Shown here piece after piece: positions 1-64,000 of a stretch of DNA of 64,000 nucleotides. A program made the position numbers and the translations under genes. The notes beneath the pieces were generated by a model. That model was given only the letters and a program-made list of their open reading frames with translations. It had not been told where the DNA came from and made no database searches. This DNA comes from Flavobacteriaceae bacterium (GTDB lineage: Bacteria > Bacteroidota > Bacteroidia > Flavobacteriales > Flavobacteriaceae), in contig JABGUL010000013.1 of NCBI GenBank assembly GCA_018646605.1, positions 1 through 64,000 of the forward strand, read 5' to 3'. Each line of letters begins with the position of its first letter. Position 1 is the first letter of the stretch.

Positions 1-549
1 AACCTCTTGCCTGCGCGTGTCTAATAAAATATAAGACTCATCAACCCCTTAAATTCCTTCTATTACTGGTCTTAACAGGAATATGTTTAGTACTTTGTGT
101 CTAGGGGTCAAAAAAATGGGCACAGGGGTTACTCCTGGCCTGTGAGTGTAACATAATTTTGTTAGTCATCCAATCTGGAACAAACTCCTAAAACGCTGTC
201 GTATCTTCCGACTGCGTGACCGAGTTTCATTTTTAGATATACCAAAATCAGAAAGTTGGGTACGTCCTTGTGACCGAACTTTTTATTTAACCCAAAGTCA
301 GATAACCTTAAATAGGAAGGGTGTAAACCCTTTACACTTTACACTTAATTTAAGGGGGGTGTAAACCCTTTACACTTTACAGTAAATTATTCATAAATTA
401 GTTTCAGCATCTTGGCAAGAAAAGCTACTTTTGCTCTCGTTCTTTGAAACCTGTTTTCGCATTTTTTGTAATTATGATTGTGATTTTTAATTTTAATGAC
501 AATTTAAATTTTATATAATACTGTGCGAAGCACTATCAATAAACAGAAA
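1..549. other. Non-coding stretch upstream of the tRNA
   Basis: I find no convincing protein-coding frame in these 549 bases on either strand; all frames I tried break quickly. Visible structure: a duplicated palindromic motif (separate entry), a looser pair GTGACCGAGTTT (216-227) and GTGACCGAACTTT (270-282), and a short hairpin GTGC-GAA-GCAC at 523-533 just before the tRNA. It could be the 3' flank or decayed remainder of a gene lying outside the window. Confidence 0.5.
320..382. repeat. Tandem pair of palindromic GTGTAAA-CCC-TTTACAC motifs
   Basis: A 24-base sequence beginning GGTGTAAACCC occurs at 320-343 and again, identically, at 358-381, a 38-base period. Each copy contains a perfect 7-bp inverted repeat GTGTAAA/TTTACAC around CCC (321-337 and 359-375), followed directly by another TTTACA half-site. 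It lies about 170 bases upstream of the tRNA. Perfectly repeated palindromes on a fixed period resemble paired operator sites or iterons; no regulator gene is visible next to them. Confidence 0.6.
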
Positions 550-623
550 GGACGCGTAGCTCAGCTGGATAGAGCATCTGCCTTCTAAGCAGACGGTCAC
601 AGGTTCGAATCCTGTCGCGTTCA
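550..623 (+). tRNA. tRNA-Arg (anticodon TCT)
   Basis: A complete cloverleaf folds. The acceptor stem is GGACGCG (550-556) with CGCGTTC (616-622), followed by discriminator A at 623. There is a D-stem GCTC/GAGC and an anticodon stem TCTGC/GCAGA enclosing loop CTTCTAA, whose middle bases TCT are the anticodon. The T-stem ACAGG/CCTGT encloses TTCGAAT. The 3' CCA is not encoded. The anticodon reads AGA (and AGG by wobble) arginine codons, which are common in this AT-rich genome. Confidence 0.97.
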
Positions 624-631
624 CAACTTTT

Positions 632-665
632 AAAAGCCTTCCATTTGAATGGAAGGCTTTTTTTA
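632..665. terminator. Rho-independent terminator after tRNA-Arg, possibly bidirectional
   Basis: A near-perfect 13-14 bp stem runs from AAAAGCCTTCC (from 632) to GGAAGGCTTTT (to 661) around a tiny loop and continues into a T-run. It lies nine bases after the tRNA. On the minus strand it is followed by a shorter T-run and would also end the small leftward ORF at 686-817. Confidence 0.85.
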
Positions 666-685
666 TTTTCAAAAAGTAAATGAAT

Positions 686-817
686 TTATGATTTTTTTTG
701 TGACTTTAGTTCAGCTAAAATTTCCTCTAAAAGTTCTGATTGGCGTTGTAAAAGTTGAAGTGTTTCACGGTCAGTTACCTTTTGCTCAATGGTTCGTGTT
801 TTATTAAAATATTTCAT
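686..817 (-). CDS. Small ORF, 43 residues, charged helical peptide
   Basis: I do not recognise a function. The frame starts with ATG at 817 and ends with TAA at 686. The product begins MKYFNKTRTIEQK and ends LAELKSQKKS. It is rich in Gln, Glu, Lys and Leu with heptad-like leucine spacing (LQLLQRQSELLEEILAEL), so a single amphipathic helix or short coiled coil is expected, with no signal or membrane segment. It sits alone between the tRNA terminator and ald, transcribed leftwards, with its stop 21 bases before the shared hairpin. Coding-like composition and a terminator at its 3' end support it; the length and the weak start region leave it uncertain. Confidence 0.45.
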   Translation of the reverse strand: MKYFNKTRTIEQKVTDRETLQLLQRQSELLEEILAELKSQKKS

Positions 818-956
818 GAGTTATTGATTTGTTTTTTCAAGTTAAATAAACGTTTCGAATTTTTGAACCTTTTTGAAGAAAATAATACCCAATTGTATAT
901 ATTCGAGTAAAATTTAGATGTCCTAAATACTTATAATATTAATAATTTAACTCACA

Positions 957-2069
957 ATGAAAATAGGAGTTCCAAAAGAAATAAAACCCCATGAGGCTAG
1001 AGTAGGGATTACCCCTGCAGGAGCACAAGCACTCATTCGTAAAGGCCACCAAGTAAATATTCAAAAAGGCGCAGGTCTGTTGAGTGGATTTTCGGATGAA
1101 GAATTTGAAGATGTAGGCTGTTCTTTTTCTGAAACGATAAAAGAAGTATACGAAGCTGCAGAAATGATTATTAAGGTAAAAGAGCCTATAGCTGCTGAAT
1201 ATGACTTAATTCAGCCAAATCAATTGTTGTTTACTTATTTTCATTTTGCATCAAGTGAAAAATTGACCAATGCAATGATAAAGTCTAATGCGGTTTGTTT
1301 GGCCTATGAAACGGTTGAGGAAAATGGAAGACTTCCTTTATTAATTCCAATGTCTGAGGTTGCCGGAAGAATGGCAACACAAGAAGGCGCCAAATATTTA
1401 GAGAAACCACAAGGTGGATTAGGTATTTTATTAGGGGGAGTTACAGGAGTTAAACCAGCAAATGTATTGATTATTGGTGGGGGTGTTTCAGGTACAGAAG
1501 CTGCTAGAATGGCGGCTGGAATGGGAGCTAACGTAACGATTTTGGATACTAATTTAAGTCGTTTAAGAGAGTTAGAAATTATTATGCCTGCCAATGTTAC
1601 CCCAATCTATTCAACATCGCTAACCATAGAACAAGAAGTAGAGCGCTCTCATTTAATTATTGGGACAGTACTGATACCTGGCTCTAAGGCACCAAAATTG
1701 GTGCGCAAGGAAATGCTTAAAAAAATGCTTCCTGGCACTGTCTTAGTAGATGTTGCGATTGATCAGGGTGGCTGTTTTGAAACAAGCGAACCGACTACAC
1801 ATGATGATCCCATAATAATAAAAGAGGATATTATACACTATGCGGTAACCAATATGCCAGGAGCAGTTCCATTTACTTCCACTACTGCACTTACAAATGC
1901 TACTCTTAGCTTTGCCTTACAATTGGCAAACAAGGGTTGGGAAAAAGCATGTATTGAAAACAAAGCGTTAGCCAAAGGTTTGAATGTTGTAAAGGGTAAG
2001 GTAGTTTATAAAGAAGTTGCCGAAGCTTTTAATTTAGAGTATATTGAACTCGCATCAATTTTAAACTAG
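957..2069 (+). CDS. ald: Alanine dehydrogenase
   Basis: NAD-dependent oxidative deamination of L-alanine to pyruvate and ammonium (reversible), in the cytosol. At 370 residues it has the usual length. The N-terminal catalytic domain opens MKIGVPKEIKPHEARVGITP, the family signature, with the expected substrate-binding Lys75 and catalytic His96. The Rossmann domain has the dinucleotide motif IIGGGVSGTEAA at about 172-183. The C-terminal part contains the conserved DQGGCFETSEPTTHDDP stretch at about 268-284. It is followed after three bases by a DUF4442 gene and may be co-transcribed. In an amino-acid-feeding marine bacterium it would serve alanine catabolism; transhydrogenase alpha subunits are similar, but the length and C-terminus fit Ald. 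Confidence 0.95.
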   Translation: MKIGVPKEIKPHEARVGITPAGAQALIRKGHQVNIQKGAGLLSGFSDEEFEDVGCSFSETIKEVYEAAEMIIKVKEPIAAEYDLIQPNQLLFTYFHFASSEKLTNAMIKSNAVCLAYETVEENGRLPLLIPMSEVAGRMATQEGAKYLEKPQGGLGILLGGVTGVKPANVLIIGGGVSGTEAARMAAGMGANVTILDTNLSRLRELEIIMPANVTPIYSTSLTIEQEVERSHLIIGTVLIPGSKAPKLVRKEMLKKMLPGTVLVDVAIDQGGCFETSEPTTHDDPIIIKEDIIHYAVTNMPGAVPFTSTTALTNATLSFALQLANKGWEKACIENKALAKGLNVVKGKVVYKEVAEAFNLEYIELASILN

Positions 2070-2072
2070 TTC

Positions 2073-2528
2073 GTGAATTTCACACTTTCAAAGCTAAACC
2101 TCTTTACTTTTTTCAAATTACCCATGGTGTGGTGGTCTGGAATACGTGTGGTGGTTTTTGAAAAAAACTACTGTGAAGTAAATGTGAGACATCGTTGGAT
2201 TAATCAAAATCCATTCAAATCAATGTTTTGGGCTGTGCAAGGTATGGCAGCGGAACTTACTACTGGGGTGCTATTGATGCATGAAATTCAAATTTCAAAG
2301 CAAAAAATTTCAATGCTGGTGCTAAATAATAAAGCAAATTTTTCAAAAAAGGCTCGTGGTCGAATTCTTTTTTCATGTGCCCCTGAGGATAAAATAGCAA
2401 AAGCAATAGAACAATTAATCAAAACAAAAGAACCACAGACCTTATGGTTAATTTCAAAAGGGGTAGATGAAAATCAAGACGTTGTTTCTACTTTTGAATT
2501 TGAATGGACTTTATTATTAAAAAAATAA
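2073..2528 (+). CDS. DUF4442 (hotdog-fold, thioesterase-like) protein
   Basis: The 151-residue protein resembles the DUF4442 family, which adopts the hotdog fold of acyl-CoA thioesterases. Family-like features are the N-terminal NLFTFFKLP segment, the central NPFKSMFWAVQGMAAELTTG helix region (about 46-65), and alternating strands toward the C-terminus. Its substrate is unknown. The start is GTG at 2073, three bases after the ald stop, chosen because the family N-terminus begins immediately there. The 3' end is close to the nitronate monooxygenase gene, so ald, this gene and the next probably form one unit. Confidence 0.75.
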   Translation: MNFTLSKLNLFTFFKLPMVWWSGIRVVVFEKNYCEVNVRHRWINQNPFKSMFWAVQGMAAELTTGVLLMHEIQISKQKISMLVLNNKANFSKKARGRILFSCAPEDKIAKAIEQLIKTKEPQTLWLISKGVDENQDVVSTFEFEWTLLLKK

Positions 2529-2533
2529 AAATT

Positions 2534-3508
2534 ATGAAACCAAGCTTTATAAATGACTTGTCAGTCCCTGCTGTTGCTGCCCCCATGTTTTTAATCTCTG
2601 GACCAAAATTGGTTATTGAGTGTTGTAAAAATGGAGTTGTGGGAACTTTTCCTGCATTGAATCATCGCTCGACAGAAGGATTTGAAGAATGGGTAATTGA
2701 AATTAAAGAGGCGCTTGCCGCTTTTGAAAAAGAAACTGGAAAAAAAGCAGCTCCTTTTGGAGTAAACCTTATTGTTCATCCAACAAATCCCAGAGTTCAG
2801 CCTGATCTAGAAATATGTATGAAGCATAAAGTTCCTTTGATTATTACTTCTTTAGGAGCGGTGTCAGATTTAGTCAATTCTGTACATAGCTACGGGGGCC
2901 TGGTTTATCATGATGTGATAAAAAAGCGACATGCTGAAAAAGCTGCTGAAGCAGGAGTTGATGGTTTAATTCTCGTTTCTGCTGGTGCTGGTGGACATGC
3001 AGGAACCCTAAACCCTATGGCTTTGATAAATGAGATTAAACAGTTTTTTACTAAAACTATATTATTGTCTGGATGTATTAGCACCGGAAACGATATTGCA
3101 TCAGCATTACAAATGGGTGCGGATTTAGCTTATATGGGTACCCGTTTTATAAACGTAGATGAAAGTATGGCTGACGAAGAGTACAAAAAAATGATAATGA
3201 ATAGTAAGGCAGAGGATATTGTCTATACTGCTGCAGTATCTGGGGTAAGTGCAAATTTTTTACGTCCTAGTTTAGAGGCAATGGGGATCACTGAAGAGTT
3301 GTGGAACCAAGCTAAGAAAATAGATTTTGGTAGTGAACTTGATGCGGCTAAAGCAGAAGCAAAAGCTTGGAAAACAATCTGGTCTGCAGGCCAGGGGGTA
3401 ACCTCCATTAAGAATATTCAATCAACTCAAGTTTTAATTGAAACTTTATTAGAAGAATTTAAAGAAGCCTTGACCCGTCAAAAAGATTTATACGAAAACT
3501 ACTGTTAA
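2534..3508 (+). CDS. Nitronate monooxygenase-family FMN oxidoreductase
   Basis: TIM-barrel FMN enzyme of the 2-nitropropane dioxygenase/nitronate monooxygenase family, which oxidises alkyl nitronates; some members have other substrates. The N-terminus VPAVAAPMFLISGPKLVIEC is the family's first strand. SAGAGGHAGTLNP (about 149-161) is the flavin/phosphate loop with the conserved His-Ala-Gly, and ILLSGCISTGNDIASALQMG followed by YMGTRF is the C-terminal phosphate-binding part. A longer frame opens at 2504 inside the previous gene, but ATG at 2534 (MKPSFINDLS) avoids that overlap and gives 324 residues, typical for the family. Its stop overlaps the stop of the convergent peptidase gene by four bases. 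Confidence 0.88.
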   Translation: MKPSFINDLSVPAVAAPMFLISGPKLVIECCKNGVVGTFPALNHRSTEGFEEWVIEIKEALAAFEKETGKKAAPFGVNLIVHPTNPRVQPDLEICMKHKVPLIITSLGAVSDLVNSVHSYGGLVYHDVIKKRHAEKAAEAGVDGLILVSAGAGGHAGTLNPMALINEIKQFFTKTILLSGCISTGNDIASALQMGADLAYMGTRFINVDESMADEEYKKMIMNSKAEDIVYTAAVSGVSANFLRPSLEAMGITEELWNQAKKIDFGSELDAAKAEAKAWKTIWSAGQGVTSIKNIQSTQVLIETLLEEFKEALTRQKDLYENYC

Positions 3509-4803
3509 TTCATTGAAATTAATCTGTAAATAAAGATTGCTGTACGTTGAATCAATGCATTCATTGTTTTTAAATTTACAGTTTCTTTTGGGGTATGTGC
3601 TCCATTCCCCATAGTTCCTAGGCCATCTAACCCATCTACATAATCTGCAACAAACGAAATATCAGCCGCTCCTCTTCTTCCGGGGTCATAAGCAGTTACT
3701 CCTTCATGACCTAGAGAGAGACTTACCTCATTTAAAATAGCCAATAACGCTCTGTTTCCATCGGTTGGTCCCATAGCAGGATAACTATCGGTGAAACTAA
3801 TTTTAGCTTTGGTTTGGGGTAGGTTGTTAGAAACTATTTCACGCATCTTTGCACGTGCATTTTCTTTTTGTTCTTCTGAAATGAATCTCAACCCACCGTG
3901 AACCACTGATGTTTGAGCAACAACATTTGTTTTACCAAAAGTATCACCACTACTTGTTTGGGAATCATAGTTTATAAAAGTCCCCCCTAAGAGTGTCCCA
4001 GGATTGAATGTCAAATATTCTTCACCCCTTACTTGTTCATAAAAAGAATTCAGTATTCTACTCATTTCAAAGATGGCTCCCGCTCCTGTGTAATCACTAA
4101 AAATACCTGAGGAATGGGCTCTTTTTCCTTCTACTTCTACTTTCCATCCAGAAGCACCACGCCTTGCAATTGTTGCATTATCAAATCCAGTTGAGGTTTC
4201 AAACCCTAACGCAATATCCGCTCCTTTTGCAGCTTCAATCAACTCTTTTCGTGATATAGATAATGGCTTCCCTGTGCTTTCTTCATCACCGGTAAATGCA
4301 ACAGTAATGTTAGCGTCTTTTAATAAATTTAAATCAGCTAGTGCTTTTAAGGCATAGAAAACGACAACATCTCCACCTTTCATATCATTTGCACCTGGTC
4401 CATAGGCAATACTGTCATTTGTTTTTTTAAATTTTTGAAAAGGACTATTTTCTTCAAATACGGTATCTAAATGACCAATAAGTAAAAGTTTTTTCCCTTT
4501 GGTTCCATTTAGTGAGGCAAAAAAATGTCCTGCTCGATTCATTTCTTCTGGCATTTCAATCCATTCCGTTTTAAATCCTATTGATTTGAATGCGGTATCA
4601 AAAACAATTCCTACTTCGCGAACACCCTTCTTATTGAGTGTACCGCTATTAATATTGACAATTTTTTCAAGAAAATCAATACTCTGATTATCCATGGTTT
4701 GCACTTTTTTGACAATTTTTTTCTCAATACGGCTTAGCTTTTGTGCATTACTAAACCACTGAATAAATAAGATAAAAAGGAATGTGAGTACTTGTTTTTT
4801 CAT
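3505..4803 (-). CDS. Exported M20-family metallopeptidase (glutamate carboxypeptidase-like)
   Basis: Dinuclear zinc exopeptidase of family M20, probably acting on peptides in the periplasm. A signal peptide is evident: MKKQVLTFLFILFIQWFSNA, then cleavage before QK. The M20 metal set is readable: His111 and Asp113 in LLIGHLDTV, bridging Asp140 in GANDMKGGD, the general base Glu174 followed by ligand Glu175 in TGDEESTG, Glu202 in GFETS, and the final His in NGAHTPKETVNL near residue 411. The dimerisation domain lies between. At 432 residues it is normal length. Nine bases separate it from the upstream transporter gene; substrate specificity cannot be read from sequence. Confidence 0.9.
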   Translation of the reverse strand: MKKQVLTFLFILFIQWFSNAQKLSRIEKKIVKKVQTMDNQSIDFLEKIVNINSGTLNKKGVREVGIVFDTAFKSIGFKTEWIEMPEEMNRAGHFFASLNGTKGKKLLLIGHLDTVFEENSPFQKFKKTNDSIAYGPGANDMKGGDVVVFYALKALADLNLLKDANITVAFTGDEESTGKPLSISRKELIEAAKGADIALGFETSTGFDNATIARRGASGWKVEVEGKRAHSSGIFSDYTGAGAIFEMSRILNSFYEQVRGEEYLTFNPGTLLGGTFINYDSQTSSGDTFGKTNVVAQTSVVHGGLRFISEEQKENARAKMREIVSNNLPQTKAKISFTDSYPAMGPTDGNRALLAILNEVSLSLGHEGVTAYDPGRRGAADISFVADYVDGLDGLGTMGNGAHTPKETVNLKTMNALIQRTAIFIYRLISMN

Positions 4804-4811
4804 AGTAAAAA

Positions 4812-5900
4812 TTAAAAGTTTTTGGTCAGTGACTTTACTATTTTATTTTCAGCTAAAAACTCTTGTGAAATAACTTTTAAGGTTGTGTATAGCGGAATGG
4901 CAATGATCATACCCACTGGTCCCAAGAGTGTTCCTGACGCAAGAATAACAATAAATATTTCTAAAGGATGGGATTTAACACTATTAGAAAAAATGAAAGG
5001 CTGACTAAAGAAATTATCAATTAATTGTCCAATCACAAAACCAATCATTACATAGGATGTTTTGGGAAGTATTACCGAACTGAAATCAGCACCAATAAAA
5101 CTACTCATAGTCAATGTCATCATTAATAAACCCCCAATGATAGGCCCCAAGTATGGGATCAAATTTAGAAGCGCACACAAGAAGGCAATAATAAATGCAT
5201 TTTCAACCTTAAATACTGCCAAAACAATACTATAAATGATTAATAGAATACTGATTTGCAGAAGAAGACCTAAAAAATAACGCGATAATAGACGCTTGGT
5301 TTTTTCAATTGATTTTTCAACTCGGTCTGTAATTTTATCATTCACTAATGTGAGTATTATACTATCCTGTAAATGACTGTCTTTTAAGAAAAAGAAGAGG
5401 ATAAAAAGTACAGAAAAAAGACCAATAGTGAAGCCTCCTAATAGTTCTAAAATTTGATTCAATAATTCGGGTAGCAGACCGAAGTTTACATTTTGGAAGA
5501 GGTTATCAACTGCAAGTTGCTGCTGCCAAAAACTATTGTCAACTTGAAAGTAGATACTTATTTCCTGTATTAATGTTTCCGTTGTTTTTTTTAGACTCTC
5601 CACATCTAGAAGTGAAAGGTTTTCACCTTGTTGAATAAGTAAGGGAACAAAGAGTGAAAAAACGCTGATAAGAAGACCAAGTAAAATAAATAATGTAAGC
5701 GAAGTAGCTAATATATTTTTAAAATGAAGACGTTTTATAAAAAACTGATTGATAGGACGACCAATTAAACTGATTACTCCAGCGATAATCATATAAATAA
5801 GTAAAGTTTGTAGTTGAAGCAGGAGCCATAATACTATGGCAATGCCTAGGAGCTGGAGTATAGCCAAAACAATACCTTTAGAAATTTCTTTAGCATTCAT
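4812..5900 (-). CDS. AI-2E transporter (PerM/TqsA) family membrane protein
   Basis: A polytopic inner-membrane protein of the AI-2E exporter family. The 362-residue sequence has the family layout. There are paired hydrophobic helices at the N-terminus (from about residue 10), a less hydrophobic cytoplasmic or periplasmic stretch in the middle (about 85-145), then four to five closely spaced membrane segments. These include the conserved ALLNLIPYLGPIIGG motif (about 240-255) and a final LLGPVGMIIAIPLYTTLKV segment. Members export autoinducer-2, act as Na+/H+ antiporters or have unknown substrates, so no specific role is assigned. It sits in a leftward run between rsmE and the M20 peptidase. 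Confidence 0.88.
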   Translation of the reverse strand: MNAKEISKGIVLAILQLLGIAIVLWLLLQLQTLLIYMIIAGVISLIGRPINQFFIKRLHFKNILATSLTLFILLGLLISVFSLFVPLLIQQGENLSLLDVESLKKTTETLIQEISIYFQVDNSFWQQQLAVDNLFQNVNFGLLPELLNQILELLGGFTIGLFSVLFILFFFLKDSHLQDSIILTLVNDKITDRVEKSIEKTKRLLSRYFLGLLLQISILLIIYSIVLAVFKVENAFIIAFLCALLNLIPYLGPIIGGLLMMTLTMSSFIGADFSSVILPKTSYVMIGFVIGQLIDNFFSQPFIFSNSVKSHPLEIFIVILASGTLLGPVGMIIAIPLYTTLKVISQEFLAENKIVKSLTKNF

Positions 5901-5918
5901 AAGTTAAAGATAAGGAAG

Positions 5919-6638
5919 TTATGGGTTTGTGTTTTGTTGTTGCTTAATAAATAGTGTATGACATCCTAATAGTCCAGCGGTTTCGGTTCTAAATCTTTGA
6001 TTGCCTAGGCTTATTGGAATAATTTCTTTTTGAATTGCCGCGTTTATTTCAGAAGGACTAAAATCTCCTTCCGGTCCAATCATCAAACAGATTTGGGTGC
6101 CGCTTAACGGAATATCAATTAGTCTTTGCTTGGGTTGATCTTCACAGTGGGCGATGAAAATTTGATCAAATTCAGGAGTAGCAATAAATTTACTAAAAGA
6201 CATGGGATCATTGATTTTGGGTAGAAAGAAATGTTGTGCTTGTTTTAAACCTGCAACGATAATCTTTTCAAACCGCTCTTTTTTAATAATTTTTCTTTCA
6301 GAATGATCACATAGTACAGGCGTAATTGAGGCAATCCCTAATTCGGTAAGTTTTTCCAGCATCCATTCCATTCTGCTGTTATTTTTTGTAGGTGCAATTG
6401 CTAAATGAATTTGATGTTTTTTTTCAAGATGTTGAAATGATTTTTTTATTTGTGCAATTGTTTTGTTGGGAGATACAAATGTAAGGGTTCCAGTCCATTC
6501 TAGTCCACTTCCATTTGTAACGGTTATGGTTTCACCACTTGACTTGCGTAGTACTTTTGCAATATGTTTACTTTCTTCTTTATTAAAAGTAAATTCCTTT
6601 GTTTTTAGATCAATTAAGGCGTCATAAAAAAGAGTCAT
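5919..6638 (-). CDS. rsmE: 16S rRNA m3U1498 methyltransferase RsmE
   Basis: SPOUT-class methyltransferase that methylates N3 of U1498 in 16S rRNA. The 239-residue protein has the small N-terminal PUA-like domain with KEESKHIAKVLRKSSGE (about 20-36). The C-terminal trefoil-knot domain shows ICLMIGPEGDFSPSEI and LGNQRFRTETAGL, the conserved SAM-binding knot motifs. It starts four bases inside the 3' end of tsaD (ATGA-type overlap), indicating translational coupling. Orthology is clear from the motifs and length. Confidence 0.95.
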   Translation of the reverse strand: MTLFYDALIDLKTKEFTFNKEESKHIAKVLRKSSGETITVTNGSGLEWTGTLTFVSPNKTIAQIKKSFQHLEKKHQIHLAIAPTKNNSRMEWMLEKLTELGIASITPVLCDHSERKIIKKERFEKIIVAGLKQAQHFFLPKINDPMSFSKFIATPEFDQIFIAHCEDQPKQRLIDIPLSGTQICLMIGPEGDFSPSEINAAIQKEIIPISLGNQRFRTETAGLLGCHTLFIKQQQNTNP

Positions 6639-7663
6639 AGGCCGTACTTTAATCTTGCATTCGAGGGATCACCAAAGCCACCAAATTCTTCTTTTTGAAT
6701 TTTATAATATGCTGCTATACCAATCATTGCAGCATTGTCAGTAGTATATTCAAATGGTGGAAGTGATACTATCCAGCCTTCTTTTAACGCGATATTTTGT
6801 AATTGCGTTCTGATTTCTGAATTTGCTGCAACTCCGCCACCAATTATTATATGGGACAGCTTTTTCTCCTTGACAACTTTAACGATTTTCGTAAGAATTA
6901 TTTGAACCAAGGTGTACTGTATACTAGCGCATAGATCGTTTCTATTTAACTTGATAAAGTTGGGATCTTTTTGTTCCTGATTTGACAAAAAATTAATTAC
7001 TGCTGTTTTAACTCCGCTATAACTAACATCATAGCCAGGCAAGTTGGGTATTGGAAAGGTAAAGCGATGAGGATTTCCTTCTTTTGCTAACTTGTCAATC
7101 TGAGGGCCTGAAGGATACGGTAGTCCCATGCGTTTTCCACACTTATCAAAAGCTTCGCCTATAGCATCATCTAGGGTTGTTCCTAAAATTTCCATTTTAA
7201 ACTGGTCGTGCATAAGGACTAGTTGGGTGTGTCCTCCGGATACAGTTACTCCAAGACATGGAAAGGCGGGAGTTTGGATACGTTCATCATCAATAAAATG
7301 GACTAATAAATGTCCTTGCATATGATTTATTGGGATCAATGGGATGTCCAAAGCCAGCGCTATAGACTTTGCAAATGCACTTCCGACCAATAGAGACCCA
7401 AGAAGTCCAGGTCCTTGCGTATATGCGATTGCAGTTAGGTCTTTTTTGTCGATATTTGCTTTGCGTAAAGCTTGTTGAACTACGGGAACTATTTTAGACT
7501 GATGTGCACGTGAAGCTAATTCAGGAACCACCCCTCCATAAGCGATGTGAATTTCTTGATTAGCGATGCAATTGGATAATATTTTCCGTCCTTTGATTAC
7601 CGCTGCAGCGGTATCATCACAAGAGGATTCAATGGCTAATATTATAGGAGTTTTATGCAACAT
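6635..7663 (-). CDS. tsaD: tRNA N6-threonylcarbamoyladenosine transferase TsaD
   Basis: Catalytic subunit for t6A37 synthesis in ANN-decoding tRNAs; it transfers the threonylcarbamoyl group with TsaB and TsaE. The 342-residue ASKHA-fold protein opens with ILAIESSCDDTAAAV. It has the iron ligands in NHMQGHLL (about 118-125), VSGGHTQLVL, GGVAANSEIR and the final metal Asp in TDNAAMIGIA. It is the first gene of a leftward operon with rsmE. A TAnnTTTG promoter element lies 20 bases upstream, in the spacer shared with the divergent tamB-like gene. Confidence 0.97.
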   Translation of the reverse strand: MLHKTPIILAIESSCDDTAAAVIKGRKILSNCIANQEIHIAYGGVVPELASRAHQSKIVPVVQQALRKANIDKKDLTAIAYTQGPGLLGSLLVGSAFAKSIALALDIPLIPINHMQGHLLVHFIDDERIQTPAFPCLGVTVSGGHTQLVLMHDQFKMEILGTTLDDAIGEAFDKCGKRMGLPYPSGPQIDKLAKEGNPHRFTFPIPNLPGYDVSYSGVKTAVINFLSNQEQKDPNFIKLNRNDLCASIQYTLVQIILTKIVKVVKEKKLSHIIIGGGVAANSEIRTQLQNIALKEGWIVSLPPFEYTTDNAAMIGIAAYYKIQKEEFGGFGDPSNARLKYGL

Positions 7664-7682
7664 TAGATTTTAAACAACGTTA

Positions 7683-7690
7683 CAAAAGTA
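7683..7690 (-). promoter_or_regulatory. Candidate promoter -7 element for tsaD-rsmE
   Basis: On the minus strand this reads TACTTTTG, a perfect match to the Bacteroidota -7 consensus TAnnTTTG. It would place the transcript start about 16 bases before the tsaD ATG. I do not see a clean TTTG -33 partner. Confidence 0.4.
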
Positions 7691-7694
7691 AAAG

Positions 7695-10600
7695 ATTACA
7701 ATCAAAAAGCGCAGAAAAATAATAGGCATTACATTAGGAGCAATTCTCCTACTTCTCCTTGTTGGATTATGGCTTGTTTCTTCCTCCTTTATGCAGACGA
7801 AAATCATTAAATCCATTACACAAGATTTTAAATTCAAAACAAAACAGGAATTCAGTATCCAAAAAGTGTCTTTAAAATGGAATGGAAAACTTCAGCTTTC
7901 TGACTTTTATATTGAAGACCATCATGGAGATACTTTACTTTATGCTAAAGAATTTAAAACCTCTATACTTGATTTTAAAAAGTTAAGTGATAGTGATCTT
8001 GATCTATTCACGATTGAAGCTTCCCAAGTATATTTTAATTTAAAGAAATATGTTAATGAGGAAACACACTCCTTAAAAATATTGATCGATAAATTAAAAA
8101 AAGACACTCCTCAAAAAAATAAATTTCTGTTAAAGAGTTCTTCCGTTGAAATTTCTAAGGGGCATTTTGTTTATAATGACCTGAGTAAAGATTCAAGTCT
8201 AACTACAAATCTCAGTAACATAGAATTATTAGGATCTGATCTTATTTATAAAGAGGAACACATTGATGTAGCGTTAGAAAGTTTAAACGGTTTTTTGATT
8301 TCTCCAAAAGAACTTCCGGTTTCTCTAAAAGGAATAATGCACTATGAACCAGGTATTCTGGCTATCGATTCACTAGAACTCGAAAGTGATTTAAATCGTT
8401 TTAAAGGGGCTTTGACTCTTACAGGAAAGGATAATACGTTAAAAAACGTCTTTACGTCTGGGTCTGTAAAGCTTGTCATATCAGAGGGGTCACTCCATGT
8501 TGGAGATTTTTTAGAAAAACCATCTTATTTTAAAAACACGGATACTTTTGCAATTTCCCTTACTGCTGAAGGTCCTTTGAACGAACTTAAGTTCAAGAAC
8601 GTCAAAATTGCAAATGAAGCAGTTTCATTTGATGGATCTTTGGATGTTCAACATCTTTTGGATCCTGAGAAACCAAATTTTTTATTGGATATTGAATCAA
8701 TGGAGATACTAACGGCTTCTTTTGCAGAGCACATTCCGAATCTAGAAAAAAACAATAATCGATACCTTGAACTATTAGAAAAGATTCAGTTTTCAGGGTC
8801 AATTTCGAGCACTACAAAGGGTCTAAATTTAGCTTTATTATCTACAAATGGTTGGGGTGATTTTTCTTTGAGTGGTGGAATAGGTATGGGTTTTTTAGAA
8901 AATCAAGATAAGAATAGATCTTTTGATTTATCAGTGAATCTGCAAGATGTTTCTTTAGGTAAATTTTTAACTAATGAGTCAGAATATAAATTATCTTCTG
9001 AACTATATTTCAAAGGAAACGTTCCACTGTCGGATCCTATGTCTATAAATTGGAAAGCTACAAACACAAGCTTAACGTCTTCTAAATTAGCTCTTAGAAA
9101 TATCAGTTTTGAAGGGCGTTTCCAGGATAAAATATTGAGAAATACATTGAGTATAAATTCATTACCTGTTGAATTAAAGAGTGATGCACTGTTTAATTTC
9201 AGTGAAGAGGTTCCATTACTTACACTAGTAGCAAATATATCAAAGTTGGATTTAAATTCATTTGGCCTTAAGATAGGTGCAGATAAAAAAGACTTTTCAG
9301 GTGTCGTTATATCAAATGTTAAAGGAATCAATTGGGATGATTTAGTAGGGGAATTAAAGATATCCTCCGCGAGTATTACGAATGACTCAAAAAAGGTGTT
9401 TTTAAATCCCATTTCAATTAAAAAGCAATTTTTTGAAGATGAAACGCAATTGTCGATTACTAACTCTGATTGTATTTCAGGAAGTGCAAAAGGTATCTTT
9501 AAGCTAAGTGAACTGGGTGTGTTGTTTCGGAATGCTTTACATCAGGTGTATCCATTTTTACCGCAAACAATTCCTTCCGAAGGCCAATATTTAGGGTTCA
9601 ATATGAAGATTTACAAAAAATTATTAGATGCTATATATCCTTCGCTATCAATTTCCGAAAATATATTCTTAAAAGGCAGATTAGCATCAGACGGTATGCG
9701 ATCTGAAGTTACATTAGATGCTCCTATTTTAAGATGGGATGATATTCAATTTAAAAATATTCACTTTCAATTAGACACAAAAAATCCACTGTATAATACC
9801 TTTTTAAGTGTTGGAGACTTGAAGCATGAGTATTATTCAGGAAAGGAGTTTAATATGATTAGTACGCAACTAAGAGATACCTTATATTTTAGATCTGAAT
9901 TTTTGGGAAATAATAATGGTCCTATCCCTTTTGAAGTTAATTTCTATCACACAAAAGAAGTAAATGGAACTTCTCATTTTGGAATAAAAAAATCAGAATT
10001 ACCATTGGGTAGCGATTCATGGACAGTCAATCCGTCAGATTCAGCAAATGAAAAAATAAGTTATTCACCGAGTACCAAAACTATACAAGTTTCAGAGTTT
10101 AATGCGATTTCTGGTGCACAAACAATCTCGCTTTCAGGAAGTCATAAAACGTTAAATGATTTTAAGTTTAATATTGATGCTAAGAATGTTTTATTGGAGA
10201 ATATTCTTCCTGACAATCCTATTTTTAGTGTTAAAGGAAAAGCCTCTGTTTCAGGCTCGATAGAGCGATCACTCCTCAATAATAAGTTGGATTTTTTAGG
10301 GGAAATAAAGGGTTTGACAATCAATCAAGAGGAGCTAGGAGAATTTAAAATACAGTCAAACGGAAACACTAAAACAAATATTTTTTACACGAATCTAAAT
10401 ATAGAAAAAAACAAAAAAAACACTCTGTCTGTTTTAGGAGTATGGCAAGATTTAGAAAACCCAATACTTAATTATGATCTTAATGTTAATGATTTAGACT
10501 TAAGTTTTCTTTCCCCTCTTGGGAAAACAGCATTGAATGAAATCAAAGGGATGTTAAGTGGATCGGTAAATGTTTGGGGCCCATTAGAAAATCTAAAACA

Positions 10601-12137
10601 TAACGGATTGTTGTCTGTAAATGATGGAGGGTTAAAAATTCCTTATTTAAATGTTGAATATGCCTTTAAGCAAACAGATATTCGTTTGTATGATCAAGTA
10701 TTTGAATTCAAGGACATAAAAATGAACGATACTGCGTTGGAAACCACTGCAGTCTTCGATGGAACATTTTCACACACAAACTTTAGAGATTGGACCACGA
10801 ATTTAAGAGTTGCTTCAGACAGAATGTTGCTTTTAAATACAGAACAGAATCCGGAATCATTATTTTTTGGGCAGGGCTTTCTGGAGGGTGAGGTGCTATT
10901 AGTAGGACCAACAAAAAATCTTATGATTAGTGTTGAAGGTAAAACGGATAACGGAACATCAATTAAAATACCTTGGGCGGAAGATTATGGCTTAACAGAC
11001 ACTTCTTACATCAGTTTTATTGATAAGAATAATAAAAACAGATTTACAGTCGCTAAAACTGCAACAGAAATTCAGGAAATAAGCGGGTTAGAGCTTAATT
11101 TTGAATTGGATGTAACGAATGAAGCAGAGATAGAAATTGTAATTGATCAAGAAACTGGAAGTTATTTAAGTGGAAAAGGTGCGGGGAACCTCTTTATGGA
11201 AATTAACACCAATGGTAAATTCAATATGTGGGGCGATTTTATTACATATGAAGGAATTTATAATTTTAAAAACCTTGGCGTTATTGATAAAAAATTCAAT
11301 GTAAAGCCAGGAGGTACTATTGTTTGGGAAGGAAATCCGTTGGAAGCTCAAATGGATTTAGAGGCAGTATATGATGTTCCTGGCGGGGCAAACCCAGCAT
11401 TACTTCTTGACAACCCTAATTTTAATAAAAAAATACAAACAGAGGTTTTGATTCGACTTCAAGGGAATTTATTAAAACCAGATAATCCTGTTTTTGAAAT
11501 TGATTTTCCTAATACTAGCGGAACAGTTGCGTCAGAAATTAATTATCGCTTGTCTGATCCACAGCGAAGTCAACTTCAGGCAATATCTCTGTTGTCACAA
11601 GGTATTTTCATCAATGAGGTAAGTGTCTCCATGCAGGGTATTACTAATAATTTATATCAAAAAGCATCGGATATTTTTAGTGACCTGATAGGTGAAGAGA
11701 ATGATAAGTTGAAAGTAGGGATTGATTATTTACAGGGAGATAAAAGTGCTTTACTAGATATAGCTACAGAAGACCGTCTAGGATTTACACTATCAACAAA
11801 AATTAGTGATCGGATTTTATTGAATGGAAAGATTGGTGTTCCAGTAGGAGGTTTAGAACAAACATTAATTGTAGGAAATGTTCAGATTGACTTTATACTT
11901 AATGAAGAAGGCTCTCTCCGAGCAAAAGTGTTTAACAAAGAAAATGAATTTAGATATATAGGAGATGAATTGGGCTACACTCAGGGGGTAGGTCTTTCAT
12001 ATAATGTAGATTTTGATACTTTTAAAGAGTTGATAAAAAAGATTTCAACACTAAATCCGGATTTATCTGATGAAAAGATTTCAAAAAGTGAAACTAGCTT
12101 AGAAACAGATCTGATTCAATTTGTAAATAAAAATTGA
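7695..12137 (+). CDS. tamB: TamB-like translocation and assembly module protein (DUF490), non-ATG start
   Basis: Very large inner-membrane-anchored periplasmic protein of the TamB/AsmA-like family, thought to bridge inner and outer membranes for phospholipid transport and outer-membrane protein assembly. The body (about 1450 residues) is repetitive beta-strand sequence. The last ~400 residues are the DUF490 domain, with GEVLLVGPTKNLMISVEGK and a C-terminal region containing LSDPQRSQLQAISLLSQGIF. The first in-frame ATG is at 7791, but it falls just after a clear anchor. Codons from 7695 encode basic residues KKRRK followed by a hydrophobic helix LGAILLLLLVGLWLV. This segment is in frame, open back to a TAA at 7689, and lacks any ATG, GTG or TTG. 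I therefore place the start at ATT 7695 (ATC 7701 is the alternative). Confidence 0.85.
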   Translation: MTIKKRRKIIGITLGAILLLLLVGLWLVSSSFMQTKIIKSITQDFKFKTKQEFSIQKVSLKWNGKLQLSDFYIEDHHGDTLLYAKEFKTSILDFKKLSDSDLDLFTIEASQVYFNLKKYVNEETHSLKILIDKLKKDTPQKNKFLLKSSSVEISKGHFVYNDLSKDSSLTTNLSNIELLGSDLIYKEEHIDVALESLNGFLISPKELPVSLKGIMHYEPGILAIDSLELESDLNRFKGALTLTGKDNTLKNVFTSGSVKLVISEGSLHVGDFLEKPSYFKNTDTFAISLTAEGPLNELKFKNVKIANEAVSFDGSLDVQHLLDPEKPNFLLDIESMEILTASFAEHIPNLEKNNNRYLELLEKIQFSGSISSTTKGLNLALLSTNGWGDFSLSGGIGMGFLENQDKNRSFDLSVNLQDVSLGKFLTNESEYKLSSELYFKGNVPLSDPMSINWKATNTSLTSSKLALRNISFEGRFQDKILRNTLSINSLPVELKSDALFNFSEEVPLLTLVANISKLDLNSFGLKIGADKKDFSGVVISNVKGINWDDLVGELKISSASITNDSKKVFLNPISIKKQFFEDETQLSITNSDCISGSAKGIFKLSELGVLFRNALHQVYPFLPQTIPSEGQYLGFNMKIYKKLLDAIYPSLSISENIFLKGRLASDGMRSEVTLDAPILRWDDIQFKNIHFQLDTKNPLYNTFLSVGDLKHEYYSGKEFNMISTQLRDTLYFRSEFLGNNNGPIPFEVNFYHTKEVNGTSHFGIKKSELPLGSDSWTVNPSDSANEKISYSPSTKTIQVSEFNAISGAQTISLSGSHKTLNDFKFNIDAKNVLLENILPDNPIFSVKGKASVSGSIERSLLNNKLDFLGEIKGLTINQEELGEFKIQSNGNTKTNIFYTNLNIEKNKKNTLSVLGVWQDLENPILNYDLNVNDLDLSFLSPLGKTALNEIKGMLSGSVNVWGPLENLKHNGLLSVNDGGLKIPYLNVEYAFKQTDIRLYDQVFEFKDIKMNDTALETTAVFDGTFSHTNFRDWTTNLRVASDRMLLLNTEQNPESLFFGQGFLEGEVLLVGPTKNLMISVEGKTDNGTSIKIPWAEDYGLTDTSYISFIDKNNKNRFTVAKTATEIQEISGLELNFELDVTNEAEIEIVIDQETGSYLSGKGAGNLFMEINTNGKFNMWGDFITYEGIYNFKNLGVIDKKFNVKPGGTIVWEGNPLEAQMDLEAVYDVPGGANPALLLDNPNFNKKIQTEVLIRLQGNLLKPDNPVFEIDFPNTSGTVASEINYRLSDPQRSQLQAISLLSQGIFINEVSVSMQGITNNLYQKASDIFSDLIGEENDKLKVGIDYLQGDKSALLDIATEDRLGFTLSTKISDRILLNGKIGVPVGGLEQTLIVGNVQIDFILNEEGSLRAKVFNKENEFRYIGDELGYTQGVGLSYNVDFDTFKELIKKISTLNPDLSDEKISKSETSLETDLIQFVNKN

Positions 12138-12199
12138 TTCCCACCTTTTAGATTTACATAAAATTTTAACACCAATGATACTGCTCTTAATTTATTGAT

Positions 12200-12207
12200 T
12201 AAATTTG
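12200..12207 (+). promoter_or_regulatory. Candidate promoter -7 element for pfkA
   Basis: TAAATTTG matches TAnnTTTG and sits 16 bases upstream of the pfkA start, in the short spacer after the tamB-like gene. No convincing TTTG -33 element is seen. Confidence 0.4.
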
Positions 12208-12223
12208 CAGCGAAACTTATTAA

Positions 12224-13210
12224 ATGAATTCAACAATTAAACGCATAGGAGTTTTAACCTCAGGGGGTGACGCTCCAGGTATGAATGCAGCTGTGCGAGC
12301 TGTTGTTAGATCTGCAACTTTTTTTTCTATTGAATGTGTCGCTATTTATCAAGGCTATCAAGGCTTGATCTCTAACAAGACTAAATTAATGAACGCTCGA
12401 AGTGTAAACAACATCATCAACAAAGGTGGGACTGTTCTCAAATCTGCACGATGTCTAGAGTTTAGAACTCCAGAGGGACGAGAAAAAGCTTTTGAGACAA
12501 TCAAGAAAAACAATATTGACGGACTTATAGTAATTGGTGGAGATGGTTCTTTTACTGGTGCCATGATTTTTCAATCTGAATTTAATATTCCCGTAATTGG
12601 AATTCCAGGAACTATAGATAACGACATTTATGGTACAACACACACCATTGGATATGACACCGCACTAAACACCGTTATTGATGCGATTGATAAAATACGG
12701 GATACGGCAATTTCCCATAACCGTCTCTTTTTTGTAGAAGTAATGGGGAGAGATGCGGGACATATTGCTCTAAATACAGGTATTGGTGCTGGTGCAGAAG
12801 AAATATTGATTCCTGAAGAAGATATGGGATTGGATCGTTTATTAGATTCATTAAAGCGAAGTGAAAAGTCAGGAAAATCCTCAAGTATTGTTGTGGTAGC
12901 TGAGGGTGACAAAACAGGTAAAAATGTTTTTGAAATAGCTGAATACATTGAAAAAAACTTACCTTATTATGAGGTTAGAGTTTCTGTTTTAGGTCATATG
13001 CAACGAGGAGGTAGCCCGAGCTGTTTTGATCGTGTTTTAGCTTCGAGAATGGGAGTTCATGCTGTTGAATCGATGATCAATGGTAAATCGAATGTAATGG
13101 TAGGGATAGACGACTCAAAAATGATTTTAACTCCGCTATCAAAGGCAATAAAAGGAAAATCAAAAATAAACAAGGATTTAATCAGAGTATCAGATATACT
13201 CACAGTATAA
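12224..13210 (+). CDS. pfkA: ATP-dependent 6-phosphofructokinase
   Basis: Phosphorylates fructose 6-phosphate to fructose 1,6-bisphosphate, the committed step of glycolysis. The 328-residue protein is a standard bacterial ATP-PFK: the nucleotide loop LTSGGDAPGMNAA (11-23), GGDGSFTGA (105-113), the catalytic motif PGTIDNDI with Asp132 as base, the substrate-binding MGRDAGHIAL, and LGHMQRGGSPS near the C-terminus. The Gly in GGDGS following GGD favours ATP over pyrophosphate as donor. It is 24 bases upstream of gap, so two consecutive glycolytic genes are probably co-expressed. Confidence 0.96.
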   Translation: MNSTIKRIGVLTSGGDAPGMNAAVRAVVRSATFFSIECVAIYQGYQGLISNKTKLMNARSVNNIINKGGTVLKSARCLEFRTPEGREKAFETIKKNNIDGLIVIGGDGSFTGAMIFQSEFNIPVIGIPGTIDNDIYGTTHTIGYDTALNTVIDAIDKIRDTAISHNRLFFVEVMGRDAGHIALNTGIGAGAEEILIPEEDMGLDRLLDSLKRSEKSGKSSSIVVVAEGDKTGKNVFEIAEYIEKNLPYYEVRVSVLGHMQRGGSPSCFDRVLASRMGVHAVESMINGKSNVMVGIDDSKMILTPLSKAIKGKSKINKDLIRVSDILTV

Positions 13211-13228
13211 TAATTTAAACTTAAATAA

Positions 13229-14233
<1,005 letters not shown>

Positions 14234-14242
14234 GGAATTCCA

Positions 14243-15106
14243 ATGATTTTAGTAGTTGATAGCGGTTCTACAAAAACCGACTGGATTTCTGTGGATGATT
14301 CTGGTAAAACTTTATTTGCAACGCAAACTCTAGGGTTGAATCCTCAAGTACTTTCAAGTGCAATTTTAAAGGAGAGAATCATTAATAATTTTGATTTATT
14401 TCAAAATCGAAAACAAGTAACACATTTGTATTTCTATGGTGCAGGCTGTGGTGTAGATTCACCACAGCAGCGCATCAAAAAGGTTCTTGATGAAATCTTT
14501 ATCAACAGTGAAATAGTAATTAAAGAAGATACCTATGCTGCCGTATATGCAACGGTCCTGCCTAAGGAAAAAGCAATTGTTTGTATTTTAGGCACAGGCT
14601 CAAATTGCACCTATTATGATGGAGAGAGTATTGAACAAAGGGTTACTTCATTGGGCTATATTTTAATGGACGAGGCGAGTGGTAATTTTTTTGGAAAACA
14701 ATTGATAAGAAGCTATTATTTCAATACTATGCCAAAACAATTGGCACTTGAGTTTGAAAAGGAACACGACCTTTCTCCGGATACAATTAAAGAAAACATC
14801 TACAGAAGAGAAAATCCAAATACCTATTTAGCAACTTTTTCTAAGTTTTTGATCAAGCACAAGGAGATCCCTCTTTTTCAAGATATCATAGCGAAAGGCT
14901 TAAAGCGTTTTATAAACCATCAAATTTTACAGTTTGACAATGCACGAGAGATTCCAATTCATTTTATAGGGTCTATTTCACATTTTCTTAAAGACGAAAT
15001 TGAACGTGCTCTAAAGTTGAAAGGGTTGACCATGGGAAGAATTGTTCAGCGGCCAATTGATGAATTGGTGAAGTATCATAAAATACTTTTAGACAAAAAG
15101 GGGTAA
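14243..15106 (+). CDS. N-acetylglucosamine kinase-like protein (BadF/BadG ATPase family)
   Basis: ASKHA-fold sugar kinase homologue of 287 residues. The phosphate-1 loop is VVDSGSTKTDWISVD (about 3-17). A second loop CILGTGSNCTYYDG (about 115-128) matches the GTGS phosphate-2 motif, and an adenosine-type motif is at IHFIGSISHFL. The family includes eukaryote-type GlcNAc kinase and BadF-like activators; the short length and lack of cysteine ligands favour a sugar kinase acting on amino sugars, for example from peptidoglycan turnover. It lies nine bases after gap and is convergent with ridA. Confidence 0.8.
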   Translation: MILVVDSGSTKTDWISVDDSGKTLFATQTLGLNPQVLSSAILKERIINNFDLFQNRKQVTHLYFYGAGCGVDSPQQRIKKVLDEIFINSEIVIKEDTYAAVYATVLPKEKAIVCILGTGSNCTYYDGESIEQRVTSLGYILMDEASGNFFGKQLIRSYYFNTMPKQLALEFEKEHDLSPDTIKENIYRRENPNTYLATFSKFLIKHKEIPLFQDIIAKGLKRFINHQILQFDNAREIPIHFIGSISHFLKDEIERALKLKGLTMGRIVQRPIDELVKYHKILLDKKG

Positions 15107-15110
15107 CCTT

Positions 15111-15494
15111 TTATTTAATTGCAATCATTGAAATTTCAATACGTACATTTTTAGGAAGCGTTTTTACTGCTACAGTTTCCCGCGCGGGGGCTGAATCGTT
15201 ATCAAAATACCGACCATAAACATCATTTACTTTTCCAAAATTTTCCATATCATCAAGAAAGATGGATGTTTTAACCACATGTTCAAAGTGCATGTCTGCA
15301 GCTTCTAAAATTTCATTTAAATGACTCATTACCAATTCGGTTTCCTCTTTAATTGTCCCACTAAAAAGCTCCATTGTTCTTGCTATTATAGGAATTTGTC
15401 CTGATATATAAAGTGTGTTTCCTGATTTGACGGCCTGATTATATGGACCCAGAGGGGCGGGTGCATTTAATGTTGTGATAATTTCTTTTTTCAT
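15111..15494 (-). CDS. ridA: RidA-family enamine/imine deaminase
   Basis: Small trimeric YjgF/YER057c/UK114-fold protein that hydrolyses reactive 2-aminoacrylate and related imines made by PLP enzymes. The 127-residue length is typical. It has PAPLGPYNQAVKSGNTLYISGQIP at the N-terminus (residues 12-35) and the catalytic arginine in the C-terminal NVRIEISMIAI (about 115-125). The stop lies four bases from that of the convergent kinase gene. Confidence 0.93.
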   Translation of the reverse strand: MKKEIITTLNAPAPLGPYNQAVKSGNTLYISGQIPIIARTMELFSGTIKEETELVMSHLNEILEAADMHFEHVVKTSIFLDDMENFGKVNDVYGRYFDNDSAPARETVAVKTLPKNVRIEISMIAIK

Positions 15495-15533
15495 CCCGAT
15501 AACGTTTTTGTTAAAGATAATAAAATATAAAAA

Positions 15534-18194
15534 TCAATAGGATCGATTGGGCTCACTCTGTTTTTCATATTTAATATCACTCAGCATTCCTGATTTTATG
15601 CCAATGAAAAAGTTCCATGATGCACGATCGCTAAAAGGAACCCAGCTAAAATTCAACCTCCAACTTTTAAGGTCTCGATCAAAGCGCAATTGAGTGTAAG
15701 TAAATCCTTTACCTTTAAAATCATAACCTGATGAAAGGCCTACCTTCCACATTGGAGTTAAGTCTACATTCCCGGATGCCATGACTGAATTATTGCTGAA
15801 ATCTCTTTGATTACGAGAATTATTATAAGTTAAGGAGTAAGCTAATTTTAAATTCCAAGGAATTTTACTTCGATAACTTGGATATAATGGGGGAGGTTCC
15901 CCATTACCTTCGTTCATCCTCCGGTCTGTAAAATCTTCAGCTTTTCCAAACAAATCATCATCACGTCCTCCACTGGATGTAGCTTCCCTTTGTGTTCTGT
16001 CTTCATCGTTTTCTTTATCACCGTTTTCAAATTGGGTACTTGAAAACGAATAATTTAAATTAACATTGGCACTAGTCATTCGGAAAAGACCCCCGTTAGC
16101 AGCAATATTGTAAGTGTTAATTCTTACATTTTTATCATTGAGGGCATAAGGATCAAAAGTACCCCCTACATTAATACTCATTTTATTTTTTAATAATGAA
16201 AGTGCCGTACTCATTCGCAGTGGACTCCAGCGAAGTGAATCAGCAGCAAAATTATGCGCAGTTGTGATATTAAAATTATTCAACAACACTACTTTTTTAG
16301 GTTCTGTTGCGGTAGAATCTTTATTACGGACTTTAGCTTCAAAATTATTTCCTAAACTAATACCCATATTATTTGATAGGGATCTCCCGGGAACTCCAAA
16401 AAGACTGTTTTGATAACGAGTATACTCTGCGGTATTCCCATCAGCATCTACAATATAAGTATCATAATATTGTTCAAAACTAGGACGGTTTGAATAGCTT
16501 ATTGAAGGTCTTAATGTATGACGAATTGATTGAATTTTTTTATCCTCTCCAAAGTTTACTGTACCATAAAGTGTAGTCCCTAAAGACGCGCTAAGACCAT
16601 ATTGGCGGAAAGTTCCTATTTTGTTTATGGTATCCTTTACTGCGGTTTGAGATTCGAGATTATAATCATTAAATTTTACTGTGTTTTGTGTCCATACCTC
16701 TTCATAATTTGCACTGGTAGAAAAACTCAGGTACTTAAATAATTTAAAGTTAGTACTTAAAGGGATGGTATGCTTCATCCCAGTTTTTGCATTTTCGAAC
16801 ATGTCGGGTCCAAAAAGGGCTTCTTCGGTTGTGATAATTCTATTTTCGGCTCGGCCTGAGTATTGAAAGTTAATGTTTTGAAAGAACCCTTTTTTTGCAC
16901 CTACTTTTGGAGCAAAAGGATAGATTCTTTCCATTGTTGCTTGAAAGGTTGGGAGTGTTAAATTAACAACTTTTGATTGTGAGTTTTGCGACATTGCAGT
17001 CGTTAATGAAACGTTTACTCGTGGATAGTCAGGAAAAGATTTAGAATAAGATATAGAGGAGCTCAGGTTGTTATTCAAGAAGTTAGGAGAATTCAACTGA
17101 TTCACCGATTGTCTATAATAATCACTACTTCCAAAGTTGACAGAGGCAGAGAAAGTAGAGTTTGGACTTGATTTAGGATCTTTAGAATGAGACCAACGAA
17201 CATTAAAAACAGTTGATTTTGAATAGTCAGGAAGACCTCTAGATTCATTTATGAGGTTTTCATATCGAAAACTAAAGTTTCCTTTAAACTTATAGCGCCT
17301 ATTATACTGGGAGTCACCTCTAAAGCCATAACTACCATTGGTGTAGTAATCTGCAATTGCCGTGAAGTCAAAATATTCAGACAGGGCTAAATAGTATCCG
17401 CCATTTTGAATGTAATACCCTCTTAGGTTGCTTTCTCCTATCGAAGGAATGATAAATCCAGATTCTTTTGTTTGAGAGGATGGGAAATACGCAAATGGAA
17501 CACCCACCGGAGTCGGAACATTAGCAATAAACATGTTGGTCGGTCCTGTGATGATTTTACCGCCAGGGATAATTTTACCTTTCCGTACTTTAAAATAATA
17601 ATCAATTCCTTCTTCATCATCTCCTCCAACAAGCTTTCCGGCTGTACTTACCCGGGCATCTTTAATAAAATAGACCGAATCATTTTCCTTTTTGGTTAGA
17701 GCTGCATAAATGTCCATTCCATTTTGTCCCGATTTGGAATTCCATATGAGTGCTTTTTGAGTGTCAAAATTAAATCGAATCGAATCGGGGTTAACTTCGT
17801 TACTACCTTGCTTAAAGAATGGATATTGAACTAATACGGAGTCTATTTCTATTCTGCCTGCATTGACTTCATTTGTTTCATAATCCAAAATAATTATCCC
17901 CGCTCTAAGCTCTATGTCTTGATAATAAAGCTCTGCCTCATTGAAAAGAATCAGCTTATTATCCTTTCGATTGATCCGAACACAATCTTTTGCTGTATAC
18001 TTCACTTTTGCCAACAATAGAGGTTTTTTTGCAGGTTTGTTGATACTGTCTAAGAGTATTTCATCTTTTATTTCATTTTTAACTTCTTGCGCATGCAGTA
18101 TCAGTCCTCCGAAGAAAAAGATTAGATATGCTATATGATAAAACTTTGATTGCAAAGCGATAAACCCTAAATTTGTTGTACTTGGTTTAAACAT
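15534..18194 (-). CDS. LptD-like outer-membrane LPS-assembly protein
   Basis: Large outer-membrane beta-barrel protein (about 886 residues) resembling the Bacteroidota LptD/OstA branch, which inserts lipopolysaccharide into the outer leaflet. An N-terminal hydrophobic signal (FYHIAYLIFFFGGLILHAQE) precedes an OstA-like jelly-roll domain. That domain includes NRKDNKLILFNEAELYYQDIE-type strands at about 75-100 and the LptD-like stretch YFKVRKGKIIPGGKIITGP. The remaining two-thirds is aromatic-alternating barrel sequence. An upstream TTG at 18197 could add one residue, but ATG 18194 is preferred. It diverges from the amidase gene with only eight bases between the starts, so each promoter must overlap the neighbour's 5' end. 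Confidence 0.85.
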   Translation of the reverse strand: MFKPSTTNLGFIALQSKFYHIAYLIFFFGGLILHAQEVKNEIKDEILLDSINKPAKKPLLLAKVKYTAKDCVRINRKDNKLILFNEAELYYQDIELRAGIIILDYETNEVNAGRIEIDSVLVQYPFFKQGSNEVNPDSIRFNFDTQKALIWNSKSGQNGMDIYAALTKKENDSVYFIKDARVSTAGKLVGGDDEEGIDYYFKVRKGKIIPGGKIITGPTNMFIANVPTPVGVPFAYFPSSQTKESGFIIPSIGESNLRGYYIQNGGYYLALSEYFDFTAIADYYTNGSYGFRGDSQYNRRYKFKGNFSFRYENLINESRGLPDYSKSTVFNVRWSHSKDPKSSPNSTFSASVNFGSSDYYRQSVNQLNSPNFLNNNLSSSISYSKSFPDYPRVNVSLTTAMSQNSQSKVVNLTLPTFQATMERIYPFAPKVGAKKGFFQNINFQYSGRAENRIITTEEALFGPDMFENAKTGMKHTIPLSTNFKLFKYLSFSTSANYEEVWTQNTVKFNDYNLESQTAVKDTINKIGTFRQYGLSASLGTTLYGTVNFGEDKKIQSIRHTLRPSISYSNRPSFEQYYDTYIVDADGNTAEYTRYQNSLFGVPGRSLSNNMGISLGNNFEAKVRNKDSTATEPKKVVLLNNFNITTAHNFAADSLRWSPLRMSTALSLLKNKMSINVGGTFDPYALNDKNVRINTYNIAANGGLFRMTSANVNLNYSFSSTQFENGDKENDEDRTQREATSSGGRDDDLFGKAEDFTDRRMNEGNGEPPPLYPSYRSKIPWNLKLAYSLTYNNSRNQRDFSNNSVMASGNVDLTPMWKVGLSSGYDFKGKGFTYTQLRFDRDLKSWRLNFSWVPFSDRASWNFFIGIKSGMLSDIKYEKQSEPNRSY
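18145..18175 (+). promoter_or_regulatory. Candidate promoter of the amidase-MCE-FeS operon, inside the lptD-like gene
   Basis: TTTG at 18145-18148 and TAAATTTG at 18168-18175, separated by 19 bases, fit the full Bacteroidota consensus. The predicted transcript start is near 18179, about 24 bases before the amidase start. The element lies within the 5' coding part of the divergent lptD-like gene. Confidence 0.55.
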
Positions 18195-18202
18195 CAAAAT
18201 TA

Positions 18203-19354
18203 ATGATAATTTTAAGGATGCATCAGGATTTTTTAGCTTATTCTCATAGATTTAAGGAGAACAAATTTTGTGGTTACTTATTGCCTCTTTTTTTTACATT
18301 TTTTTTCTTTCTCTATTCAACAGACAGTTTTTCTCAATCAATTGGAGTTAAGCCCTTTGTAGTGGTTTTAGATGCGGGACATGGAGGACATGATTCTGGA
18401 AATACAGGCAATGGTTATAAAGAGAGTAAAATAGCCTTAAATATTGTGCTTAAAATAGGCAAACAGCTAGAGCAAATTCCAGGTGTAAAGGTAATTTATA
18501 CAAGAAAAAAAGATGTGTTTGTTGAACTAATTCAACGCGCTAATATAGCCAATAAAGCAGATGCAGATTTATTTATATCCGTTCATTGTGACGCGTTTAC
18601 GTCTTCACGTGCTTTTGGAGCCGGAACCTTTGTGCTTGGGCTGCATGCCAATGAGAGAAATTTTAAAGTAGCTCAAAAAGAAAACGCCGTGATTTTTTTA
18701 GAAGATGATTACGAGCAAAATTATGATGGATTTAATCCTAATGATCCAGAGTCGGTGATAAGTTTGATCTTGATGCAAGAAACATACTTGGATCAAAGTA
18801 TTGAAGCGGCAAGTTCAATTCAAAAAAGTTTTGTGAGTAATTTAAAGCGAAAGGATAGAACGGTAAAGCAAGCCGGTTTTGTTGTTTTAAAATACACCTA
18901 TATGCCTAGTGTACTTGTTGAAACAGGTTTTTTAACCAATGCTAATGAAGGGGCATATTTAAATTCTTCAAAAGGGCAGAGCAGCATGGCTAATGCAATT
19001 TCAAAAGCAATAGTAGATTATAAAAATAAGCTAGATGCTAGCGTTCAGAATCAAATTTCTTTTTCTGATTCAAAAAATAAGGCAACGCAAACGAGTTTGT
19101 CATTTAAAATTCAAATAGCTGCAGGTAAAAAAAATATAGAAACTAAGCCATATAACTTTAAGGGTTTGAAATCCGTTTCAAAAGTACAGAGTAGTAATTT
19201 ATATCGTTATTTTTATCAACAAACAGCTAGTTATGAAGAAGCACAAAATCATCTTGAAGAAGCGAAATCTAAAGGATTTTCAAATGCTTTTATTGTTGCT
19301 TTTGATGGGGATAAAAAAATAACAATTAGTGAGGCACTGCGCCTTTTAAATTGA
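18203..19354 (+). CDS. N-acetylmuramoyl-L-alanine amidase (Amidase_3, AmiC-like)
   Basis: Zinc amidase that cleaves the bond between MurNAc and L-alanine in peptidoglycan, probably periplasmic and acting in cell division. The 383-residue protein has an N-terminal hydrophobic signal (about 22-45, ending near FSQS). The zinc set is His in LDAGHGGHDSGN, Glu in GYKESKIAL, His in ISVHCDAF, and the catalytic Glu in VLVETGFLTN. The C-terminal ~80 residues (SFKIQIAAGKKNIETKPYNF onward) look like a SPOR peptidoglycan-binding domain. ATG 18218, five codons in, is an equally good start. Confidence 0.92.
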   Translation: MIILRMHQDFLAYSHRFKENKFCGYLLPLFFTFFFFLYSTDSFSQSIGVKPFVVVLDAGHGGHDSGNTGNGYKESKIALNIVLKIGKQLEQIPGVKVIYTRKKDVFVELIQRANIANKADADLFISVHCDAFTSSRAFGAGTFVLGLHANERNFKVAQKENAVIFLEDDYEQNYDGFNPNDPESVISLILMQETYLDQSIEAASSIQKSFVSNLKRKDRTVKQAGFVVLKYTYMPSVLVETGFLTNANEGAYLNSSKGQSSMANAISKAIVDYKNKLDASVQNQISFSDSKNKATQTSLSFKIQIAAGKKNIETKPYNFKGLKSVSKVQSSNLYRYFYQQTASYEEAQNHLEEAKSKGFSNAFIVAFDGDKKITISEALRLLN

Positions 19355-19408
19355 GGTTGGTCTGAAAAATATTATTAATTTTGTTATGCATCTAAAACGT
19401 AAACTATT

Positions 19409-20344
19409 TTGAATCTTTCACGCGAAATAAAAACAGCTATTCTTGTTCTTGGTTGTTTGGGTACCTTTATTTTTGGCTTTAGCTATCTCAAAGGGACTTC
19501 ATTATTTGATAATGACTTAGTACTCCATTCAGTATATCAAGATGTTGAAGGTTTGGTGGTAGGTGCCAAAGTTACCATTAATGGATATTCAGTTGGGAAA
19601 GTAAAAAATATCGACTTTGATGAAAATTATCAGAAGATAAAAGTAACCTACAGCTTGAGGAAGGATCTTAGTTTTTCAAGCCAAAGTGTTGCACAGTTAT
19701 ATGAAGCTGGTCTAATAGGAGGAAAAGCGATTGCAATTCTGCCTGTATATGATTCGGGTGTGACCATAAAAAATGGAGACAACCTACCTTCAGCTGTTAA
19801 ACCTGGTTTGACAGAATTAGTTAATCAACAAATAGCACCTCTTCAGGATAAAATAGAGGGTCTTTTGACTTCTGCAGACTCCCTCTTTGCTGGGGTTAGC
19901 AATGTTCTGAATTACAAATCCCAAGAAAACTTAAAATTAGCTTTAAATGGTTTAACAGAGAGTATCTCCAATATAAACTCACTCTCAAAGAGTATGAGCA
20001 GAATCGTTAATTCAAATGAGCTGGTTTTTAATTCCACCATGGAACATGTGGGGGCAACTTCTAAAAATTTAGCGCAACTTACAGATTCACTTTCCAAAAT
20101 AGAATTTGGCACTACAATGAAAAATATGGAAGTGGCTTCAAATCAATTGAAAACAATATTATCAAATTTAGAACAAGGGGAAGGTACTGTAGGAAAACTC
20201 TTGAACGATGATGGGCTATACAATGAATTACTTCATTCCTCAGAATCTCTGGAAGCCTTGCTTACCGATCTTAAAGACAACCCTAAAAAATATGTTCATT
20301 TTTCTCTTTTTGGTAGAAAAGACAAAAGTGTGGAGAAAAATTAA
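19409..20344 (+). CDS. MCE-family (MlaD-like) lipid transport protein
   Basis: Periplasmic MCE-domain protein anchored by one N-terminal helix (about 8-28: TAILVLGCLGTFIFGFSYL). The MCE domain follows: DVEGLVVGAKVTINGYSVGK (about 47-66), with QLYEAGLIGGKAIAIL downstream. The C-terminal half is helical and coiled-coil-like. MCE proteins form rings that carry phospholipids between membranes, usually with an MlaEF permease encoded elsewhere. The start is TTG at 19409, because it places the anchor correctly and no ATG is available. The gene follows the amidase and leads directly into the Fe-S oxidoreductase gene with a three-base gap. Confidence 0.88.
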   Translation: MNLSREIKTAILVLGCLGTFIFGFSYLKGTSLFDNDLVLHSVYQDVEGLVVGAKVTINGYSVGKVKNIDFDENYQKIKVTYSLRKDLSFSSQSVAQLYEAGLIGGKAIAILPVYDSGVTIKNGDNLPSAVKPGLTELVNQQIAPLQDKIEGLLTSADSLFAGVSNVLNYKSQENLKLALNGLTESISNINSLSKSMSRIVNSNELVFNSTMEHVGATSKNLAQLTDSLSKIEFGTTMKNMEVASNQLKTILSNLEQGEGTVGKLLNDDGLYNELLHSSESLEALLTDLKDNPKKYVHFSLFGRKDKSVEKN

Positions 20345-20347
20345 AAG

Positions 20348-21664
20348 ATGAATTATATCCCCAATATTATCTTTCTTGTTCTACTTTCAGTAAGTCTTGC
20401 AATTTTTATAAGGAATATTAAACGCATCAATAGGAATATTTCTCTTGGTAAATCAATTGATAGAAAGGATCAAAGTGAATTGCGTTGGAAAAACATGATT
20501 CGTGTGGCTTTTGGTCAATCAAAAATGGTTAGTCGTCCCATTGCAGGTTTTTTACATGTAATCGTTTATGTAGGTTTTGTGGTAATAAACATAGAGTTAT
20601 TAGAAATAATAATTGATGGGCTTACTGGTAGCCATCGCGTTTTTGCAAGCTTATTGGGTCCGATTTACAACATACTTATTGCAACTTTCGAAATATTGGC
20701 ATTCCTCGTTTTGGTAGCTGTAATTTTTTTCTGGACAAGACGAAATATTGTAAAAATTAAGCGCTTTTGGAAAGCGGAAATGAAGGGTTGGCCAAAATTA
20801 GATGGGGATGTTATTCTTTATTTTGAAGTCGTATTAATGGTTTTATTCCTCATGATGAACGCTACAGATAGTATCTTACAAGGAATTGATCCCAAACACT
20901 ATATTGAAGCAGGAAGCTTTCCTATTTCACAATTTTTAGTCCCTTTATTTGAAGGTGTTTCTACCGAGAACCTTCGTGTTATGGAACGCAGTTTATGGTG
21001 GATGCATATTACAGGAATATTTATTTTCTTAAACTATTTATACTATTCCAAACACTTGCATATCCTTCTAGCATTTCCAAATACGTACTTTGCAAATCTG
21101 AACCCCAGAGGTAAATTTCCTGTTGATTTTAATATTAAAGGGGAAGTTCAAATGATGATGGATCCTAGTGTTGCTATTCCAGAAGGAAATACATCACCAC
21201 CAGAAAAATTTGGAGCAAGTGATGTTTTTGATTTAAACTGGGTTCAACTGATGAATGCATACAGCTGTACAGAATGTGGTCGTTGCACAAGCGCATGCCC
21301 TGCAAATCTTACTGGCAAAAAACTTTCTCCAAGAAAAATAATGATGGATACTAGAGATCGTCTTGAAGAAGTTGGTAAAAATCTTAATGAAAATAAAGGG
21401 GTTTTTAAAGCGGATGAAAAACAACTTTTAAATGATTTTATCACTCCAGAAGAATTATGGGCATGTACTTCATGCAATGCATGTGTGGAAGCTTGCCCTA
21501 TAGAAATAGATCCTTTATCTATTATAATGGACATGAGACAATATTTAGTGATGGAAAAATCAGCAGCCCCCACCGAATTAAATTCTATGATGGGTAATAT
21601 AGAAAACAATGGTGCCCCATGGCCGTTCAGTAATCAAGATCGTTTACAGTGGGTAAACGAATAA
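20348..21664 (+). CDS. Membrane-bound Fe-S oxidoreductase (4Fe-4S dicluster, NarI/DsrM-like membrane domain)
   Basis: A 438-residue fusion of a polytopic membrane domain and a cytosolic dicluster ferredoxin domain. Hydrophobic helices lie at about 3-20, 68-90, 108-130, 160-175 and 225-245, with membrane histidines that could ligate heme. The C-terminal part carries two ferredoxin motifs, CTECGRCTSACP (about 305-316) and CTSCNACVEACP (about 374-385). It resembles heterodisulfide-reductase-associated quinone-linked electron-transfer subunits. The partner CCG-domain protein is two genes downstream, so the pair likely forms one complex. The electron donor or acceptor cannot be read from sequence. 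Confidence 0.85.
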   Translation: MNYIPNIIFLVLLSVSLAIFIRNIKRINRNISLGKSIDRKDQSELRWKNMIRVAFGQSKMVSRPIAGFLHVIVYVGFVVINIELLEIIIDGLTGSHRVFASLLGPIYNILIATFEILAFLVLVAVIFFWTRRNIVKIKRFWKAEMKGWPKLDGDVILYFEVVLMVLFLMMNATDSILQGIDPKHYIEAGSFPISQFLVPLFEGVSTENLRVMERSLWWMHITGIFIFLNYLYYSKHLHILLAFPNTYFANLNPRGKFPVDFNIKGEVQMMMDPSVAIPEGNTSPPEKFGASDVFDLNWVQLMNAYSCTECGRCTSACPANLTGKKLSPRKIMMDTRDRLEEVGKNLNENKGVFKADEKQLLNDFITPEELWACTSCNACVEACPIEIDPLSIIMDMRQYLVMEKSAAPTELNSMMGNIENNGAPWPFSNQDRLQWVNE

Positions 21665-21680
21665 TTAAAACCAATTAACA

Positions 21681-22130
21681 ATGCATAGAGAAGAAGCAGA
21701 AAATTATTTACATCAAAAAGTAGAATCAGGCGAAATAGTAAGCCCCGTTCTTCCCGAAGGAATCAAAAATTATTTAATCGATATCGACGGGACAATTTGT
21801 GATGACATTCCAAATGAAGAGCCTGAACGTATGGCTACAGCAAAAATTTATCCAGATGCACTTGAAACTTTGAATAAATGGTTTGATGAAGGACACTTGA
21901 TTTGTTTTTTCACTTCAAGAGTTGAGTCTCATCGTGAGGTTACTGAAAAATGGTTAAAAGAAAATAAATTTAAGTACCACAGCTTATTAATGGGAAAACC
22001 TCGTGGAGGTAATTACCATTGGATTGATAATCATTTGGTGAAGGCTACACGTTACAATGGAAAATTTACTGATCTTGTGGAAAAAGAAATGACTATTGAA
22101 GTATTTGATGATAGTCAAAATAAATCTTAA
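21681..22130 (+). CDS. HAD-like phosphatase-family protein
   Basis: The 149-residue protein has the HAD motif I signature YLIDIDGTICDD (about 32-43) and a threonine/serine motif II in CFFTSRVESH (about 75-84). A C-terminal acidic and basic region carries the expected lysine (MGKPRGGNYHWIDN). This fits a small C0-type HAD hydrolase, related proteins being labelled variously in Bacteroidota; no substrate is assigned. It is inserted between the two Fe-S oxidoreductase genes, with 16 and 6 base spacers, and looks co-transcribed with them. Confidence 0.75.
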   Translation: MHREEAENYLHQKVESGEIVSPVLPEGIKNYLIDIDGTICDDIPNEEPERMATAKIYPDALETLNKWFDEGHLICFFTSRVESHREVTEKWLKENKFKYHSLLMGKPRGGNYHWIDNHLVKATRYNGKFTDLVEKEMTIEVFDDSQNKS

Positions 22131-22136
22131 GTAATT

Positions 22137-22919
22137 ATGTTAAACGTACCTACCTTGGCACAACTCCAATCAGAGGGGAAGAAGGCGGAGATTGTTTTTT
22201 GGGTTGGCTGTGCCGGAAGTTTTGATGATAGAGCAAAAAAAATCACCAAAGCATTCGTTAAGCTGCTAAACCAAACAGAAGTTTCCTTTGCTGTGTTAGG
22301 AACTGAAGAAAGTTGCTCTGGAGATCCTGCAAAACGATCAGGAAATGAATTTCTGTTTCAAATGCAAGCGCTTCAAAATATAGCAACACTTAATGCATAT
22401 GAAGTAACCAAGATTGTAACAACTTGCCCACATTGTTTTAACACTTTAAAGAATGAGTACCCCGATCTAGGAGGTAATTATGAGGTGATACATCACACGC
22501 AATTGCTGAAAAAATTATTGAAAGAAGAAAAACTCACGATTCAAGGGGGAAAATTTAAAGGAAAAAGAATTACATACCACGATCCTTGTTATCTAGGAAG
22601 AGCAAATCAAATTTATGAAGCCCCAAGGGAATTGCTTCAAAAATTAGATGCCGAATTGATTGAAATGAAATCATGTAAATCAAAAGGGTTGTGTTGTGGT
22701 GCAGGAGGAGCACAGATGTTTAAAGATGCTGAGCCTGGTGATAAAGAAGTAAATATTGAACGAACGGAGCAGGCACTAGAAACACAACCTGATATTGTTG
22801 CTGCGTCTTGTCCTTTTTGTAATACGATGATGACCGACGGAATAAAAAACAAAGAACAAGAAGACAAGGTTCAAGTAATGGACATTGCTGAGTTGATTGC
22901 TAACGCTAATGATTTATAA
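22137..22919 (+). CDS. CCG-domain Fe-S oxidoreductase subunit (HdrB/LutA-like)
   Basis: A 260-residue cytosolic protein with two cysteine-rich CCG-type repeats. The first includes VGCAGSFDDRAKK (about 22-34) and CPHCFNTLKNEYPDLGG (about 99-115). The second includes YHDPCYLGR, then SKGLCCGAGGAQMF (about 181-194) and CPFCNTMM (about 222-229). Such repeats bind an unusual [4Fe-4S] cluster in heterodisulfide reductase B, GlpC and LutA. With the membrane subunit encoded just upstream it probably completes a quinone-linked oxidoreductase. Confidence 0.87.
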   Translation: MLNVPTLAQLQSEGKKAEIVFWVGCAGSFDDRAKKITKAFVKLLNQTEVSFAVLGTEESCSGDPAKRSGNEFLFQMQALQNIATLNAYEVTKIVTTCPHCFNTLKNEYPDLGGNYEVIHHTQLLKKLLKEEKLTIQGGKFKGKRITYHDPCYLGRANQIYEAPRELLQKLDAELIEMKSCKSKGLCCGAGGAQMFKDAEPGDKEVNIERTEQALETQPDIVAASCPFCNTMMTDGIKNKEQEDKVQVMDIAELIANANDL

Positions 22920-22922
22920 AAA

Positions 22923-23408
22923 ATGCTAGTCCCTTTTGATCAATTACCTGAAGAAGCAAGAATATGGATTTATCCCTCCGATCGTCCGTTTAGATCGGAT
23001 GAAATACTGCAATTAGAACAAGCGTTATCTGATTTTTTGGCTCAATGGACTGCTCATAACCAATCGCTAGAAGCAGGATTTGTTTTGCCACACGATCGCT
23101 TTATTGTAATAGGAATAAATCAAGAAACTGCTCATGCTAGTGGCTGTTCAATTGATAGTTCAGTTCGTTTTATTCAAGAATTGGAGGAAAAATTTGAAAT
23201 TGTTTTATTGGATAAAATGAACGTTACCTTTAAACAAGGGGATTATTTTGTGCACAAACAATTGAGTGACTTTCGTAAAATGGCTAAATCAAAATCTGTA
23301 ACTAAAGAAACCATAGTTTTTAACAATTTAGTAGATACTAAGAGTGATTTTAAAAATAATTGGGAAATACCTGCCGAGCAAAGTTGGCATGGTCGATTCA
23401 TGAGTTAA
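22923..23408 (+). CDS. Conserved Bacteroidota protein of unknown function
   Basis: The 161-residue protein has no signal, membrane helix or nucleotide-binding motif. It opens MLVPFDQLPEEARIWIYPSD and has a middle section GFVLPHDRFIVIGINQETAHASGCSIDSS that looks like a small mixed alpha/beta domain. Homologues are sometimes labelled 'ABC transporter ATPase', but there is no Walker A or signature motif here, so that label is not supported. Spacing (three bases after the CCG gene) ties it to the Fe-S operon; I cannot assign a function. Confidence 0.7.
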   Translation: MLVPFDQLPEEARIWIYPSDRPFRSDEILQLEQALSDFLAQWTAHNQSLEAGFVLPHDRFIVIGINQETAHASGCSIDSSVRFIQELEEKFEIVLLDKMNVTFKQGDYFVHKQLSDFRKMAKSKSVTKETIVFNNLVDTKSDFKNNWEIPAEQSWHGRFMS

Positions 23409-23452
23409 ATCAATCTCCTTTAGCATCAAAGACCTCAATTAAATTCATCTAT

Positions 23453-26362
23453 ATGAAGCCGATTATAACAACCCTTTTTTGTTTTATTTTTTCTTTTTTC
23501 TCTTGTGGACAAGAAGTTGATCCTCTTGCTGTTTCTAAGGAACAACTCCCTCTTCAGCAAAAATGGGTGGATAGTGTATACCAAGGATTGAGTTTGGATG
23601 AAAAGATCGGACAATTATTTATGCCCATGGTTTTTTCAGAAAGAGACAGTGCCCACTACAATCAAACATTAAACTTAGTTAAGAATGAAAAAGTTGGAGG
23701 ACTTGTTTTTTCTCTAGGAGGTCCAGTGGGACAATCACAATGGCTTAATAGTTTTCAATCTCATGCCAAAACCCCTTTACTTGTTGCTATGGATGCTGAA
23801 TGGGGGGTTGCTATGCGACTTGATTCGGTAAAAGCATTTCCATGGCCAATGACGTTGGGTGCAGTAAAAGACTCTGTTTTAATTAGAGCCATAGGTAAAC
23901 GAATGGGGGAACAAGAAAAAAGACTAGGTATTCAGTATAGCTTTAGCCCTGTTTTGGATATCAATACTAACGCTAATAACCCTATTATTGGAAATAGATC
24001 TTATGGTTCTTCAAACGAACGCGTTTCAAGACAAGCACTAGCCATTATGCAGGGACATCATGATGCAGGAGTTCTAACTTCTGGAAAACATTTTCCTGGT
24101 CACGGTGATACTTCACAAGATTCTCATAAAACGCTACCCACAGTTAACTTTTCTGCTGATCGTATTAATACTATCGAACTGGCTCCCTATAAAGCATTGA
24201 TCGAAAAGGGATTGTCATCAGTAATGGTGGCGCATTTGAACGTACCAAGTATTACAAAAGAAGGATTACCTACTTCGCTGTCAAGTGATGTTATACAGGG
24301 TCTCTTAAAACGCGACTTGGGGTTTAAGGGTTTGATTGTGACTGACGCTTTGAATATGAAAGGAGTCTCAGAGTATTCTAAAGTAGATAATATTGATTTG
24401 ACCGCTTTTTTAGCAGGACATGATTTACTTCTTATTTCAAATAATATTTATGAAGGAATTAATGCAATAAAAAATGCCTACAGAAAGGGAAAAGTTACTG
24501 AAGCGCGCTTAGCATATTCAGTAAAAAAAATATTAAGAGCAAAATATAAAGTGGGTTTAGCACACTATAAACCTGTAATAACCAAAAACCTTTATGAGGA
24601 TTTAAATACGATAGAAGATCAGTCACTTTATACAGAAGCTATTGGGAAAGCCATAACCTTGCTTAAGAATAGTAATTCAATTCTTCCTCTAAAAACAACT
24701 AGTAAAATTGGACATATTGCTTTGGGTGATGCTGCTGCAAACACATTCGTAAATCAGTTAGATAAATATGGTTCCTTTGATTTAATAAAGGACCTTACGG
24801 CACAAAATGCCATAGAAAAAACAAAAGCTTTAGACACCCTTATTGTAAGTTTTCATAGGTCAAATGATACACCATGGAAAGCTTCTAGTTTTAATAAAGA
24901 AGAAGTACAGATTATTGCTGCTCTTGCAAAAACAAAGACCCTTATCCTAGATGTTTTTGTAAAACCCTATGCATTAAAATCTTTAGAGAAAATAAATGGA
25001 ATTGATGCTATATTGCTGAGTTTTCAAAACAGTGAGGAATCACAGCGACTTAGTGTAGATGCGATTTTTGGAGCACAAGCCCTTTCCGGAAGGCTCCCAG
25101 TAGATGTTTCAGAAACGTTTAAGGAAGGAGATGGAATTGATTTAAAAACTCCAATCCGTTTTGGTTATGCAGCTCCTAATTCTCTTGGCTTCAGCGACAC
25201 CAAACTCCTTGCACTAGATGTTTTAGCAAAAGTTGCAATTGATTCTATGATGACCCCAGGGATGCAAATATTGGTTGCTCGTAAAGGGAAAATTATCTAT
25301 CAAAATAACTTTGGTTTTCATACTTATAAAAAAAAACAAGCAGTCACAGACTCAGATTTATATGATTTGGCCTCTTTGACCAAAGTATTAGGAACTCTGC
25401 CTTTAGTAATGCAGGCTTTTGATAAAGGAATACTTTCACTATCCACTAAGGTATCCGACCTTTTACCTAGTTGGAAAAATAGCAATAAGTCAGATTTGAA
25501 TTTAAAACAAATGTTGTCTCATTATTCACGCTTGTGGCCTTGGATTCCGTTTTACAAAGAAACATTGAATAAAAAAGGATTTCCCAAAAAGTCAATGTAT
25601 CAAAGTGAGGCCTCAAAAAACTTTAGTCTACCGGTAGCAAAGAACCTTTTTTTGGCTTCTAATTTTGAAGAAGAGATGTATACACAAATAGAGCAAAGTG
25701 AATTAATTGATTCCTTGCATTACAAGTATTCAGATTTACCTTATTATATTATAAAAAAATATTTTGAAGACACTACAGGAATTCCTTACGACCAGTATGT
25801 AAGGACAAATGTTTTTGCCCCATTAGGGTTGAAAACAATAGGCTATAAGCCATTAGATCGTTTTGATGCTTCTCAAATTGTTTCTAGTGAAATAGACACC
25901 TATTTTAGACACAGTGAGTTGGATGGTTTTGTTCACGACATGGGTGCAGCCATGCAAGATGGGGTAGGTGGTCATGCAGGATTATTTGGAAATGCTTATG
26001 ATGTTGCTTCTGTTATGCAAATGTATTTACAAGGAGGGTACTATAATGGAGTTCAATTAATAAAACCAGAGACAATAGCTGCTTTTAATACCTGTTATTA
26101 TTGTGAAGAAGGCAATCGTAGAGGTGTTGGTTTTGACAAGCCTCAACTAGAGGGCATAAATGGTTCAACTTGTGGTTGTGTTTCAAAAACTAGCTTTGGG
26201 CATTCAGGATATACTGGAACCTATGCATGGGCGGATCCAGAAAAAGAAATTATAATCGTTATTTTAGCTAATAGAACTTTTCCTAATGATGATTTTACAT
26301 TTAGTAAAAGCAATATACGAACTCGAATGCAAGCCTTAGTTTATGAGGCCTTAATTAACTAA
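23453..26362 (+). CDS. Fusion of glycoside hydrolase family 3 and serine beta-lactamase-like hydrolase
   Basis: A two-enzyme envelope protein of 969 residues. The N-terminus MKPIITTLFCFIFSFFSCG reads as a lipoprotein signal with Cys18 at the lipobox. The GH3 module (about 40-380) has GKHFPGHGDTSQDSHKTLP, the NagZ-type KHFPGHG motif, and the nucleophile Asp in LIVTDALNMKGVS. A GH3 C-terminal-like domain follows to about 575. The last ~370 residues are a class C-like serine hydrolase: nucleophile Ser in DLASLTKVLGTLP (SxxK), YSD in HYKYSDLPYY, and GHSGYTGTYAW as the HxG motif. Together these suggest muropeptide recycling or remodelling. A frame opens at 23360 inside the previous gene; ATG 23453 is chosen because the signal begins there. 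Confidence 0.88.
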   Translation: MKPIITTLFCFIFSFFSCGQEVDPLAVSKEQLPLQQKWVDSVYQGLSLDEKIGQLFMPMVFSERDSAHYNQTLNLVKNEKVGGLVFSLGGPVGQSQWLNSFQSHAKTPLLVAMDAEWGVAMRLDSVKAFPWPMTLGAVKDSVLIRAIGKRMGEQEKRLGIQYSFSPVLDINTNANNPIIGNRSYGSSNERVSRQALAIMQGHHDAGVLTSGKHFPGHGDTSQDSHKTLPTVNFSADRINTIELAPYKALIEKGLSSVMVAHLNVPSITKEGLPTSLSSDVIQGLLKRDLGFKGLIVTDALNMKGVSEYSKVDNIDLTAFLAGHDLLLISNNIYEGINAIKNAYRKGKVTEARLAYSVKKILRAKYKVGLAHYKPVITKNLYEDLNTIEDQSLYTEAIGKAITLLKNSNSILPLKTTSKIGHIALGDAAANTFVNQLDKYGSFDLIKDLTAQNAIEKTKALDTLIVSFHRSNDTPWKASSFNKEEVQIIAALAKTKTLILDVFVKPYALKSLEKINGIDAILLSFQNSEESQRLSVDAIFGAQALSGRLPVDVSETFKEGDGIDLKTPIRFGYAAPNSLGFSDTKLLALDVLAKVAIDSMMTPGMQILVARKGKIIYQNNFGFHTYKKKQAVTDSDLYDLASLTKVLGTLPLVMQAFDKGILSLSTKVSDLLPSWKNSNKSDLNLKQMLSHYSRLWPWIPFYKETLNKKGFPKKSMYQSEASKNFSLPVAKNLFLASNFEEEMYTQIEQSELIDSLHYKYSDLPYYIIKKYFEDTTGIPYDQYVRTNVFAPLGLKTIGYKPLDRFDASQIVSSEIDTYFRHSELDGFVHDMGAAMQDGVGGHAGLFGNAYDVASVMQMYLQGGYYNGVQLIKPETIAAFNTCYYCEEGNRRGVGFDKPQLEGINGSTCGCVSKTSFGHSGYTGTYAWADPEKEIIIVILANRTFPNDDFTFSKSNIRTRMQALVYEALIN

Positions 26363-26377
26363 TTTAAATAGAAGCTT

Positions 26378-27505
26378 TTGAATATAGCTATCGTTTGTTA
26401 TCCAACTTTTGGAGGAAGTGGAGTAGTGGCAACAGAATTGGGTATTGCCTTATCCAAAATGGGACATAACATCCATTTTGTGACTTATAACCAACCTGTT
26501 CGATTGGACCGAATAAACACTCCTAACCTTTTTTTTCACGAGGTCAATGTACCCGATTACCCTTTGTTTAAATACCAACCCTATGAGCTTGCTCTTTCTA
26601 GTCGCTTAGTAGACGTTGTAAAAGCACATAGTATTGATGTCTTACATGTTCACTATGCTATTCCTCATGCTTATGCAGCATATATGGCAAAGAAAATGTT
26701 ATTGGATGAAGATATCTCTATACCTATTGTTACAACGCTACACGGTACCGATATTACTTTAGTAGGTAGTCACCCTTTTTATAGACCTGCCGTTACTTTT
26801 AGTATCAATCATTCTGATTGCGTAACGGCTGTTTCTGAGAGTTTAAAACAAGATACCCTTCGTTTATTTGACATAAAAACGGAAATTAAGGTAATCCCCA
26901 ATTTTATTGACACAAAGAAATTTGAAAATAAAGAAAAACCTTGTGAACGAAGTTTACTTGCCCCAACAGATGATAAAATAATTACCCATATAAGTAATTT
27001 TCGTCCTCTTAAAAGAATCAATGATGTGATTGACGTTTTTGAGCAAATATCAACTAACGTTTCTAGCAAGTTACTCATGGTAGGTGAGGGGCCCGAAAAG
27101 TCAAAGGCTATGGCATATGTTAAAAGTAAAGGACTTAACGAAAAAGTGGTGTTTTTAGGAAACAGTAATGAAATCGATAAAATTCTTTGCTATTCAGATT
27201 TATTCCTATTGCCTTCAGAAATGGAAAGTTTTGGTTTAGTAGCTCTTGAGGCTATGGCAAATGGAGTCCCAGTGATTTCGTCAAATGCTGGAGGTTTATC
27301 AGAAGTTAATAAACATGGTTTTTCTGGTTTCCTTTCAGATGTTGGCGATGTAAATTCTATGGCAAAAAACGCTTTAGAATTACTCCTGGATGAAGAAAAA
27401 CTGAATAAATTTAAAAAGCAGGCTAAAAAACAGGCACAGTTATTTAATATTGATAAGGTGGTAACGGAATATGAAGATATTTATAAAAGAGCCTTAACTA
27501 AATAA
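26378..27505 (+). CDS. bshA: N-acetyl-alpha-D-glucosaminyl L-malate synthase BshA
   Basis: GT4-family glycosyltransferase catalysing the first step of bacillithiol synthesis, joining UDP-GlcNAc and L-malate. The 375-residue protein opens NIAIVCYPTFGGSGVVATEL, the BshA signature. It has HVHYAIPHAYAAY (about 86-98), the UDP-sugar site VTTLHGTDITLVGSHP, and the EX7E motif in LPSEMESFGLVALEAMANG (about 280-298). The start is TTG at 26378; no ATG is near and the first residues match the family exactly. The gene is the last of a rightward run. BshB and BshC are not in the window. Confidence 0.93.
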   Translation: MNIAIVCYPTFGGSGVVATELGIALSKMGHNIHFVTYNQPVRLDRINTPNLFFHEVNVPDYPLFKYQPYELALSSRLVDVVKAHSIDVLHVHYAIPHAYAAYMAKKMLLDEDISIPIVTTLHGTDITLVGSHPFYRPAVTFSINHSDCVTAVSESLKQDTLRLFDIKTEIKVIPNFIDTKKFENKEKPCERSLLAPTDDKIITHISNFRPLKRINDVIDVFEQISTNVSSKLLMVGEGPEKSKAMAYVKSKGLNEKVVFLGNSNEIDKILCYSDLFLLPSEMESFGLVALEAMANGVPVISSNAGGLSEVNKHGFSGFLSDVGDVNSMAKNALELLLDEEKLNKFKKQAKKQAQLFNIDKVVTEYEDIYKRALTK

Positions 27506-27517
27506 TCATTTTAAGAT

Positions 27518-29575
27518 TTATTGTGGATTATAGATCTTTTTAGCATCAGCATAAATCTTTTTTTTGTCAAGGGTCATTTTCTTTGTTTTGAAAGCTGCAT
27601 AAAGTTCCATCTGATCATTGTAGTGTTCCGATTCAGGATGGTCTGAACTTCCATACGAAATAACCGATTCTATTTCTGGACCACTTTTAGTAAAACGGAC
27701 CAGTTCTATATAAGATTCTCCACTTACAACCTTAACTTTCCCATCTTTGTAAGGTCTAGCGGCCATTGCTGTAACAACATCTGGTAAACCAAATATGGGA
27801 AGTTCTTTATTACCTCTTACTAATTTTTGATAGTTTCCTAGACTAACATCAAGGGTGTTAAAATACGTTAATAGATACTCTTTAGTGTTCTTAATCGCTT
27901 GAACAAGTACCGACGGAGGGAAAATTTTGGGGTAGGGTAACTTTTGATAAAAGGGACGTAATTGGTCATATAACACTGCAAAAGTACCTGCTCCCAAGGA
28001 ATTAGGTTCTGCTTTTCTATCCCATGCTTGAAGTCTCTCAATTAGCGATTTAATTTCAGGATATTGATTGGGTTCTAGTTTATCTAAGTAATTTATGTCC
28101 ATCCAATTAAAGACATATGGTTTAGGATATTGATGATCGTATTTGATGTTTTTAAAGTCGTCATAATCTACCTTATCATACTGATCAATTAAATTCTTAA
28201 GACGTGTCGACCTATTGTTGTCATACATTTCAAAACCCATTGCGGGGTCAAAGGAATCTTTATTGGGATTGTCTCCTTCGTCACTTGATCTAAAGGGCGT
28301 ATGATTTGCATTGTAGAAATATCCTGATTTTGGTTGTATCACTTGAGGTAATTCTTCAACAGCATAGGTTTCTTTCCAAAGAGTTTTTCTAGTATTTCCG
28401 GGGACAACTTCTGCCCAGTTGTATCCTTTAGCTCTTTTTGGTATTAGTCCATTTGAGATATAGAAGATGGTGTCATTTTTATCAGCATAACCAATATTAT
28501 ATCCTGGTAGCGCCTCCATTTTAAGTGCCTTGTAGAACTCAGTAAAGTTGGTTGCTTTATTCATTCTCCACCATTGCTCTAGAGCACGAATTTCAAAAAG
28601 GGCAGGGGTACGCACAGAATAAAAACCGGATTTGTTTTTTAAAGTAGGTCCATAAATACTGCTATAAAATTTCTTTTTTATTTGAAGAGGAATTCCCAAA
28701 AAGCGAACTTGAAGTTTTGCTTTTTTGGTTTCAAGCAATAAATAATCATCATCTACTTTATATTTTAGTTTGTCTTTAGGATGCATTTCAAGAGCAAAAA
28801 CATCTGTTTTATCGGGTTGGTTAACAGTGTGCGTCCATGCTAAATTTTCATTAGCACCTATTAGGATATTAGGACTTCCAGCAAACAGTGCTCCTAAAAT
28901 ATTAGTACCTTCATCACTACACAAATGTGCTTCATACCATGAAACAGGTCCGTCCAGGGGTTGGTGCGTATTAATAGCCAAGTAGGTGCTGCCGTCTTTC
29001 GTTTTTGAACTATTAAAGGCAAAAGTATTTGATCCTTTCGGGGTTTCTTCGGCTTTAAAGTCATATTGTAAATCATTATTTATGATGCGTTGTACCCACT
29101 GATCACCTTTAGATGAAATGAAAAGCTGCAGTTGTGCATAGCGAATCATTTCTTTTGTAGTAATTGGAAAAAAACCGGTAACTAAAACTTCCTCGGGGTG
29201 TGTTGCTGCATAATTATTAATTCCCTGTCTGTAACCTTCTACCACTTTTTTATAAGCCTCACTAATGTCGCTTTCATACCGCTCCTTATAAAGTGCCTCA
29301 GAGCCAATAAATTGCGCAATGAAATCTGCTCCTAAGCCTCCATTTCCTATGCTTTTCGATAATTGGTTATTTCCTGCTAAATAGCCTTGTTGAATTGTTT
29401 TGAAATCATCTTCAGCATGAGCCCATGCAAGACCATAGGCAACTTCAGCATCTGTAGGAGCAAAAATATGAGGAACACCATAATCGTCTCTTACGATATC
29501 AATAGTATTAGGGTCAATTTGTGAATAAACAATACCTAACGAAAGTATAAAAATAGTGAGGGTGTAGTTTCGCAT
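27518..29575 (-). CDS. Exported penicillin acylase-family Ntn hydrolase
   Basis: Ntn-hydrolase of the penicillin/cephalosporin/acyl-homoserine-lactone acylase family, 685 residues, with signal peptide MRNYTLTIFILSLGIVYSQ. The N-terminal alpha-subunit region contains IVRDDYGVPHIFAPTDAEVAYGLAWAHAEDD in segments typical of the family. The autocatalytic site is GSN with nucleophile Ser182 (PKGSNTFAFN). The beta subunit has INTHQPLDGPVSWYEAH and ENLAWTHTVNQPDKTDVF. It would be processed to a heterodimer in the periplasm. The acyl amide substrate (beta-lactam, AHL or N-acyl amino acid) cannot be told from sequence. Convergent with bshA, 12 bases apart. Confidence 0.9.
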   Translation of the reverse strand: MRNYTLTIFILSLGIVYSQIDPNTIDIVRDDYGVPHIFAPTDAEVAYGLAWAHAEDDFKTIQQGYLAGNNQLSKSIGNGGLGADFIAQFIGSEALYKERYESDISEAYKKVVEGYRQGINNYAATHPEEVLVTGFFPITTKEMIRYAQLQLFISSKGDQWVQRIINNDLQYDFKAEETPKGSNTFAFNSSKTKDGSTYLAINTHQPLDGPVSWYEAHLCSDEGTNILGALFAGSPNILIGANENLAWTHTVNQPDKTDVFALEMHPKDKLKYKVDDDYLLLETKKAKLQVRFLGIPLQIKKKFYSSIYGPTLKNKSGFYSVRTPALFEIRALEQWWRMNKATNFTEFYKALKMEALPGYNIGYADKNDTIFYISNGLIPKRAKGYNWAEVVPGNTRKTLWKETYAVEELPQVIQPKSGYFYNANHTPFRSSDEGDNPNKDSFDPAMGFEMYDNNRSTRLKNLIDQYDKVDYDDFKNIKYDHQYPKPYVFNWMDINYLDKLEPNQYPEIKSLIERLQAWDRKAEPNSLGAGTFAVLYDQLRPFYQKLPYPKIFPPSVLVQAIKNTKEYLLTYFNTLDVSLGNYQKLVRGNKELPIFGLPDVVTAMAARPYKDGKVKVVSGESYIELVRFTKSGPEIESVISYGSSDHPESEHYNDQMELYAAFKTKKMTLDKKKIYADAKKIYNPQ

Positions 29576-29674
29576 TATTTTTTCGTTGAAGATATTAAAC
29601 TTTAGAAACTTTTGACAATAAAAAGCATATTCATCAATCTAAATTATATATATTCATACTTCAAAAATAAAAAC

Positions 29675-30265
29675 ATGCAAAAACTTATTTTACTTATTAT
29701 GGTTGTGTCTTTGAATCAATTTCTTTGTGCACAGGAGTCATTATTTAATGGTGAAAATTTAGAGGGCTGGAACATTCATGGTACAGAATTATGGTATGTT
29801 GAAGACGGGCTTTTGATTTGTGAAAGTGGTCCAGATAATGCATATGGATATTTATCTACTACTAAATATTATGATGATTTTGAATTAACCCTAGAGTTTA
29901 AACAAGAAGCCAATGGTAATAGTGGTGTTTTTATTCGGTCTACGGTTGAGGGGACAAAAGTAAGTGGCTGGCAAGTTGAAGTAGCCCCTCCTGGAAGTGA
30001 TACCGGTGGTATCTACGAATCATACGGGAGAGGTTGGTTAATAAAGCCTGAAAAGGAAAAGGATAAATCCCTCAAAATGGGTAAGTGGAATAAAATGAAG
30101 ATTCGAGTGGTGGGAGATCAAGTAGAAACTTGGTTAAATGGTACTTCGATGGTTTCTTTAAAGGATGAGAAAATTGGACAAGGAAAAGGCTCTATTGCAC
30201 TTCAAATACACGATGGTGGTGGGATTAAAGTTCGCTGGAAAAACCTGAAAATTAAGACGTTATAG
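29675..30265 (+). CDS. Exported DUF1080 (3-keto-disaccharide hydrolase-like) protein
   Basis: Single-domain concanavalin-like beta-sandwich protein of 196 residues with signal peptide MQKLILLIMVVSLNQFLCAQ. The DUF1080 core is recognisable: SLFNGENLEGWNIHG at the mature start, EANGNSGVFIRST (about 88-100) and IALQIHDGGGIKVRWKNLKIKTL at the end. Some members hydrolyse 3-keto glycosides and others bind glycans. A frame opens at 29612, but ATG 29675 starts the signal peptide. It is alone on the plus strand between two leftward units and overlaps the convergent PCD gene by six bases. Confidence 0.85.
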   Translation: MQKLILLIMVVSLNQFLCAQESLFNGENLEGWNIHGTELWYVEDGLLICESGPDNAYGYLSTTKYYDDFELTLEFKQEANGNSGVFIRSTVEGTKVSGWQVEVAPPGSDTGGIYESYGRGWLIKPEKEKDKSLKMGKWNKMKIRVVGDQVETWLNGTSMVSLKDEKIGQGKGSIALQIHDGGGIKVRWKNLKIKTL

Positions 30266-30541
30266 TTCGATTTGATTGATGGCTAACGCCAAAGTAAAAT
30301 CTTTTTTCGTAATGCCTCCCGCATCATGCGTGTGCATTTTAATTTCAACAGTAGAATAGGAATTTGTAATTACCGGATGATGCTTTTGTTCCTCAGCTAT
30401 AGCTGCTACTTTATTTATAAATAGAATTGCTTTGTGAAAAGTACTAAACTTGAACTCTCTATAGATATATTCTTCTTTCAATTCCCATAGTGGATATTGA
30501 TTTAACTCCTGTTTGATTTCGTTATTACTTAAAACGTACAT
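30260..30541 (-). CDS. Pterin-4-alpha-carbinolamine dehydratase
   Basis: Recycles 4a-hydroxytetrahydrobiopterin after aromatic amino acid hydroxylation (PhhB/DCoH family). The 93-residue length is typical. The family signature reads EEQKHHPVITNSYSTVEIKM then HDAGGITKKD (about 50-80), with the paired active-site histidines HH and the third His before DAGG. Its ATG directly abuts the stop codon of an upstream 30-residue ORF (TAA-ATG), implying coupling. The hydroxylase partner is not in the window. Confidence 0.92.
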   Translation of the reverse strand: MYVLSNNEIKQELNQYPLWELKEEYIYREFKFSTFHKAILFINKVAAIAEEQKHHPVITNSYSTVEIKMHTHDAGGITKKDFTLALAINQIEL

Positions 30542-30634
30542 TTAGGAATAATAAATACTTGTAATAATTCTGTAGGCTAAATAAATTGCAGTAACAGACC
30601 AAACCCACCATCTGTTTTTCATATACCATTCCAT
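30542..30634 (-). CDS. Tiny tryptophan-rich membrane-type ORF, 30 residues
   Basis: Frame from ATG 30634 to TAA 30542. The product begins MEWYMKNRWWVW and ends YRIITSIYYS, with a hydrophobic helix in the middle (WVWSVTAIYLAYRIIT). It has four Trp and five Tyr in 30 residues. Its stop codon abuts the ATG of the pterin dehydratase gene, and its start lies ten bases after the Kazal-lipoprotein stop, so it fills the gap between two genes exactly. Function unknown; a single-pass membrane peptide is likely. No homology search was possible. Confidence 0.5.
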   Translation of the reverse strand: MEWYMKNRWWVWSVTAIYLAYRIITSIYYS

Positions 30635-30644
30635 AATCTTATTT

Positions 30645-30881
30645 TTAATTAGTTTCTTCGCAAGCACCTTCTGTATAGTTCAATACGCCACTAATATTCG
30701 CAATACAGTCATTTGAATAGGTTACATTGTTACACCCACAGACAGGAGCATAAATCATATAACAGGCCATTGTTTCATCAATTAAACGTTCATCAATACA
30801 GGTTTCTTCTACTTCTGTGTTTTTTACACAACCAAAATTAATAAGAAAAAGTAAAAGAAGCGGATGTATTATGTGTTTCAT
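30645..30881 (-). CDS. Kazal-type domain lipoprotein
   Basis: A 78-residue predicted lipoprotein: MKHIIHPLLLLFLINFGC ends in a lipobox cysteine (Cys18). The mature part is a single Kazal-like inhibitor domain: CIDERLI, then CYMIYAPVCGCNNVTYSNDC and CEETN at the end. This shows the PVCGxxxxTYxNxC core and six cysteines beside the lipid-anchored one. Such domains inhibit serine proteases in eukaryotes; bacterial copies may protect the cell surface from predatory or host proteases. A frame opens at 30917, but ATG 30881 begins the signal. It is first in a run with the 30-residue ORF and the pterin dehydratase. Confidence 0.8.
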   Translation of the reverse strand: MKHIIHPLLLLFLINFGCVKNTEVEETCIDERLIDETMACYMIYAPVCGCNNVTYSNDCIANISGVLNYTEGACEETN

Positions 30882-30932
30882 TAGTTTAAAGTGGTGATTA
30901 GAATTGATTTTGTACAAATTGTGTTAATGGAT

Positions 30933-32192
30933 TTATGAGGAGGCTAAAGATTTCATTGCTTTTATGAAACTATCTAGTTCATTAGTAGTTGTGAAAACAT
31001 TAGGTGTTATTCTACAGCCCTTAACATTCGCATAATCAATAGCTACGGTAAAAATCTTAAATTCATCGTAAAGTCGTTTTGAAAGAATCTCAGGTTTCAT
31101 ATTAGCAACCCCTACATTTCCAATACCACAGCTTCTTGAATCATCAAAGGAAGTGTTAATCACAATATTAGAAACATCCTTAAGTGCATTTAGCCAATAG
31201 TTTTTGAGAAAGCGTAATCGCTTTTCTTTTCTTTTGACACCTATCCATTGTAAATATTCGATAGCATTTACTATCGCTAGATCGGTATGTACAGGAATGG
31301 TTCCGTTGTGACTATGCCGTTTTATTTTGTTAATATTTTTTTCGTTATCAGCCATTAGGGGCCATAGATTAGGTATTTCGTTATCAGCCACATACAATAA
31401 TCCAGCTCCTAGGGGAGTGGCTAGCCATTTATGAAGACTGGAGCCATAATAATCACAGTTCAATTCCTCAATTTCAAAATCAAAATGACCAATACAGTGT
31501 GCTCCATCCACCAAAACTTTTACTCCATAGCCATGGGCCATATTACATATTTTTTTGACTGGTAAAATATGACCAGTAATATTAATCATATGACTCACCA
31601 TGAGAAGTTTTGTGTTTTTGGTGATTTGGGATTCATACAATGAAACTATTTCTTCATCATTTTTCGGATGGTTGGGGACAGAAACTTTCTTTAGGGTTAC
31701 TTGGTAGCGTTTGGAAATTTGTTCAAACATATCTTGCATGGCACCGTAATCTTGAATAGCAAAGATTGCTTCATCTCCTTGATTCCATGGAAATCCACTA
31801 ATTACTAAGTCCAGCGACTCAGTAGTATTTCTAGTTATAACAAGATTTTCACCTTTGCACCCAACTGTTTTAGCCAACTGATTAGTTATCGTACCCTTGT
31901 CTTCAAAACGGTGTTTCCGCATGTAGTATGAACCTTCTAAATTGACTCTTCTAATATGATTGAAATGATGTTCTAAAGTGGGGGTTGGGATTATATTATA
32001 ATAGCCGCTTTCTAAATTAATAAAGTCAGGATGAAGTTTATATTGACTTCTAACAAGACTCCAGAAATCATCTTCATCTATTGGCTTGACGGGAAAATCA
32101 ATTTGATTTTTAGAATCTAAATCTTTTTTGAAAGGAACTAGCGGAGCTAAAGTTAACGCGCTTAAATTTTTGATGAAAGTTCTTTTTTTCAT
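30933..32192 (-). CDS. Class V aminotransferase with an export-type N-terminus
   Basis: PLP-dependent fold-type I enzyme of about 419 residues, in the isopenicillin-N epimerase/cysteine desulfurase branch. The PLP aspartate and histidine are in KVLVDGAHCIGHFDFEI. The Schiff-base lysine is in YYGSSLHKWLATPLGAGLL (about 255-273), and a phosphate-binding threonine lies in ITRNTTESLDLV. The N-terminus MKKRTFIKNLSALTLAPL contains KRTFIK, close to a Tat motif, so folded export with cofactor is plausible. ATG 32192 is chosen over 32228 for this reason. No Cys suitable for desulfurase activity is evident, so epimerase or lyase activity is more likely; the substrate is unknown. Confidence 0.82.
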   Translation of the reverse strand: MKKRTFIKNLSALTLAPLVPFKKDLDSKNQIDFPVKPIDEDDFWSLVRSQYKLHPDFINLESGYYNIIPTPTLEHHFNHIRRVNLEGSYYMRKHRFEDKGTITNQLAKTVGCKGENLVITRNTTESLDLVISGFPWNQGDEAIFAIQDYGAMQDMFEQISKRYQVTLKKVSVPNHPKNDEEIVSLYESQITKNTKLLMVSHMINITGHILPVKKICNMAHGYGVKVLVDGAHCIGHFDFEIEELNCDYYGSSLHKWLATPLGAGLLYVADNEIPNLWPLMADNEKNINKIKRHSHNGTIPVHTDLAIVNAIEYLQWIGVKRKEKRLRFLKNYWLNALKDVSNIVINTSFDDSRSCGIGNVGVANMKPEILSKRLYDEFKIFTVAIDYANVKGCRITPNVFTTTNELDSFIKAMKSLASS

Positions 32193-32285
32193 AATAATGA
32201 CATTAAAATTAAAGTTACTAAAATTCAACAGAATTTTCAGCTACTAGATTAATTATCTAAAAATTATGATTTAAAATGAGTTAAT

Positions 32286-33182
32286 TCAATAAACACAAGC
32301 TTTAGGATCATCTTTGATGTAATAGGTTTTATAGTTTATAGCTTTTTTGTCCATGCAGCCACATAGATTGAGTAGTTCAATGTTTTTAAAATCAATTGGA
32401 TGACTTTCAGCTTGAAGGGCAATATATCCTTCCTCAATAATTTCACCTTTTCTAGGAATCCATTTATCTTTATTTGATACCCCCATATTATCCCAGTCTT
32501 TTCCTTCTCTGTTTTTGCTGATGAATGCGTCATCTATTTGAGGCGCTTTATATTTCAATACGGTATCGTTTTCTACGATATGCGTGATCGATTCTCCCCC
32601 TAAAATAATTGCTTCCACATGCACCCACTGATCTCCATGGTATGTTTTTGATTGTGATGAAATACAATGTGTAAAATCTAGTTGATCTCTATAGATAACT
32701 GCTGTTCCTGGTGTACATAAATTTGCAGTAGGTCTTTCTTCTTCTCCAAGACCACCCAAAAGTTGAATTTCAATGGATACTGGAAAATGTTGACCATAGG
32801 CATTCGACTGCGCTGATTGCGAATGAATCATCACACCGCTATTTCTATTATTCCATTGCTCTCCTCCTGGAGTTTGATTCCCATTAAAACGGTAATCAAA
32901 ACGTAATTTATAATAAGAATACGGCTGTTTGTAATACATATGCCCGTATTTGTCATCAAAATCATCATACGCATCATAAACAATTCTGATAGCGCCATCC
33001 GATACTTGAAAAGTATTCTTGTAATTTTCGTTTAACGGTCGGTTGGCTATTTTTATAGTCCAATCTTTTAAATCCGATCCGTTGAAAAGTGAAATCCAAT
33101 TTTCTTCTGTAGACGTTTTATTTGGATTTTTTATGCAAGAAAGAAAAAGTATAAATAAGCACAAAGTAAGAATAGGCTTCAT
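32286..33182 (-). CDS. DUF1080 lipoprotein with a C-terminal GCMD-type cysteine motif
   Basis: A 298-residue lipoprotein (MKPILTLCLFILFLSCIKN, lipobox LFLSC) with one DUF1080/LamG-like sandwich: WISLFNGSDLKDWTIKI at the N-terminus, NRNSGVMIHSQS (about 110-121) and IALQAESHPIDFKNIELLNL at the end of the domain. After that comes CGCMDKKAINYKTYYIKDD ending ACVY. This resembles the GCxDxxAxNYxxxAxxDDGSC motif repeated in many Bacteroidota surface proteins. It lies just outside the island boundary at 33259 and is transcribed leftwards. Probable surface glycan-binding or 3-keto-glycoside hydrolase role. Confidence 0.83.
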   Translation of the reverse strand: MKPILTLCLFILFLSCIKNPNKTSTEENWISLFNGSDLKDWTIKIANRPLNENYKNTFQVSDGAIRIVYDAYDDFDDKYGHMYYKQPYSYYKLRFDYRFNGNQTPGGEQWNNRNSGVMIHSQSAQSNAYGQHFPVSIEIQLLGGLGEEERPTANLCTPGTAVIYRDQLDFTHCISSQSKTYHGDQWVHVEAIILGGESITHIVENDTVLKYKAPQIDDAFISKNREGKDWDNMGVSNKDKWIPRKGEIIEEGYIALQAESHPIDFKNIELLNLCGCMDKKAINYKTYYIKDDPKACVY

Positions 33183-33258
33183 ATTAAAGGATTAAGATTG
33201 AAAACGTATTTTAAAAGTAAGCAATTTAAAAGGTATGAAAGCAAATCATTCCAGGGTA

Positions 33259-33276
33259 TTATTTTCCGATACAGAA
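33259..33276 (-). other. Distal attachment-site copy (duplicate of mnmE 3' end)
   Basis: On the minus strand these 18 bases read TTCTGTATCGGAAAATAA. They match the last codons of mnmE (36454-36471) at 16 of 18 positions, and both differences are synonymous (Ile ATT/ATC, stop TGA/TAA). It therefore encodes FCIGK-stop, a bare copy of the MnmE C-terminus with no upstream mnmE sequence. This is the expected outer boundary of an element integrated at mnmE. Confidence 0.7.
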
Positions 33277-33319
33277 TATTACAATTTACATTACTGGTTT
33301 ACATTTCCCATCTTTCATA

Positions 33320-33472
33320 TCAAATTATCATAATTATTGAGTCATATTTTTTGGGAGTTTTACCCCAACTGTAACCTCCATATTTTACCCAAGAATCTGA
33401 GTTCTTTATATTATCCGTAATAACGCTAACAGCTTCTCGGACTACCTTGCTACGTTTAAGAAGATACTGCGT
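33320..33472 (-). pseudogene. Start-less coding remnant, 50 codons
   Basis: An open minus-strand frame from just after a TGA (33473-33475) to TGA at 33320-33322. The translation has coherent protein-like composition: KRSKVVREAVSVITDN, then SDSWVKYGGYSWGKTPKKYD. There is no ATG, GTG or TTG at its beginning, and the only ATG is near its end. I read it as the surviving 3' end of a gene lost from the island. I do not recognise the family. Confidence 0.4.
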
Positions 33473-33535
33473 TCAATTGATTAATAAACTGACTGTTACA
33501 TAATTCTCACTTATTTAATACTGATTATCAATTAG

Positions 33536-34255
33536 TTAGATAATTTCATCTTCAATTATTTTAATCAAGTTTACCACCATATCTTTTTGTTCATTTAGGA
33601 AATTTATTGAGGTGTCTCTGTACCCAATTGATAAATCAAATGCATTGTGAAAATTATTACTTGCATTCAATTTTTTGATGGAATATTGCATCTCTTCTTG
33701 AGAATGACTATTTACCCTAACCAAAGGGCTAACACTATTTACATATAATAGTTGTAAAGTCTCTCCAAACTTTGTTTGAACTTCTTTGAAATAAGAAGTT
33801 TTCTCATAATATTCAAGAAGCATTATTTTAATGATTTTATTTTTAATTATACCATTAGATATAACCAAGTTATTTCGTTCTACATTTTTACTAAGTGGTG
33901 TGAGAATTGGAAAGGCTGTTATTGAGCGGTTTAAAATCTTAGTTTCACTCTCATTAAGAGTGTTGTTATTGAGTAAAAATATTCCATTTTTTATGAGATC
34001 ATTTATCTCTGAAAACTGTGCAATCTTATTATTTATATTGTCTAAATCTTCGTTCAATTCTTCAAGAAGACTTACTAAAAACCTTCCTTGCTCTTCTTTA
34101 AATTTTCTAGATTCATTCCAATTATTAGCTTGAATAGCTATTGAAATTCCAATAAAAACTAATAAAATTTCTTGAACTGCATATTTAAAAGTCTTCATTT
34201 TAGAATTCTGTTTTATTAATAAATTAAACCAATTTTTAGAAGGTTTTTTGTTCAA
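33536..34255 (-). CDS. DUF6090-like single-pass membrane protein
   Basis: A 239-residue protein with one strong N-terminal membrane helix followed by NNWNESRK, the signature turn of DUF6090 proteins that are abundant in Flavobacteriaceae (about residues 26-52: QEILLVFIGISIAIQANNWN). The rest is a helical, charged domain with EEQGRFLVSLLEELNEDLDN-like coiled-coil character. Function is unknown. ATG at 34198 (MKTFKYAVQE) is an alternative start; the longer one gives the basic leader common in the family. It lies within the mnmE island. Confidence 0.7.
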   Translation of the reverse strand: MNKKPSKNWFNLLIKQNSKMKTFKYAVQEILLVFIGISIAIQANNWNESRKFKEEQGRFLVSLLEELNEDLDNINNKIAQFSEINDLIKNGIFLLNNNTLNESETKILNRSITAFPILTPLSKNVERNNLVISNGIIKNKIIKIMLLEYYEKTSYFKEVQTKFGETLQLLYVNSVSPLVRVNSHSQEEMQYSIKKLNASNNFHNAFDLSIGYRDTSINFLNEQKDMVVNLIKIIEDEII

Positions 34256-34578
34256 ATAAATATATGAAATTTAAAATATTAAAACCTTTGATTTTCTGAA
34301 TCCAGATACCTCAACTCAAGTAGTATTCATTTTACGTTAAATTATTTTATTTAAACTTGAAGATTATTTTAATTGTATGATTTTCCATCACGTATCCCCA
34401 CAAATCCAAGTACTTAATTAATAAAAAAAGTCAAGTCATCACTTACTTCATTTGTAGCTTATTTTACTCTTGGTAAAGAGCATTGTAAATCTTACTGAAC
34501 AAATGCCTGTGGTTAAAAGAAAACGCCTCTAAATGTGATTGGTGATGTTAGTATTTAAAGGTTGCATTGTAATTTTGA
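34256..34578. other. Intergenic spacer inside the mnmE island
   Basis: About 320 AT-rich bases without a coding frame I can support on either strand. No clear terminator, tRNA or inverted repeat. A spacer this long is unusual in this window, where gaps are mostly under 50 bases. Confidence 0.5.
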
Positions 34579-35988
34579 TTAGTTACAATTTGTAGAATAA
34601 GTTGTACCTTCATCTACTACCCAAGAGGATGAGATTTCATAGTTTCTTGGAAAAAAATCTTCTTCTATCCACGCTGCGTTGTCATAACAAGATTCTTCTT
34701 CTTGATCAGTATTGTTTGGCAATCCTAAATCTGAGCAACTTGGTGGTATTGCATTTATCTGTGCTTCACTCAAAGTGACACAGCTAATCTGATTTCCGGT
34801 TGCTCTTAACCAAAGTAAATTTTCCAGAGGTGATACATCTAATTCATTTAATTGATTTCCTTCGATAGCCAAGTACTGAACTTTAGGATTATTTGAAAAG
34901 TTAATCCCAGTTAATTGATTATTACTCAAATCTGCACGTTCTAGCTTCACTGATGTACTCAAATTAACGATTTGTTGCAATCTATTGCTTCCTAATCCTA
35001 AAACTTTTAGACTTGAGTTTATTGGGAGTATAATTTCACCACCATTAGAATCATTTAAAACATTCCAGGCAACTAAATATTCAAGCTTTGACAAATGGCT
35101 TAGATCAAGCTCTTTCAATTGACCATCCCAAATTCGCAAGTTGAAAATATTGGGTGAATTTTTAAGGTCATAGCTCTCGATTCTATTATTGTGAGTGGTA
35201 AGTGAATACAAGTTTGGAGAATTCGATATTTCCAATTTTTCTAAGGTATATGTTGCGTAAATCCAAAGGTTTTCGAGTGCAGGGTTATTGTTTAAGTATA
35301 ACTCTGTAATTGGATTAAATGGCAGGTCTATATTGACCAATTTAGTATTGTATGACAAATCTAACACCCCGGAAATTTGATTTCTAGCAGCACTAATTCC
35401 CTCAAGATTTTTAAACTCCTCAATTCCAACTAGAGCATTGATGTTTCTGTCACTAGCATTCAGATAACCAACTCTGGCTATGGAAGAGGTCAGTACAAAA
35501 TTATCTACCACATCATCTAAGCCTTCCTCAATTAGGAGTTTTTCAAATTCCAAATCTGCGATATAGGTTTTGTTCTCTTCGTAAGTCTCGTCTTTGCTTC
35601 CTTCTAAGTCGTTTTGACAATTTCCTTCTAAATTAAGAGTAAAACTTATTTCAGATCCGCTCACTTGAATATTAGTTAATTCTCCTAATTTCAATCCTTG
35701 ATTGTTTGCTAAAGAGATGTTTTCATCTGAAATGACCTGATAACTTCCAAGAAGTATTCCATTATCAGCAGTATAAATTTTAAAGGTAAAGTCACTGTTC
35801 AAAATGAGATCGGTCACATCACATTCACTTTTTTTAGAGGAAGAAACCCCTGCTTTTTTCTTTATTTTCCATTTCCCCACACCTAGAAAAATATCCTGTT
35901 CCAAATCTATGAGTTGTTCTTTTTCTGAACAACTATTGAAAACTGCTAGAAACAAGATCGTTAAAATAAAATATATTCTCAAGTGCAT
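34579..35988 (-). CDS. Leucine-rich-repeat lipoprotein with lipocalin-like N-terminal domain
   Basis: A 469-residue surface lipoprotein: signal MHLRIYFILTILFLAVFNSC ends in a lipobox cysteine. Residues about 30-140 resemble the lipocalin-like domain of Bacteroidota lipoproteins (VGKWKIKKKAG, LGSYQVISDENISL). From about 165 to 420 there are degenerate leucine-rich repeats with LxxLxLxxN spacing, for example LEGISAARNQISGVLDLSYN and LERADLSNNQLTGINFSNNP. The C-terminal segment contains SCYDNAAWIEEDFF and ends in Cys-Asn. The role is probably binding at the cell surface. A frame opens seven codons earlier at 36009; the signal peptide decides the start. It is the largest gene in the mnmE island. 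Confidence 0.82.
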   Translation of the reverse strand: MHLRIYFILTILFLAVFNSCSEKEQLIDLEQDIFLGVGKWKIKKKAGVSSSKKSECDVTDLILNSDFTFKIYTADNGILLGSYQVISDENISLANNQGLKLGELTNIQVSGSEISFTLNLEGNCQNDLEGSKDETYEENKTYIADLEFEKLLIEEGLDDVVDNFVLTSSIARVGYLNASDRNINALVGIEEFKNLEGISAARNQISGVLDLSYNTKLVNIDLPFNPITELYLNNNPALENLWIYATYTLEKLEISNSPNLYSLTTHNNRIESYDLKNSPNIFNLRIWDGQLKELDLSHLSKLEYLVAWNVLNDSNGGEIILPINSSLKVLGLGSNRLQQIVNLSTSVKLERADLSNNQLTGINFSNNPKVQYLAIEGNQLNELDVSPLENLLWLRATGNQISCVTLSEAQINAIPPSCSDLGLPNNTDQEEESCYDNAAWIEEDFFPRNYEISSSWVVDEGTTYSTNCN

Positions 35989-36119
35989 TAAAAAAAATGA
36001 GTCGCTCATAATTAAGTGATTGAGTACTTAAAATTTGTCTTATATAGATATAGTAAAAACAAAATGACCTTTAGTTTTACAAACTTAATTAATTGATCAA
36101 AAAACTATAAATCAAAGAT

Positions 36120-36251
36120 ATGGGAAGAACAGCAGGAACGCCTAATAAAATAACAGCAGAAGTAAAAGAAAAATTAGAGAGTCTTATTGACGGAGTAGTA
36201 GGTTTGTTAGACATTAGCGAAATGAACACGAACCAAAGGATTTGCTATTGA
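36120..36251 (+). CDS. Short GTPNK ORF, probably a truncated mobile-element gene
   Basis: ATG 36120 to TGA 36251, 43 residues beginning MGRTAGTPNKITAEVKEKLE and ending EMNTNQRICY. Small proteins opening with a basic 'xGTPNK' segment recur in Bacteroidota phage and mobile-element contexts; those I recall continue after the NQRI position. Here the reading frame stops two codons later, and the +1 frame stays open for another 18 codons to the 11-bp repeat at 36291, consistent with a frameshifted 3' end. It is the only plus-strand ORF in the island. Confidence 0.45.
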   Translation: MGRTAGTPNKITAEVKEKLESLIDGVVGLLDISEMNTNQRICY

Positions 36252-36290
36252 TTTTTATTCCTATTGTATTGCAGATTTACCTTTGTCTAT

Positions 36291-36348
36291 TTTACATTAC
36301 TGATGTCCATATTTACATTACTAAATGATAATATTAATGTGAATGTAA
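36291..36348. repeat. Repeated TTTACATTACT sites beside the mnmE attachment site
   Basis: TTTACATTACT occurs at 36291-36301 and 36312-36322, 21 bases apart start to start, with an inverted partial copy (AATGTAA, 36342-36348). The same 11-mer occurs at 33285-33295, nine bases inside the distal attachment copy. Repeats inside both ends of an integrated element resemble arm-type integrase binding sites. Confidence 0.5.
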
Positions 36349-36453
36349 TGCAAATTTGATGAAAAATAATGAAGATTAATGAATCCTAATAAAGTATTAA
36401 GTATTGTATTTACTAGGTTTATTGTGGATTGATGTGGTTAAATGAAAAAGATA

Positions 36454-36471
36454 TCATTTTCCAATACAGAA
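36454..36471 (-). other. Attachment site at the mnmE 3' end
   Basis: The last 18 bases of mnmE, TTCTGTATTGGAAAATGA on the minus strand, encoding FCIGK-stop. They are duplicated at 33259-33276 with two synonymous changes. The gene end is intact, so integration would have been neutral for MnmE. Confidence 0.65.
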
Positions 36472-37854
36472 CTGCCCAAAAATAGTTCCTAAAATATCCT
36501 CATCGGTATCAATCTTTCCGGTGATACTTCCTATATGAAATATAGTTTCTTTTAATTCTACACTTAAAAGATCTCCAGGGATATCATTTTTGATCCCATC
36601 CATGACCACTTCCAATGATTCTAAAGCTTGTGTTAAGGCATGAAAATGTCGAGTGTTATTTACGATAACAGTGGAATTATTTCCTATCGTTTGAATGGTT
36701 TTGACTAGATGTTTTTTAAGGGGTTCTAAAAATTGCTCATCTAGTGTAGATATTCCCATTCCATGAACAGATGCGCCTTCCTGAATTGTGTTCAATAACC
36801 TCTGATTGAAATCGGTATCAAATCCATTTATTGATTGATCAATTTTATTTTCAATCAAAACAATATTTAAATTATCATGCTGAAGTGTTTTTACTTCTTT
36901 TGAAAGTTCCTGAAAATCAGTTGTTCTTTCATATAGGTAGAGTAGCAGTGTGGCCTGATTGATTTTGTCTTTTGCTTTTTTAACTCCCATAGCCTCTACA
37001 ACATCTTTGGTTTCTCTTAAACCAGCGGTATCAATAAATCGAAAACTAATCCCTTCAATAATTAATGTATCCTCAATTAGATCTCGTGTCGTTCCAGGAA
37101 TATCTGAAACGATGGCTTTCTCCTCTTTAAACAGTGCGTTGAGAAGAGAAGATTTTCCAGCATTAGGTTTTCCTGCTATGGCAACAGGAACTCCTTTTTT
37201 GATGACATTCCCATATGCAAAGGATAACTTTAAGGTATTTATGTCCTTGTGTAAAGCGCGTAATAATTGGCTGAGTTGATCTTTATTTGCAAAGTTGACC
37301 TCTTCTTCACTAAAGTCAAGTTCAAGCTCAATGAGGGCCTTAAACTGAATGAGTTGCTGACGTAACTCTTCCATATTTTGTGAAAAACCACCTCGCATTT
37401 GTTGCATAGCAATTGTGTGGGCAGCTTCATTCTCGGAGGCAATGATATCTGCAACCGCTTCAGCTTGACTCAAGTCCATTTTTTTATTTAAATAGGCTCT
37501 GAGTGTAAATTCTCCAGCTTGAGCTGGTAAAATACCTTCCCCTAAAAAGGATGTGATTATTTTTTGTTGAATATAAGACGAACCATGACAAGAAATTTCA
37601 ACAACATCTTCTCCGGTATAGGAATGAGGTCCTTTAAAAAAAGTAATTAGAACTTCATCTATCAGTTGGTTACCTACTTTAAAATCTCCTAAAAAAGTAG
37701 TGTTAGGAATAATTTCATTCCAACTTTTCTTAGATTTAGTATGAATAAAATAAGCTGCCTTTTCTATCGCTAATAGTCCAGAAAGACGAATGACACCTAT
37801 AGCACCACTCCCTTGTGGCGTGGATAGAGCAATAATGGTTCCTTCGCTGAGCAT
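36454..37854 (-). CDS. mnmE: tRNA uridine-5-carboxymethylaminomethyl GTPase MnmE
   Basis: GTPase that, with MnmG, installs the cmnm5 modification at U34 of several tRNAs. The 466-residue protein has the N-terminal folate-binding domain (IALSTPQGSGAIGVIRLSG), the helical domain with LTLRAYLNKKMDLSQAEAV-like FTLRAYLNKK at about 116-125, and the inserted G domain. In that domain are GKPNAGKSSLLNALF (about 225-239), SDIPGTTRD, DTAGLRETKD and IENKID. It ends with the catalytic CIGK. Its 3' end is the apparent insertion point of the island. Confidence 0.97.
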   Translation of the reverse strand: MLSEGTIIALSTPQGSGAIGVIRLSGLLAIEKAAYFIHTKSKKSWNEIIPNTTFLGDFKVGNQLIDEVLITFFKGPHSYTGEDVVEISCHGSSYIQQKIITSFLGEGILPAQAGEFTLRAYLNKKMDLSQAEAVADIIASENEAAHTIAMQQMRGGFSQNMEELRQQLIQFKALIELELDFSEEEVNFANKDQLSQLLRALHKDINTLKLSFAYGNVIKKGVPVAIAGKPNAGKSSLLNALFKEEKAIVSDIPGTTRDLIEDTLIIEGISFRFIDTAGLRETKDVVEAMGVKKAKDKINQATLLLYLYERTTDFQELSKEVKTLQHDNLNIVLIENKIDQSINGFDTDFNQRLLNTIQEGASVHGMGISTLDEQFLEPLKKHLVKTIQTIGNNSTVIVNNTRHFHALTQALESLEVVMDGIKNDIPGDLLSVELKETIFHIGSITGKIDTDEDILGTIFGQFCIGK

Positions 37855-37857
37855 AGT

Positions 37858-38991
37858 TTAAATCGTTTTTGTGAAAGTTGCTCTTTTTTTATGTTGACGA
37901 TTTTCATAATTCTTCCAAAGCTTTTGAATGGCAGTATTTTCCTCTAGTTCGGGATTCGTTTCAACAATTGTAATATTTTTTTTATTAAAAAGCTTTTGGA
38001 CCTCATTGAAAATTATGGCAGTAATTCCCTTATTTTGAAATTCAGGATGTACTCCAATGAGATAAAAGGAAGCTCGATTATTGAACCACAAGGCTTTTAA
38101 TAAGTGTATTGAGTTAAATATATTGATCTTTCCATTTACTTTCTGTAAGGCAGAAGCAAATGAGGGCATTGTAATGGCAAAAGCGATAAGGCGTTCATTT
38201 TTATCAACAACACACTTAATGAAATCTGGATTGATGAATTTAAAATAACGATCCTTATAGTGCTGTACTTGATAATCTTGAATTGGAACAAAAGTCTGAA
38301 GATTTTTATAAGTCTCTCCTAATAATTCAAACATTTGATCTACATAAGGTAAAATGTCTTTTCGTTTTTTAAATTCTAATAGCCTTAAATGATAGCGCTC
38401 CATGATTACACTAGAAAAACGTTTTACTTTTTCAGGAGATGTTTCAAAGTCAGAAATTTTAATTTCATATTCTACCCATTTTGCCTGAATTGTATAGTTC
38501 AATGCCTCAAAATGCTTCTGATAATATGGCGCATTGTAAAGGGTAATCATTGTATTCCTTTCGTCAAACCCTTCAATTAGTAAACCTGCTTTGTCAAGAT
38601 TTGAAAAACCGACTGGGCCTTCAATATAGTCTAGTTGATATTCCTTACCGAATGCAACAACTTGATCCATAAGTAGCTCAGTAACACTTAGATCATCTAT
38701 TACATCAAACCAACCAAAGCGAACTTTTGATTTTTGCAATTCTTTTACTTCAATCCAATTGACCATAGCTGCAATTCGCCCCACCACTTTATCTCCTTGA
38801 TAAGCAAGGTAAAATCGTGCATCTGCATTTTGGTATACAGGATTAGTTTTAGGATCAATTGTTTCGATTTCCTCATTTATGATAGGAGGTACCCAACAAG
38901 GATTGTTTTTATACAATTCAAAAGGGAACATGACAAAAGTCTTGTAGTCTTTTATTGTATTAATTTCTTTAATAATAACTTTTTGATACAT
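37858..38991 (-). CDS. GNAT-fold N-acetyltransferase-like protein
   Basis: A conserved 377-residue soluble protein, common in Bacteroidota. N-terminal residues (about 15-70) include the PFELYKNNPCWVPP opening and YLAYQGDKVVGRIAAMVNW, a strand pair with VGRI. A second GNAT-like half lies near the C-terminus with FYLIGVHPEFQNKGITAIIFNEV (about 300-322), where PEFQNKGITA is the acetyl-CoA loop. This suggests a tandem GNAT protein. The substrate is unknown. It precedes mnmE by three bases and is probably co-transcribed. Confidence 0.72.
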   Translation of the reverse strand: MYQKVIIKEINTIKDYKTFVMFPFELYKNNPCWVPPIINEEIETIDPKTNPVYQNADARFYLAYQGDKVVGRIAAMVNWIEVKELQKSKVRFGWFDVIDDLSVTELLMDQVVAFGKEYQLDYIEGPVGFSNLDKAGLLIEGFDERNTMITLYNAPYYQKHFEALNYTIQAKWVEYEIKISDFETSPEKVKRFSSVIMERYHLRLLEFKKRKDILPYVDQMFELLGETYKNLQTFVPIQDYQVQHYKDRYFKFINPDFIKCVVDKNERLIAFAITMPSFASALQKVNGKINIFNSIHLLKALWFNNRASFYLIGVHPEFQNKGITAIIFNEVQKLFNKKNITIVETNPELEENTAIQKLWKNYENRQHKKRATFTKTI

Positions 38992-38996
38992 AAAAG

Positions 38997-40040
38997 TTAA
39001 TTTCTTGCTTTACGATTTCTTTTGCGTTCTCCTTTGGTGTTTTTCTTTAAGGTTTTTTTTAATTCACGTTCACCTTTTTTTAACGCTTTTTGCTCTTTTT
39101 CTTCTGAAGAAACATAATCTTCATGGAAATCAAGCCTGTAAGAAACACCAATATTAACAAGCAGTTGACTTGGTGTTGTCTTTGTGTTTGCCCCGATTGT
39201 GCCTTCTATCTGTATATTGTCTGAATATAGATAGGCAGCCCCCAGCCTAAATAGATAATCATTAAATAAATCACTTTTTTGACCTTGATGTTCTAAATAA
39301 ATAGACCAAAATGGATCTAACGAGTGTGTTAGGGTAAGAATATAGCTCATTTCAGGATAATCTGAAAAGTATCGGTCATAAGTGAAATTAGTAACAAAAA
39401 CCCAAGTTCCTAAAAAATGAGATTGGGTAGCTAAAGTTCCACGTAAATTAAAAAAAGGTTCTTTGTCTAATGGAACATTTAGATTTTGATAAAAAATGGG
39501 GCGATATAAATTACCAAAAATATTATTGTAAGGAAAAGGGTTGTTACTTTCAAAATTAATATTTGTTCCTAGGGTAAGAGAAACAGCTGGAATAAGTTCA
39601 CGAAGCTTGAATCCATTGTTTGCTTTCCAGCTATATACATTGGTGCTTTTTTCTTTTTTGAATGGATCGTATAATAAATATTTTACCCCAATAAAATTTT
39701 GCAAAAAGCCCTTGCGAGTACTAAGGCTAGGGATACTATTAATCTTAGAGTTCAATGTGCCTAAAATGTATTTCCCCTCATAGGTCAATTCAAGTGTTTC
39801 CATTAAAAAACCCCATCGTAATGAAAGAAAACCAACCCCTCCATCAAAAGTTGAGTTGTTATAACCTGAATGTGCATAGTGTCTGTATGCAATCCCTACT
39901 TCAGCTTGAACAACATCTTTTCCTACTGCAAAGGCACCAATAGATAGACCTGGTCTATTCGAGTTAATTTGATCGGTATATTGCGCTTCTATAAAAAAAG
40001 AGATGAATAAAAAGAAGCAGATTATAGGATTCCTTTGCAT
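38997..40040 (-). CDS. Outer-membrane transporter-like protein with basic C-terminal tail
   Basis: A 347-residue exported beta-barrel-type protein (signal MQRNPIICFFLFISFFIEAQ) resembling the MetA-pathway phenol degradation transporter-like family. It opens QINSNRPGLSIGAFAVGKDVVQAE and continues with aromatic alternating strands to NIGVSYRLDFHED near residue 305. The last ~35 residues are not barrel-like: they are dense Lys/Arg/Glu, ending KGERKRNRKARN. A basic tail after the last strand would lie in the periplasm and might contact peptidoglycan. A TATATTTG element lies only four bases upstream of the ATG, so the transcript may be nearly leaderless. Confidence 0.75.
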   Translation of the reverse strand: MQRNPIICFFLFISFFIEAQYTDQINSNRPGLSIGAFAVGKDVVQAEVGIAYRHYAHSGYNNSTFDGGVGFLSLRWGFLMETLELTYEGKYILGTLNSKINSIPSLSTRKGFLQNFIGVKYLLYDPFKKEKSTNVYSWKANNGFKLRELIPAVSLTLGTNINFESNNPFPYNNIFGNLYRPIFYQNLNVPLDKEPFFNLRGTLATQSHFLGTWVFVTNFTYDRYFSDYPEMSYILTLTHSLDPFWSIYLEHQGQKSDLFNDYLFRLGAAYLYSDNIQIEGTIGANTKTTPSQLLVNIGVSYRLDFHEDYVSSEEKEQKALKKGERELKKTLKKNTKGERKRNRKARN

Positions 40041-40108
40041 CTTACAAATATAGAATAACTATACATTATAACGGATTATTGAATGCTGTTAATCATTTGT
40101 GAATTTTA

Positions 40109-40137
40109 TTTGGTTCCAATGGAATTAGTTACTTTTG
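40109..40137 (+). promoter_or_regulatory. Promoter of the DUF4834-yfhO-flippase operon
   Basis: TTTG at 40109-40112 and TACTTTTG at 40130-40137 with 17 bases between, a full match to the Bacteroidota consensus. The predicted start is near 40141, about 15 bases before the GTG start of the first gene. Confidence 0.6.
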
Positions 40138-40155
40138 TTATATAAAATATAGGGT

Positions 40156-40368
40156 GTGCTTTTTAAAATAATATTTATCTTTTTGTGTATAGTTTATCTC
40201 TTAAGATTGCTATCTCCTTTTTTGTTTAAACTTCTTTTTACAAGTGTTGTAAAAAAAGCAGCATCACAACAACAGGCAAAACCAAGTCAATCTAGCGCTA
40301 AGCCAAAGCAGGATAAGACTTCATCGGATTCTTTAGGAGATTATATAGACTATGAGGAAGTTGAATAA
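40156..40368 (+). CDS. DUF4834 small membrane protein
   Basis: A 70-residue protein with one N-terminal membrane helix (MLFKIIFIFLCIVYLLRLLS), a short linker rich in Gln, Ser and Lys, and the conserved acidic end SLGDYIDYEEVE typical of DUF4834. Function unknown. It starts with GTG at 40156, placed correctly behind a good promoter, and its 3' end overlaps the yfhO-like gene by 17 bases, indicating coupled expression. Confidence 0.82.
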   Translation: MLFKIIFIFLCIVYLLRLLSPFLFKLLFTSVVKKAASQQQAKPSQSSAKPKQDKTSSDSLGDYIDYEEVE

Positions 40369-42790
40369 AGACGCTATTCGTTCACTTATAATGCCCCATG
40401 GATTAGTTGTTTTTGGTCTTGTTCTAATTTCCATTTTATTTTATTATCCTTTACTAAATGGTAAGACTTTGCTTCAATCAGATATCCGCCAATATGAGGG
40501 CATGTCAAAAGAGTTGAAAGAGTATCGTTCAGAAACTGGAGAGGAAACCTATTGGGTCAACAATGCATTTGGAGGAATGCCCACCTATCAATTGGGGGCA
40601 AAATATCCTGCTGATTTCCTAATTCCTATCTATTCATTTTTTAGAATTCTCCCACGACCAGCACATATTCTTTTTCTCTATTTATTTGGAGCTTACATTT
40701 TACTGTTGGTACTCAATATTCCGTGGCCTTCTGCGCTTTTTGGTTCTTTAGCATTTGGGTTTTCAACATATTTGTTAATTATCCTTCAGGTAGGTCACAA
40801 TACCAAAGCGTTAGCAGTAAGTTTTATTCCCTTTGTTTTATCAGGTTTGTTATTGGTGTTTCAACGAAAGCGCTTGTTGGGTTTTATACTTATGACCCTT
40901 GCGCTAGGAATGCAAATCCGTGCAAACCACTATCAGATGACCTATTATTTATTAATATTGATGGGCATTTTTGTGATTGTTTTTGGTATTCAAGCCTTGA
41001 AAGAAAACCGCGTAAAAATATTTGCGAGTTCTATAGGTCTACTATTTCTCTCAGGAATACTTTCACTGGGTTTTAATGCAACACCACTGCTTACTACAGC
41101 TGAATACACAAAGTTTAGTACACGAGGATCAAGTGAACTAAAACTCAACCCCGATGGCTCACCCAAAGAACAATCAACAGGCTTAGAGTATGACTATATC
41201 ACAGAGTATAGTTATGGAATATTTGAAAGTTTAAATCTTATTGTTCCCAGAGTTCAAGGAGGGGGATCAAGCGAGGATCTTGGGCAAGATCATGGCGTCT
41301 ATGACTTCCTCAGATCAAAAGGAGTAGGGCCAGAGCAAGCAAGGCAGTTTTCTGAGAATGTTCCTACCTATTGGGGGTCACAACCCATCTTAGAAGCACC
41401 TGCATATATCGGTATTAGTGTTTTCTTTTTTGCCCTATTGGCATTAGTATTTGTTAAGAGTCCTATTCGTAATGCTTTATTCATAGGAATTGTTTTTTCA
41501 TTACTCTTGTCTTGGGGTAAAAATTCATCCTTTTTAACTCAATTTTTTATTGATTACGTTCCCTTTTACAATAAGTTCAGGGCAGTTTCTTCGATCCAAG
41601 TTATTTTAGAATGTTGTTTTCCTATTCTGGCCGCATTGGGGGTAAATTGGGCTTTTGAAAACATAAAAGAAATTGATTTAAAACGTTTTATTAAAGTAGC
41701 TCTGTCACCCATTGCGCTATTTGGATTGCTATTGTTGTCTCAAGGAATACTTTCTTTTTCTGGACCTAATGATGGTTATTTTCAGGAAATTTATGGGGAA
41801 GAATTGGTCACACAAATTATAGCGGCAAGAAAATCTATTTATCAAGCGGACTTGTTCAGAGGAATCATCATATGTTTAATTTTAGTACTTAGCCTAGTTG
41901 CTTTTCAGTTTAATAAAATTAAAAAGCAAACCTTATATTTCGCAGTAATTGGGATATTGCTATTTGATTTATTAGGCATATCAAATCGCTATATCTCCCA
42001 TGATGGATTTGTTTCTGAACGTTTTTCTAAAAATGCCTTTCAAATAACAGAAGCAGATCGGGCTATTTTACAGGACACTTCTGATTTCAGAGTGTATGAA
42101 CCTCAGTTAGGACTTACGGGTGCCAGAACGGCTTATTTTCATAAGACTCTGGGAGGATATCATGGAGCAAAACCACGACGTTTTGAAGAGCTGTATCAGT
42201 ATTACAATACGCATCAAATTGAAGGCGTATTGGATATTTTAAATGTTAAATACATTCTGTTTCCAGAGGAACAGTCGGGTGAATTAAAGCCCATGCGAAA
42301 TCCAAATGCATTAGGATCCGCTTGGTTTGTAGATAAGCTTGTTTCAAATCCTACTGCAGATGCTTTGTTGGCTAGATTAAAGACAATGGATTTTAGGAAC
42401 GAAGCACTCTTTATTGAGGGGGACCTTCCCAGCACATTGCCTCAAAAATTTGATAAAGATTCTATTTCTTCTATTGTTTTGAAAATGAGCAAACCAAATA
42501 AATTGGTATACAGTACTGAGTCTTTAAATGATCAATTTGCTGTTTTTTCTGAAATGTATTATCCCAAAGGGTGGATTGCTAAAGTTAATGGGAAGGAAAC
42601 TTCAATATATAGTGTCAACTATATCTTACGAGGAATTGAGGTGCCTGCTGGTAAAAACATAATTGAATTCAGTTTTAATCCTCCTGTTGTCTCTAAAGGA
42701 ACAAAACTACGTTGGATGAGCGCCTTTTTATTTCTTGGAATTGTCATTGGAATAGGATACCTTCAATACCGTACTAAAAAGTCTACATAG
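40352..42790 (+). CDS. YfhO-family polytopic membrane protein
   Basis: An 812-residue membrane protein of the YfhO family (GT-C-like fold), which in Firmicutes is linked to glycosylation of lipoteichoic acid; the Bacteroidota role is unknown. There are a first helix at about 14-33, then a periplasmic loop with LLQSDIRQYEGMSKELKEYR and the family's NAFGGMPTYQ. About ten further helices lie between 100 and 540, and the last is near 790-808. A large periplasmic domain with GGYHGAKPRRFEELYQYY precedes it. The neighbours (flippase downstream, three bases) suggest surface glycan synthesis. Confidence 0.88.
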   Translation: MRKLNKDAIRSLIMPHGLVVFGLVLISILFYYPLLNGKTLLQSDIRQYEGMSKELKEYRSETGEETYWVNNAFGGMPTYQLGAKYPADFLIPIYSFFRILPRPAHILFLYLFGAYILLLVLNIPWPSALFGSLAFGFSTYLLIILQVGHNTKALAVSFIPFVLSGLLLVFQRKRLLGFILMTLALGMQIRANHYQMTYYLLILMGIFVIVFGIQALKENRVKIFASSIGLLFLSGILSLGFNATPLLTTAEYTKFSTRGSSELKLNPDGSPKEQSTGLEYDYITEYSYGIFESLNLIVPRVQGGGSSEDLGQDHGVYDFLRSKGVGPEQARQFSENVPTYWGSQPILEAPAYIGISVFFFALLALVFVKSPIRNALFIGIVFSLLLSWGKNSSFLTQFFIDYVPFYNKFRAVSSIQVILECCFPILAALGVNWAFENIKEIDLKRFIKVALSPIALFGLLLLSQGILSFSGPNDGYFQEIYGEELVTQIIAARKSIYQADLFRGIIICLILVLSLVAFQFNKIKKQTLYFAVIGILLFDLLGISNRYISHDGFVSERFSKNAFQITEADRAILQDTSDFRVYEPQLGLTGARTAYFHKTLGGYHGAKPRRFEELYQYYNTHQIEGVLDILNVKYILFPEEQSGELKPMRNPNALGSAWFVDKLVSNPTADALLARLKTMDFRNEALFIEGDLPSTLPQKFDKDSISSIVLKMSKPNKLVYSTESLNDQFAVFSEMYYPKGWIAKVNGKETSIYSVNYILRGIEVPAGKNIIEFSFNPPVVSKGTKLRWMSAFLFLGIVIGIGYLQYRTKKST

Positions 42791-42793
42791 ACT

Positions 42794-44257
42794 ATGGGAA
42801 TTATAGCCAGACAATCCATTTATAATGTTATGAGCATTGCTTTGGCCTTTGTTATTGGAGCTGCAAATATGCTTTTTTTATATCCTAAATTTCCAGGAAA
42901 AGAGTTTCAAGGGCTTGTAGTTGCTTTGCTTGCTAATTCAAACTTAATACAACCTTTTATCTCTTTTGGAGTTCAACATACTTTGATCAAATACTTTAGT
43001 GTTAGTAAATCAGAGGATGAACGAGACCGTTTGTTGTGGTTTGTTTTACTGCTACCACTATTTGTCTTGGCAATTATTTTTCCTTTATATATTGTTTATA
43101 ATGTTCAGATATTAGAGTTTCTGTCCAACAGCAACAAAACGGTACTACAATTTCCTGTTCTGATTCTTTCCATCGCAATTGCTACTGCTTATTTTGAAAT
43201 CTTTTTTAGTTGGTTAAGAGTACATTTGCAATCGGTTTTTGGTAATTTCCTTAAAGAAGTGTATCCACGTTTATTAACCTTTATTTTACTTCTACTTTAC
43301 GCTTTTCAAATCATCAGTTTAGATCAATTTATAGTTTATCTGATTCTTGGATATTATCTACGATTATTGATTATAGCACTATATTGTTTTAAGGTTTACA
43401 CCCCTTCTTTTCAGTTTAAATTACCTAAAGGTTGGCAATCCATGCTCCGTTATAGTGCTTTGATTTTTCTTTCTGGTGCTGCAGCAAGTTTTATCTTGGA
43501 TATAGATAAATCAATGATTTTTTCACTTTCCACCAATGAAAACGTTGCTTTTTATGCAGTTGCATTATATATCGCTGCGGTGATTGAGGCACCGGGAAGG
43601 GCAATGTTTCAAATAACGAGTCCTCTAGTTGCAAAAGCACTAAATGAAAATGATGAAGTGCGTCTTCTTGATTTGTTAAAAAAGAGTAGCCTAAACCTTA
43701 TGATTGTTAGTGGTATTGTCTTTTTAATTATAAACCTCAATCTCAATGACTTTTATTTACTAATCAATCAGGAAGGATATGCTTCGGCGACGGGTGTTGT
43801 GATTATTGTTTCAATTGGTAAACTCTTCAGTATGTCAATGGGGTGTTTGAATAATATCATTTCCAATTCAAAGTATTATTCCTATGTCTTTTGGTTTTCA
43901 GTTAGCTCAGCAGTTTTAGCAGTTTTTTTAAACTACATATTCATTCAGTCTCATGGTATTATTGGAGCTGCAATAGCCACTTTGATTGTAATTGTATGTA
44001 TTAATCTATGTAAGATTATTTTGATAGCCGTAGTTTTCAAGATTCATCCATATTCAAAAAAATCAATCGGTATATTATTTAGTATTTTCATGATTTATGG
44101 TCTAGTATTTTGGATCCCGACCCTATTAAATCCAATCTTGTCGATTACCCTTAGAAGTGCATTGATTTTAGGATTATTTTCAATTCCAATGTTTTTCTTC
44201 AACTGGTCTAGTGATATTGAACGCTTACTGAAAAGTTTTCGCTCTAAATTATTTTAA
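42794..44257 (+). CDS. Polysaccharide flippase-like membrane protein (MOP superfamily)
   Basis: A 487-residue protein with 12-14 membrane segments, matching the Wzx/oligosaccharide flippase branch of the MOP superfamily. It opens with ARQSIYNVMSIALAFVIGAA and has a central charged helix GWQSMLRYSALIFLSGAAAS and the FILDIDKSMIFSLSTNENVA stretch typical of these flippases. It probably moves lipid-linked glycans across the inner membrane. It is the last gene of the DUF4834-yfhO unit and its 3' end overlaps the convergent uvrA by nine bases. Confidence 0.85.
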   Translation: MGIIARQSIYNVMSIALAFVIGAANMLFLYPKFPGKEFQGLVVALLANSNLIQPFISFGVQHTLIKYFSVSKSEDERDRLLWFVLLLPLFVLAIIFPLYIVYNVQILEFLSNSNKTVLQFPVLILSIAIATAYFEIFFSWLRVHLQSVFGNFLKEVYPRLLTFILLLLYAFQIISLDQFIVYLILGYYLRLLIIALYCFKVYTPSFQFKLPKGWQSMLRYSALIFLSGAAASFILDIDKSMIFSLSTNENVAFYAVALYIAAVIEAPGRAMFQITSPLVAKALNENDEVRLLDLLKKSSLNLMIVSGIVFLIINLNLNDFYLLINQEGYASATGVVIIVSIGKLFSMSMGCLNNIISNSKYYSYVFWFSVSSAVLAVFLNYIFIQSHGIIGAAIATLIVIVCINLCKIILIAVVFKIHPYSKKSIGILFSIFMIYGLVFWIPTLLNPILSITLRSALILGLFSIPMFFFNWSSDIERLLKSFRSKLF

Positions 44258-47029
44258 TTTTTGAGCTAGATACTTCCCAGTATGTGATTTCTTAATCTTA
44301 ACTATTTCTTCTGGAGTCCCTTGCCCCACTAAGTAGCCTCCTTCATCACCCGCTTCGGGACCTAAATCAATGAGATGATCTGCACACTTAATAAGATCTA
44401 AATTATGTTCTACGACCACGATGCTATGACCTTTTAGTAGTAGGGCATTAAATGATGTAAGCAACTTTTGTATGTCATGAAAATGAAGTCCAGTAGTAGG
44501 TTCATCAAAAATGAAAAGAACTTTTTCTTTACTAGTCCCTTGACTAATAAAAGAGGCTAACTTAATTCTTTGTGCTTCACCTCCAGATAGAGTAGCAGAA
44601 GATTGTCCTAGGGTTACATATCCCAATCCTACATCTTGAAGGGGTTGAAGTTTCTGAACTATTCTTTTGGCCTCGTGTGTTTTGAAAAATGAAATGGCAT
44701 CATCTACGGTCATCTCGAGAAGTTGATCTATTGAAACTTCATTAAACTTAACCTCTTGAATTTCTTTTTTAAAACGTTTTCCTTTGCACTGTTCACATTC
44801 TAAAATAACGTCTGCCATGAACTGCATTTCAATGGTAATAGTACCTTCTCCTTTACAACTGTCACATCGACCCCCATCTACGTTAAATGAAAAGTGTTTG
44901 GGTTGGTAATTCCGTAATTTTGATATTTTTAAATTAGCAAACAAAGCCCTAATTTCATCATATGCTTTAATGTAGGTGACAGGATTGGATCTTGAGGATC
45001 TTCCAATTGGATTTTGATCAACAAACTCAACGCTTTTTAAGGTGTGTAAGTCCCCTTTTAATTCCGTATAAGCCCCTGGTTTTTCTGAATAGATATCAAA
45101 ATTACGCAATAAGGCAGGGTAGAGGATTTTTTTGACTAAACTCGTTTTCCCACTCCCTGAAACACCACTAACCACAGTCATGCATCCTAAAGGTATTTCT
45201 ATATCAATATTTTTAAGGTTGTGTTCTCTGCACCCAATAAGTTGAATTTTAGTTTTAGAACTTTTTCGCTTTTTTGGAACATCTATTTCTTTACTCCCGT
45301 TGAGATATGCAGCAGTAAGACCATTACTTTTTAGTATTTTAGTAAAGGTGCCTTGTGCAACAACTTCTCCACCAAAAGTACCCGCTTCAGGACCAATATC
45401 AACAACTTCATCTGCAGCACGCATAATTTCTTCATCGTGCTCAACAACAATCACTGTATTGCCAATGTCTCGTAGTGTCTTTAAAACTTCTATCAGTTTT
45501 TCATTGTCCCTGCTGTGTAATCCAATTGAAGGTTCATCCAAAATATACATTGAACCAACAAGACTACTTCCTAAAGATGTGGCCAATTGGATACGCTGTG
45601 ATTCGCCACCAGAAAGGGAGTTGGATCGACGATTTAAACTTAAATAGCCCAAGCCTACTTCCTGAACAAATTGAAGTCTACTATTTATTTCTTTAAGCAA
45701 CCGTTTAGCAATTTCTTGATCTTGCTTGTCTAGCTCTAGGTTGTCAAAATATAACCCCAATTTGATTATTGAAATTTGTAGTAATTCGGGCAAGCTTTTT
45801 GTACCTACTTTGACATAATTAGCTTCCTTAATTAGTCTAGAGCCATTACATGTTGAGCATTTTGTTTTTCCACGATAACGGGAAAGTAAAACACGATTTT
45901 GAATTTTGTAATTTTTAGCTTCAATTTTTTTAAAGAAACCATGAATTCCTTTGAAATAGGAATTGCCCTCCCAAAGAAGCTCTTTTTGAGCTTCATTCAA
46001 TTCAAAATAAGGCTTGTGGATTGGGAAATCGAAACGGTATGCATTGTTTATTAAATCACTGTGAAACTTTCTCATTCCAGTACCTTTCCACGGGACAATT
46101 GCATGGTCATAAACAGATAAACTAGTATCTGGTATTACAAGTTCTGGATCAATTCCAATCACATCACCAAATCCTTCACAGGTTTTACAAGCTCCCAAGG
46201 GATTGTTGAAACTGAATAAGTGAACATTGGGTTGAGAAAAGGTTAAACCATCTAAATCAAACTTATTTGAAAATTCTTTTCGTTTGTTTTCGTTGAGAGT
46301 TAAAAGTGAGCAGTTGCCTTTTCCTTCATAAAAAGCCATCTCTATGGCATCAGCAATTCGATTATAAAAATCCTCTTCGTGCTTTATGATGAGTCGGTCT
46401 ACCACCAAATCAAAACCTTTTTTTGGTATTTCTTTTATAGCATCCAAGCTTAGGGTTTCATCTTTGTGATACATACGGGCAAAACCTTGTTGAATAAAAA
46501 TTTTGATTTTATCTTCGAGTGTTCGGTTAGGCTCAGGAGTTATTGGTGCAAGCAGTAATAATTTTTCTCCTGTTTCAAGTGATTTCACATATCGCATCAC
46601 ATCTTCAACGGTGTCTTTTTTTACTTCTTTATTGGAAATAGGGGAATAGGTTTTACCTATTCGTGCAAATAATAGTTTTAGATAGTCATAGATTTCCGTT
46701 TTTGTTCCTACCGTAGAACGTGGATTAGAGGTGTTTACTTTTTGTTCAACGGCAATTGCGGGAGACAATCCTTTTATAAAGTCTACTTTCGGTTTGTTTA
46801 AACGACCCATAAATTGTCGCGCATAGGAAGAAAGACTTTCAACATAACGTCTCTGACCTTCAGCATAAAGTGTGTCAAAGGCTAACGAAGATTTCCCTGA
46901 ACCCGAGAGCCCAGTGATGACGGTTAATTTATTGCGTTGAATAGCTAAATCTACACCTTTTAGGTTGTGTAAATAAGCCCCTTTAATTACAATATGTGTT
47001 TTCGGATCGTAGTCCAAAATGTTTTTCAT
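44249..47029 (-). CDS. uvrA: Excinuclease ABC subunit A
   Basis: DNA-damage recognition ATPase of nucleotide excision repair. The 926-residue protein has two ABC modules. The first has Walker A GLSGSGKSSL (about 40-49) and signature LSGGESQRI; the second has VSGVSGSGKTSLV and LSGGEAQRIKLA. It has zinc-finger pairs CKTCEGFGDV, CSTCNGSRL, CDSCKGEGTI and CEQCKGKRF. The family insertion QKVNTSNPRSTVGT and ILDEPSIGLH are present. At 926 residues it is slightly shorter than the E. coli protein but complete. Confidence 0.97.
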   Translation of the reverse strand: MKNILDYDPKTHIVIKGAYLHNLKGVDLAIQRNKLTVITGLSGSGKSSLAFDTLYAEGQRRYVESLSSYARQFMGRLNKPKVDFIKGLSPAIAVEQKVNTSNPRSTVGTKTEIYDYLKLLFARIGKTYSPISNKEVKKDTVEDVMRYVKSLETGEKLLLLAPITPEPNRTLEDKIKIFIQQGFARMYHKDETLSLDAIKEIPKKGFDLVVDRLIIKHEEDFYNRIADAIEMAFYEGKGNCSLLTLNENKRKEFSNKFDLDGLTFSQPNVHLFSFNNPLGACKTCEGFGDVIGIDPELVIPDTSLSVYDHAIVPWKGTGMRKFHSDLINNAYRFDFPIHKPYFELNEAQKELLWEGNSYFKGIHGFFKKIEAKNYKIQNRVLLSRYRGKTKCSTCNGSRLIKEANYVKVGTKSLPELLQISIIKLGLYFDNLELDKQDQEIAKRLLKEINSRLQFVQEVGLGYLSLNRRSNSLSGGESQRIQLATSLGSSLVGSMYILDEPSIGLHSRDNEKLIEVLKTLRDIGNTVIVVEHDEEIMRAADEVVDIGPEAGTFGGEVVAQGTFTKILKSNGLTAAYLNGSKEIDVPKKRKSSKTKIQLIGCREHNLKNIDIEIPLGCMTVVSGVSGSGKTSLVKKILYPALLRNFDIYSEKPGAYTELKGDLHTLKSVEFVDQNPIGRSSRSNPVTYIKAYDEIRALFANLKISKLRNYQPKHFSFNVDGGRCDSCKGEGTITIEMQFMADVILECEQCKGKRFKKEIQEVKFNEVSIDQLLEMTVDDAISFFKTHEAKRIVQKLQPLQDVGLGYVTLGQSSATLSGGEAQRIKLASFISQGTSKEKVLFIFDEPTTGLHFHDIQKLLTSFNALLLKGHSIVVVEHNLDLIKCADHLIDLGPEAGDEGGYLVGQGTPEEIVKIKKSHTGKYLAQKLK

Positions 47030-47132
47030 AACCTCTTTAAAGGCGGCAAATTTACGATTTTTATATCGCTTTTTATACCCCTAGCGACAGTAATAAAGAA
47101 GACTCTTATGTTAATAACTTTAAAAAAAAGCC

Positions 47133-47140
47133 TATATTTG
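47133..47140 (+). promoter_or_regulatory. Candidate promoter -7 element for the sigma factor gene
   Basis: TATATTTG matches TAnnTTTG; the predicted leader is about 80 bases, longer than others in this window. No clean TTTG partner is visible. Confidence 0.4.
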
Positions 47141-47224
47141 ATAAAAATAAGTACGCCTATAGTATAAAATTACTTTTTAACATCACGGATTTTTAACGGC
47201 ATTCTTGCCACAAAGTAATTTTAT

Positions 47225-47815
47225 ATGAGTACGAATAAACTTTCAGAACCCACTGATGCTTTTTTAGTTAATGAATACATTTCTGGATCAGAGATTGCAC
47301 TAGAAAAATTAATCAATCGTCATAAACTTCGAATATTCAATTTTATAAAATCTAAAGTATTAGATCGTGATACTGCAGAAGATATTTTTCAAGACACATT
47401 TATTAAAGTGATAAAAACTTTAAAAAGTGGTGTTTACAATGAAGAGGGGAAATTTTTACCTTGGGTCATGCGTATTTCTCATAATTTGGTGATTGATTTT
47501 TTTAGAAAAAACAAACGTATTCCTACCATCGAAAATAATGACGAGTATGATGTTTTTAAGTTCATATCAGACACTACTCCAAATGTTGAAATGACTCTTT
47601 TTCAAGATCAAATTATAAGCGATTTGCAAAAACTTGTACAGGAGCTTCCTGAGGATCAAAAAGAAGTTTTGGTGATGCGCCTTTATCGAGACATGAGCTT
47701 TAAAGAAATTGCAGAAAACACCAATGTGAGTATTAACACTGCCTTAGGGCGCATGCGTTATGCTATTATAAACCTCAGAAAGCTAGTGGATGAGAATCAA
47801 ATTATTTTAGAGTAA
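47225..47815 (+). CDS. ECF-type sigma-70 family RNA polymerase sigma factor
   Basis: A 196-residue sigma factor with regions 2 and 4 only. Region 2 (about 20-90) includes RDTAEDIFQDTFIKVIKTLK and FLPWVMRISHNLVIDFFRKN. Region 4 (about 125-185) includes LPEDQKEVLVMRLYRDMSFK and the helix-turn-helix EIAENTNVSINTALGRMRYA. No anti-sigma gene follows; instead a 48-residue ORF lies 48 bases downstream. The target regulon cannot be inferred. Confidence 0.92.
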   Translation: MSTNKLSEPTDAFLVNEYISGSEIALEKLINRHKLRIFNFIKSKVLDRDTAEDIFQDTFIKVIKTLKSGVYNEEGKFLPWVMRISHNLVIDFFRKNKRIPTIENNDEYDVFKFISDTTPNVEMTLFQDQIISDLQKLVQELPEDQKEVLVMRLYRDMSFKEIAENTNVSINTALGRMRYAIINLRKLVDENQIILE

Positions 47816-47863
47816 TTACAATTTCCAAATGTTTTCTACGTTTAATATACTAGAAAGCATTTT

Positions 47864-48010
47864 ATGGAAAAAAACTACTCATCGGCGAAAGCTTTTACTT
47901 CTAAAAATAATCAACTTCGTGACATTGTCATCCAGCGTATTATGGCTTTTTCTAAGTCGTATTCAAGCCAAAACAACGATAATAAGGCGTTCGATTTACT
48001 TAAAAATTAA
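47864..48010 (+). CDS. Small ORF (48 residues) following the sigma factor gene
   Basis: ATG 47864 to TAA 48010. The product begins MEKNYSSAKAFTSKNNQLRD and ends NDNKAFDLLKN, with central IVIQRIMAFSKSYS. It is a soluble, polar, partly helical peptide in the same direction as the sigma gene. An overlapping frame (47829-48020) is longer but basic and un-protein-like; this frame has better composition. It ends three bases before the convergent nth stop. It may be a small regulator linked to the sigma factor, but there is no direct proof. Confidence 0.55.
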   Translation: MEKNYSSAKAFTSKNNQLRDIVIQRIMAFSKSYSSQNNDNKAFDLLKN

Positions 48011-48012
48011 AA

Positions 48013-48663
48013 CTATTTAGTTAGTTTTTTGATCACCGAACTCCTCCCTATAGTTTTAGTGATTATATCATTTTCTATTTTCCAACCCCTTGCAGGAGAA
48101 TATTCTCTTCCATACCAAATGATTTGTAAGTGTAAATCATTCCATTTTTCTTCAGGGAATAGTCGTTTTGCATCTTTTTCTGTTTGCATCACATTTTTAC
48201 CATTACTAAGTCCCCATCGATACATTAAACGATGAATATGAGTATCTACAGGAAATGAAGGGACACCAAAAGCTTGGGCCATTACAACACTGGCTGTTTT
48301 ATGTCCAACAGCAGGAAGTTCTTCCAAGGCTTCAAGATCTTGTGGTACTTTTCCATTGTGCTTATTGAGTAAAATATGCGATAATCCATAAATTCCCTTT
48401 GATTTCATTGGTGACAGACCTACTGGGCGAATAATACTTCTGATTTCATCGATACTCAATTTTACCATCTCCTCCGGTGTAGAGGCTCTTTCAAATAAAA
48501 GAGGAGTGATTTTATTTACGCGAACATCCGTACTTTGAGCGGAGAGTAATACGGCGATTAATAATGTGTAGGGGTCTTTATGATCTAAAGGAATTGGAAT
48601 CTCTGGATATAGCCTTTCTAGGGTATCCATTACAAACACAACTTTTTCTTTTTTTGTCATCAA
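48013..48663 (-). CDS. nth: Endonuclease III (Nth) lacking the Fe-S cluster cysteines
   Basis: Base-excision-repair glycosylase/AP lyase for oxidised pyrimidines. The 216-residue HhH-GPD fold has the hairpin LEELPAVGHKTASVVMAQAF with catalytic Lys (about 110-129) and catalytic Asp in FPVDTHIHRL. The expected C-terminal C-X6-C-X2-C-X5-C loop is absent: the sequence there is GREYSPARGWKIENDIITKT, with Ser in place of the first Cys and no later cysteines. So it probably works without the [4Fe-4S] cluster, as some homologues do. Confidence 0.92.
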   Translation of the reverse strand: MMTKKEKVVFVMDTLERLYPEIPIPLDHKDPYTLLIAVLLSAQSTDVRVNKITPLLFERASTPEEMVKLSIDEIRSIIRPVGLSPMKSKGIYGLSHILLNKHNGKVPQDLEALEELPAVGHKTASVVMAQAFGVPSFPVDTHIHRLMYRWGLSNGKNVMQTEKDAKRLFPEEKWNDLHLQIIWYGREYSPARGWKIENDIITKTIGRSSVIKKLTK

Positions 48664-48700
48664 TTCTTTTTATATTCGAAAATACTAAAACACTATGATT

Positions 48701-49153
48701 ATGAAACCATTAAAAGTGGGAGAAAAAGTATCTTCCTTTACCGTTAACGATCATTTAGGAAATCCACATTCGTTAGAAGACTATACGGGTTCTAAGGTTG
48801 TTGTCTTTTTCTATCCTAAAGCCAGTACACCCGGATGTACTGCTGAAGCTTGTGATTTAAGAGATCATTATAAAGAATTGAAAGATGCAGGCTATGTTCT
48901 TTTAGGAGTAAGTGCAGATACTGAAAAAAAACAAAAAGCATTTGTCGATAAATTTGATTTTCCATTTCCTCTTTTAGCAGACACAGAGAAAAAAATAATT
49001 GAAGCTTTTGGAGTCTGGGGACCCAAAAAATTTATGGGAAAAGAATACGAAGGAATTCATAGGATGACCTTTATCCTAGATGAGTCAGGAGTAGTTGAAC
49101 GTGTGATTGATAAAGTTAAAACAAAAGAACATGCCGCTCAGATTCTAGAATAA
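48701..49153 (+). CDS. bcp: Thioredoxin-dependent thiol peroxidase (Bcp/PrxQ)
   Basis: Peroxiredoxin that reduces peroxides. The 150-residue protein has FYPKASTPGCTAEACDLRD (about 41-59) with peroxidatic Cys in TPGC and resolving Cys five residues later, the PrxQ arrangement. Then come LLGVSADTEKKQKAFVDKF and FPLLADTEKKI. ATG at 48695 adds two residues (MI); the internal ATG 48701 (MKPLKVGEKV) matches the family start. Its stop adjoins the convergent large unknown gene. Confidence 0.93.
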   Translation: MKPLKVGEKVSSFTVNDHLGNPHSLEDYTGSKVVVFFYPKASTPGCTAEACDLRDHYKELKDAGYVLLGVSADTEKKQKAFVDKFDFPFPLLADTEKKIIEAFGVWGPKKFMGKEYEGIHRMTFILDESGVVERVIDKVKTKEHAAQILE

Positions 49154-49154
49154 A

Positions 49155-50585
49155 CTAGTCTTTGTAACCAAACATTTTTTCACTACGAATCATTTCGGCA
49201 ATACCATTGGGCAATTCATTATCCCAGTTTTCTTCTTTATTTTTTATTTTCTTTAAAATTTCTCTTGAGAAAATTGAAAGGTAACTTTCATCAAAATCAA
49301 AGATGTCCACGATTTTATTATTGTATTTAAAGAACTTATAAAAGTCTTTCATACGTGGATGTAATTTGAGGTTATTACTGGTAACAATTTCTCCTGTTTT
49401 TTCATCTCTCATGGGGTAGAGGTATACTTTAAGGTTGTTGTGAAACATTTTTCCAAAAGCCTCAAGGATCCCACCACTCAAATCTTGGTAGTAATGCTCG
49501 TCAAATATTTCAACAAAATTATTAACTCCAATGGCCAAGCCTACTTGTTTTTTCGTATAATTAGAGAAATAATCAACCAGTCGGTAATACTCCTTGAAAT
49601 TAGAAATCATTACCGTATGACCAAGTGAGCAAAGAAGTTTTGCTCGATCCATAAAGTCTTTTTCATCGATTTCACCCTCAGCTCTAAGGTTCGATAATGT
49701 AATTTCAAAAATCACTTCAGTTTTTTCGGTATCAACATTTGCTTCTCTAGAAAATATATCAAATGATTTATTAAACATGTCAATATTTACCTTAGTTACA
49801 GGACGAAAACTTCCTCGTAAAGCCAAAATGTTTTTCTTGTAAAGAATACGTGCAGGGAGAATGTTATTTCCACTGCGATCAAACATGACTGCATCGGTCA
49901 TGCCATTTCTAATAAGTTGTAAGCTCATCAACCGATTATCCACATTTTTGAAAATGGGGCCAGAAAAATTAATCGTGTCTATTTCTATAGCATCATGGTC
50001 AATATGATCATATAAATAGCGTAATAGTTTTTTTGGATTATGACTTTTATAAAAAGCACCATAAACCAAGTTTACTCCCATAAAGCCAAGCGCTTCTTGT
50101 TGAAGTCTGGCTTCACTTTGATGGAAGCGTATGTGAAGTGTTATTTCACTGTAAGGTTCTTCTGGACTGGTCTGGAAACGTATTCCCATCCAGCCATGGC
50201 CCATGAATTTTTTCGCAAAATCAATAGTGGCAACAGTGTCTGCAAAGGTAAAGAACATCTTATTAGGATGGTCTTCTTTCGGAATTCTATTTTTTAGTAA
50301 ACGCATTTCATGCGAAAGCATCTTATCAAGACGCGTTTCAGTTACATAACGACTGTCTTCTTCTTCCCCGTATATCGTATCACTAAAATTTTTGTCGTAA
50401 GCACTGATTGTTTTTGCTATGGTTCCAGAAGCGCCGCCTACTCTAAAAAAGTGACGTGCAACCTCTTGTCCTGCTCCAATTTCGGCAAAGGTTCCATAAA
50501 TATATTTGTTTAGGTTGATTCGAAGGGCTTTCGCTTCAATTGAAGGTTTATTATCAAAACCAGTATCGCCTAGGATTTCAGACAT
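49155..50585 (-). CDS. Large conserved Bacteroidota protein of unknown function
   Basis: A 476-residue soluble protein, no signal or membrane helix. It begins MSEILGDTGFDNKPSIEAKA, continues RINLNKYIYGTFAEIGAGQEVARHFF with a GAG-like loop and RVGGASGTIAKTISAYDK, and ends LPNGIAEMIRSEKMFGYKD. The AEIGAGQ segment superficially resembles a SAM-binding loop, but no further methyltransferase motifs are clear. Homologues have been given labels such as nicotinate-nucleotide adenylyltransferase; I see no HxGH motif to support that. A TAnnTTTG element lies 23 bases upstream. Confidence 0.75.
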   Translation of the reverse strand: MSEILGDTGFDNKPSIEAKALRINLNKYIYGTFAEIGAGQEVARHFFRVGGASGTIAKTISAYDKNFSDTIYGEEEDSRYVTETRLDKMLSHEMRLLKNRIPKEDHPNKMFFTFADTVATIDFAKKFMGHGWMGIRFQTSPEEPYSEITLHIRFHQSEARLQQEALGFMGVNLVYGAFYKSHNPKKLLRYLYDHIDHDAIEIDTINFSGPIFKNVDNRLMSLQLIRNGMTDAVMFDRSGNNILPARILYKKNILALRGSFRPVTKVNIDMFNKSFDIFSREANVDTEKTEVIFEITLSNLRAEGEIDEKDFMDRAKLLCSLGHTVMISNFKEYYRLVDYFSNYTKKQVGLAIGVNNFVEIFDEHYYQDLSGGILEAFGKMFHNNLKVYLYPMRDEKTGEIVTSNNLKLHPRMKDFYKFFKYNNKIVDIFDFDESYLSIFSREILKKIKNKEENWDNELPNGIAEMIRSEKMFGYKD

Positions 50586-50607
50586 AATAATTTAAATTCA
50601 TTCTTTT

Positions 50608-50615
50608 CAAAAATA
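50608..50615 (-). promoter_or_regulatory. Candidate promoter -7 element for the large unknown gene
   Basis: Minus strand TATTTTTG, a TAnnTTTG match, about 19 bases before the transcript's first codon. It is divergent from the element at 50647. Confidence 0.4.
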
Positions 50616-50646
50616 CAAAGTTCCTAGTTATATAAAAGCAAATATC

Positions 50647-50654
50647 TACCTTTG
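50647..50654 (+). promoter_or_regulatory. Candidate promoter -7 element for the MBL-fold hydrolase gene
   Basis: TACCTTTG matches TAnnTTTG and ends eight bases before the ATG at 50663, so the mRNA leader would be only about five bases. Confidence 0.4.
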
Positions 50655-50662
50655 TTTTACGT

Positions 50663-51427
50663 ATGCTCAAAATTCATTTTTTAGGAACAGGAACCTCACA
50701 AGGCATTCCAGTTATTGGGAGTAATCATCCAGTATGTCTAAGTCCTAACCCAAAGGACAAACGATTGAGAGTCTCTATTTTAATCCAGTGGGAGCATGCA
50801 AATGTAGTTGTTGACTGTGGCCCCGATTTTAGACAGCAAATGCTACGAGTGAATTGTGAAACACTTGATGCTGTTTTATTTACTCATGAGCATGCAGATC
50901 ATACGGCAGGTATAGATGACATACGTCCTTTTTTCTTTAAGCAAGGCGATATTCCTGTTTTTGGGAGTAAACGTGTTTTGGACAACCTTTCTCAACGGTT
51001 TGACTATATTTTTTCTAAGGAAAATAAATATCCTGGCGCTCCATCTGTTTTGGTTAATAAGGTAGAAGCTCCTTTTGATTTTATGAACAAAGTAGTTGTT
51101 CCAATAAATGTGATGCATAATCAAATACCTGTACTTGGATACCGAATTGATGATTTTGCATATTTGACAGATGTTAAAACGATTAAACCCTCTGAAATAG
51201 AAAAGTTGAAAGGACTAGACCTGCTCGTTTTAAGTGCATTACAAATCAAAACACATCCCAATCATCTTAATTTAGATGAAGCTCTAAATTTAATCCAAAA
51301 AATTGCTCCAAAACGGTGTTATTTAACTCATATAAGTCATTTTATGGGGTTTCATGACGAAGTAAGTGAAAAGCTTCCCCCAAATGTTTTTTTAGCCTAT
51401 GATACCTTAACCATTACTTCTGAATAA
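50663..51427 (+). CDS. MBL-fold metallo-hydrolase (PhnP-like)
   Basis: A 254-residue metallo-beta-lactamase-fold hydrolase of the RNase Z/PhnP phosphodiesterase branch. It opens LKIHFLGTGTSQGIPVIG, has the metal motif FTHEHADHTAGIDD (about 73-86), an Asp in FAYLTDVKTI (about 165-174), and the final His in CYLTHISHFMGFHDE (about 228-242). Insertions after the first strand carry a short Cys/His-poor loop, unlike PhnP's extra zinc site. Probable phosphodiesterase; substrate unknown. Confidence 0.85.
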   Translation: MLKIHFLGTGTSQGIPVIGSNHPVCLSPNPKDKRLRVSILIQWEHANVVVDCGPDFRQQMLRVNCETLDAVLFTHEHADHTAGIDDIRPFFFKQGDIPVFGSKRVLDNLSQRFDYIFSKENKYPGAPSVLVNKVEAPFDFMNKVVVPINVMHNQIPVLGYRIDDFAYLTDVKTIKPSEIEKLKGLDLLVLSALQIKTHPNHLNLDEALNLIQKIAPKRCYLTHISHFMGFHDEVSEKLPPNVFLAYDTLTITSE

Positions 51428-51433
51428 GAATTT

Positions 51434-51922
51434 ATGAAATTTAAAATTGTATTTTATCTATTTATCTTTGTTTGTATTCTATTGTTCTTTCAATTGTTTA
51501 ACACCAATAAGGTTTTAAACTATCAAGATGACTTGATTCAAAAGCAAAATCTAACTTACATTAAACTAAAAGATTCAATTAAGGGATTAAATGAATATAA
51601 ATCAACCAATAACTATTTTTCTTTAACAGCAGATTCAAATTTAATGAAAGGGGAATCGAATATTGATTTAGTTCGTCTTGAAAACCAACTTATTGATGTG
51701 TTAAGGGGATTAAATAGTAAACAAGGATTGAGAAAACTATTGACTAAAATACCAAAAGAGGGGACGTATTTAGTTGATCAGATTAAAGTGGTCAATAGAA
51801 AATGGGTTTTGATTGGGTTTAAAAGTGATTTATATTGGGGACAGGCCCTTATCGAATATTCGATTAAACAAGACAATTCAGTACAGTTAAAGGAATTATC
51901 GCATTTCGTTAATCCGCTATAA
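51434..51922 (+). CDS. Hypothetical membrane-anchored protein
   Basis: A 162-residue protein with an N-terminal hydrophobic helix (about 3-21: FKIVFYLFIFVCILLFFQL), then a mixed alpha/beta soluble part with KWVLIGFKSDLYWGQALIEY near residues 123-142. It may be a periplasmic domain anchored in the inner membrane. Not recognised. It follows the MBL-fold gene by six bases and its 3' end overlaps the convergent esterase gene by six bases. Confidence 0.65.
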   Translation: MKFKIVFYLFIFVCILLFFQLFNTNKVLNYQDDLIQKQNLTYIKLKDSIKGLNEYKSTNNYFSLTADSNLMKGESNIDLVRLENQLIDVLRGLNSKQGLRKLLTKIPKEGTYLVDQIKVVNRKWVLIGFKSDLYWGQALIEYSIKQDNSVQLKELSHFVNPL

Positions 51923-52543
51923 ATTTGTTTTAGAAATCCATTGCATCAAGGCAGTAAAATTTTCTTGTGATACAGTATGGCCATCATTAAATTCATGATA
52001 TTCAATTTCAGGATATTTCTGGCTCAGTGGAAGAATGTGCTTTCTTGCTCTTTCTATTTGGATTACACTATCATCGATTCCGTGCGCAGCATACGCAATA
52101 AATTCTGGTTTACCAAGCGGAATACTATCATGAATAAGTCCACTTAATGCAATGATCCGTCTTACTTTTTCCGGGTATTTAAATGCTAATGCCCAACTCA
52201 AAATAGCTCCTTGACTAAAACCAAGCAAACTAATATCTTGAGGGTTTAAAACGTATTTTTCTATAAGGAAATTGATATTTTCAATCAAAAGGTCAACCAC
52301 GCTCCAGGCATCATCAACATTAGTTGTTACTTCTCCACTAGCGTCTACACCCAGAGGATACCACGCATAACTGCCATAGCCAAGAGATAATGGTGCTTGC
52401 AAAGAAATTATTGTGTGTGTAGAAGGGAGGTGCGGTGCAAATGAAAAAAGATCTTCTGCATTACTCCCATATCCATGAATTAAAAAAAGGGTAGGTTTAT
52501 GTTTTACATCCCCTTCAGCTGGACGAATTTTGTATTCTAACAT
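51917..52543 (-). CDS. Carboxylesterase/phospholipase-type alpha/beta hydrolase
   Basis: A 208-residue serine hydrolase of the small bacterial carboxylesterase family. HGYGSNAEDLFSFAPHLP (about 24-41) is the oxyanion region, nucleophile Ser is in LLGFSQGAILSW (about 107-118), catalytic Asp in AHGIDDSVIQ and His in FNDGHTVSQ. It is the last gene of a long leftward run that includes the dihydroorotase-like gene. Substrate unknown; short acyl esters are likely. Confidence 0.88.
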   Translation of the reverse strand: MLEYKIRPAEGDVKHKPTLFLIHGYGSNAEDLFSFAPHLPSTHTIISLQAPLSLGYGSYAWYPLGVDASGEVTTNVDDAWSVVDLLIENINFLIEKYVLNPQDISLLGFSQGAILSWALAFKYPEKVRRIIALSGLIHDSIPLGKPEFIAYAAHGIDDSVIQIERARKHILPLSQKYPEIEYHEFNDGHTVSQENFTALMQWISKTNL

Positions 52544-52553
52544 ATAGGGTGGG

Positions 52554-53807
52554 CTAAGAATTTAATTGAAGATGTTTGCCTCGAATAGAGCCGTAAACAC
52601 TTCCTTTGATAGGAGTTCCTATAAACATACAGTTTTTCGAGGTTGAATGGATGTGTTGACTTGAAAACACCGAAGATCCATTAGGATTAAATAAACTTAA
52701 ATCTGCTTTTGTACCCACTTCAAAGGGGGTGTTTCCAATTTTAAATCTTGTTTTTCCTCTGGTTAAAAAGGAAATAACCTGCTCCAGCGGAAAGTGATTT
52801 TGTAATACCATAAATGCTGCCTCAAGTCCAATACTTCCTTCATGAGCACTTACAAATTCTAAGTCCTTCAGTTCAGGATTAATGGGCTGGTGCATACTGC
52901 TTACCATATCAATAGTACCGTCTAGTAATCCTTCTCTCAAAGCACGTTGATCGGTAGCTGAACGAAGTGGGGGGAGAAGTTTAAAAGCAGAATTAAAATC
53001 CATCAGATTTTCATCGGTATAAATCAAGTGAGGAATACCTACAGAACAGCTTACATTAAGTCCTTTCTTTTTTGCATCTCTAATAAGATCTACACTTGTA
53101 GCGCATGAAATAAAGGGAATATGTAATTTTCCTCGGGTGTATTCTAATAATTGTAAATCACGTGCTAACGTTGCTGTCTCCGCAACGCTAGGAATTCCTT
53201 TTAAGCCATGGTTTGTACTGATCACACCCTCATGCATATATCCATTATTACTTAGGTAATGATCCATAGGATAGGACTGGATTAAGCCATCAAAACTTTG
53301 TGAATAATCCAATGCAATACGCAATAAATTGGGATTGCTATAGGCTTTTTTATAATCACCAAAAGCAACAGCTCCTGCATTTTGTAAGTCAAAGAGCGAA
53401 GCCATTTGTTTTCCTTTTCCTCCTTGCGAAAGCATGGTACTTATGAGTAAGGCAGTCGTTTGACCCGAAGAACTTCGTACTAGATGACTTACATCTGCGT
53501 GGCTGCTCAGGGGAGGTTCTGTATTGGGGTTAAGGACAATGTGTGTGAAACCGCTTTTGGCTGCAGTCAAAAGACCATTTTGAAGCGTCTCACGTTCCTC
53601 GTATCCTGGTTCTCCGAAGGAAACATTGGGATCAAACCAACCCGACGATATATGTAAGTCTTTGTAATCTATTACCTGATCTGCTTTGATTTCAATACGT
53701 GACTCTATTTGAGTAAGTATACCTTCATCAATTAAAACATCCTTTTTTTGATTATGAAAAGGACTCTTTTCGTGAAGTAGGGTAGCATTTTTAAGAAGTA
53801 TCTTCAT
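52554..53807 (-). CDS. Dihydroorotase paralogue lacking catalytic residues (PyrC'-like)
   Basis: Amidohydrolase-fold protein of about 417 residues related to type I dihydroorotase, the third step of pyrimidine synthesis. The metal motif normally written DxHxHxREPG is here DPNVSFGEPG: both histidines are Asn and Ser, and the substrate-binding Arg is Gly. Other parts of the fold persist (HIVLNPNTEPPLSSH, AHEGSIGLEAAFMVL, LSLFNPNGSSVF). It is therefore probably non-catalytic, like the pseudo-dihydroorotases that support aspartate transcarbamoylase assembly. A frame opens five codons earlier at 53822. It lies 66 bases after pxpC in the same direction. Confidence 0.85.
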   Translation of the reverse strand: MKILLKNATLLHEKSPFHNQKKDVLIDEGILTQIESRIEIKADQVIDYKDLHISSGWFDPNVSFGEPGYEERETLQNGLLTAAKSGFTHIVLNPNTEPPLSSHADVSHLVRSSSGQTTALLISTMLSQGGKGKQMASLFDLQNAGAVAFGDYKKAYSNPNLLRIALDYSQSFDGLIQSYPMDHYLSNNGYMHEGVISTNHGLKGIPSVAETATLARDLQLLEYTRGKLHIPFISCATSVDLIRDAKKKGLNVSCSVGIPHLIYTDENLMDFNSAFKLLPPLRSATDQRALREGLLDGTIDMVSSMHQPINPELKDLEFVSAHEGSIGLEAAFMVLQNHFPLEQVISFLTRGKTRFKIGNTPFEVGTKADLSLFNPNGSSVFSSQHIHSTSKNCMFIGTPIKGSVYGSIRGKHLQLNS

Positions 53808-53873
53808 TTGCTGTAAATCCATACAAAAATAAGAAACAATTTTATATTAAGAGAGCCCCTTTGAAAAGACTTA

Positions 53874-54722
53874 TTAGTGAAGTGCTTTAATTTCAAATTT
53901 TATTTGATCCTTTGTTGTTTTTTGTGCTAATAAATTAATGGCATCATCACTGAGTTGAAGGATTCTTGGATAGCCTCCTGTGACTTGTGCATCTCGCATA
54001 AGTAGAATCAAAGTACCATCGGGAGTAAGCTGAACAGTTCCGGGGAGGGAAGGGCAACTCCATATTTCGGGAAGTTTTTGATTTATTTTTTCTTCAAGAT
54101 GAACCCCCATTCGATTATTGTTCCTACTTACAGTAAATGTTAATGTTTTTATGCGGTTTTTTGATTGTGTATTGAGTAGCTTGTATTCAGGTCCCTTATA
54201 GGATTTTAAAAAGATACTTTGGTAATCTATTAGGGGTGTCTTTAATACGGCGCCCTTTGGGATAAAGGGAACTTCTTTTATTGGTATAAGACTTTTTTTA
54301 TCAATCTGGTCATGAAGTGTGAGCCCTTTATATTGGCTCTTACTAGACAGAATAATTTCAGTTTCAAAGCCACCAAGAATTCCTAAATATGCCCTGCAGC
54401 CTGAAGTTACATTGGAGAACTGAAGCACATCGCCCTTCTGTATCTTGATGGGCCTGTACATTTTTACAGTATTTGAATTGAGCATGGCAGGCATAGTAGC
54501 ACCCGTAATAGTAATATAGGTAGGTTGATGAAACTTTAAAGTTGGTCCTTTTATGGTCATCTCAATACAAGAAGCATTGGAGGGATTGTTAAGTAGTTTA
54601 TTAGCCCAAGTAAATGCATTTAAATCCATAGCTCCTGAACTAGGTACTCCTAATTCTTGATATCCGAAACGTCCAAGATCTTGAATTGTATTATGCCATC
54701 CAGTTTTAAGAACCTCAATCAT
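53874..54722 (-). CDS. pxpC: 5-oxoprolinase subunit PxpC
   Basis: Subunit of the ATP-dependent bacterial 5-oxoprolinase (PxpABC) that opens 5-oxo-L-proline to glutamate. The 282-residue protein is of the KipA/urea-amidolyase biotin-dependent-carboxyltransferase-like family. It opens MIEVLKTGWHNTIQDLGRFGYQ in segments (IQDLGRFGYQELGVPSSGAMD is diagnostic) and has SCIEMTIKGP and RNNNRMGVHLEE. It overlaps pxpB by four bases. Confidence 0.92.
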   Translation of the reverse strand: MIEVLKTGWHNTIQDLGRFGYQELGVPSSGAMDLNAFTWANKLLNNPSNASCIEMTIKGPTLKFHQPTYITITGATMPAMLNSNTVKMYRPIKIQKGDVLQFSNVTSGCRAYLGILGGFETEIILSSKSQYKGLTLHDQIDKKSLIPIKEVPFIPKGAVLKTPLIDYQSIFLKSYKGPEYKLLNTQSKNRIKTLTFTVSRNNNRMGVHLEEKINQKLPEIWSCPSLPGTVQLTPDGTLILLMRDAQVTGGYPRILQLSDDAINLLAQKTTKDQIKFEIKALH

Positions 54723-55444
54723 TTTTTTTCTTTTAAATAAGACAAGGGATTTCCATTCGTAAGAATTAATTGGTGCTCCTCAATCGTAATTGGATAAAAA
54801 GAAACCGTATCTCCAGGAACAGCAAAACAAGGGTTTTTCTTGTTAGGATCGAATAGTGGTATTGGAGTGTTTCCAATAATATTCCATCCTCCAGGACTTT
54901 GATTTGGGTAAATTCCAGTTTGTTTTCCACCAATAGCTACAGCCCCTTTAGGTGTATCCATACGAGGAGATTCTTTTCTTGGAAAAAACAAGCGTGAATT
55001 AAGCCCTTCTAAGTATAAAAAACCAGGTAAAAAACCAATAAAATAAACTTTATAGATGCTCTGGGTGTGTATACTTATAACAGCATCTTTACTTAATTTT
55101 ATTTTTGAGGACAGGAGCTCTAAGTCAATTGCAAAGAATTTGTCGTAACATACGGGTAGGTTCCAATGTTTAGATTTTTCGGGTATGGATGTGAAGTCCA
55201 AACTCCAGTAAAGGAATATGAGTTTATTTTTAATATCCGATAGATTAGTGATTGCATCTTTCCATTGAATTAATAGGGAGCAATAACCCTGCGTAATTTG
55301 AGAAATTCCATTGAAATGTTCTTTTACATTTTTTTTCAAAAAGAGTAATTCTTGAAGCAATCCTGAACTAGGTTCTTGTTGCCATTCCAAAAGAATCATA
55401 TTGGGATGCATTTGAAAAAAAGTAAAAGGAAGTGTTTTATTCAA
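54719..55444 (-). CDS. pxpB: 5-oxoprolinase subunit PxpB
   Basis: KipI-like subunit of the 5-oxoprolinase, 241 residues, with a carboxyltransferase-type fold. The diagnostic region is YFIGFLPGFLYLEGLNSRLF (about 150-169), followed by FPRKESPRMDTPKGAVAIGG and NQSPGGWNIIGNTP. It overlaps pxpA by eight bases and pxpC by four, so the three are translated as one unit. Confidence 0.92.
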   Translation of the reverse strand: MNKTLPFTFFQMHPNMILLEWQQEPSSGLLQELLFLKKNVKEHFNGISQITQGYCSLLIQWKDAITNLSDIKNKLIFLYWSLDFTSIPEKSKHWNLPVCYDKFFAIDLELLSSKIKLSKDAVISIHTQSIYKVYFIGFLPGFLYLEGLNSRLFFPRKESPRMDTPKGAVAIGGKQTGIYPNQSPGGWNIIGNTPIPLFDPNKKNPCFAVPGDTVSFYPITIEEHQLILTNGNPLSYLKEKK

Positions 55445-56171
55445 TGTGCTTATTTTTTTGCTTAAAATGATCCAAAATAAATTTTAAATTCGACACAGAA
55501 TTAGGATGATCACCATGAACACAAAGAGTGTCCGGTTTCAAGTCAATCCATGACTTAGTTATCGTTTGAACACTATGTTTTTGGGACAAAAAATAAAATT
55601 GATTATACATTGCCTCACGATCATTTAAAACTGCTCCCGATTGAGAACGTGGAACTAATTGACCATCATTTTGATAGGCTCTATCTATAAAAGCTTCACG
55701 CCATACTTTTATGCCTTTTTTTAAAGCTTGTTTTTCAAGTGCACTGTTGGGTAGGGTAAAAACAATAGCCTTAGGACAAAGCAATTCAATAACATTAAGA
55801 AAGAGGGTGGCTGTTTTAATATCATTTGCACAACTATGGTAAAGTGCACCATGGGGCTTTACATGATGCAGTGTTTCTTCTGGTACAACCTCAAGCATTA
55901 ATTTTATTTGATTGCTTATGCTTTCATGAAGTTCTGAGGTGCTTAGAGATAGTTCTTCTCTGCCAAAATTGACTTTATCAGGATAGGAGGGATGTGCTCC
56001 TATTTTAACCTTATATTTTAGTGCTAGTGAAACAACCTTTTTTATTGAATTTACATCACCGAAATGACCTCCACAGGCTATATTGCAGGAGTTCAAATAA
56101 GGCATTATGGCTTTTTCTATATTATAGCCCTCGCCCAAATCTGCATTAATATTATAATTTTTTGAAATCAT
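55437..56171 (-). CDS. pxpA: 5-oxoprolinase subunit PxpA (LamB/YcsF family)
   Basis: A 244-residue LamB/YcsF protein, the third subunit of the 5-oxoprolinase. It opens NINADLGEGYNIEKAIMPYL and has SCNIACGGHFGDVNSIKKVV, KIGAHPSYPDKVNFGRE and VKPHGALYHSC, with the conserved Asp/His set, and near the end CVHGDHPNSVSN. Its ATG lies one base after the NRAMP-like gene's stop, so the transporter and pxpABC are one operon. Confidence 0.93.
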   Translation of the reverse strand: MISKNYNINADLGEGYNIEKAIMPYLNSCNIACGGHFGDVNSIKKVVSLALKYKVKIGAHPSYPDKVNFGREELSLSTSELHESISNQIKLMLEVVPEETLHHVKPHGALYHSCANDIKTATLFLNVIELLCPKAIVFTLPNSALEKQALKKGIKVWREAFIDRAYQNDGQLVPRSQSGAVLNDREAMYNQFYFLSQKHSVQTITKSWIDLKPDTLCVHGDHPNSVSNLKFILDHFKQKNKHIE

Positions 56172-56172
56172 T

Positions 56173-57399
56173 TTAAAGACTTTTGTAAACGGACCATAAG
56201 CTTCTGAAGCTTAAGAATATTGAAATAAGAACGAGTAAGATTCCTAAAATATTTTGGCCCAAATTATTTTTTGAACTCCCTAAAATAGAATCCTTATTCA
56301 TGATCCAAAGTAAAATAGCTGCAATCAGAGGAAGTAGAACGCCATTAGTAATTTGAGCAAATTGAATGATGAAAATCAATTTCAACCCTGTCGCTGAAAA
56401 TAAAACTCCAAATAAAATTACAATAGCCCAAATCCTTTGGAACCGATAACTTTCCAGATTCGCTTGCCATCCCATACAGCCACATACAACATAAGCAGCG
56501 GCAAGTGGAGCTGTAATTGTGCTTGTTATCCCTGCGGCAAAGAGTCCAAAGGCTAGAAAATATTTAGCAAAAGTCCCAAACAAGGGCTCAAGTCCTAGTG
56601 CAAGATCAGCTGTACTTTCTAGTTGCATGGTTTTGACTGAGGCAGCAGTAATAATAACGCTCATAGATATTACTCCTCCGAGTATGAGCGCGATAACCAT
56701 ATCTTTCATTGCGAAAGAAAGATCTGATTTTTTTGACCATTTTTCTCTGACCAATTCGGTATGTAGAAAAAGATTATAGGGCACTATTGTAGTACCTACC
56801 AATCCGATAATACTTAAAATACTTCCCTTTGGGGTTGTGAAACTAAAAAGACCTTTAAGAATATTAAGTATTGGAGGACCGGAGACAACAGCGGTAATTA
56901 AAAATGAAACGCTCATAAGAAGCACTAAAACAATCAAACTTCGCTCAATGATTTTATATTTACCCATCCATAATAAACCTCCTGCAATAACACCAATTAC
57001 AATGGAAAAGAGATTTAGAGAAAATCCAAATACAGGAATTAATTTTTTTCCAAATAGGGTTTCTAATCCCAATACAGCACCACTTATATTTCCTGCTTCA
57101 TATGCGGTATTTCCAATCATAATGGCTAAAAAGATTAAAATCAATAATCCAGTTTGAATCCAAGGGGTCTTGATATCGTCTTTAATGGCTTGTGTAATGC
57201 TTTTTTGACCAATCACGCCCAGACGTACTGCCATACCTTGTAATACTATGGCCGCTATGATTGCAACTAAAATAGCCCAAAGCAGTTCCAGCCCATACTG
57301 AGCGCCTACAAGGGTGCAAAGGGTTATCGTACCCGGACCAATAAATGCAGCTGCGATTAATGGACCGGGTCCAGTTTGGGATAAAATTTTTTTAAACAT
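56173..57399 (-). CDS. NRAMP-superfamily transporter lacking canonical metal-site residues
   Basis: A 408-residue, 11-helix transporter of the NRAMP superfamily. In helix 1 the usual DPGN is GPGT (AAAFIGPGTITLC), and in helix 6 the usual MPH is VPY (TTIVPYNLFLHTELV), so the side chains that bind Mn2+/Fe2+ in canonical members are missing. Otherwise the fold is normal, including the helix-6 NLFLHTELV run. Directly upstream of pxpA by one base, it parallels the B. subtilis ycsF-ycsG arrangement. I infer it may take up a non-metal substrate such as 5-oxoproline rather than transition metals. A frame opens at 57438; ATG 57399 is preferred. Confidence 0.82.
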   Translation of the reverse strand: MFKKILSQTGPGPLIAAAFIGPGTITLCTLVGAQYGLELLWAILVAIIAAIVLQGMAVRLGVIGQKSITQAIKDDIKTPWIQTGLLILIFLAIMIGNTAYEAGNISGAVLGLETLFGKKLIPVFGFSLNLFSIVIGVIAGGLLWMGKYKIIERSLIVLVLLMSVSFLITAVVSGPPILNILKGLFSFTTPKGSILSIIGLVGTTIVPYNLFLHTELVREKWSKKSDLSFAMKDMVIALILGGVISMSVIITAASVKTMQLESTADLALGLEPLFGTFAKYFLAFGLFAAGITSTITAPLAAAYVVCGCMGWQANLESYRFQRIWAIVILFGVLFSATGLKLIFIIQFAQITNGVLLPLIAAILLWIMNKDSILGSSKNNLGQNILGILLVLISIFLSFRSLWSVYKSL

Positions 57400-57461
57400 T
57401 TTTAGATAAAAAGGGATTCTGAATTTTGAAAAGAACAAGATAGAAAAAAAATGATTTTATA

Positions 57462-58229
57462 TCATTTAAAGCCTTCATAAACACCAAGACCAAATAAAGC
57501 AAAATCATATTTTACAGGGTCAATTGGATCAAATTTTCGAAGGGCGGTATCTAATTCAATTAATGCTTTATAGTCGTTTTGTTTTCGCTTTAATATCCCT
57601 AAGCTACGCGCAACATTTCCGCTATGAACATCAAGAGGGCAGGAGAGCTGGGCAGTTTTTATTCGCTTCCAAATTCCAAAATCAACTCCCTGAGTTGCTG
57701 GGCGAACCATCCATCGCAAGTACATGTTTAGGCGTTTGGCTGCAGAACCATTGAATGGGTCAGAGACGTGCTTTTCTGTTCTTTTTTGGTGCGGTAAATC
57801 AAAAAAAGTCTTTTTGAACAGGTGAATGTTTTCGTATAAAGCAGCAGCAGTTTGGTTTTTGGAAAAAACAAATTCTAAGCCGTTATGGTTCAAATAGATA
57901 TTTCGAAGGGCTTTCATGAAATAGATAAAATCAAGGCCATTAAAGGTTCTATGAACAAAATTATCTAATGCTTTTAAATCCTCATCTTTATGATTCATTA
58001 CAAAAGCATACGGATCATTATCCATAAAATCCATCATTCGATTACCACTTTTTATAATACTTTTTCGATTTCCCCAGGCAATTGTAGCAACTAAAAATCC
58101 AGCTATTTCAATATCTTCTTTTTTTACAAATCGATGGGGGATTTGAATGGGGTCTTGCTCTAAAAATTTAGGATATTCAAAAGTTCTAGCCTTTTCATCC
58201 AAAAAGGATTTTAATTCTTTTTTATTCAC
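57462..58229 (-). CDS. TIGR02757-family protein
   Basis: A conserved 255-residue soluble protein, common in Bacteroidota, of unknown biochemical function. It opens MNKKELKSFLDEKARTFEYP and has IPHRFVKKEDIEIAGFLVAT then WGNRKSIIKSGNRMMDFMDN, and later NMYLRWMVRPATQGVDFGIW and SCPLDVHSGNVARSLGILKR. The last part resembles the hairpin region of HhH-type DNA glycosylases, so a nucleic-acid role is possible. Its ATG overlaps the lolD stop by four bases. Confidence 0.85.
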   Translation of the reverse strand: MNKKELKSFLDEKARTFEYPKFLEQDPIQIPHRFVKKEDIEIAGFLVATIAWGNRKSIIKSGNRMMDFMDNDPYAFVMNHKDEDLKALDNFVHRTFNGLDFIYFMKALRNIYLNHNGLEFVFSKNQTAAALYENIHLFKKTFFDLPHQKRTEKHVSDPFNGSAAKRLNMYLRWMVRPATQGVDFGIWKRIKTAQLSCPLDVHSGNVARSLGILKRKQNDYKALIELDTALRKFDPIDPVKYDFALFGLGVYEGFK

Positions 58230-58897
58230 GATTCAATTTTACCATCCCTTAGGCTGATGGTTCTGTCTGCTCGCTTCGCCAAATCTTTATTATGCGTTAC
58301 AATCACAAAGCTACAACCTAGTTCGTCCCGAAGTTCAAAAAACAAATCATGTAAAAGAGCAGCATTTTCAGAATCTAGATTACCACTAGGCTCATCTGCA
58401 AAAATAATTTTAGGGTCATTGATTAGGGCTCTAGCGACAGCCACTCGTTGTTGCTCTCCACCGGATAATGCACTTGGCTTATGAGAAGCACGATCGGCAA
58501 TGCCCAAACGCTTCAATAATTTTAGTGCTTTAGCTTTAGACTCCTCAGAGAAAGAGCCCCCCAGCCAGCAGGGAATGCAAACATTTTCGAGGGCAGTAAA
58601 TTCAGGAAGCAACTCATGAAATTGAAAAATAAATCCCATGTTTTGATTTCTAAACTGTGCCAAATGTTTATCATTTACAGCAGTTGTATCTGTTCCATTT
58701 ATGTTGACCTCGGTTTTCGAGTTTTTGTTTGGGCGGTCTAGCGTACCAAGGATGTGAAGTAATGTGGTTTTTCCTGCACCAGAGGGGCCTACAATAACAA
58801 TAATCTCTTTTTTTTCAACAGTTAAGCTTACATCGGTTAAAACGTTTAATTCTCCGTAATTTTTTGAAATATGTTGGGCTGTAAGCAAATGTTCCAT
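58226..58897 (-). CDS. lolD: LolD-like ABC transporter ATPase (lipoprotein export)
   Basis: ATP-binding subunit of a LolCDE/MacB-type transporter. The 223-residue protein has Walker A GPSGAGKTTLLHIL, Q-loop FIFQFHELLPEFTALENV, signature LSGGEQQRVAVARAL, Walker B IIFADEPSGNLD and switch His in VIVTHNKDLAKR. The LolD-type signature around the D-loop and the length fit lipoprotein release, but MacB-like roles are possible. The frame extends upstream to 58960; ATG 58897 (MEHLLTAQHI) matches the family start. The membrane partners are not adjacent. Confidence 0.87.
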   Translation of the reverse strand: MEHLLTAQHISKNYGELNVLTDVSLTVEKKEIIVIVGPSGAGKTTLLHILGTLDRPNKNSKTEVNINGTDTTAVNDKHLAQFRNQNMGFIFQFHELLPEFTALENVCIPCWLGGSFSEESKAKALKLLKRLGIADRASHKPSALSGGEQQRVAVARALINDPKIIFADEPSGNLDSENAALLHDLFFELRDELGCSFVIVTHNKDLAKRADRTISLRDGKIES

Positions 58898-59039
58898 AGA
58901 GGGATCTAAATTACTCCTTTTTTGTATTTCTTCAAGTAATCCTTTCCTATTCTCAAACATTCGTCTAATTGTTTCATTAATTAATTGTCGTAGTCCCCTA
59001 ATTTTTAACCATATTTTCTTTAATTAAGGCTTCACTTTG

Positions 59040-59047
59040 TATCTTTG
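59040..59047 (+). promoter_or_regulatory. Candidate promoter -7 element for msrA-folE
   Basis: TATCTTTG matches TAnnTTTG; the predicted transcript start is about 18 bases before the TTG start of msrA. Confidence 0.45.
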
Positions 59048-59068
59048 TTTAACAAAAATTAAATTAAA

Positions 59069-59602
59069 TTGATCAAAACTATCTATTTAGCAGGAGGCTG
59101 CTTTTGGTGTACAGAAGCTGTCTTTCAAAGAGTTAATGGTATTATATCTGTTTTTCCGGGTTACATAGACGGAACGATTAAAAATCCAGCCTATCGAGAG
59201 GTTTGTACAGGAAGGACAGGACATACGGAGGCGATTTCCGTAACTTATGATGATACTCTTGTCAATTTAACCTCTCTTTTATTGATTTTCTTTAATACAC
59301 ATGATCCTACTACTTTAAATCAACAGGGAAATGACATAGGAACGCAATACCGCTCTGGAATTTATTTTACGGAAGCGGAGCAACAATCGGTGTCACTAAC
59401 AATCATAAAACAATTAGACGCTGAAGGCGTTTTTAACTCCCCCATTGTTACTGAGGTTAAAGAAGCAACTACTTTTTATAAGGCCGACGAAGATCATGTA
59501 AACTATTATAATGAGAATAAAACGCAACCCTATTGCACCTTTATTATTGACCCCAAGATTGAAAAATTAAAAAACTATTTTAATATTATATCACAACTAT
59601 AG
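59069..59602 (+). CDS. msrA: Peptide-methionine (S)-S-oxide reductase MsrA
   Basis: Repairs methionine-S-sulfoxide in proteins. The 177-residue protein has the catalytic motif AGGCFWCTEAVFQ (residues 7-19), with GYIDGTIKNPAYREVCTGRT, GHTEAISVTYD and DIGTQYRSGIYF. The start is TTG at 59069; no ATG is available before the active-site cysteine. It abuts folE with no spacer. Confidence 0.95.
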   Translation: MIKTIYLAGGCFWCTEAVFQRVNGIISVFPGYIDGTIKNPAYREVCTGRTGHTEAISVTYDDTLVNLTSLLLIFFNTHDPTTLNQQGNDIGTQYRSGIYFTEAEQQSVSLTIIKQLDAEGVFNSPIVTEVKEATTFYKADEDHVNYYNENKTQPYCTFIIDPKIEKLKNYFNIISQL

Positions 59603-60196
59603 ATGAATGAAAACTTTAATTTAGAAACCCTCCCGGAAACAGAAAAAATTCAAACGAACTATGAAGATATTCTCCATTTATTAGGAGAAGACAAAGCGCG
59701 TGAGGGTTTGTTGAAAACGCCTGAACGGGCAGCAAAAGCAATGAGATTTCTTACGGAGGGATATGAGCAAGATCCAAAGAAAATACTCAAAAGTGCAATG
59801 TTTGAAGAAACGTATAATGAAATGGTCATTGTTAAGGATATTGAGTTGTATTCGTTGTGTGAGCACCATATGCTGCCTTTTTTTGGAAAAGCACACATTG
59901 CTTATATCCCTAATGGTCACATTGTAGGATTGAGTAAAATACCTCGCGTAGTCGATGTTTTTGCAAGACGATTGCAAGTTCAAGAAAGACTGACTGAGCA
60001 GATTTTAGACTGTATCAATGAAACACTCCAACCAACAGGAGTGGCTGTTGTGATTGAAGCATCACATATGTGTATGATGATGCGGGGAGTACAAAAACAA
60101 AATTCTACAACAACTACTTCTGGATTTAGAGGGGCGTTTAAAGAAACAGATACAAGAAGCGAATTTTTAAAGCTGATTAGTTCAAGACTTTCATAA
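59603..60196 (+). CDS. folE: GTP cyclohydrolase I
   Basis: First enzyme of tetrahydrofolate (and pterin) synthesis, GTP to 7,8-dihydroneopterin triphosphate. The 197-residue protein has [19 protein letters not shown] (about 86-104, zinc Cys and His) and [20 protein letters not shown]. The second zinc Cys and catalytic residues are in [20 protein letters not shown]. Complete and canonical. It is co-transcribed with msrA. Confidence 0.97.
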
Positions 60197-60209
60197 GCAC
60201 CTAATCCCT

Positions 60210-60539
60210 TTATTCTTTTTCAAAAAAACGTTTAAATCCGATTCTACTTAAAATTTTCTTTTCAAAATTCCAAAAGAATTTGAATTGAAAGAATACCGTT
60301 CCTATAAGGATTAATAAGAGCTGGTAGACAGGAAAAATAATCAAGAGACGTAAAATCCAATACCAAAGGTCACCCCAAAAAACAGATTGAAAACTTTCTA
60401 GATTAATATGGAAAAAATCCAAGACTGGTTTGGCCAAACGTACACTGAGGGATCCTGTCAATCCAAAGACGATGAAGATGATAATCAACTGTCTATTTGA
60501 TTCAATACCCCATTTTGATTTTAGTCGGTCAGAATACAA
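60210..60539 (-). CDS. DUF6787-like small membrane protein
   Basis: A 109-residue protein with two membrane segments (about 18-36: LIIIFIVFGLTGSLSVRLA and about 63-84: ILRLLIIFPVYQLLLILIGTV) and a basic C-terminal tail LSRIGFKRFFEKE. It begins MYSDRLKSKWGIESNRQL, a family opening. Function unknown. Six bases after serA, in the same direction. Confidence 0.75.
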   Translation of the reverse strand: MYSDRLKSKWGIESNRQLIIIFIVFGLTGSLSVRLAKPVLDFFHINLESFQSVFWGDLWYWILRLLIIFPVYQLLLILIGTVFFQFKFFWNFEKKILSRIGFKRFFEKE

Positions 60540-60545
60540 ACGCCT

Positions 60546-61496
60546 TTATTTAAGTAGACTGCTGATTTGTGAAGCCAATTCCTCTCCAATTCGATCTTGC
60601 GCCTCTAGAGTAGCAGCACCGATATGAGGAGTCAATGAAATTTTATCATGCATCAACAACTTGATTTCAGGCTTCGGTTCATTTTCGAAAGTATCTAAAG
60701 CAGCAAATGAAAGATGTCCGCTATCTAGTGCTTCTACTAAAGCAACCTCGTCAATAACGCCTCCTCTGGCAGCATTGACAAGAGCGGCTCCTTTCTTCAT
60801 TTTTGAAAAGGCATTTTTATCAATCACATACTCTTTTTGAGCAGGAACGTGTAAACTAATAAAGTCTGATTTTGATAAAACCTCCTCCATAGACTGCGTT
60901 TTGATGACTACAGGAATGGATTCTCCATTGAAAAGAGAAACGGTAACAGTTGCTTCATCTGTATAGGTATCGGCAGCAATAACATTCATTCCTACACCTA
61001 AACCAATTTTAGCTACTTCTTGACCTATTCGACCAAAACCAATAATTCCCAATGTCTTTCCACGAAGTTCAACACCTTTTGCATATGCTTTTTTAAGCCC
61101 TTTAAAGTTTGTTTCTCCTTCTAACGGCATGCTTCTGTTTGAGTCGAATAAAAATCGGACCCCTCCATATAAATGCGCAAAAACCAATTCAGCCACAGAT
61201 GCTGAAGAAGAGGCAGGAGTGTTAATTACGTGCAAACCTTTCGATTTTGCATAGTCCACATCAATATTGTCCATACCTACTCCTCCACGTCCAATCAACT
61301 GAAGTCCTGGACAGGCGTCAATTAATTCTTTGCGAGCAGTTGTAGCACTTCGCACTAAAAGGGCTTTCACATCATTTGAATTAATGTATTCTATTAATTG
61401 TTCTTGAGCGACGTTTACAGTAATGACTTCAAAACCGTTAGCAGTTAAAGCGTCTATACCGCTTTGAGAAATTCCATCGTTTGCTAAAATTTTCAT
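60546..61496 (-). CDS. serA: D-3-phosphoglycerate dehydrogenase (short form)
   Basis: NAD-dependent 2-hydroxyacid dehydrogenase at the first step of serine synthesis. The 316-residue protein has GRGGVGMDNIDVDYAKSKG, VINTPASSSASVAELVFAHL, the nucleotide motif GIIGFGRIGQEVAK (about 148-161) and LTPHIGAATLEAQDRIG at the C-terminus with the catalytic His. It lacks the C-terminal ACT domain, so serine feedback through ACT is not expected. Downstream of serC by nine bases; the pairing supports the assignment. Confidence 0.92.
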   Translation of the reverse strand: MKILANDGISQSGIDALTANGFEVITVNVAQEQLIEYINSNDVKALLVRSATTARKELIDACPGLQLIGRGGVGMDNIDVDYAKSKGLHVINTPASSSASVAELVFAHLYGGVRFLFDSNRSMPLEGETNFKGLKKAYAKGVELRGKTLGIIGFGRIGQEVAKIGLGVGMNVIAADTYTDEATVTVSLFNGESIPVVIKTQSMEEVLSKSDFISLHVPAQKEYVIDKNAFSKMKKGAALVNAARGGVIDEVALVEALDSGHLSFAALDTFENEPKPEIKLLMHDKISLTPHIGAATLEAQDRIGEELASQISSLLK

Positions 61497-61505
61497 ATTT
61501 GATGT

Positions 61506-62570
61506 TTAATATTTTTGTTCAAGTGTTTGCATACAGTCCACTAGGATCTCTATGCTTTCTATAGTTAAGGCGTTGTACATAGAGGCTCGATAGCCACCTA
61601 CAGAGCGATGTCCTTTCAGGCCATTTATACCAGAAGATTTGCATAGCGCATCAAAGGGTTCAGCATCTTCGGGATTTACGAGATTAAATGTTGCATTCAT
61701 TTCACTTCGATCTTCAACAGCCGCAAAGCCTGTGAATTTTGAGTTACGATCAATTTCACCATACAACAAAGTCGCTTTCAGCTTGTTTTTTTCACCAAGC
61801 TTTTCCACCCCTCCTTGAGATTTTACCCATCGCATATTAAGCATAGAAGTGTAAACAGCAAACACCGGGGGGGTGTTAAACATACTTTCTGCTTCAGCAT
61901 GAATTTGGTAACTCAACATTGAGGGTATGATACGGCTTACTTTTCCAAAAAGAGCTTCTTTTATAATCACTAAAGTAGCTCCTGAAGGTCCCATGTTTTT
62001 TTGTGCTCCTGCATAGAAAAGATCAAACTTGGAATAATCAAAAGCACGTGAAAAAATATCTGAACTCATATCAGCAACTAGGGGTACCCCCGTTGCTGGA
62101 ATGTCTTTGAGCTGGGTTCCAAAGATTGTGTTGTTGGTCGTTAAATGGAGATAATCTATATCCTCAGGGATGGAATACCCTTTGGGGATGTATTTATAAT
62201 TCGCTTCTTTTGAACTAGCTAGTTCCAAGACCTTACCAAAAAGTTTTGCTTCTTTGATTGCTTTATTAGACCACGTTCCTGTATTGACGTAGCCTGCCTT
62301 TTTTTCTAAAAGATTATACGCAGTCATTAGAAATTGAAGACTCGCTCCACCTTGAAGGAAAATAGCTTTATATCCTTTATTTTCAAGGCCAGTAAGTTGT
62401 AATGCTAAGGTGCAAGCTTCATCCATAATATCAATAAAGGCTTTGCTTCGATGCGATATTTCAATCAATGATAAGCCAGATCCATCAAGTTCCACAACAG
62501 CTGCAGCAGCTTGTTGCATTACTTCTTTTGGAAGAATGGAGGGTCCAGCACTAAAATTATGAACTTTCAT
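61506..62570 (-). CDS. serC: Phosphoserine aminotransferase
   Basis: PLP enzyme converting 3-phosphohydroxypyruvate to phosphoserine, and 3-hydroxy-4-phosphohydroxythreonine in B6 synthesis. The 354-residue protein opens NFSAGPSILPKEVMQQAAAA. It has IFLQGGASLQFLMTAYNLL, the Schiff-base Lys in FYAGAQKNMGPSGATLVII (about 190-208), and HRSVGGYRASMYNAL near the end. It starts the serC-serA-DUF6787 leftward operon. Confidence 0.96.
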   Translation of the reverse strand: MKVHNFSAGPSILPKEVMQQAAAAVVELDGSGLSLIEISHRSKAFIDIMDEACTLALQLTGLENKGYKAIFLQGGASLQFLMTAYNLLEKKAGYVNTGTWSNKAIKEAKLFGKVLELASSKEANYKYIPKGYSIPEDIDYLHLTTNNTIFGTQLKDIPATGVPLVADMSSDIFSRAFDYSKFDLFYAGAQKNMGPSGATLVIIKEALFGKVSRIIPSMLSYQIHAEAESMFNTPPVFAVYTSMLNMRWVKSQGGVEKLGEKNKLKATLLYGEIDRNSKFTGFAAVEDRSEMNATFNLVNPEDAEPFDALCKSSGINGLKGHRSVGGYRASMYNALTIESIEILVDCMQTLEQKY

Positions 62571-62601
62571 ATAGGATTCTGTTGGTTTTATTAAATTTTA
62601 T

Positions 62602-62639
62602 AGAAAGAAAAATCTGGAATTTCAATCCTTTTTCTTTCT
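62602..62639. repeat. Inverted repeat in the serC upstream region
   Basis: AGAAAGAAAAA at 62602-62612 and TTTTTCTTTCT at 62629-62639 form an 11-bp perfect inverted repeat around a 16-base spacer, 32 bases before the serC ATG. It could be a transcript hairpin, a terminator of the upstream acyl-CoA reductase gene, or an A/T-rich operator. Confidence 0.45.
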
Positions 62640-62739
62640 GTAATTTTTTGAAAGTACAAATATTGTGATTCCCCAATAATTAGTGGTATAACCTTGTTTG
62701 TTTTTTTTTCTGAGTTGTTAACATTACGTGTTTTTAAAG

Positions 62740-63765
62740 CTATATTTTTTCTAAAAAACGCAAGGTGTCTATTCCGTCGGCATAATCCCATAAAGAAGGT
62801 TGTTGAGCTGAGCCAAGGGCTATCGCACCATCAATATCAAGTTTTGAGACAACGCATTGAATCGAATCCTTATGGGTTTGCAATTCTTGTTTCACGTCCT
62901 CCATGTTGTCATAATACGAATAAAAAGCACAGGAAATAGGAGCACTAAAATCAGTATCTTCTTTAAGCATGAAGAATCCATTTTCAAGAAAATCAAATTC
63001 ACTCATTAGCCATACTGCTTTGTTATAATCATAGTTGTTGCCATATTTTGCATGATTGATTATTTCAGCATGGGAGAAAATAGCCCCAAAAATTAAATTT
63101 AAATCATACCCTCTTGGAAGATAGATTTTAGCAACATTTCGGCATCCTAATCCAAAATATTGGAGCATGTCTTTTCCCAAACCAATCAGTTCTTCCTCGG
63201 ATTCTGTTCCGTTTAAAACAGCAACTCCATTTCTGTTTTTTCTGATAATATTGGGATAGCTAGAGAAATAATGATCAAAATATCGAGCGGCATTATTTGA
63301 TCCTGTGGCAATTACTGCATGAAAATTTTCTAGTTTCTGCGCTGTAAAAGTAATTTTTTGCTCCCCTGCTTCGTGTTCCAGGAACGACGTCATGTAGGGT
63401 AGGAGGAACAGGTCTTTTGAAGCACATTTAACCATCGCTTTATGCCCACTTAGCCAAACGCAAATTATATCATGAAACCCAACCATAGGAATGTTTCCTG
63501 CAAGAATTAATGCTATTGTTTTAGAAGGACTACCCTCCGAAAACGAATAGGGGGTCAACCATTTTTCAACAGTATCTTGAACCAGTAAATTCCCCCAGCT
63601 TGAAAAGGTTTCTCTGATGGATTCTGCGGTAAACCAGCCGTTGTTAATTATGGCTTGGTGAACTTGTTTTTTCAGCAGACCATAGTATTCATCATCAGGA
63701 TTGTAGTTTTTTAGATGAACTCCTAGTTTTATCAAGGCATTGACACGTTTTGAGTTTGCTTTCAT
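62740..63765 (-). CDS. LuxC-like acyl-CoA reductase
   Basis: A 341-residue aldehyde-dehydrogenase-superfamily protein of the acyl-CoA reductase (LuxC) branch, reducing fatty acyl-CoA to aldehyde. It has ALILAGNIPMVGFHDIICVW (about 85-104), HKAMVKCASKDLFLLPYMTS, VIATGSNNAARYFDHYFSSY, and a conserved nucleophile Cys in FGLGCRNVAKIYLP (about 206-219). Its start faces the ferredoxin gene across overlapping promoters. Ferredoxin, acyl-CoA reductase and serC-serA recur together in Bacteroidota; the physiological role is unsettled. Confidence 0.85.
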   Translation of the reverse strand: MKANSKRVNALIKLGVHLKNYNPDDEYYGLLKKQVHQAIINNGWFTAESIRETFSSWGNLLVQDTVEKWLTPYSFSEGSPSKTIALILAGNIPMVGFHDIICVWLSGHKAMVKCASKDLFLLPYMTSFLEHEAGEQKITFTAQKLENFHAVIATGSNNAARYFDHYFSSYPNIIRKNRNGVAVLNGTESEEELIGLGKDMLQYFGLGCRNVAKIYLPRGYDLNLIFGAIFSHAEIINHAKYGNNYDYNKAVWLMSEFDFLENGFFMLKEDTDFSAPISCAFYSYYDNMEDVKQELQTHKDSIQCVVSKLDIDGAIALGSAQQPSLWDYADGIDTLRFLEKI

Positions 63766-63777
63766 TTACTTGTTTAG

Positions 63778-64000
<223 letters not shown>

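Follow-up and report, generated by a model that had tools for sequence, protein, structure and literature searches.

Why do the last 18 bases of mnmE occur a second time in the window (the whole 64-kb stretch of DNA analysed here), and is the interval between the two copies a mobile element, the remains of one, or neither? The interval was judged to be, very probably, a decayed mnmE island in which the integrase has been inactivated and two cargo genes are still open. The features on which this reading is based are listed in Table 1.

Table 1. Features of the interval between the two mnmE ends and of its flanks, in window coordinates
Feature	Position	Strand	Description	Evidence
attL core	36454..36471	-	Last 18 bases of mnmE, FCIGK-stop; TTCTGTATTGGAAAATGA	Only 2 exact pattern matches in assembly
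mnmE	36454-37854	-	Gene
attL leader	36233..36453	-	Leader of the element, common to G012	88.7% over 247 bp including core
Arm-like repeats inside attL	36291, 36312 (36291..36321)	.	Two copies of TTTACATTAC	Motif search
Tyrosine integrase stub	36233..36310	-	26 initial codons with two in-frame TAG, truncated after them
Small-gene 5' fragment	36120..36252	+	MGRTAGTPNKIT..., inverted relative to mnmE, abuts integrase stub
Cargo LRR protein	34579..36009	-	476 aa, lipoprotein-like start, open	LRR models below curated cut-offs; phrog_7816 E 1.5e-25
Degenerate dispersed-repeat copy	34399..34533	-	3' part of small-gene family	Lies between LRR and DUF6090-like genes
Cargo DUF6090-like protein	33536..34255	-	239 aa, open, 25.8% GC	23.3 bits, just under 23.5 cut-off
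Arm-like repeats inside attR	33285..33305	.	TTTACATTAC at 33285, TTTACATT at 33298
attR core	33259..33276	-	Second copy of mnmE end; TTCTGTATCGGAAAATAA	Sequence comparison, pattern search
Host flank, 3-keto-disaccharide hydrolase-like gene	32286-33182	-
Host flank, aminotransferase-like gene	30933-32228	-		Follows mnmE in relatives

The two cores lie in the same orientation, offset by 3,195 bp and with 3,177 bp between them, and are identical at 16 of 18 positions; the two mismatches, at base 9 and at the second base of the stop codon, are silent, both copies encoding FCIGK-stop, as the original prediction had stated. The search for further copies that it had proposed was performed with the degenerate FCIGK-stop pattern TTYTGYATHGGNAARTRR, which has exactly two exact matches in the 1.98-Mb assembly, namely these two cores, and the reversed control pattern gave 3 matches in total across the same 38 genomes of the genus. 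In each of 11 relatives, scanned with the mnmE end of that genome, the next-best match carried 4 to 7 mismatches. Simulation of 400 sequences of 10 kb, in which trinucleotide content was kept, yielded a single match with at most two mismatches on one strand (a rough 0.0025 per 10 kb). The recurrence of the core is thus more than chance, and it reads as an attL/attR pair.

The mnmE 3' end had been taken as an established island attachment site, and comparison with relatives bears this out for the class. Precise insertion is seen in empty/occupied pairs: the sequence that follows mnmE in G018 corresponds, from the first base, to that which follows the distal core in G031 (89.7% over 351 bp), and correspondence also exists between what follows mnmE in G046 and what follows the distal core in G086 (93.8% over 64 bp) and in G394 (85.7% over 63 bp). 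Integrase genes directly follow mnmE in G031 (425 aa), G048 (382 aa), G082 (364 aa), G365 (397 aa), G086 (310 aa up to the contig end) and G311 (split over two frames), and these island integrases share the 18-bp mnmE end site with the window. Core-to-core distances amount to 7.1 kb in G365, 21 kb in G048, 26 kb in G311 and 31 kb in G082, the last with a one-mismatch core in between; G249 carries tandem units of 32 and 24 kb, and the 3.1 kb directly behind mnmE hold no integrase there. The comparison of downstream regions proposed in the original prediction therefore yielded both empty sites and integrase-bearing islands, none of the former being a near-identical empty version of the window's own site among the relatives compared.

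On the far side of the interval, the aminotransferase-like gene also follows mnmE in 8 other loci of the genus, at distances from 61 bp (G014) to 9,370 bp (G003), and in G012 the distal core lies on another contig, with aminotransferase-like, Kazal-like and PCD genes behind it. G025 shares the neighbouring hydrolase gene and has a different filling of 1.35 kb with no second core. In G036, G016 and G020 the mnmE contigs stop within 7 codons of the 3' end, as might be the case for a site that varies within populations. A candidate extra core in G016 (C9:42) was rejected, as an overlapping contig there simply carries the genuine mnmE end. A small gene ends 144-177 bp inside attR in 4 of 20 distal cores; it is of the window's kind in G031 and of the DUF5681 type in G365, G105 and G372, and the two types are weakly linked (both match phrog_15261 at E 0.009-0.04). 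No such gene was found at the other 16, the window included (3 of them had less than 1 kb of inner sequence).

The original prediction reported no recombinase between the cores. There is indeed no intact gene, and the start of one was missed. The stretch adjoining mnmE spans about 220 bp and has no long ORF; it is a leader shared with the congener G012 at 88.7% identity, against 68.3% for the mnmE DNA of the same two genomes; judged from the sequences, this would fit transfer of the element between species. In G012 the leader runs into an integrase frame, of which 220 codons are present before the contig ends. The window follows this frame for 26 codons and then diverges from it; over these residues (1-26) the stub is 69% identical to the G012 integrase (E 1e-5, with composition correction switched off). 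Integrases of this lineage are found behind mnmE in three further genomes: in G009 the contig ends after 117 codons, in G026 the gene is frameshifted, and in G003 it lacks its 5' part. The G026 piece matches Phage_int_SAM_5 and Phage_integrase. An integrase gene thus adjoins attL in the window only as a stub with two stops, and the interval holds no other integrase remnant beyond chance-level matches. Since the beginning of the integrase gene, interrupted by stop codons, still stands where G012, G009 and G026 have theirs, the loss of an integrase that the element itself once encoded is most likely; "no recombinase" means here that the recombinase was destroyed, rather than never present. For the same reason the remnant of an integrase-bearing island is to be favoured among the origins initially offered (a remnant, a trans-mobilised cargo element, or one end of a deleted larger island).

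Besides the leader itself, BLAST with the window leader against the 38 genus genomes returned no more than G012, G009 and 26 matching bp in G017, missing the leaders of G026, G003, G021 and G029, which are too diverged for this method; the relation of G026 and G003 to the window's lineage is drawn from integrase matches, and that of the G021 and G029 leaders from MAFFT alignment only. A contig carrying attP was sought with the leader in the same genomes and none was found, which is a weak test. Searches for the integrase lineage at E<=1e-15 gave 2 of the 395 genomes of the order; genome contigs gave 2 loci, one of which is G026 itself, viral contigs none that was confirmed, and plasmids (17 records) and phages (13 records) distant matches, all below 60% identity.

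Arm-like repeats inside both ends count among the evidence for an integrative element. The arm-like motif TTTACATTAC, chosen by eye before counting, occurs on either strand 3 times in the window, always within 200 bp inside the cores, and 4 of the 9 occurrences of the octamer TTTACATT/AATGTAAA in the window lie just inside the cores. Against 500 shuffles the same octamer is enriched at both ends of G012 and at the attL of G009, and no such enrichment was found at the attL of G026. With regard to the cores, PMC9035990 describes, in the part that concerns SGI1-related elements, an attL whose last 9 bp come from the element (two sequences are given) and an attR whose last 9 bp come from the host. 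By this rule the host end would be TTCTGTATT followed by GGAAAATAA, and the element core would be TTCTGTATC followed by GGAAAATGA, the latter being identical to the attL core of G012. A TGA end is present in 7 of 7 loci to which the left end of this lineage was assigned (the window, G012, G009, G026 and G003, with G029 and G021 by alignment only) and in 2 (G007 and G018) of the other 23 genus loci listed, a count that leaves out G036, G016 C11 and G020, where contigs stop before the core.

The course of events can be pictured as follows. Through its own tyrosine integrase an integrative element would have entered the final 18 bp of mnmE, the crossover falling inside the core. As in SGI1-related elements, the insertion would have exchanged the last 9 bp of mnmE for 9 bp of the element that still encode GK-stop, leaving the original 9 bp of the host at the far end as attR. 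A rearrangement would have joined the integrase stub to the inverted small-gene piece, the remainder of the integrase gene would have been lost together with whatever genes for an excisionase and for replication there were, and the two cargo genes would have stayed open.

The interval has a GC content of 29.7%, compared with 34.7% for the window, and 32% of it lies outside its two long ORFs, in agreement with the unusually large spacers noted at the outset. The Pfam assignments of both ORFs, LRR and DUF6090, are under curated cut-offs. The fragment next to the integrase stub has intact relatives at C10 of the same genome and in G031, where the gene is situated 147 bp inside attR; searched against phages, it gave no match. 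Several copies of the dispersed repeat share a similar truncation point. An integron reading of this repeat, suggested by copies that lie behind genes in C25, was dropped: it corresponds to the 3' portion of a small protein-coding gene, of which C10 has an intact copy.

These contents raise the possibility that the interval is composite, its left end being a decayed integrase-bearing element and its LRR and DUF6090-like genes having come by other insertions, in which case the repeat between the cargo genes would mark a second, unrelated mobile or recombining element. In line with this, the repeat recurs behind genes elsewhere in the genome (with copies in C25), the two cargo genes differ in composition (33.5% GC for LRR, 25.8% for DUF6090-like), and DUF6090-like genes follow mnmE also in G025 (frames read) and G006. 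The complete island of G365 speaks against this, since an LRR cargo protein matching the same phrog_7816 lies inside it and LRR genes can thus be regarded as normal passengers of such islands; the two proteins are 31% identical over 115 residues. A composite origin was considered unlikely.

The G365 island, of 7.1 kb, comprises an integrase with Arm-DNA-bind_5, SAM_5 and catalytic domains, an HTH_17 protein (weak AlpA), a REP_ORF2-G2P protein, a lipoprotein, the LRR cargo, a DUF5681 protein and attR. A stretch of about 75 bp that follows its attR repeats its left leader at 93%. Phage satellites (PICI-like), which would be expected to have an integrase, an excisionase-like regulator, a replication gene and a phage packaging gene, were considered for this island: the integrase, the HTH_17 protein and the REP_ORF2-G2P protein were found, and its attR-proximal gene matched DUF5681 and PHROGs of unknown function, and no terminase model. 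Integrases of the G365 type have 23-30% identity to those of the window's lineage (G012, G009, G026).

Several observations count against the reading of the interval as a decayed integrase-bearing island: the usual small-gene remnant is missing at the window's attR; the G365 integrase is distant from the G026 piece (only 29% identity), and the G026 attL is without arm-like enrichment; and there is no closely related empty site, with four leaders of the lineage undetected by BLAST.

It was considered very unlikely that the element was an integrase-free cargo element from the start, placed at mnmE, and still movable, by an integrase acting in trans. The interval contains no intact integrase, and the assembly has just two Phage_integrase matches, XerD- and XerC-like (best models just under or below strict cut-offs), so that no helper integrase was found in the genome itself, where one could be missing from an assembly of 44 contigs and 98% completeness. 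Core-to-core units in which the integrase-piece panel found no match do exist in G039 (632 and 988 bp) and G011 (2.4 and 3.1 kb). The claim about origin is nevertheless contradicted by the integrase stub, which stands in the usual place with the element's own leader. As for the present, the window element is unable to move by itself; a related integrase might still excise it in trans. Least of all can the repeat be attributed to a duplication on the spot, or a chance second occurrence, of the mnmE end with no mobile element involved. The repeated stretch measures only about 20 bp, and in G038 a repeat that runs about 60 bp past the core looks more like plain duplication, but this origin was rejected on the pattern counts, the secondary-match scan and the chance expectation from simulation; it is contradicted by the shared leader and the integrase stub, and the occupied and empty sites in relatives speak against it too.

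The integrase-free units of G039 and G011 may have arisen by deletion or else be cassettes that are mobilised in trans. The inner flank TTTACT in G039 is common to the G365 and G086 islands; cores with this flank were found at 8 places in 7 of 395 genomes, and G365 was the only one in which an integrase was seen to share the contig. A weak integrase-like match (E 7e-4) is present in G015, immediately past a one-mismatch core. A speculative view, to which we give a low probability, is that the mnmE 3' end of Flavobacteriales serves as a cassette dock, where integrase-free tandem units of as little as one gene (those of G039 and G011, possibly also the 3.2 kb of the window) are moved in trans by fuller islands sharing their end sequences. 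Such units resemble integron gene cassettes, by analogy only, in being short, integrase-free, tandem and bounded by a repeated site, and differ in that this site is the mnmE end and not attC. Membership of the integron cassettes was rejected, the dispersed repeat being part of a small protein gene and no integron integrase having been found in the window's genome (both Phage_integrase matches are Xer-like).

Islands at trmE (mnmE, thdF) of gammaproteobacteria, comprising SGI1, SGI1-related and MGIVchHai6-like elements, are treated in parts of PMC9035990, PMC3285670 and PMC7449626; the SGI1 family proper is characterised by its Int, its backbone genes (xis, mpsA/B and traN/G/H, listed in PMC9035990) and regulation by AcaCD. 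On the points of site and structure covered there, the islands described here are alike in insertion site, in 18-bp direct repeats at the gene 3' end, in the integrase beside the gene and in the occurrence of tandem islands, and differ in that their hosts are Bacteroidota and that the window element measures 3.2 kb and has lost its integrase; the likeness is site-defined. The closest comparison is with the Flavobacteriales mnmE islands bearing Arm-DNA-bind_5/SAM_5 integrases (G365, G082, G048, G086, G311, G031), which have the same core and the integrase directly after mnmE, and of which G365 shares the LRR cargo with the window; they differ from it by the presence of the integrase (in two frames in G311, cut by the contig end in G086). 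No description of Bacteroidota mnmE islands was found in the open-access literature searched, subscription papers not being covered; judged by their titles, the papers that came up dealt mostly with islands of gammaproteobacteria. The window interval is filed as a decayed new member of the known, site-defined mnmE/trmE island kind.

The 18-bp mnmE end, the docking site of SGI1-type islands in gammaproteobacteria, is an island hotspot in Flavobacteriales too, and element-borne 9-bp ends would keep the C-terminus of MnmE unchanged on insertion. An island that is apparently free of integrase can be a decayed integrase-bearing one. The complete 7.1-kb relative and the integrase-free mini-elements offer material for studying mobilisation in trans, and if the cassette dock proved true, it would constitute an accretion system resembling integrons, with the stop codon of a housekeeping gene as its foundation.

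The dispersed repeat, found as a degenerate copy between the LRR and DUF6090-like cargo genes of the island, corresponds to the 3' part of a small gene of about 70 aa. Dispersed-repeat copies are preceded by the 3' ends of genes and several contigs of the same assembly terminate within the repeat. Several copies have a similar start point within the small gene, which resembles an attachment-site duplication. A sequence resembling this repeat also precedes an FCIGK-stop core of the congener G016 (G016:C2:276373-276390, locus L176), which is distant from mnmE on the same contig and may be a secondary insertion site.

Copies of the small gene and of the dispersed repeat in the genome carrying the island
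Feature	Position	Location
Intact small-gene copy	C10:79-309	own genome
Dispersed-repeat copy	34399-34533	window
Dispersed-repeat copies (n=4, in a single stretch)	C25:42246-46091	own genome
Dispersed-repeat copy	C44:61-196	own genome
Dispersed-repeat copy	C21:10626-10736	own genome
Dispersed-repeat copy	C12:112-194	own genome

In G003 (L047, 2.0-10.1 kb), a 5'-truncated integrase is separated from the aminotransferase-like gene by a sugar/acid-metabolism-like cluster, with dehydrogenase-, enolase- and transporter-like genes recognized by eye; no second core was found. In G038 (L077), the gene of a 1,248-aa protein is located between two mnmE ends, 0 to 4.3 kb after mnmE, and the mnmE-end repeat runs about 60 bp beyond the core. 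Judged by inspection of its sequence, this protein has an apparent P-loop NTPase motif and is possibly the product of a defence gene.

Three congeners, G011 (L051), G015 (L048) and G016 (L129), have the same small genes beside mnmE, one for a BspA-like repeat protein and another for a lipoprotein; the order of these genes differs among the three, as though they came from a common gene pool.
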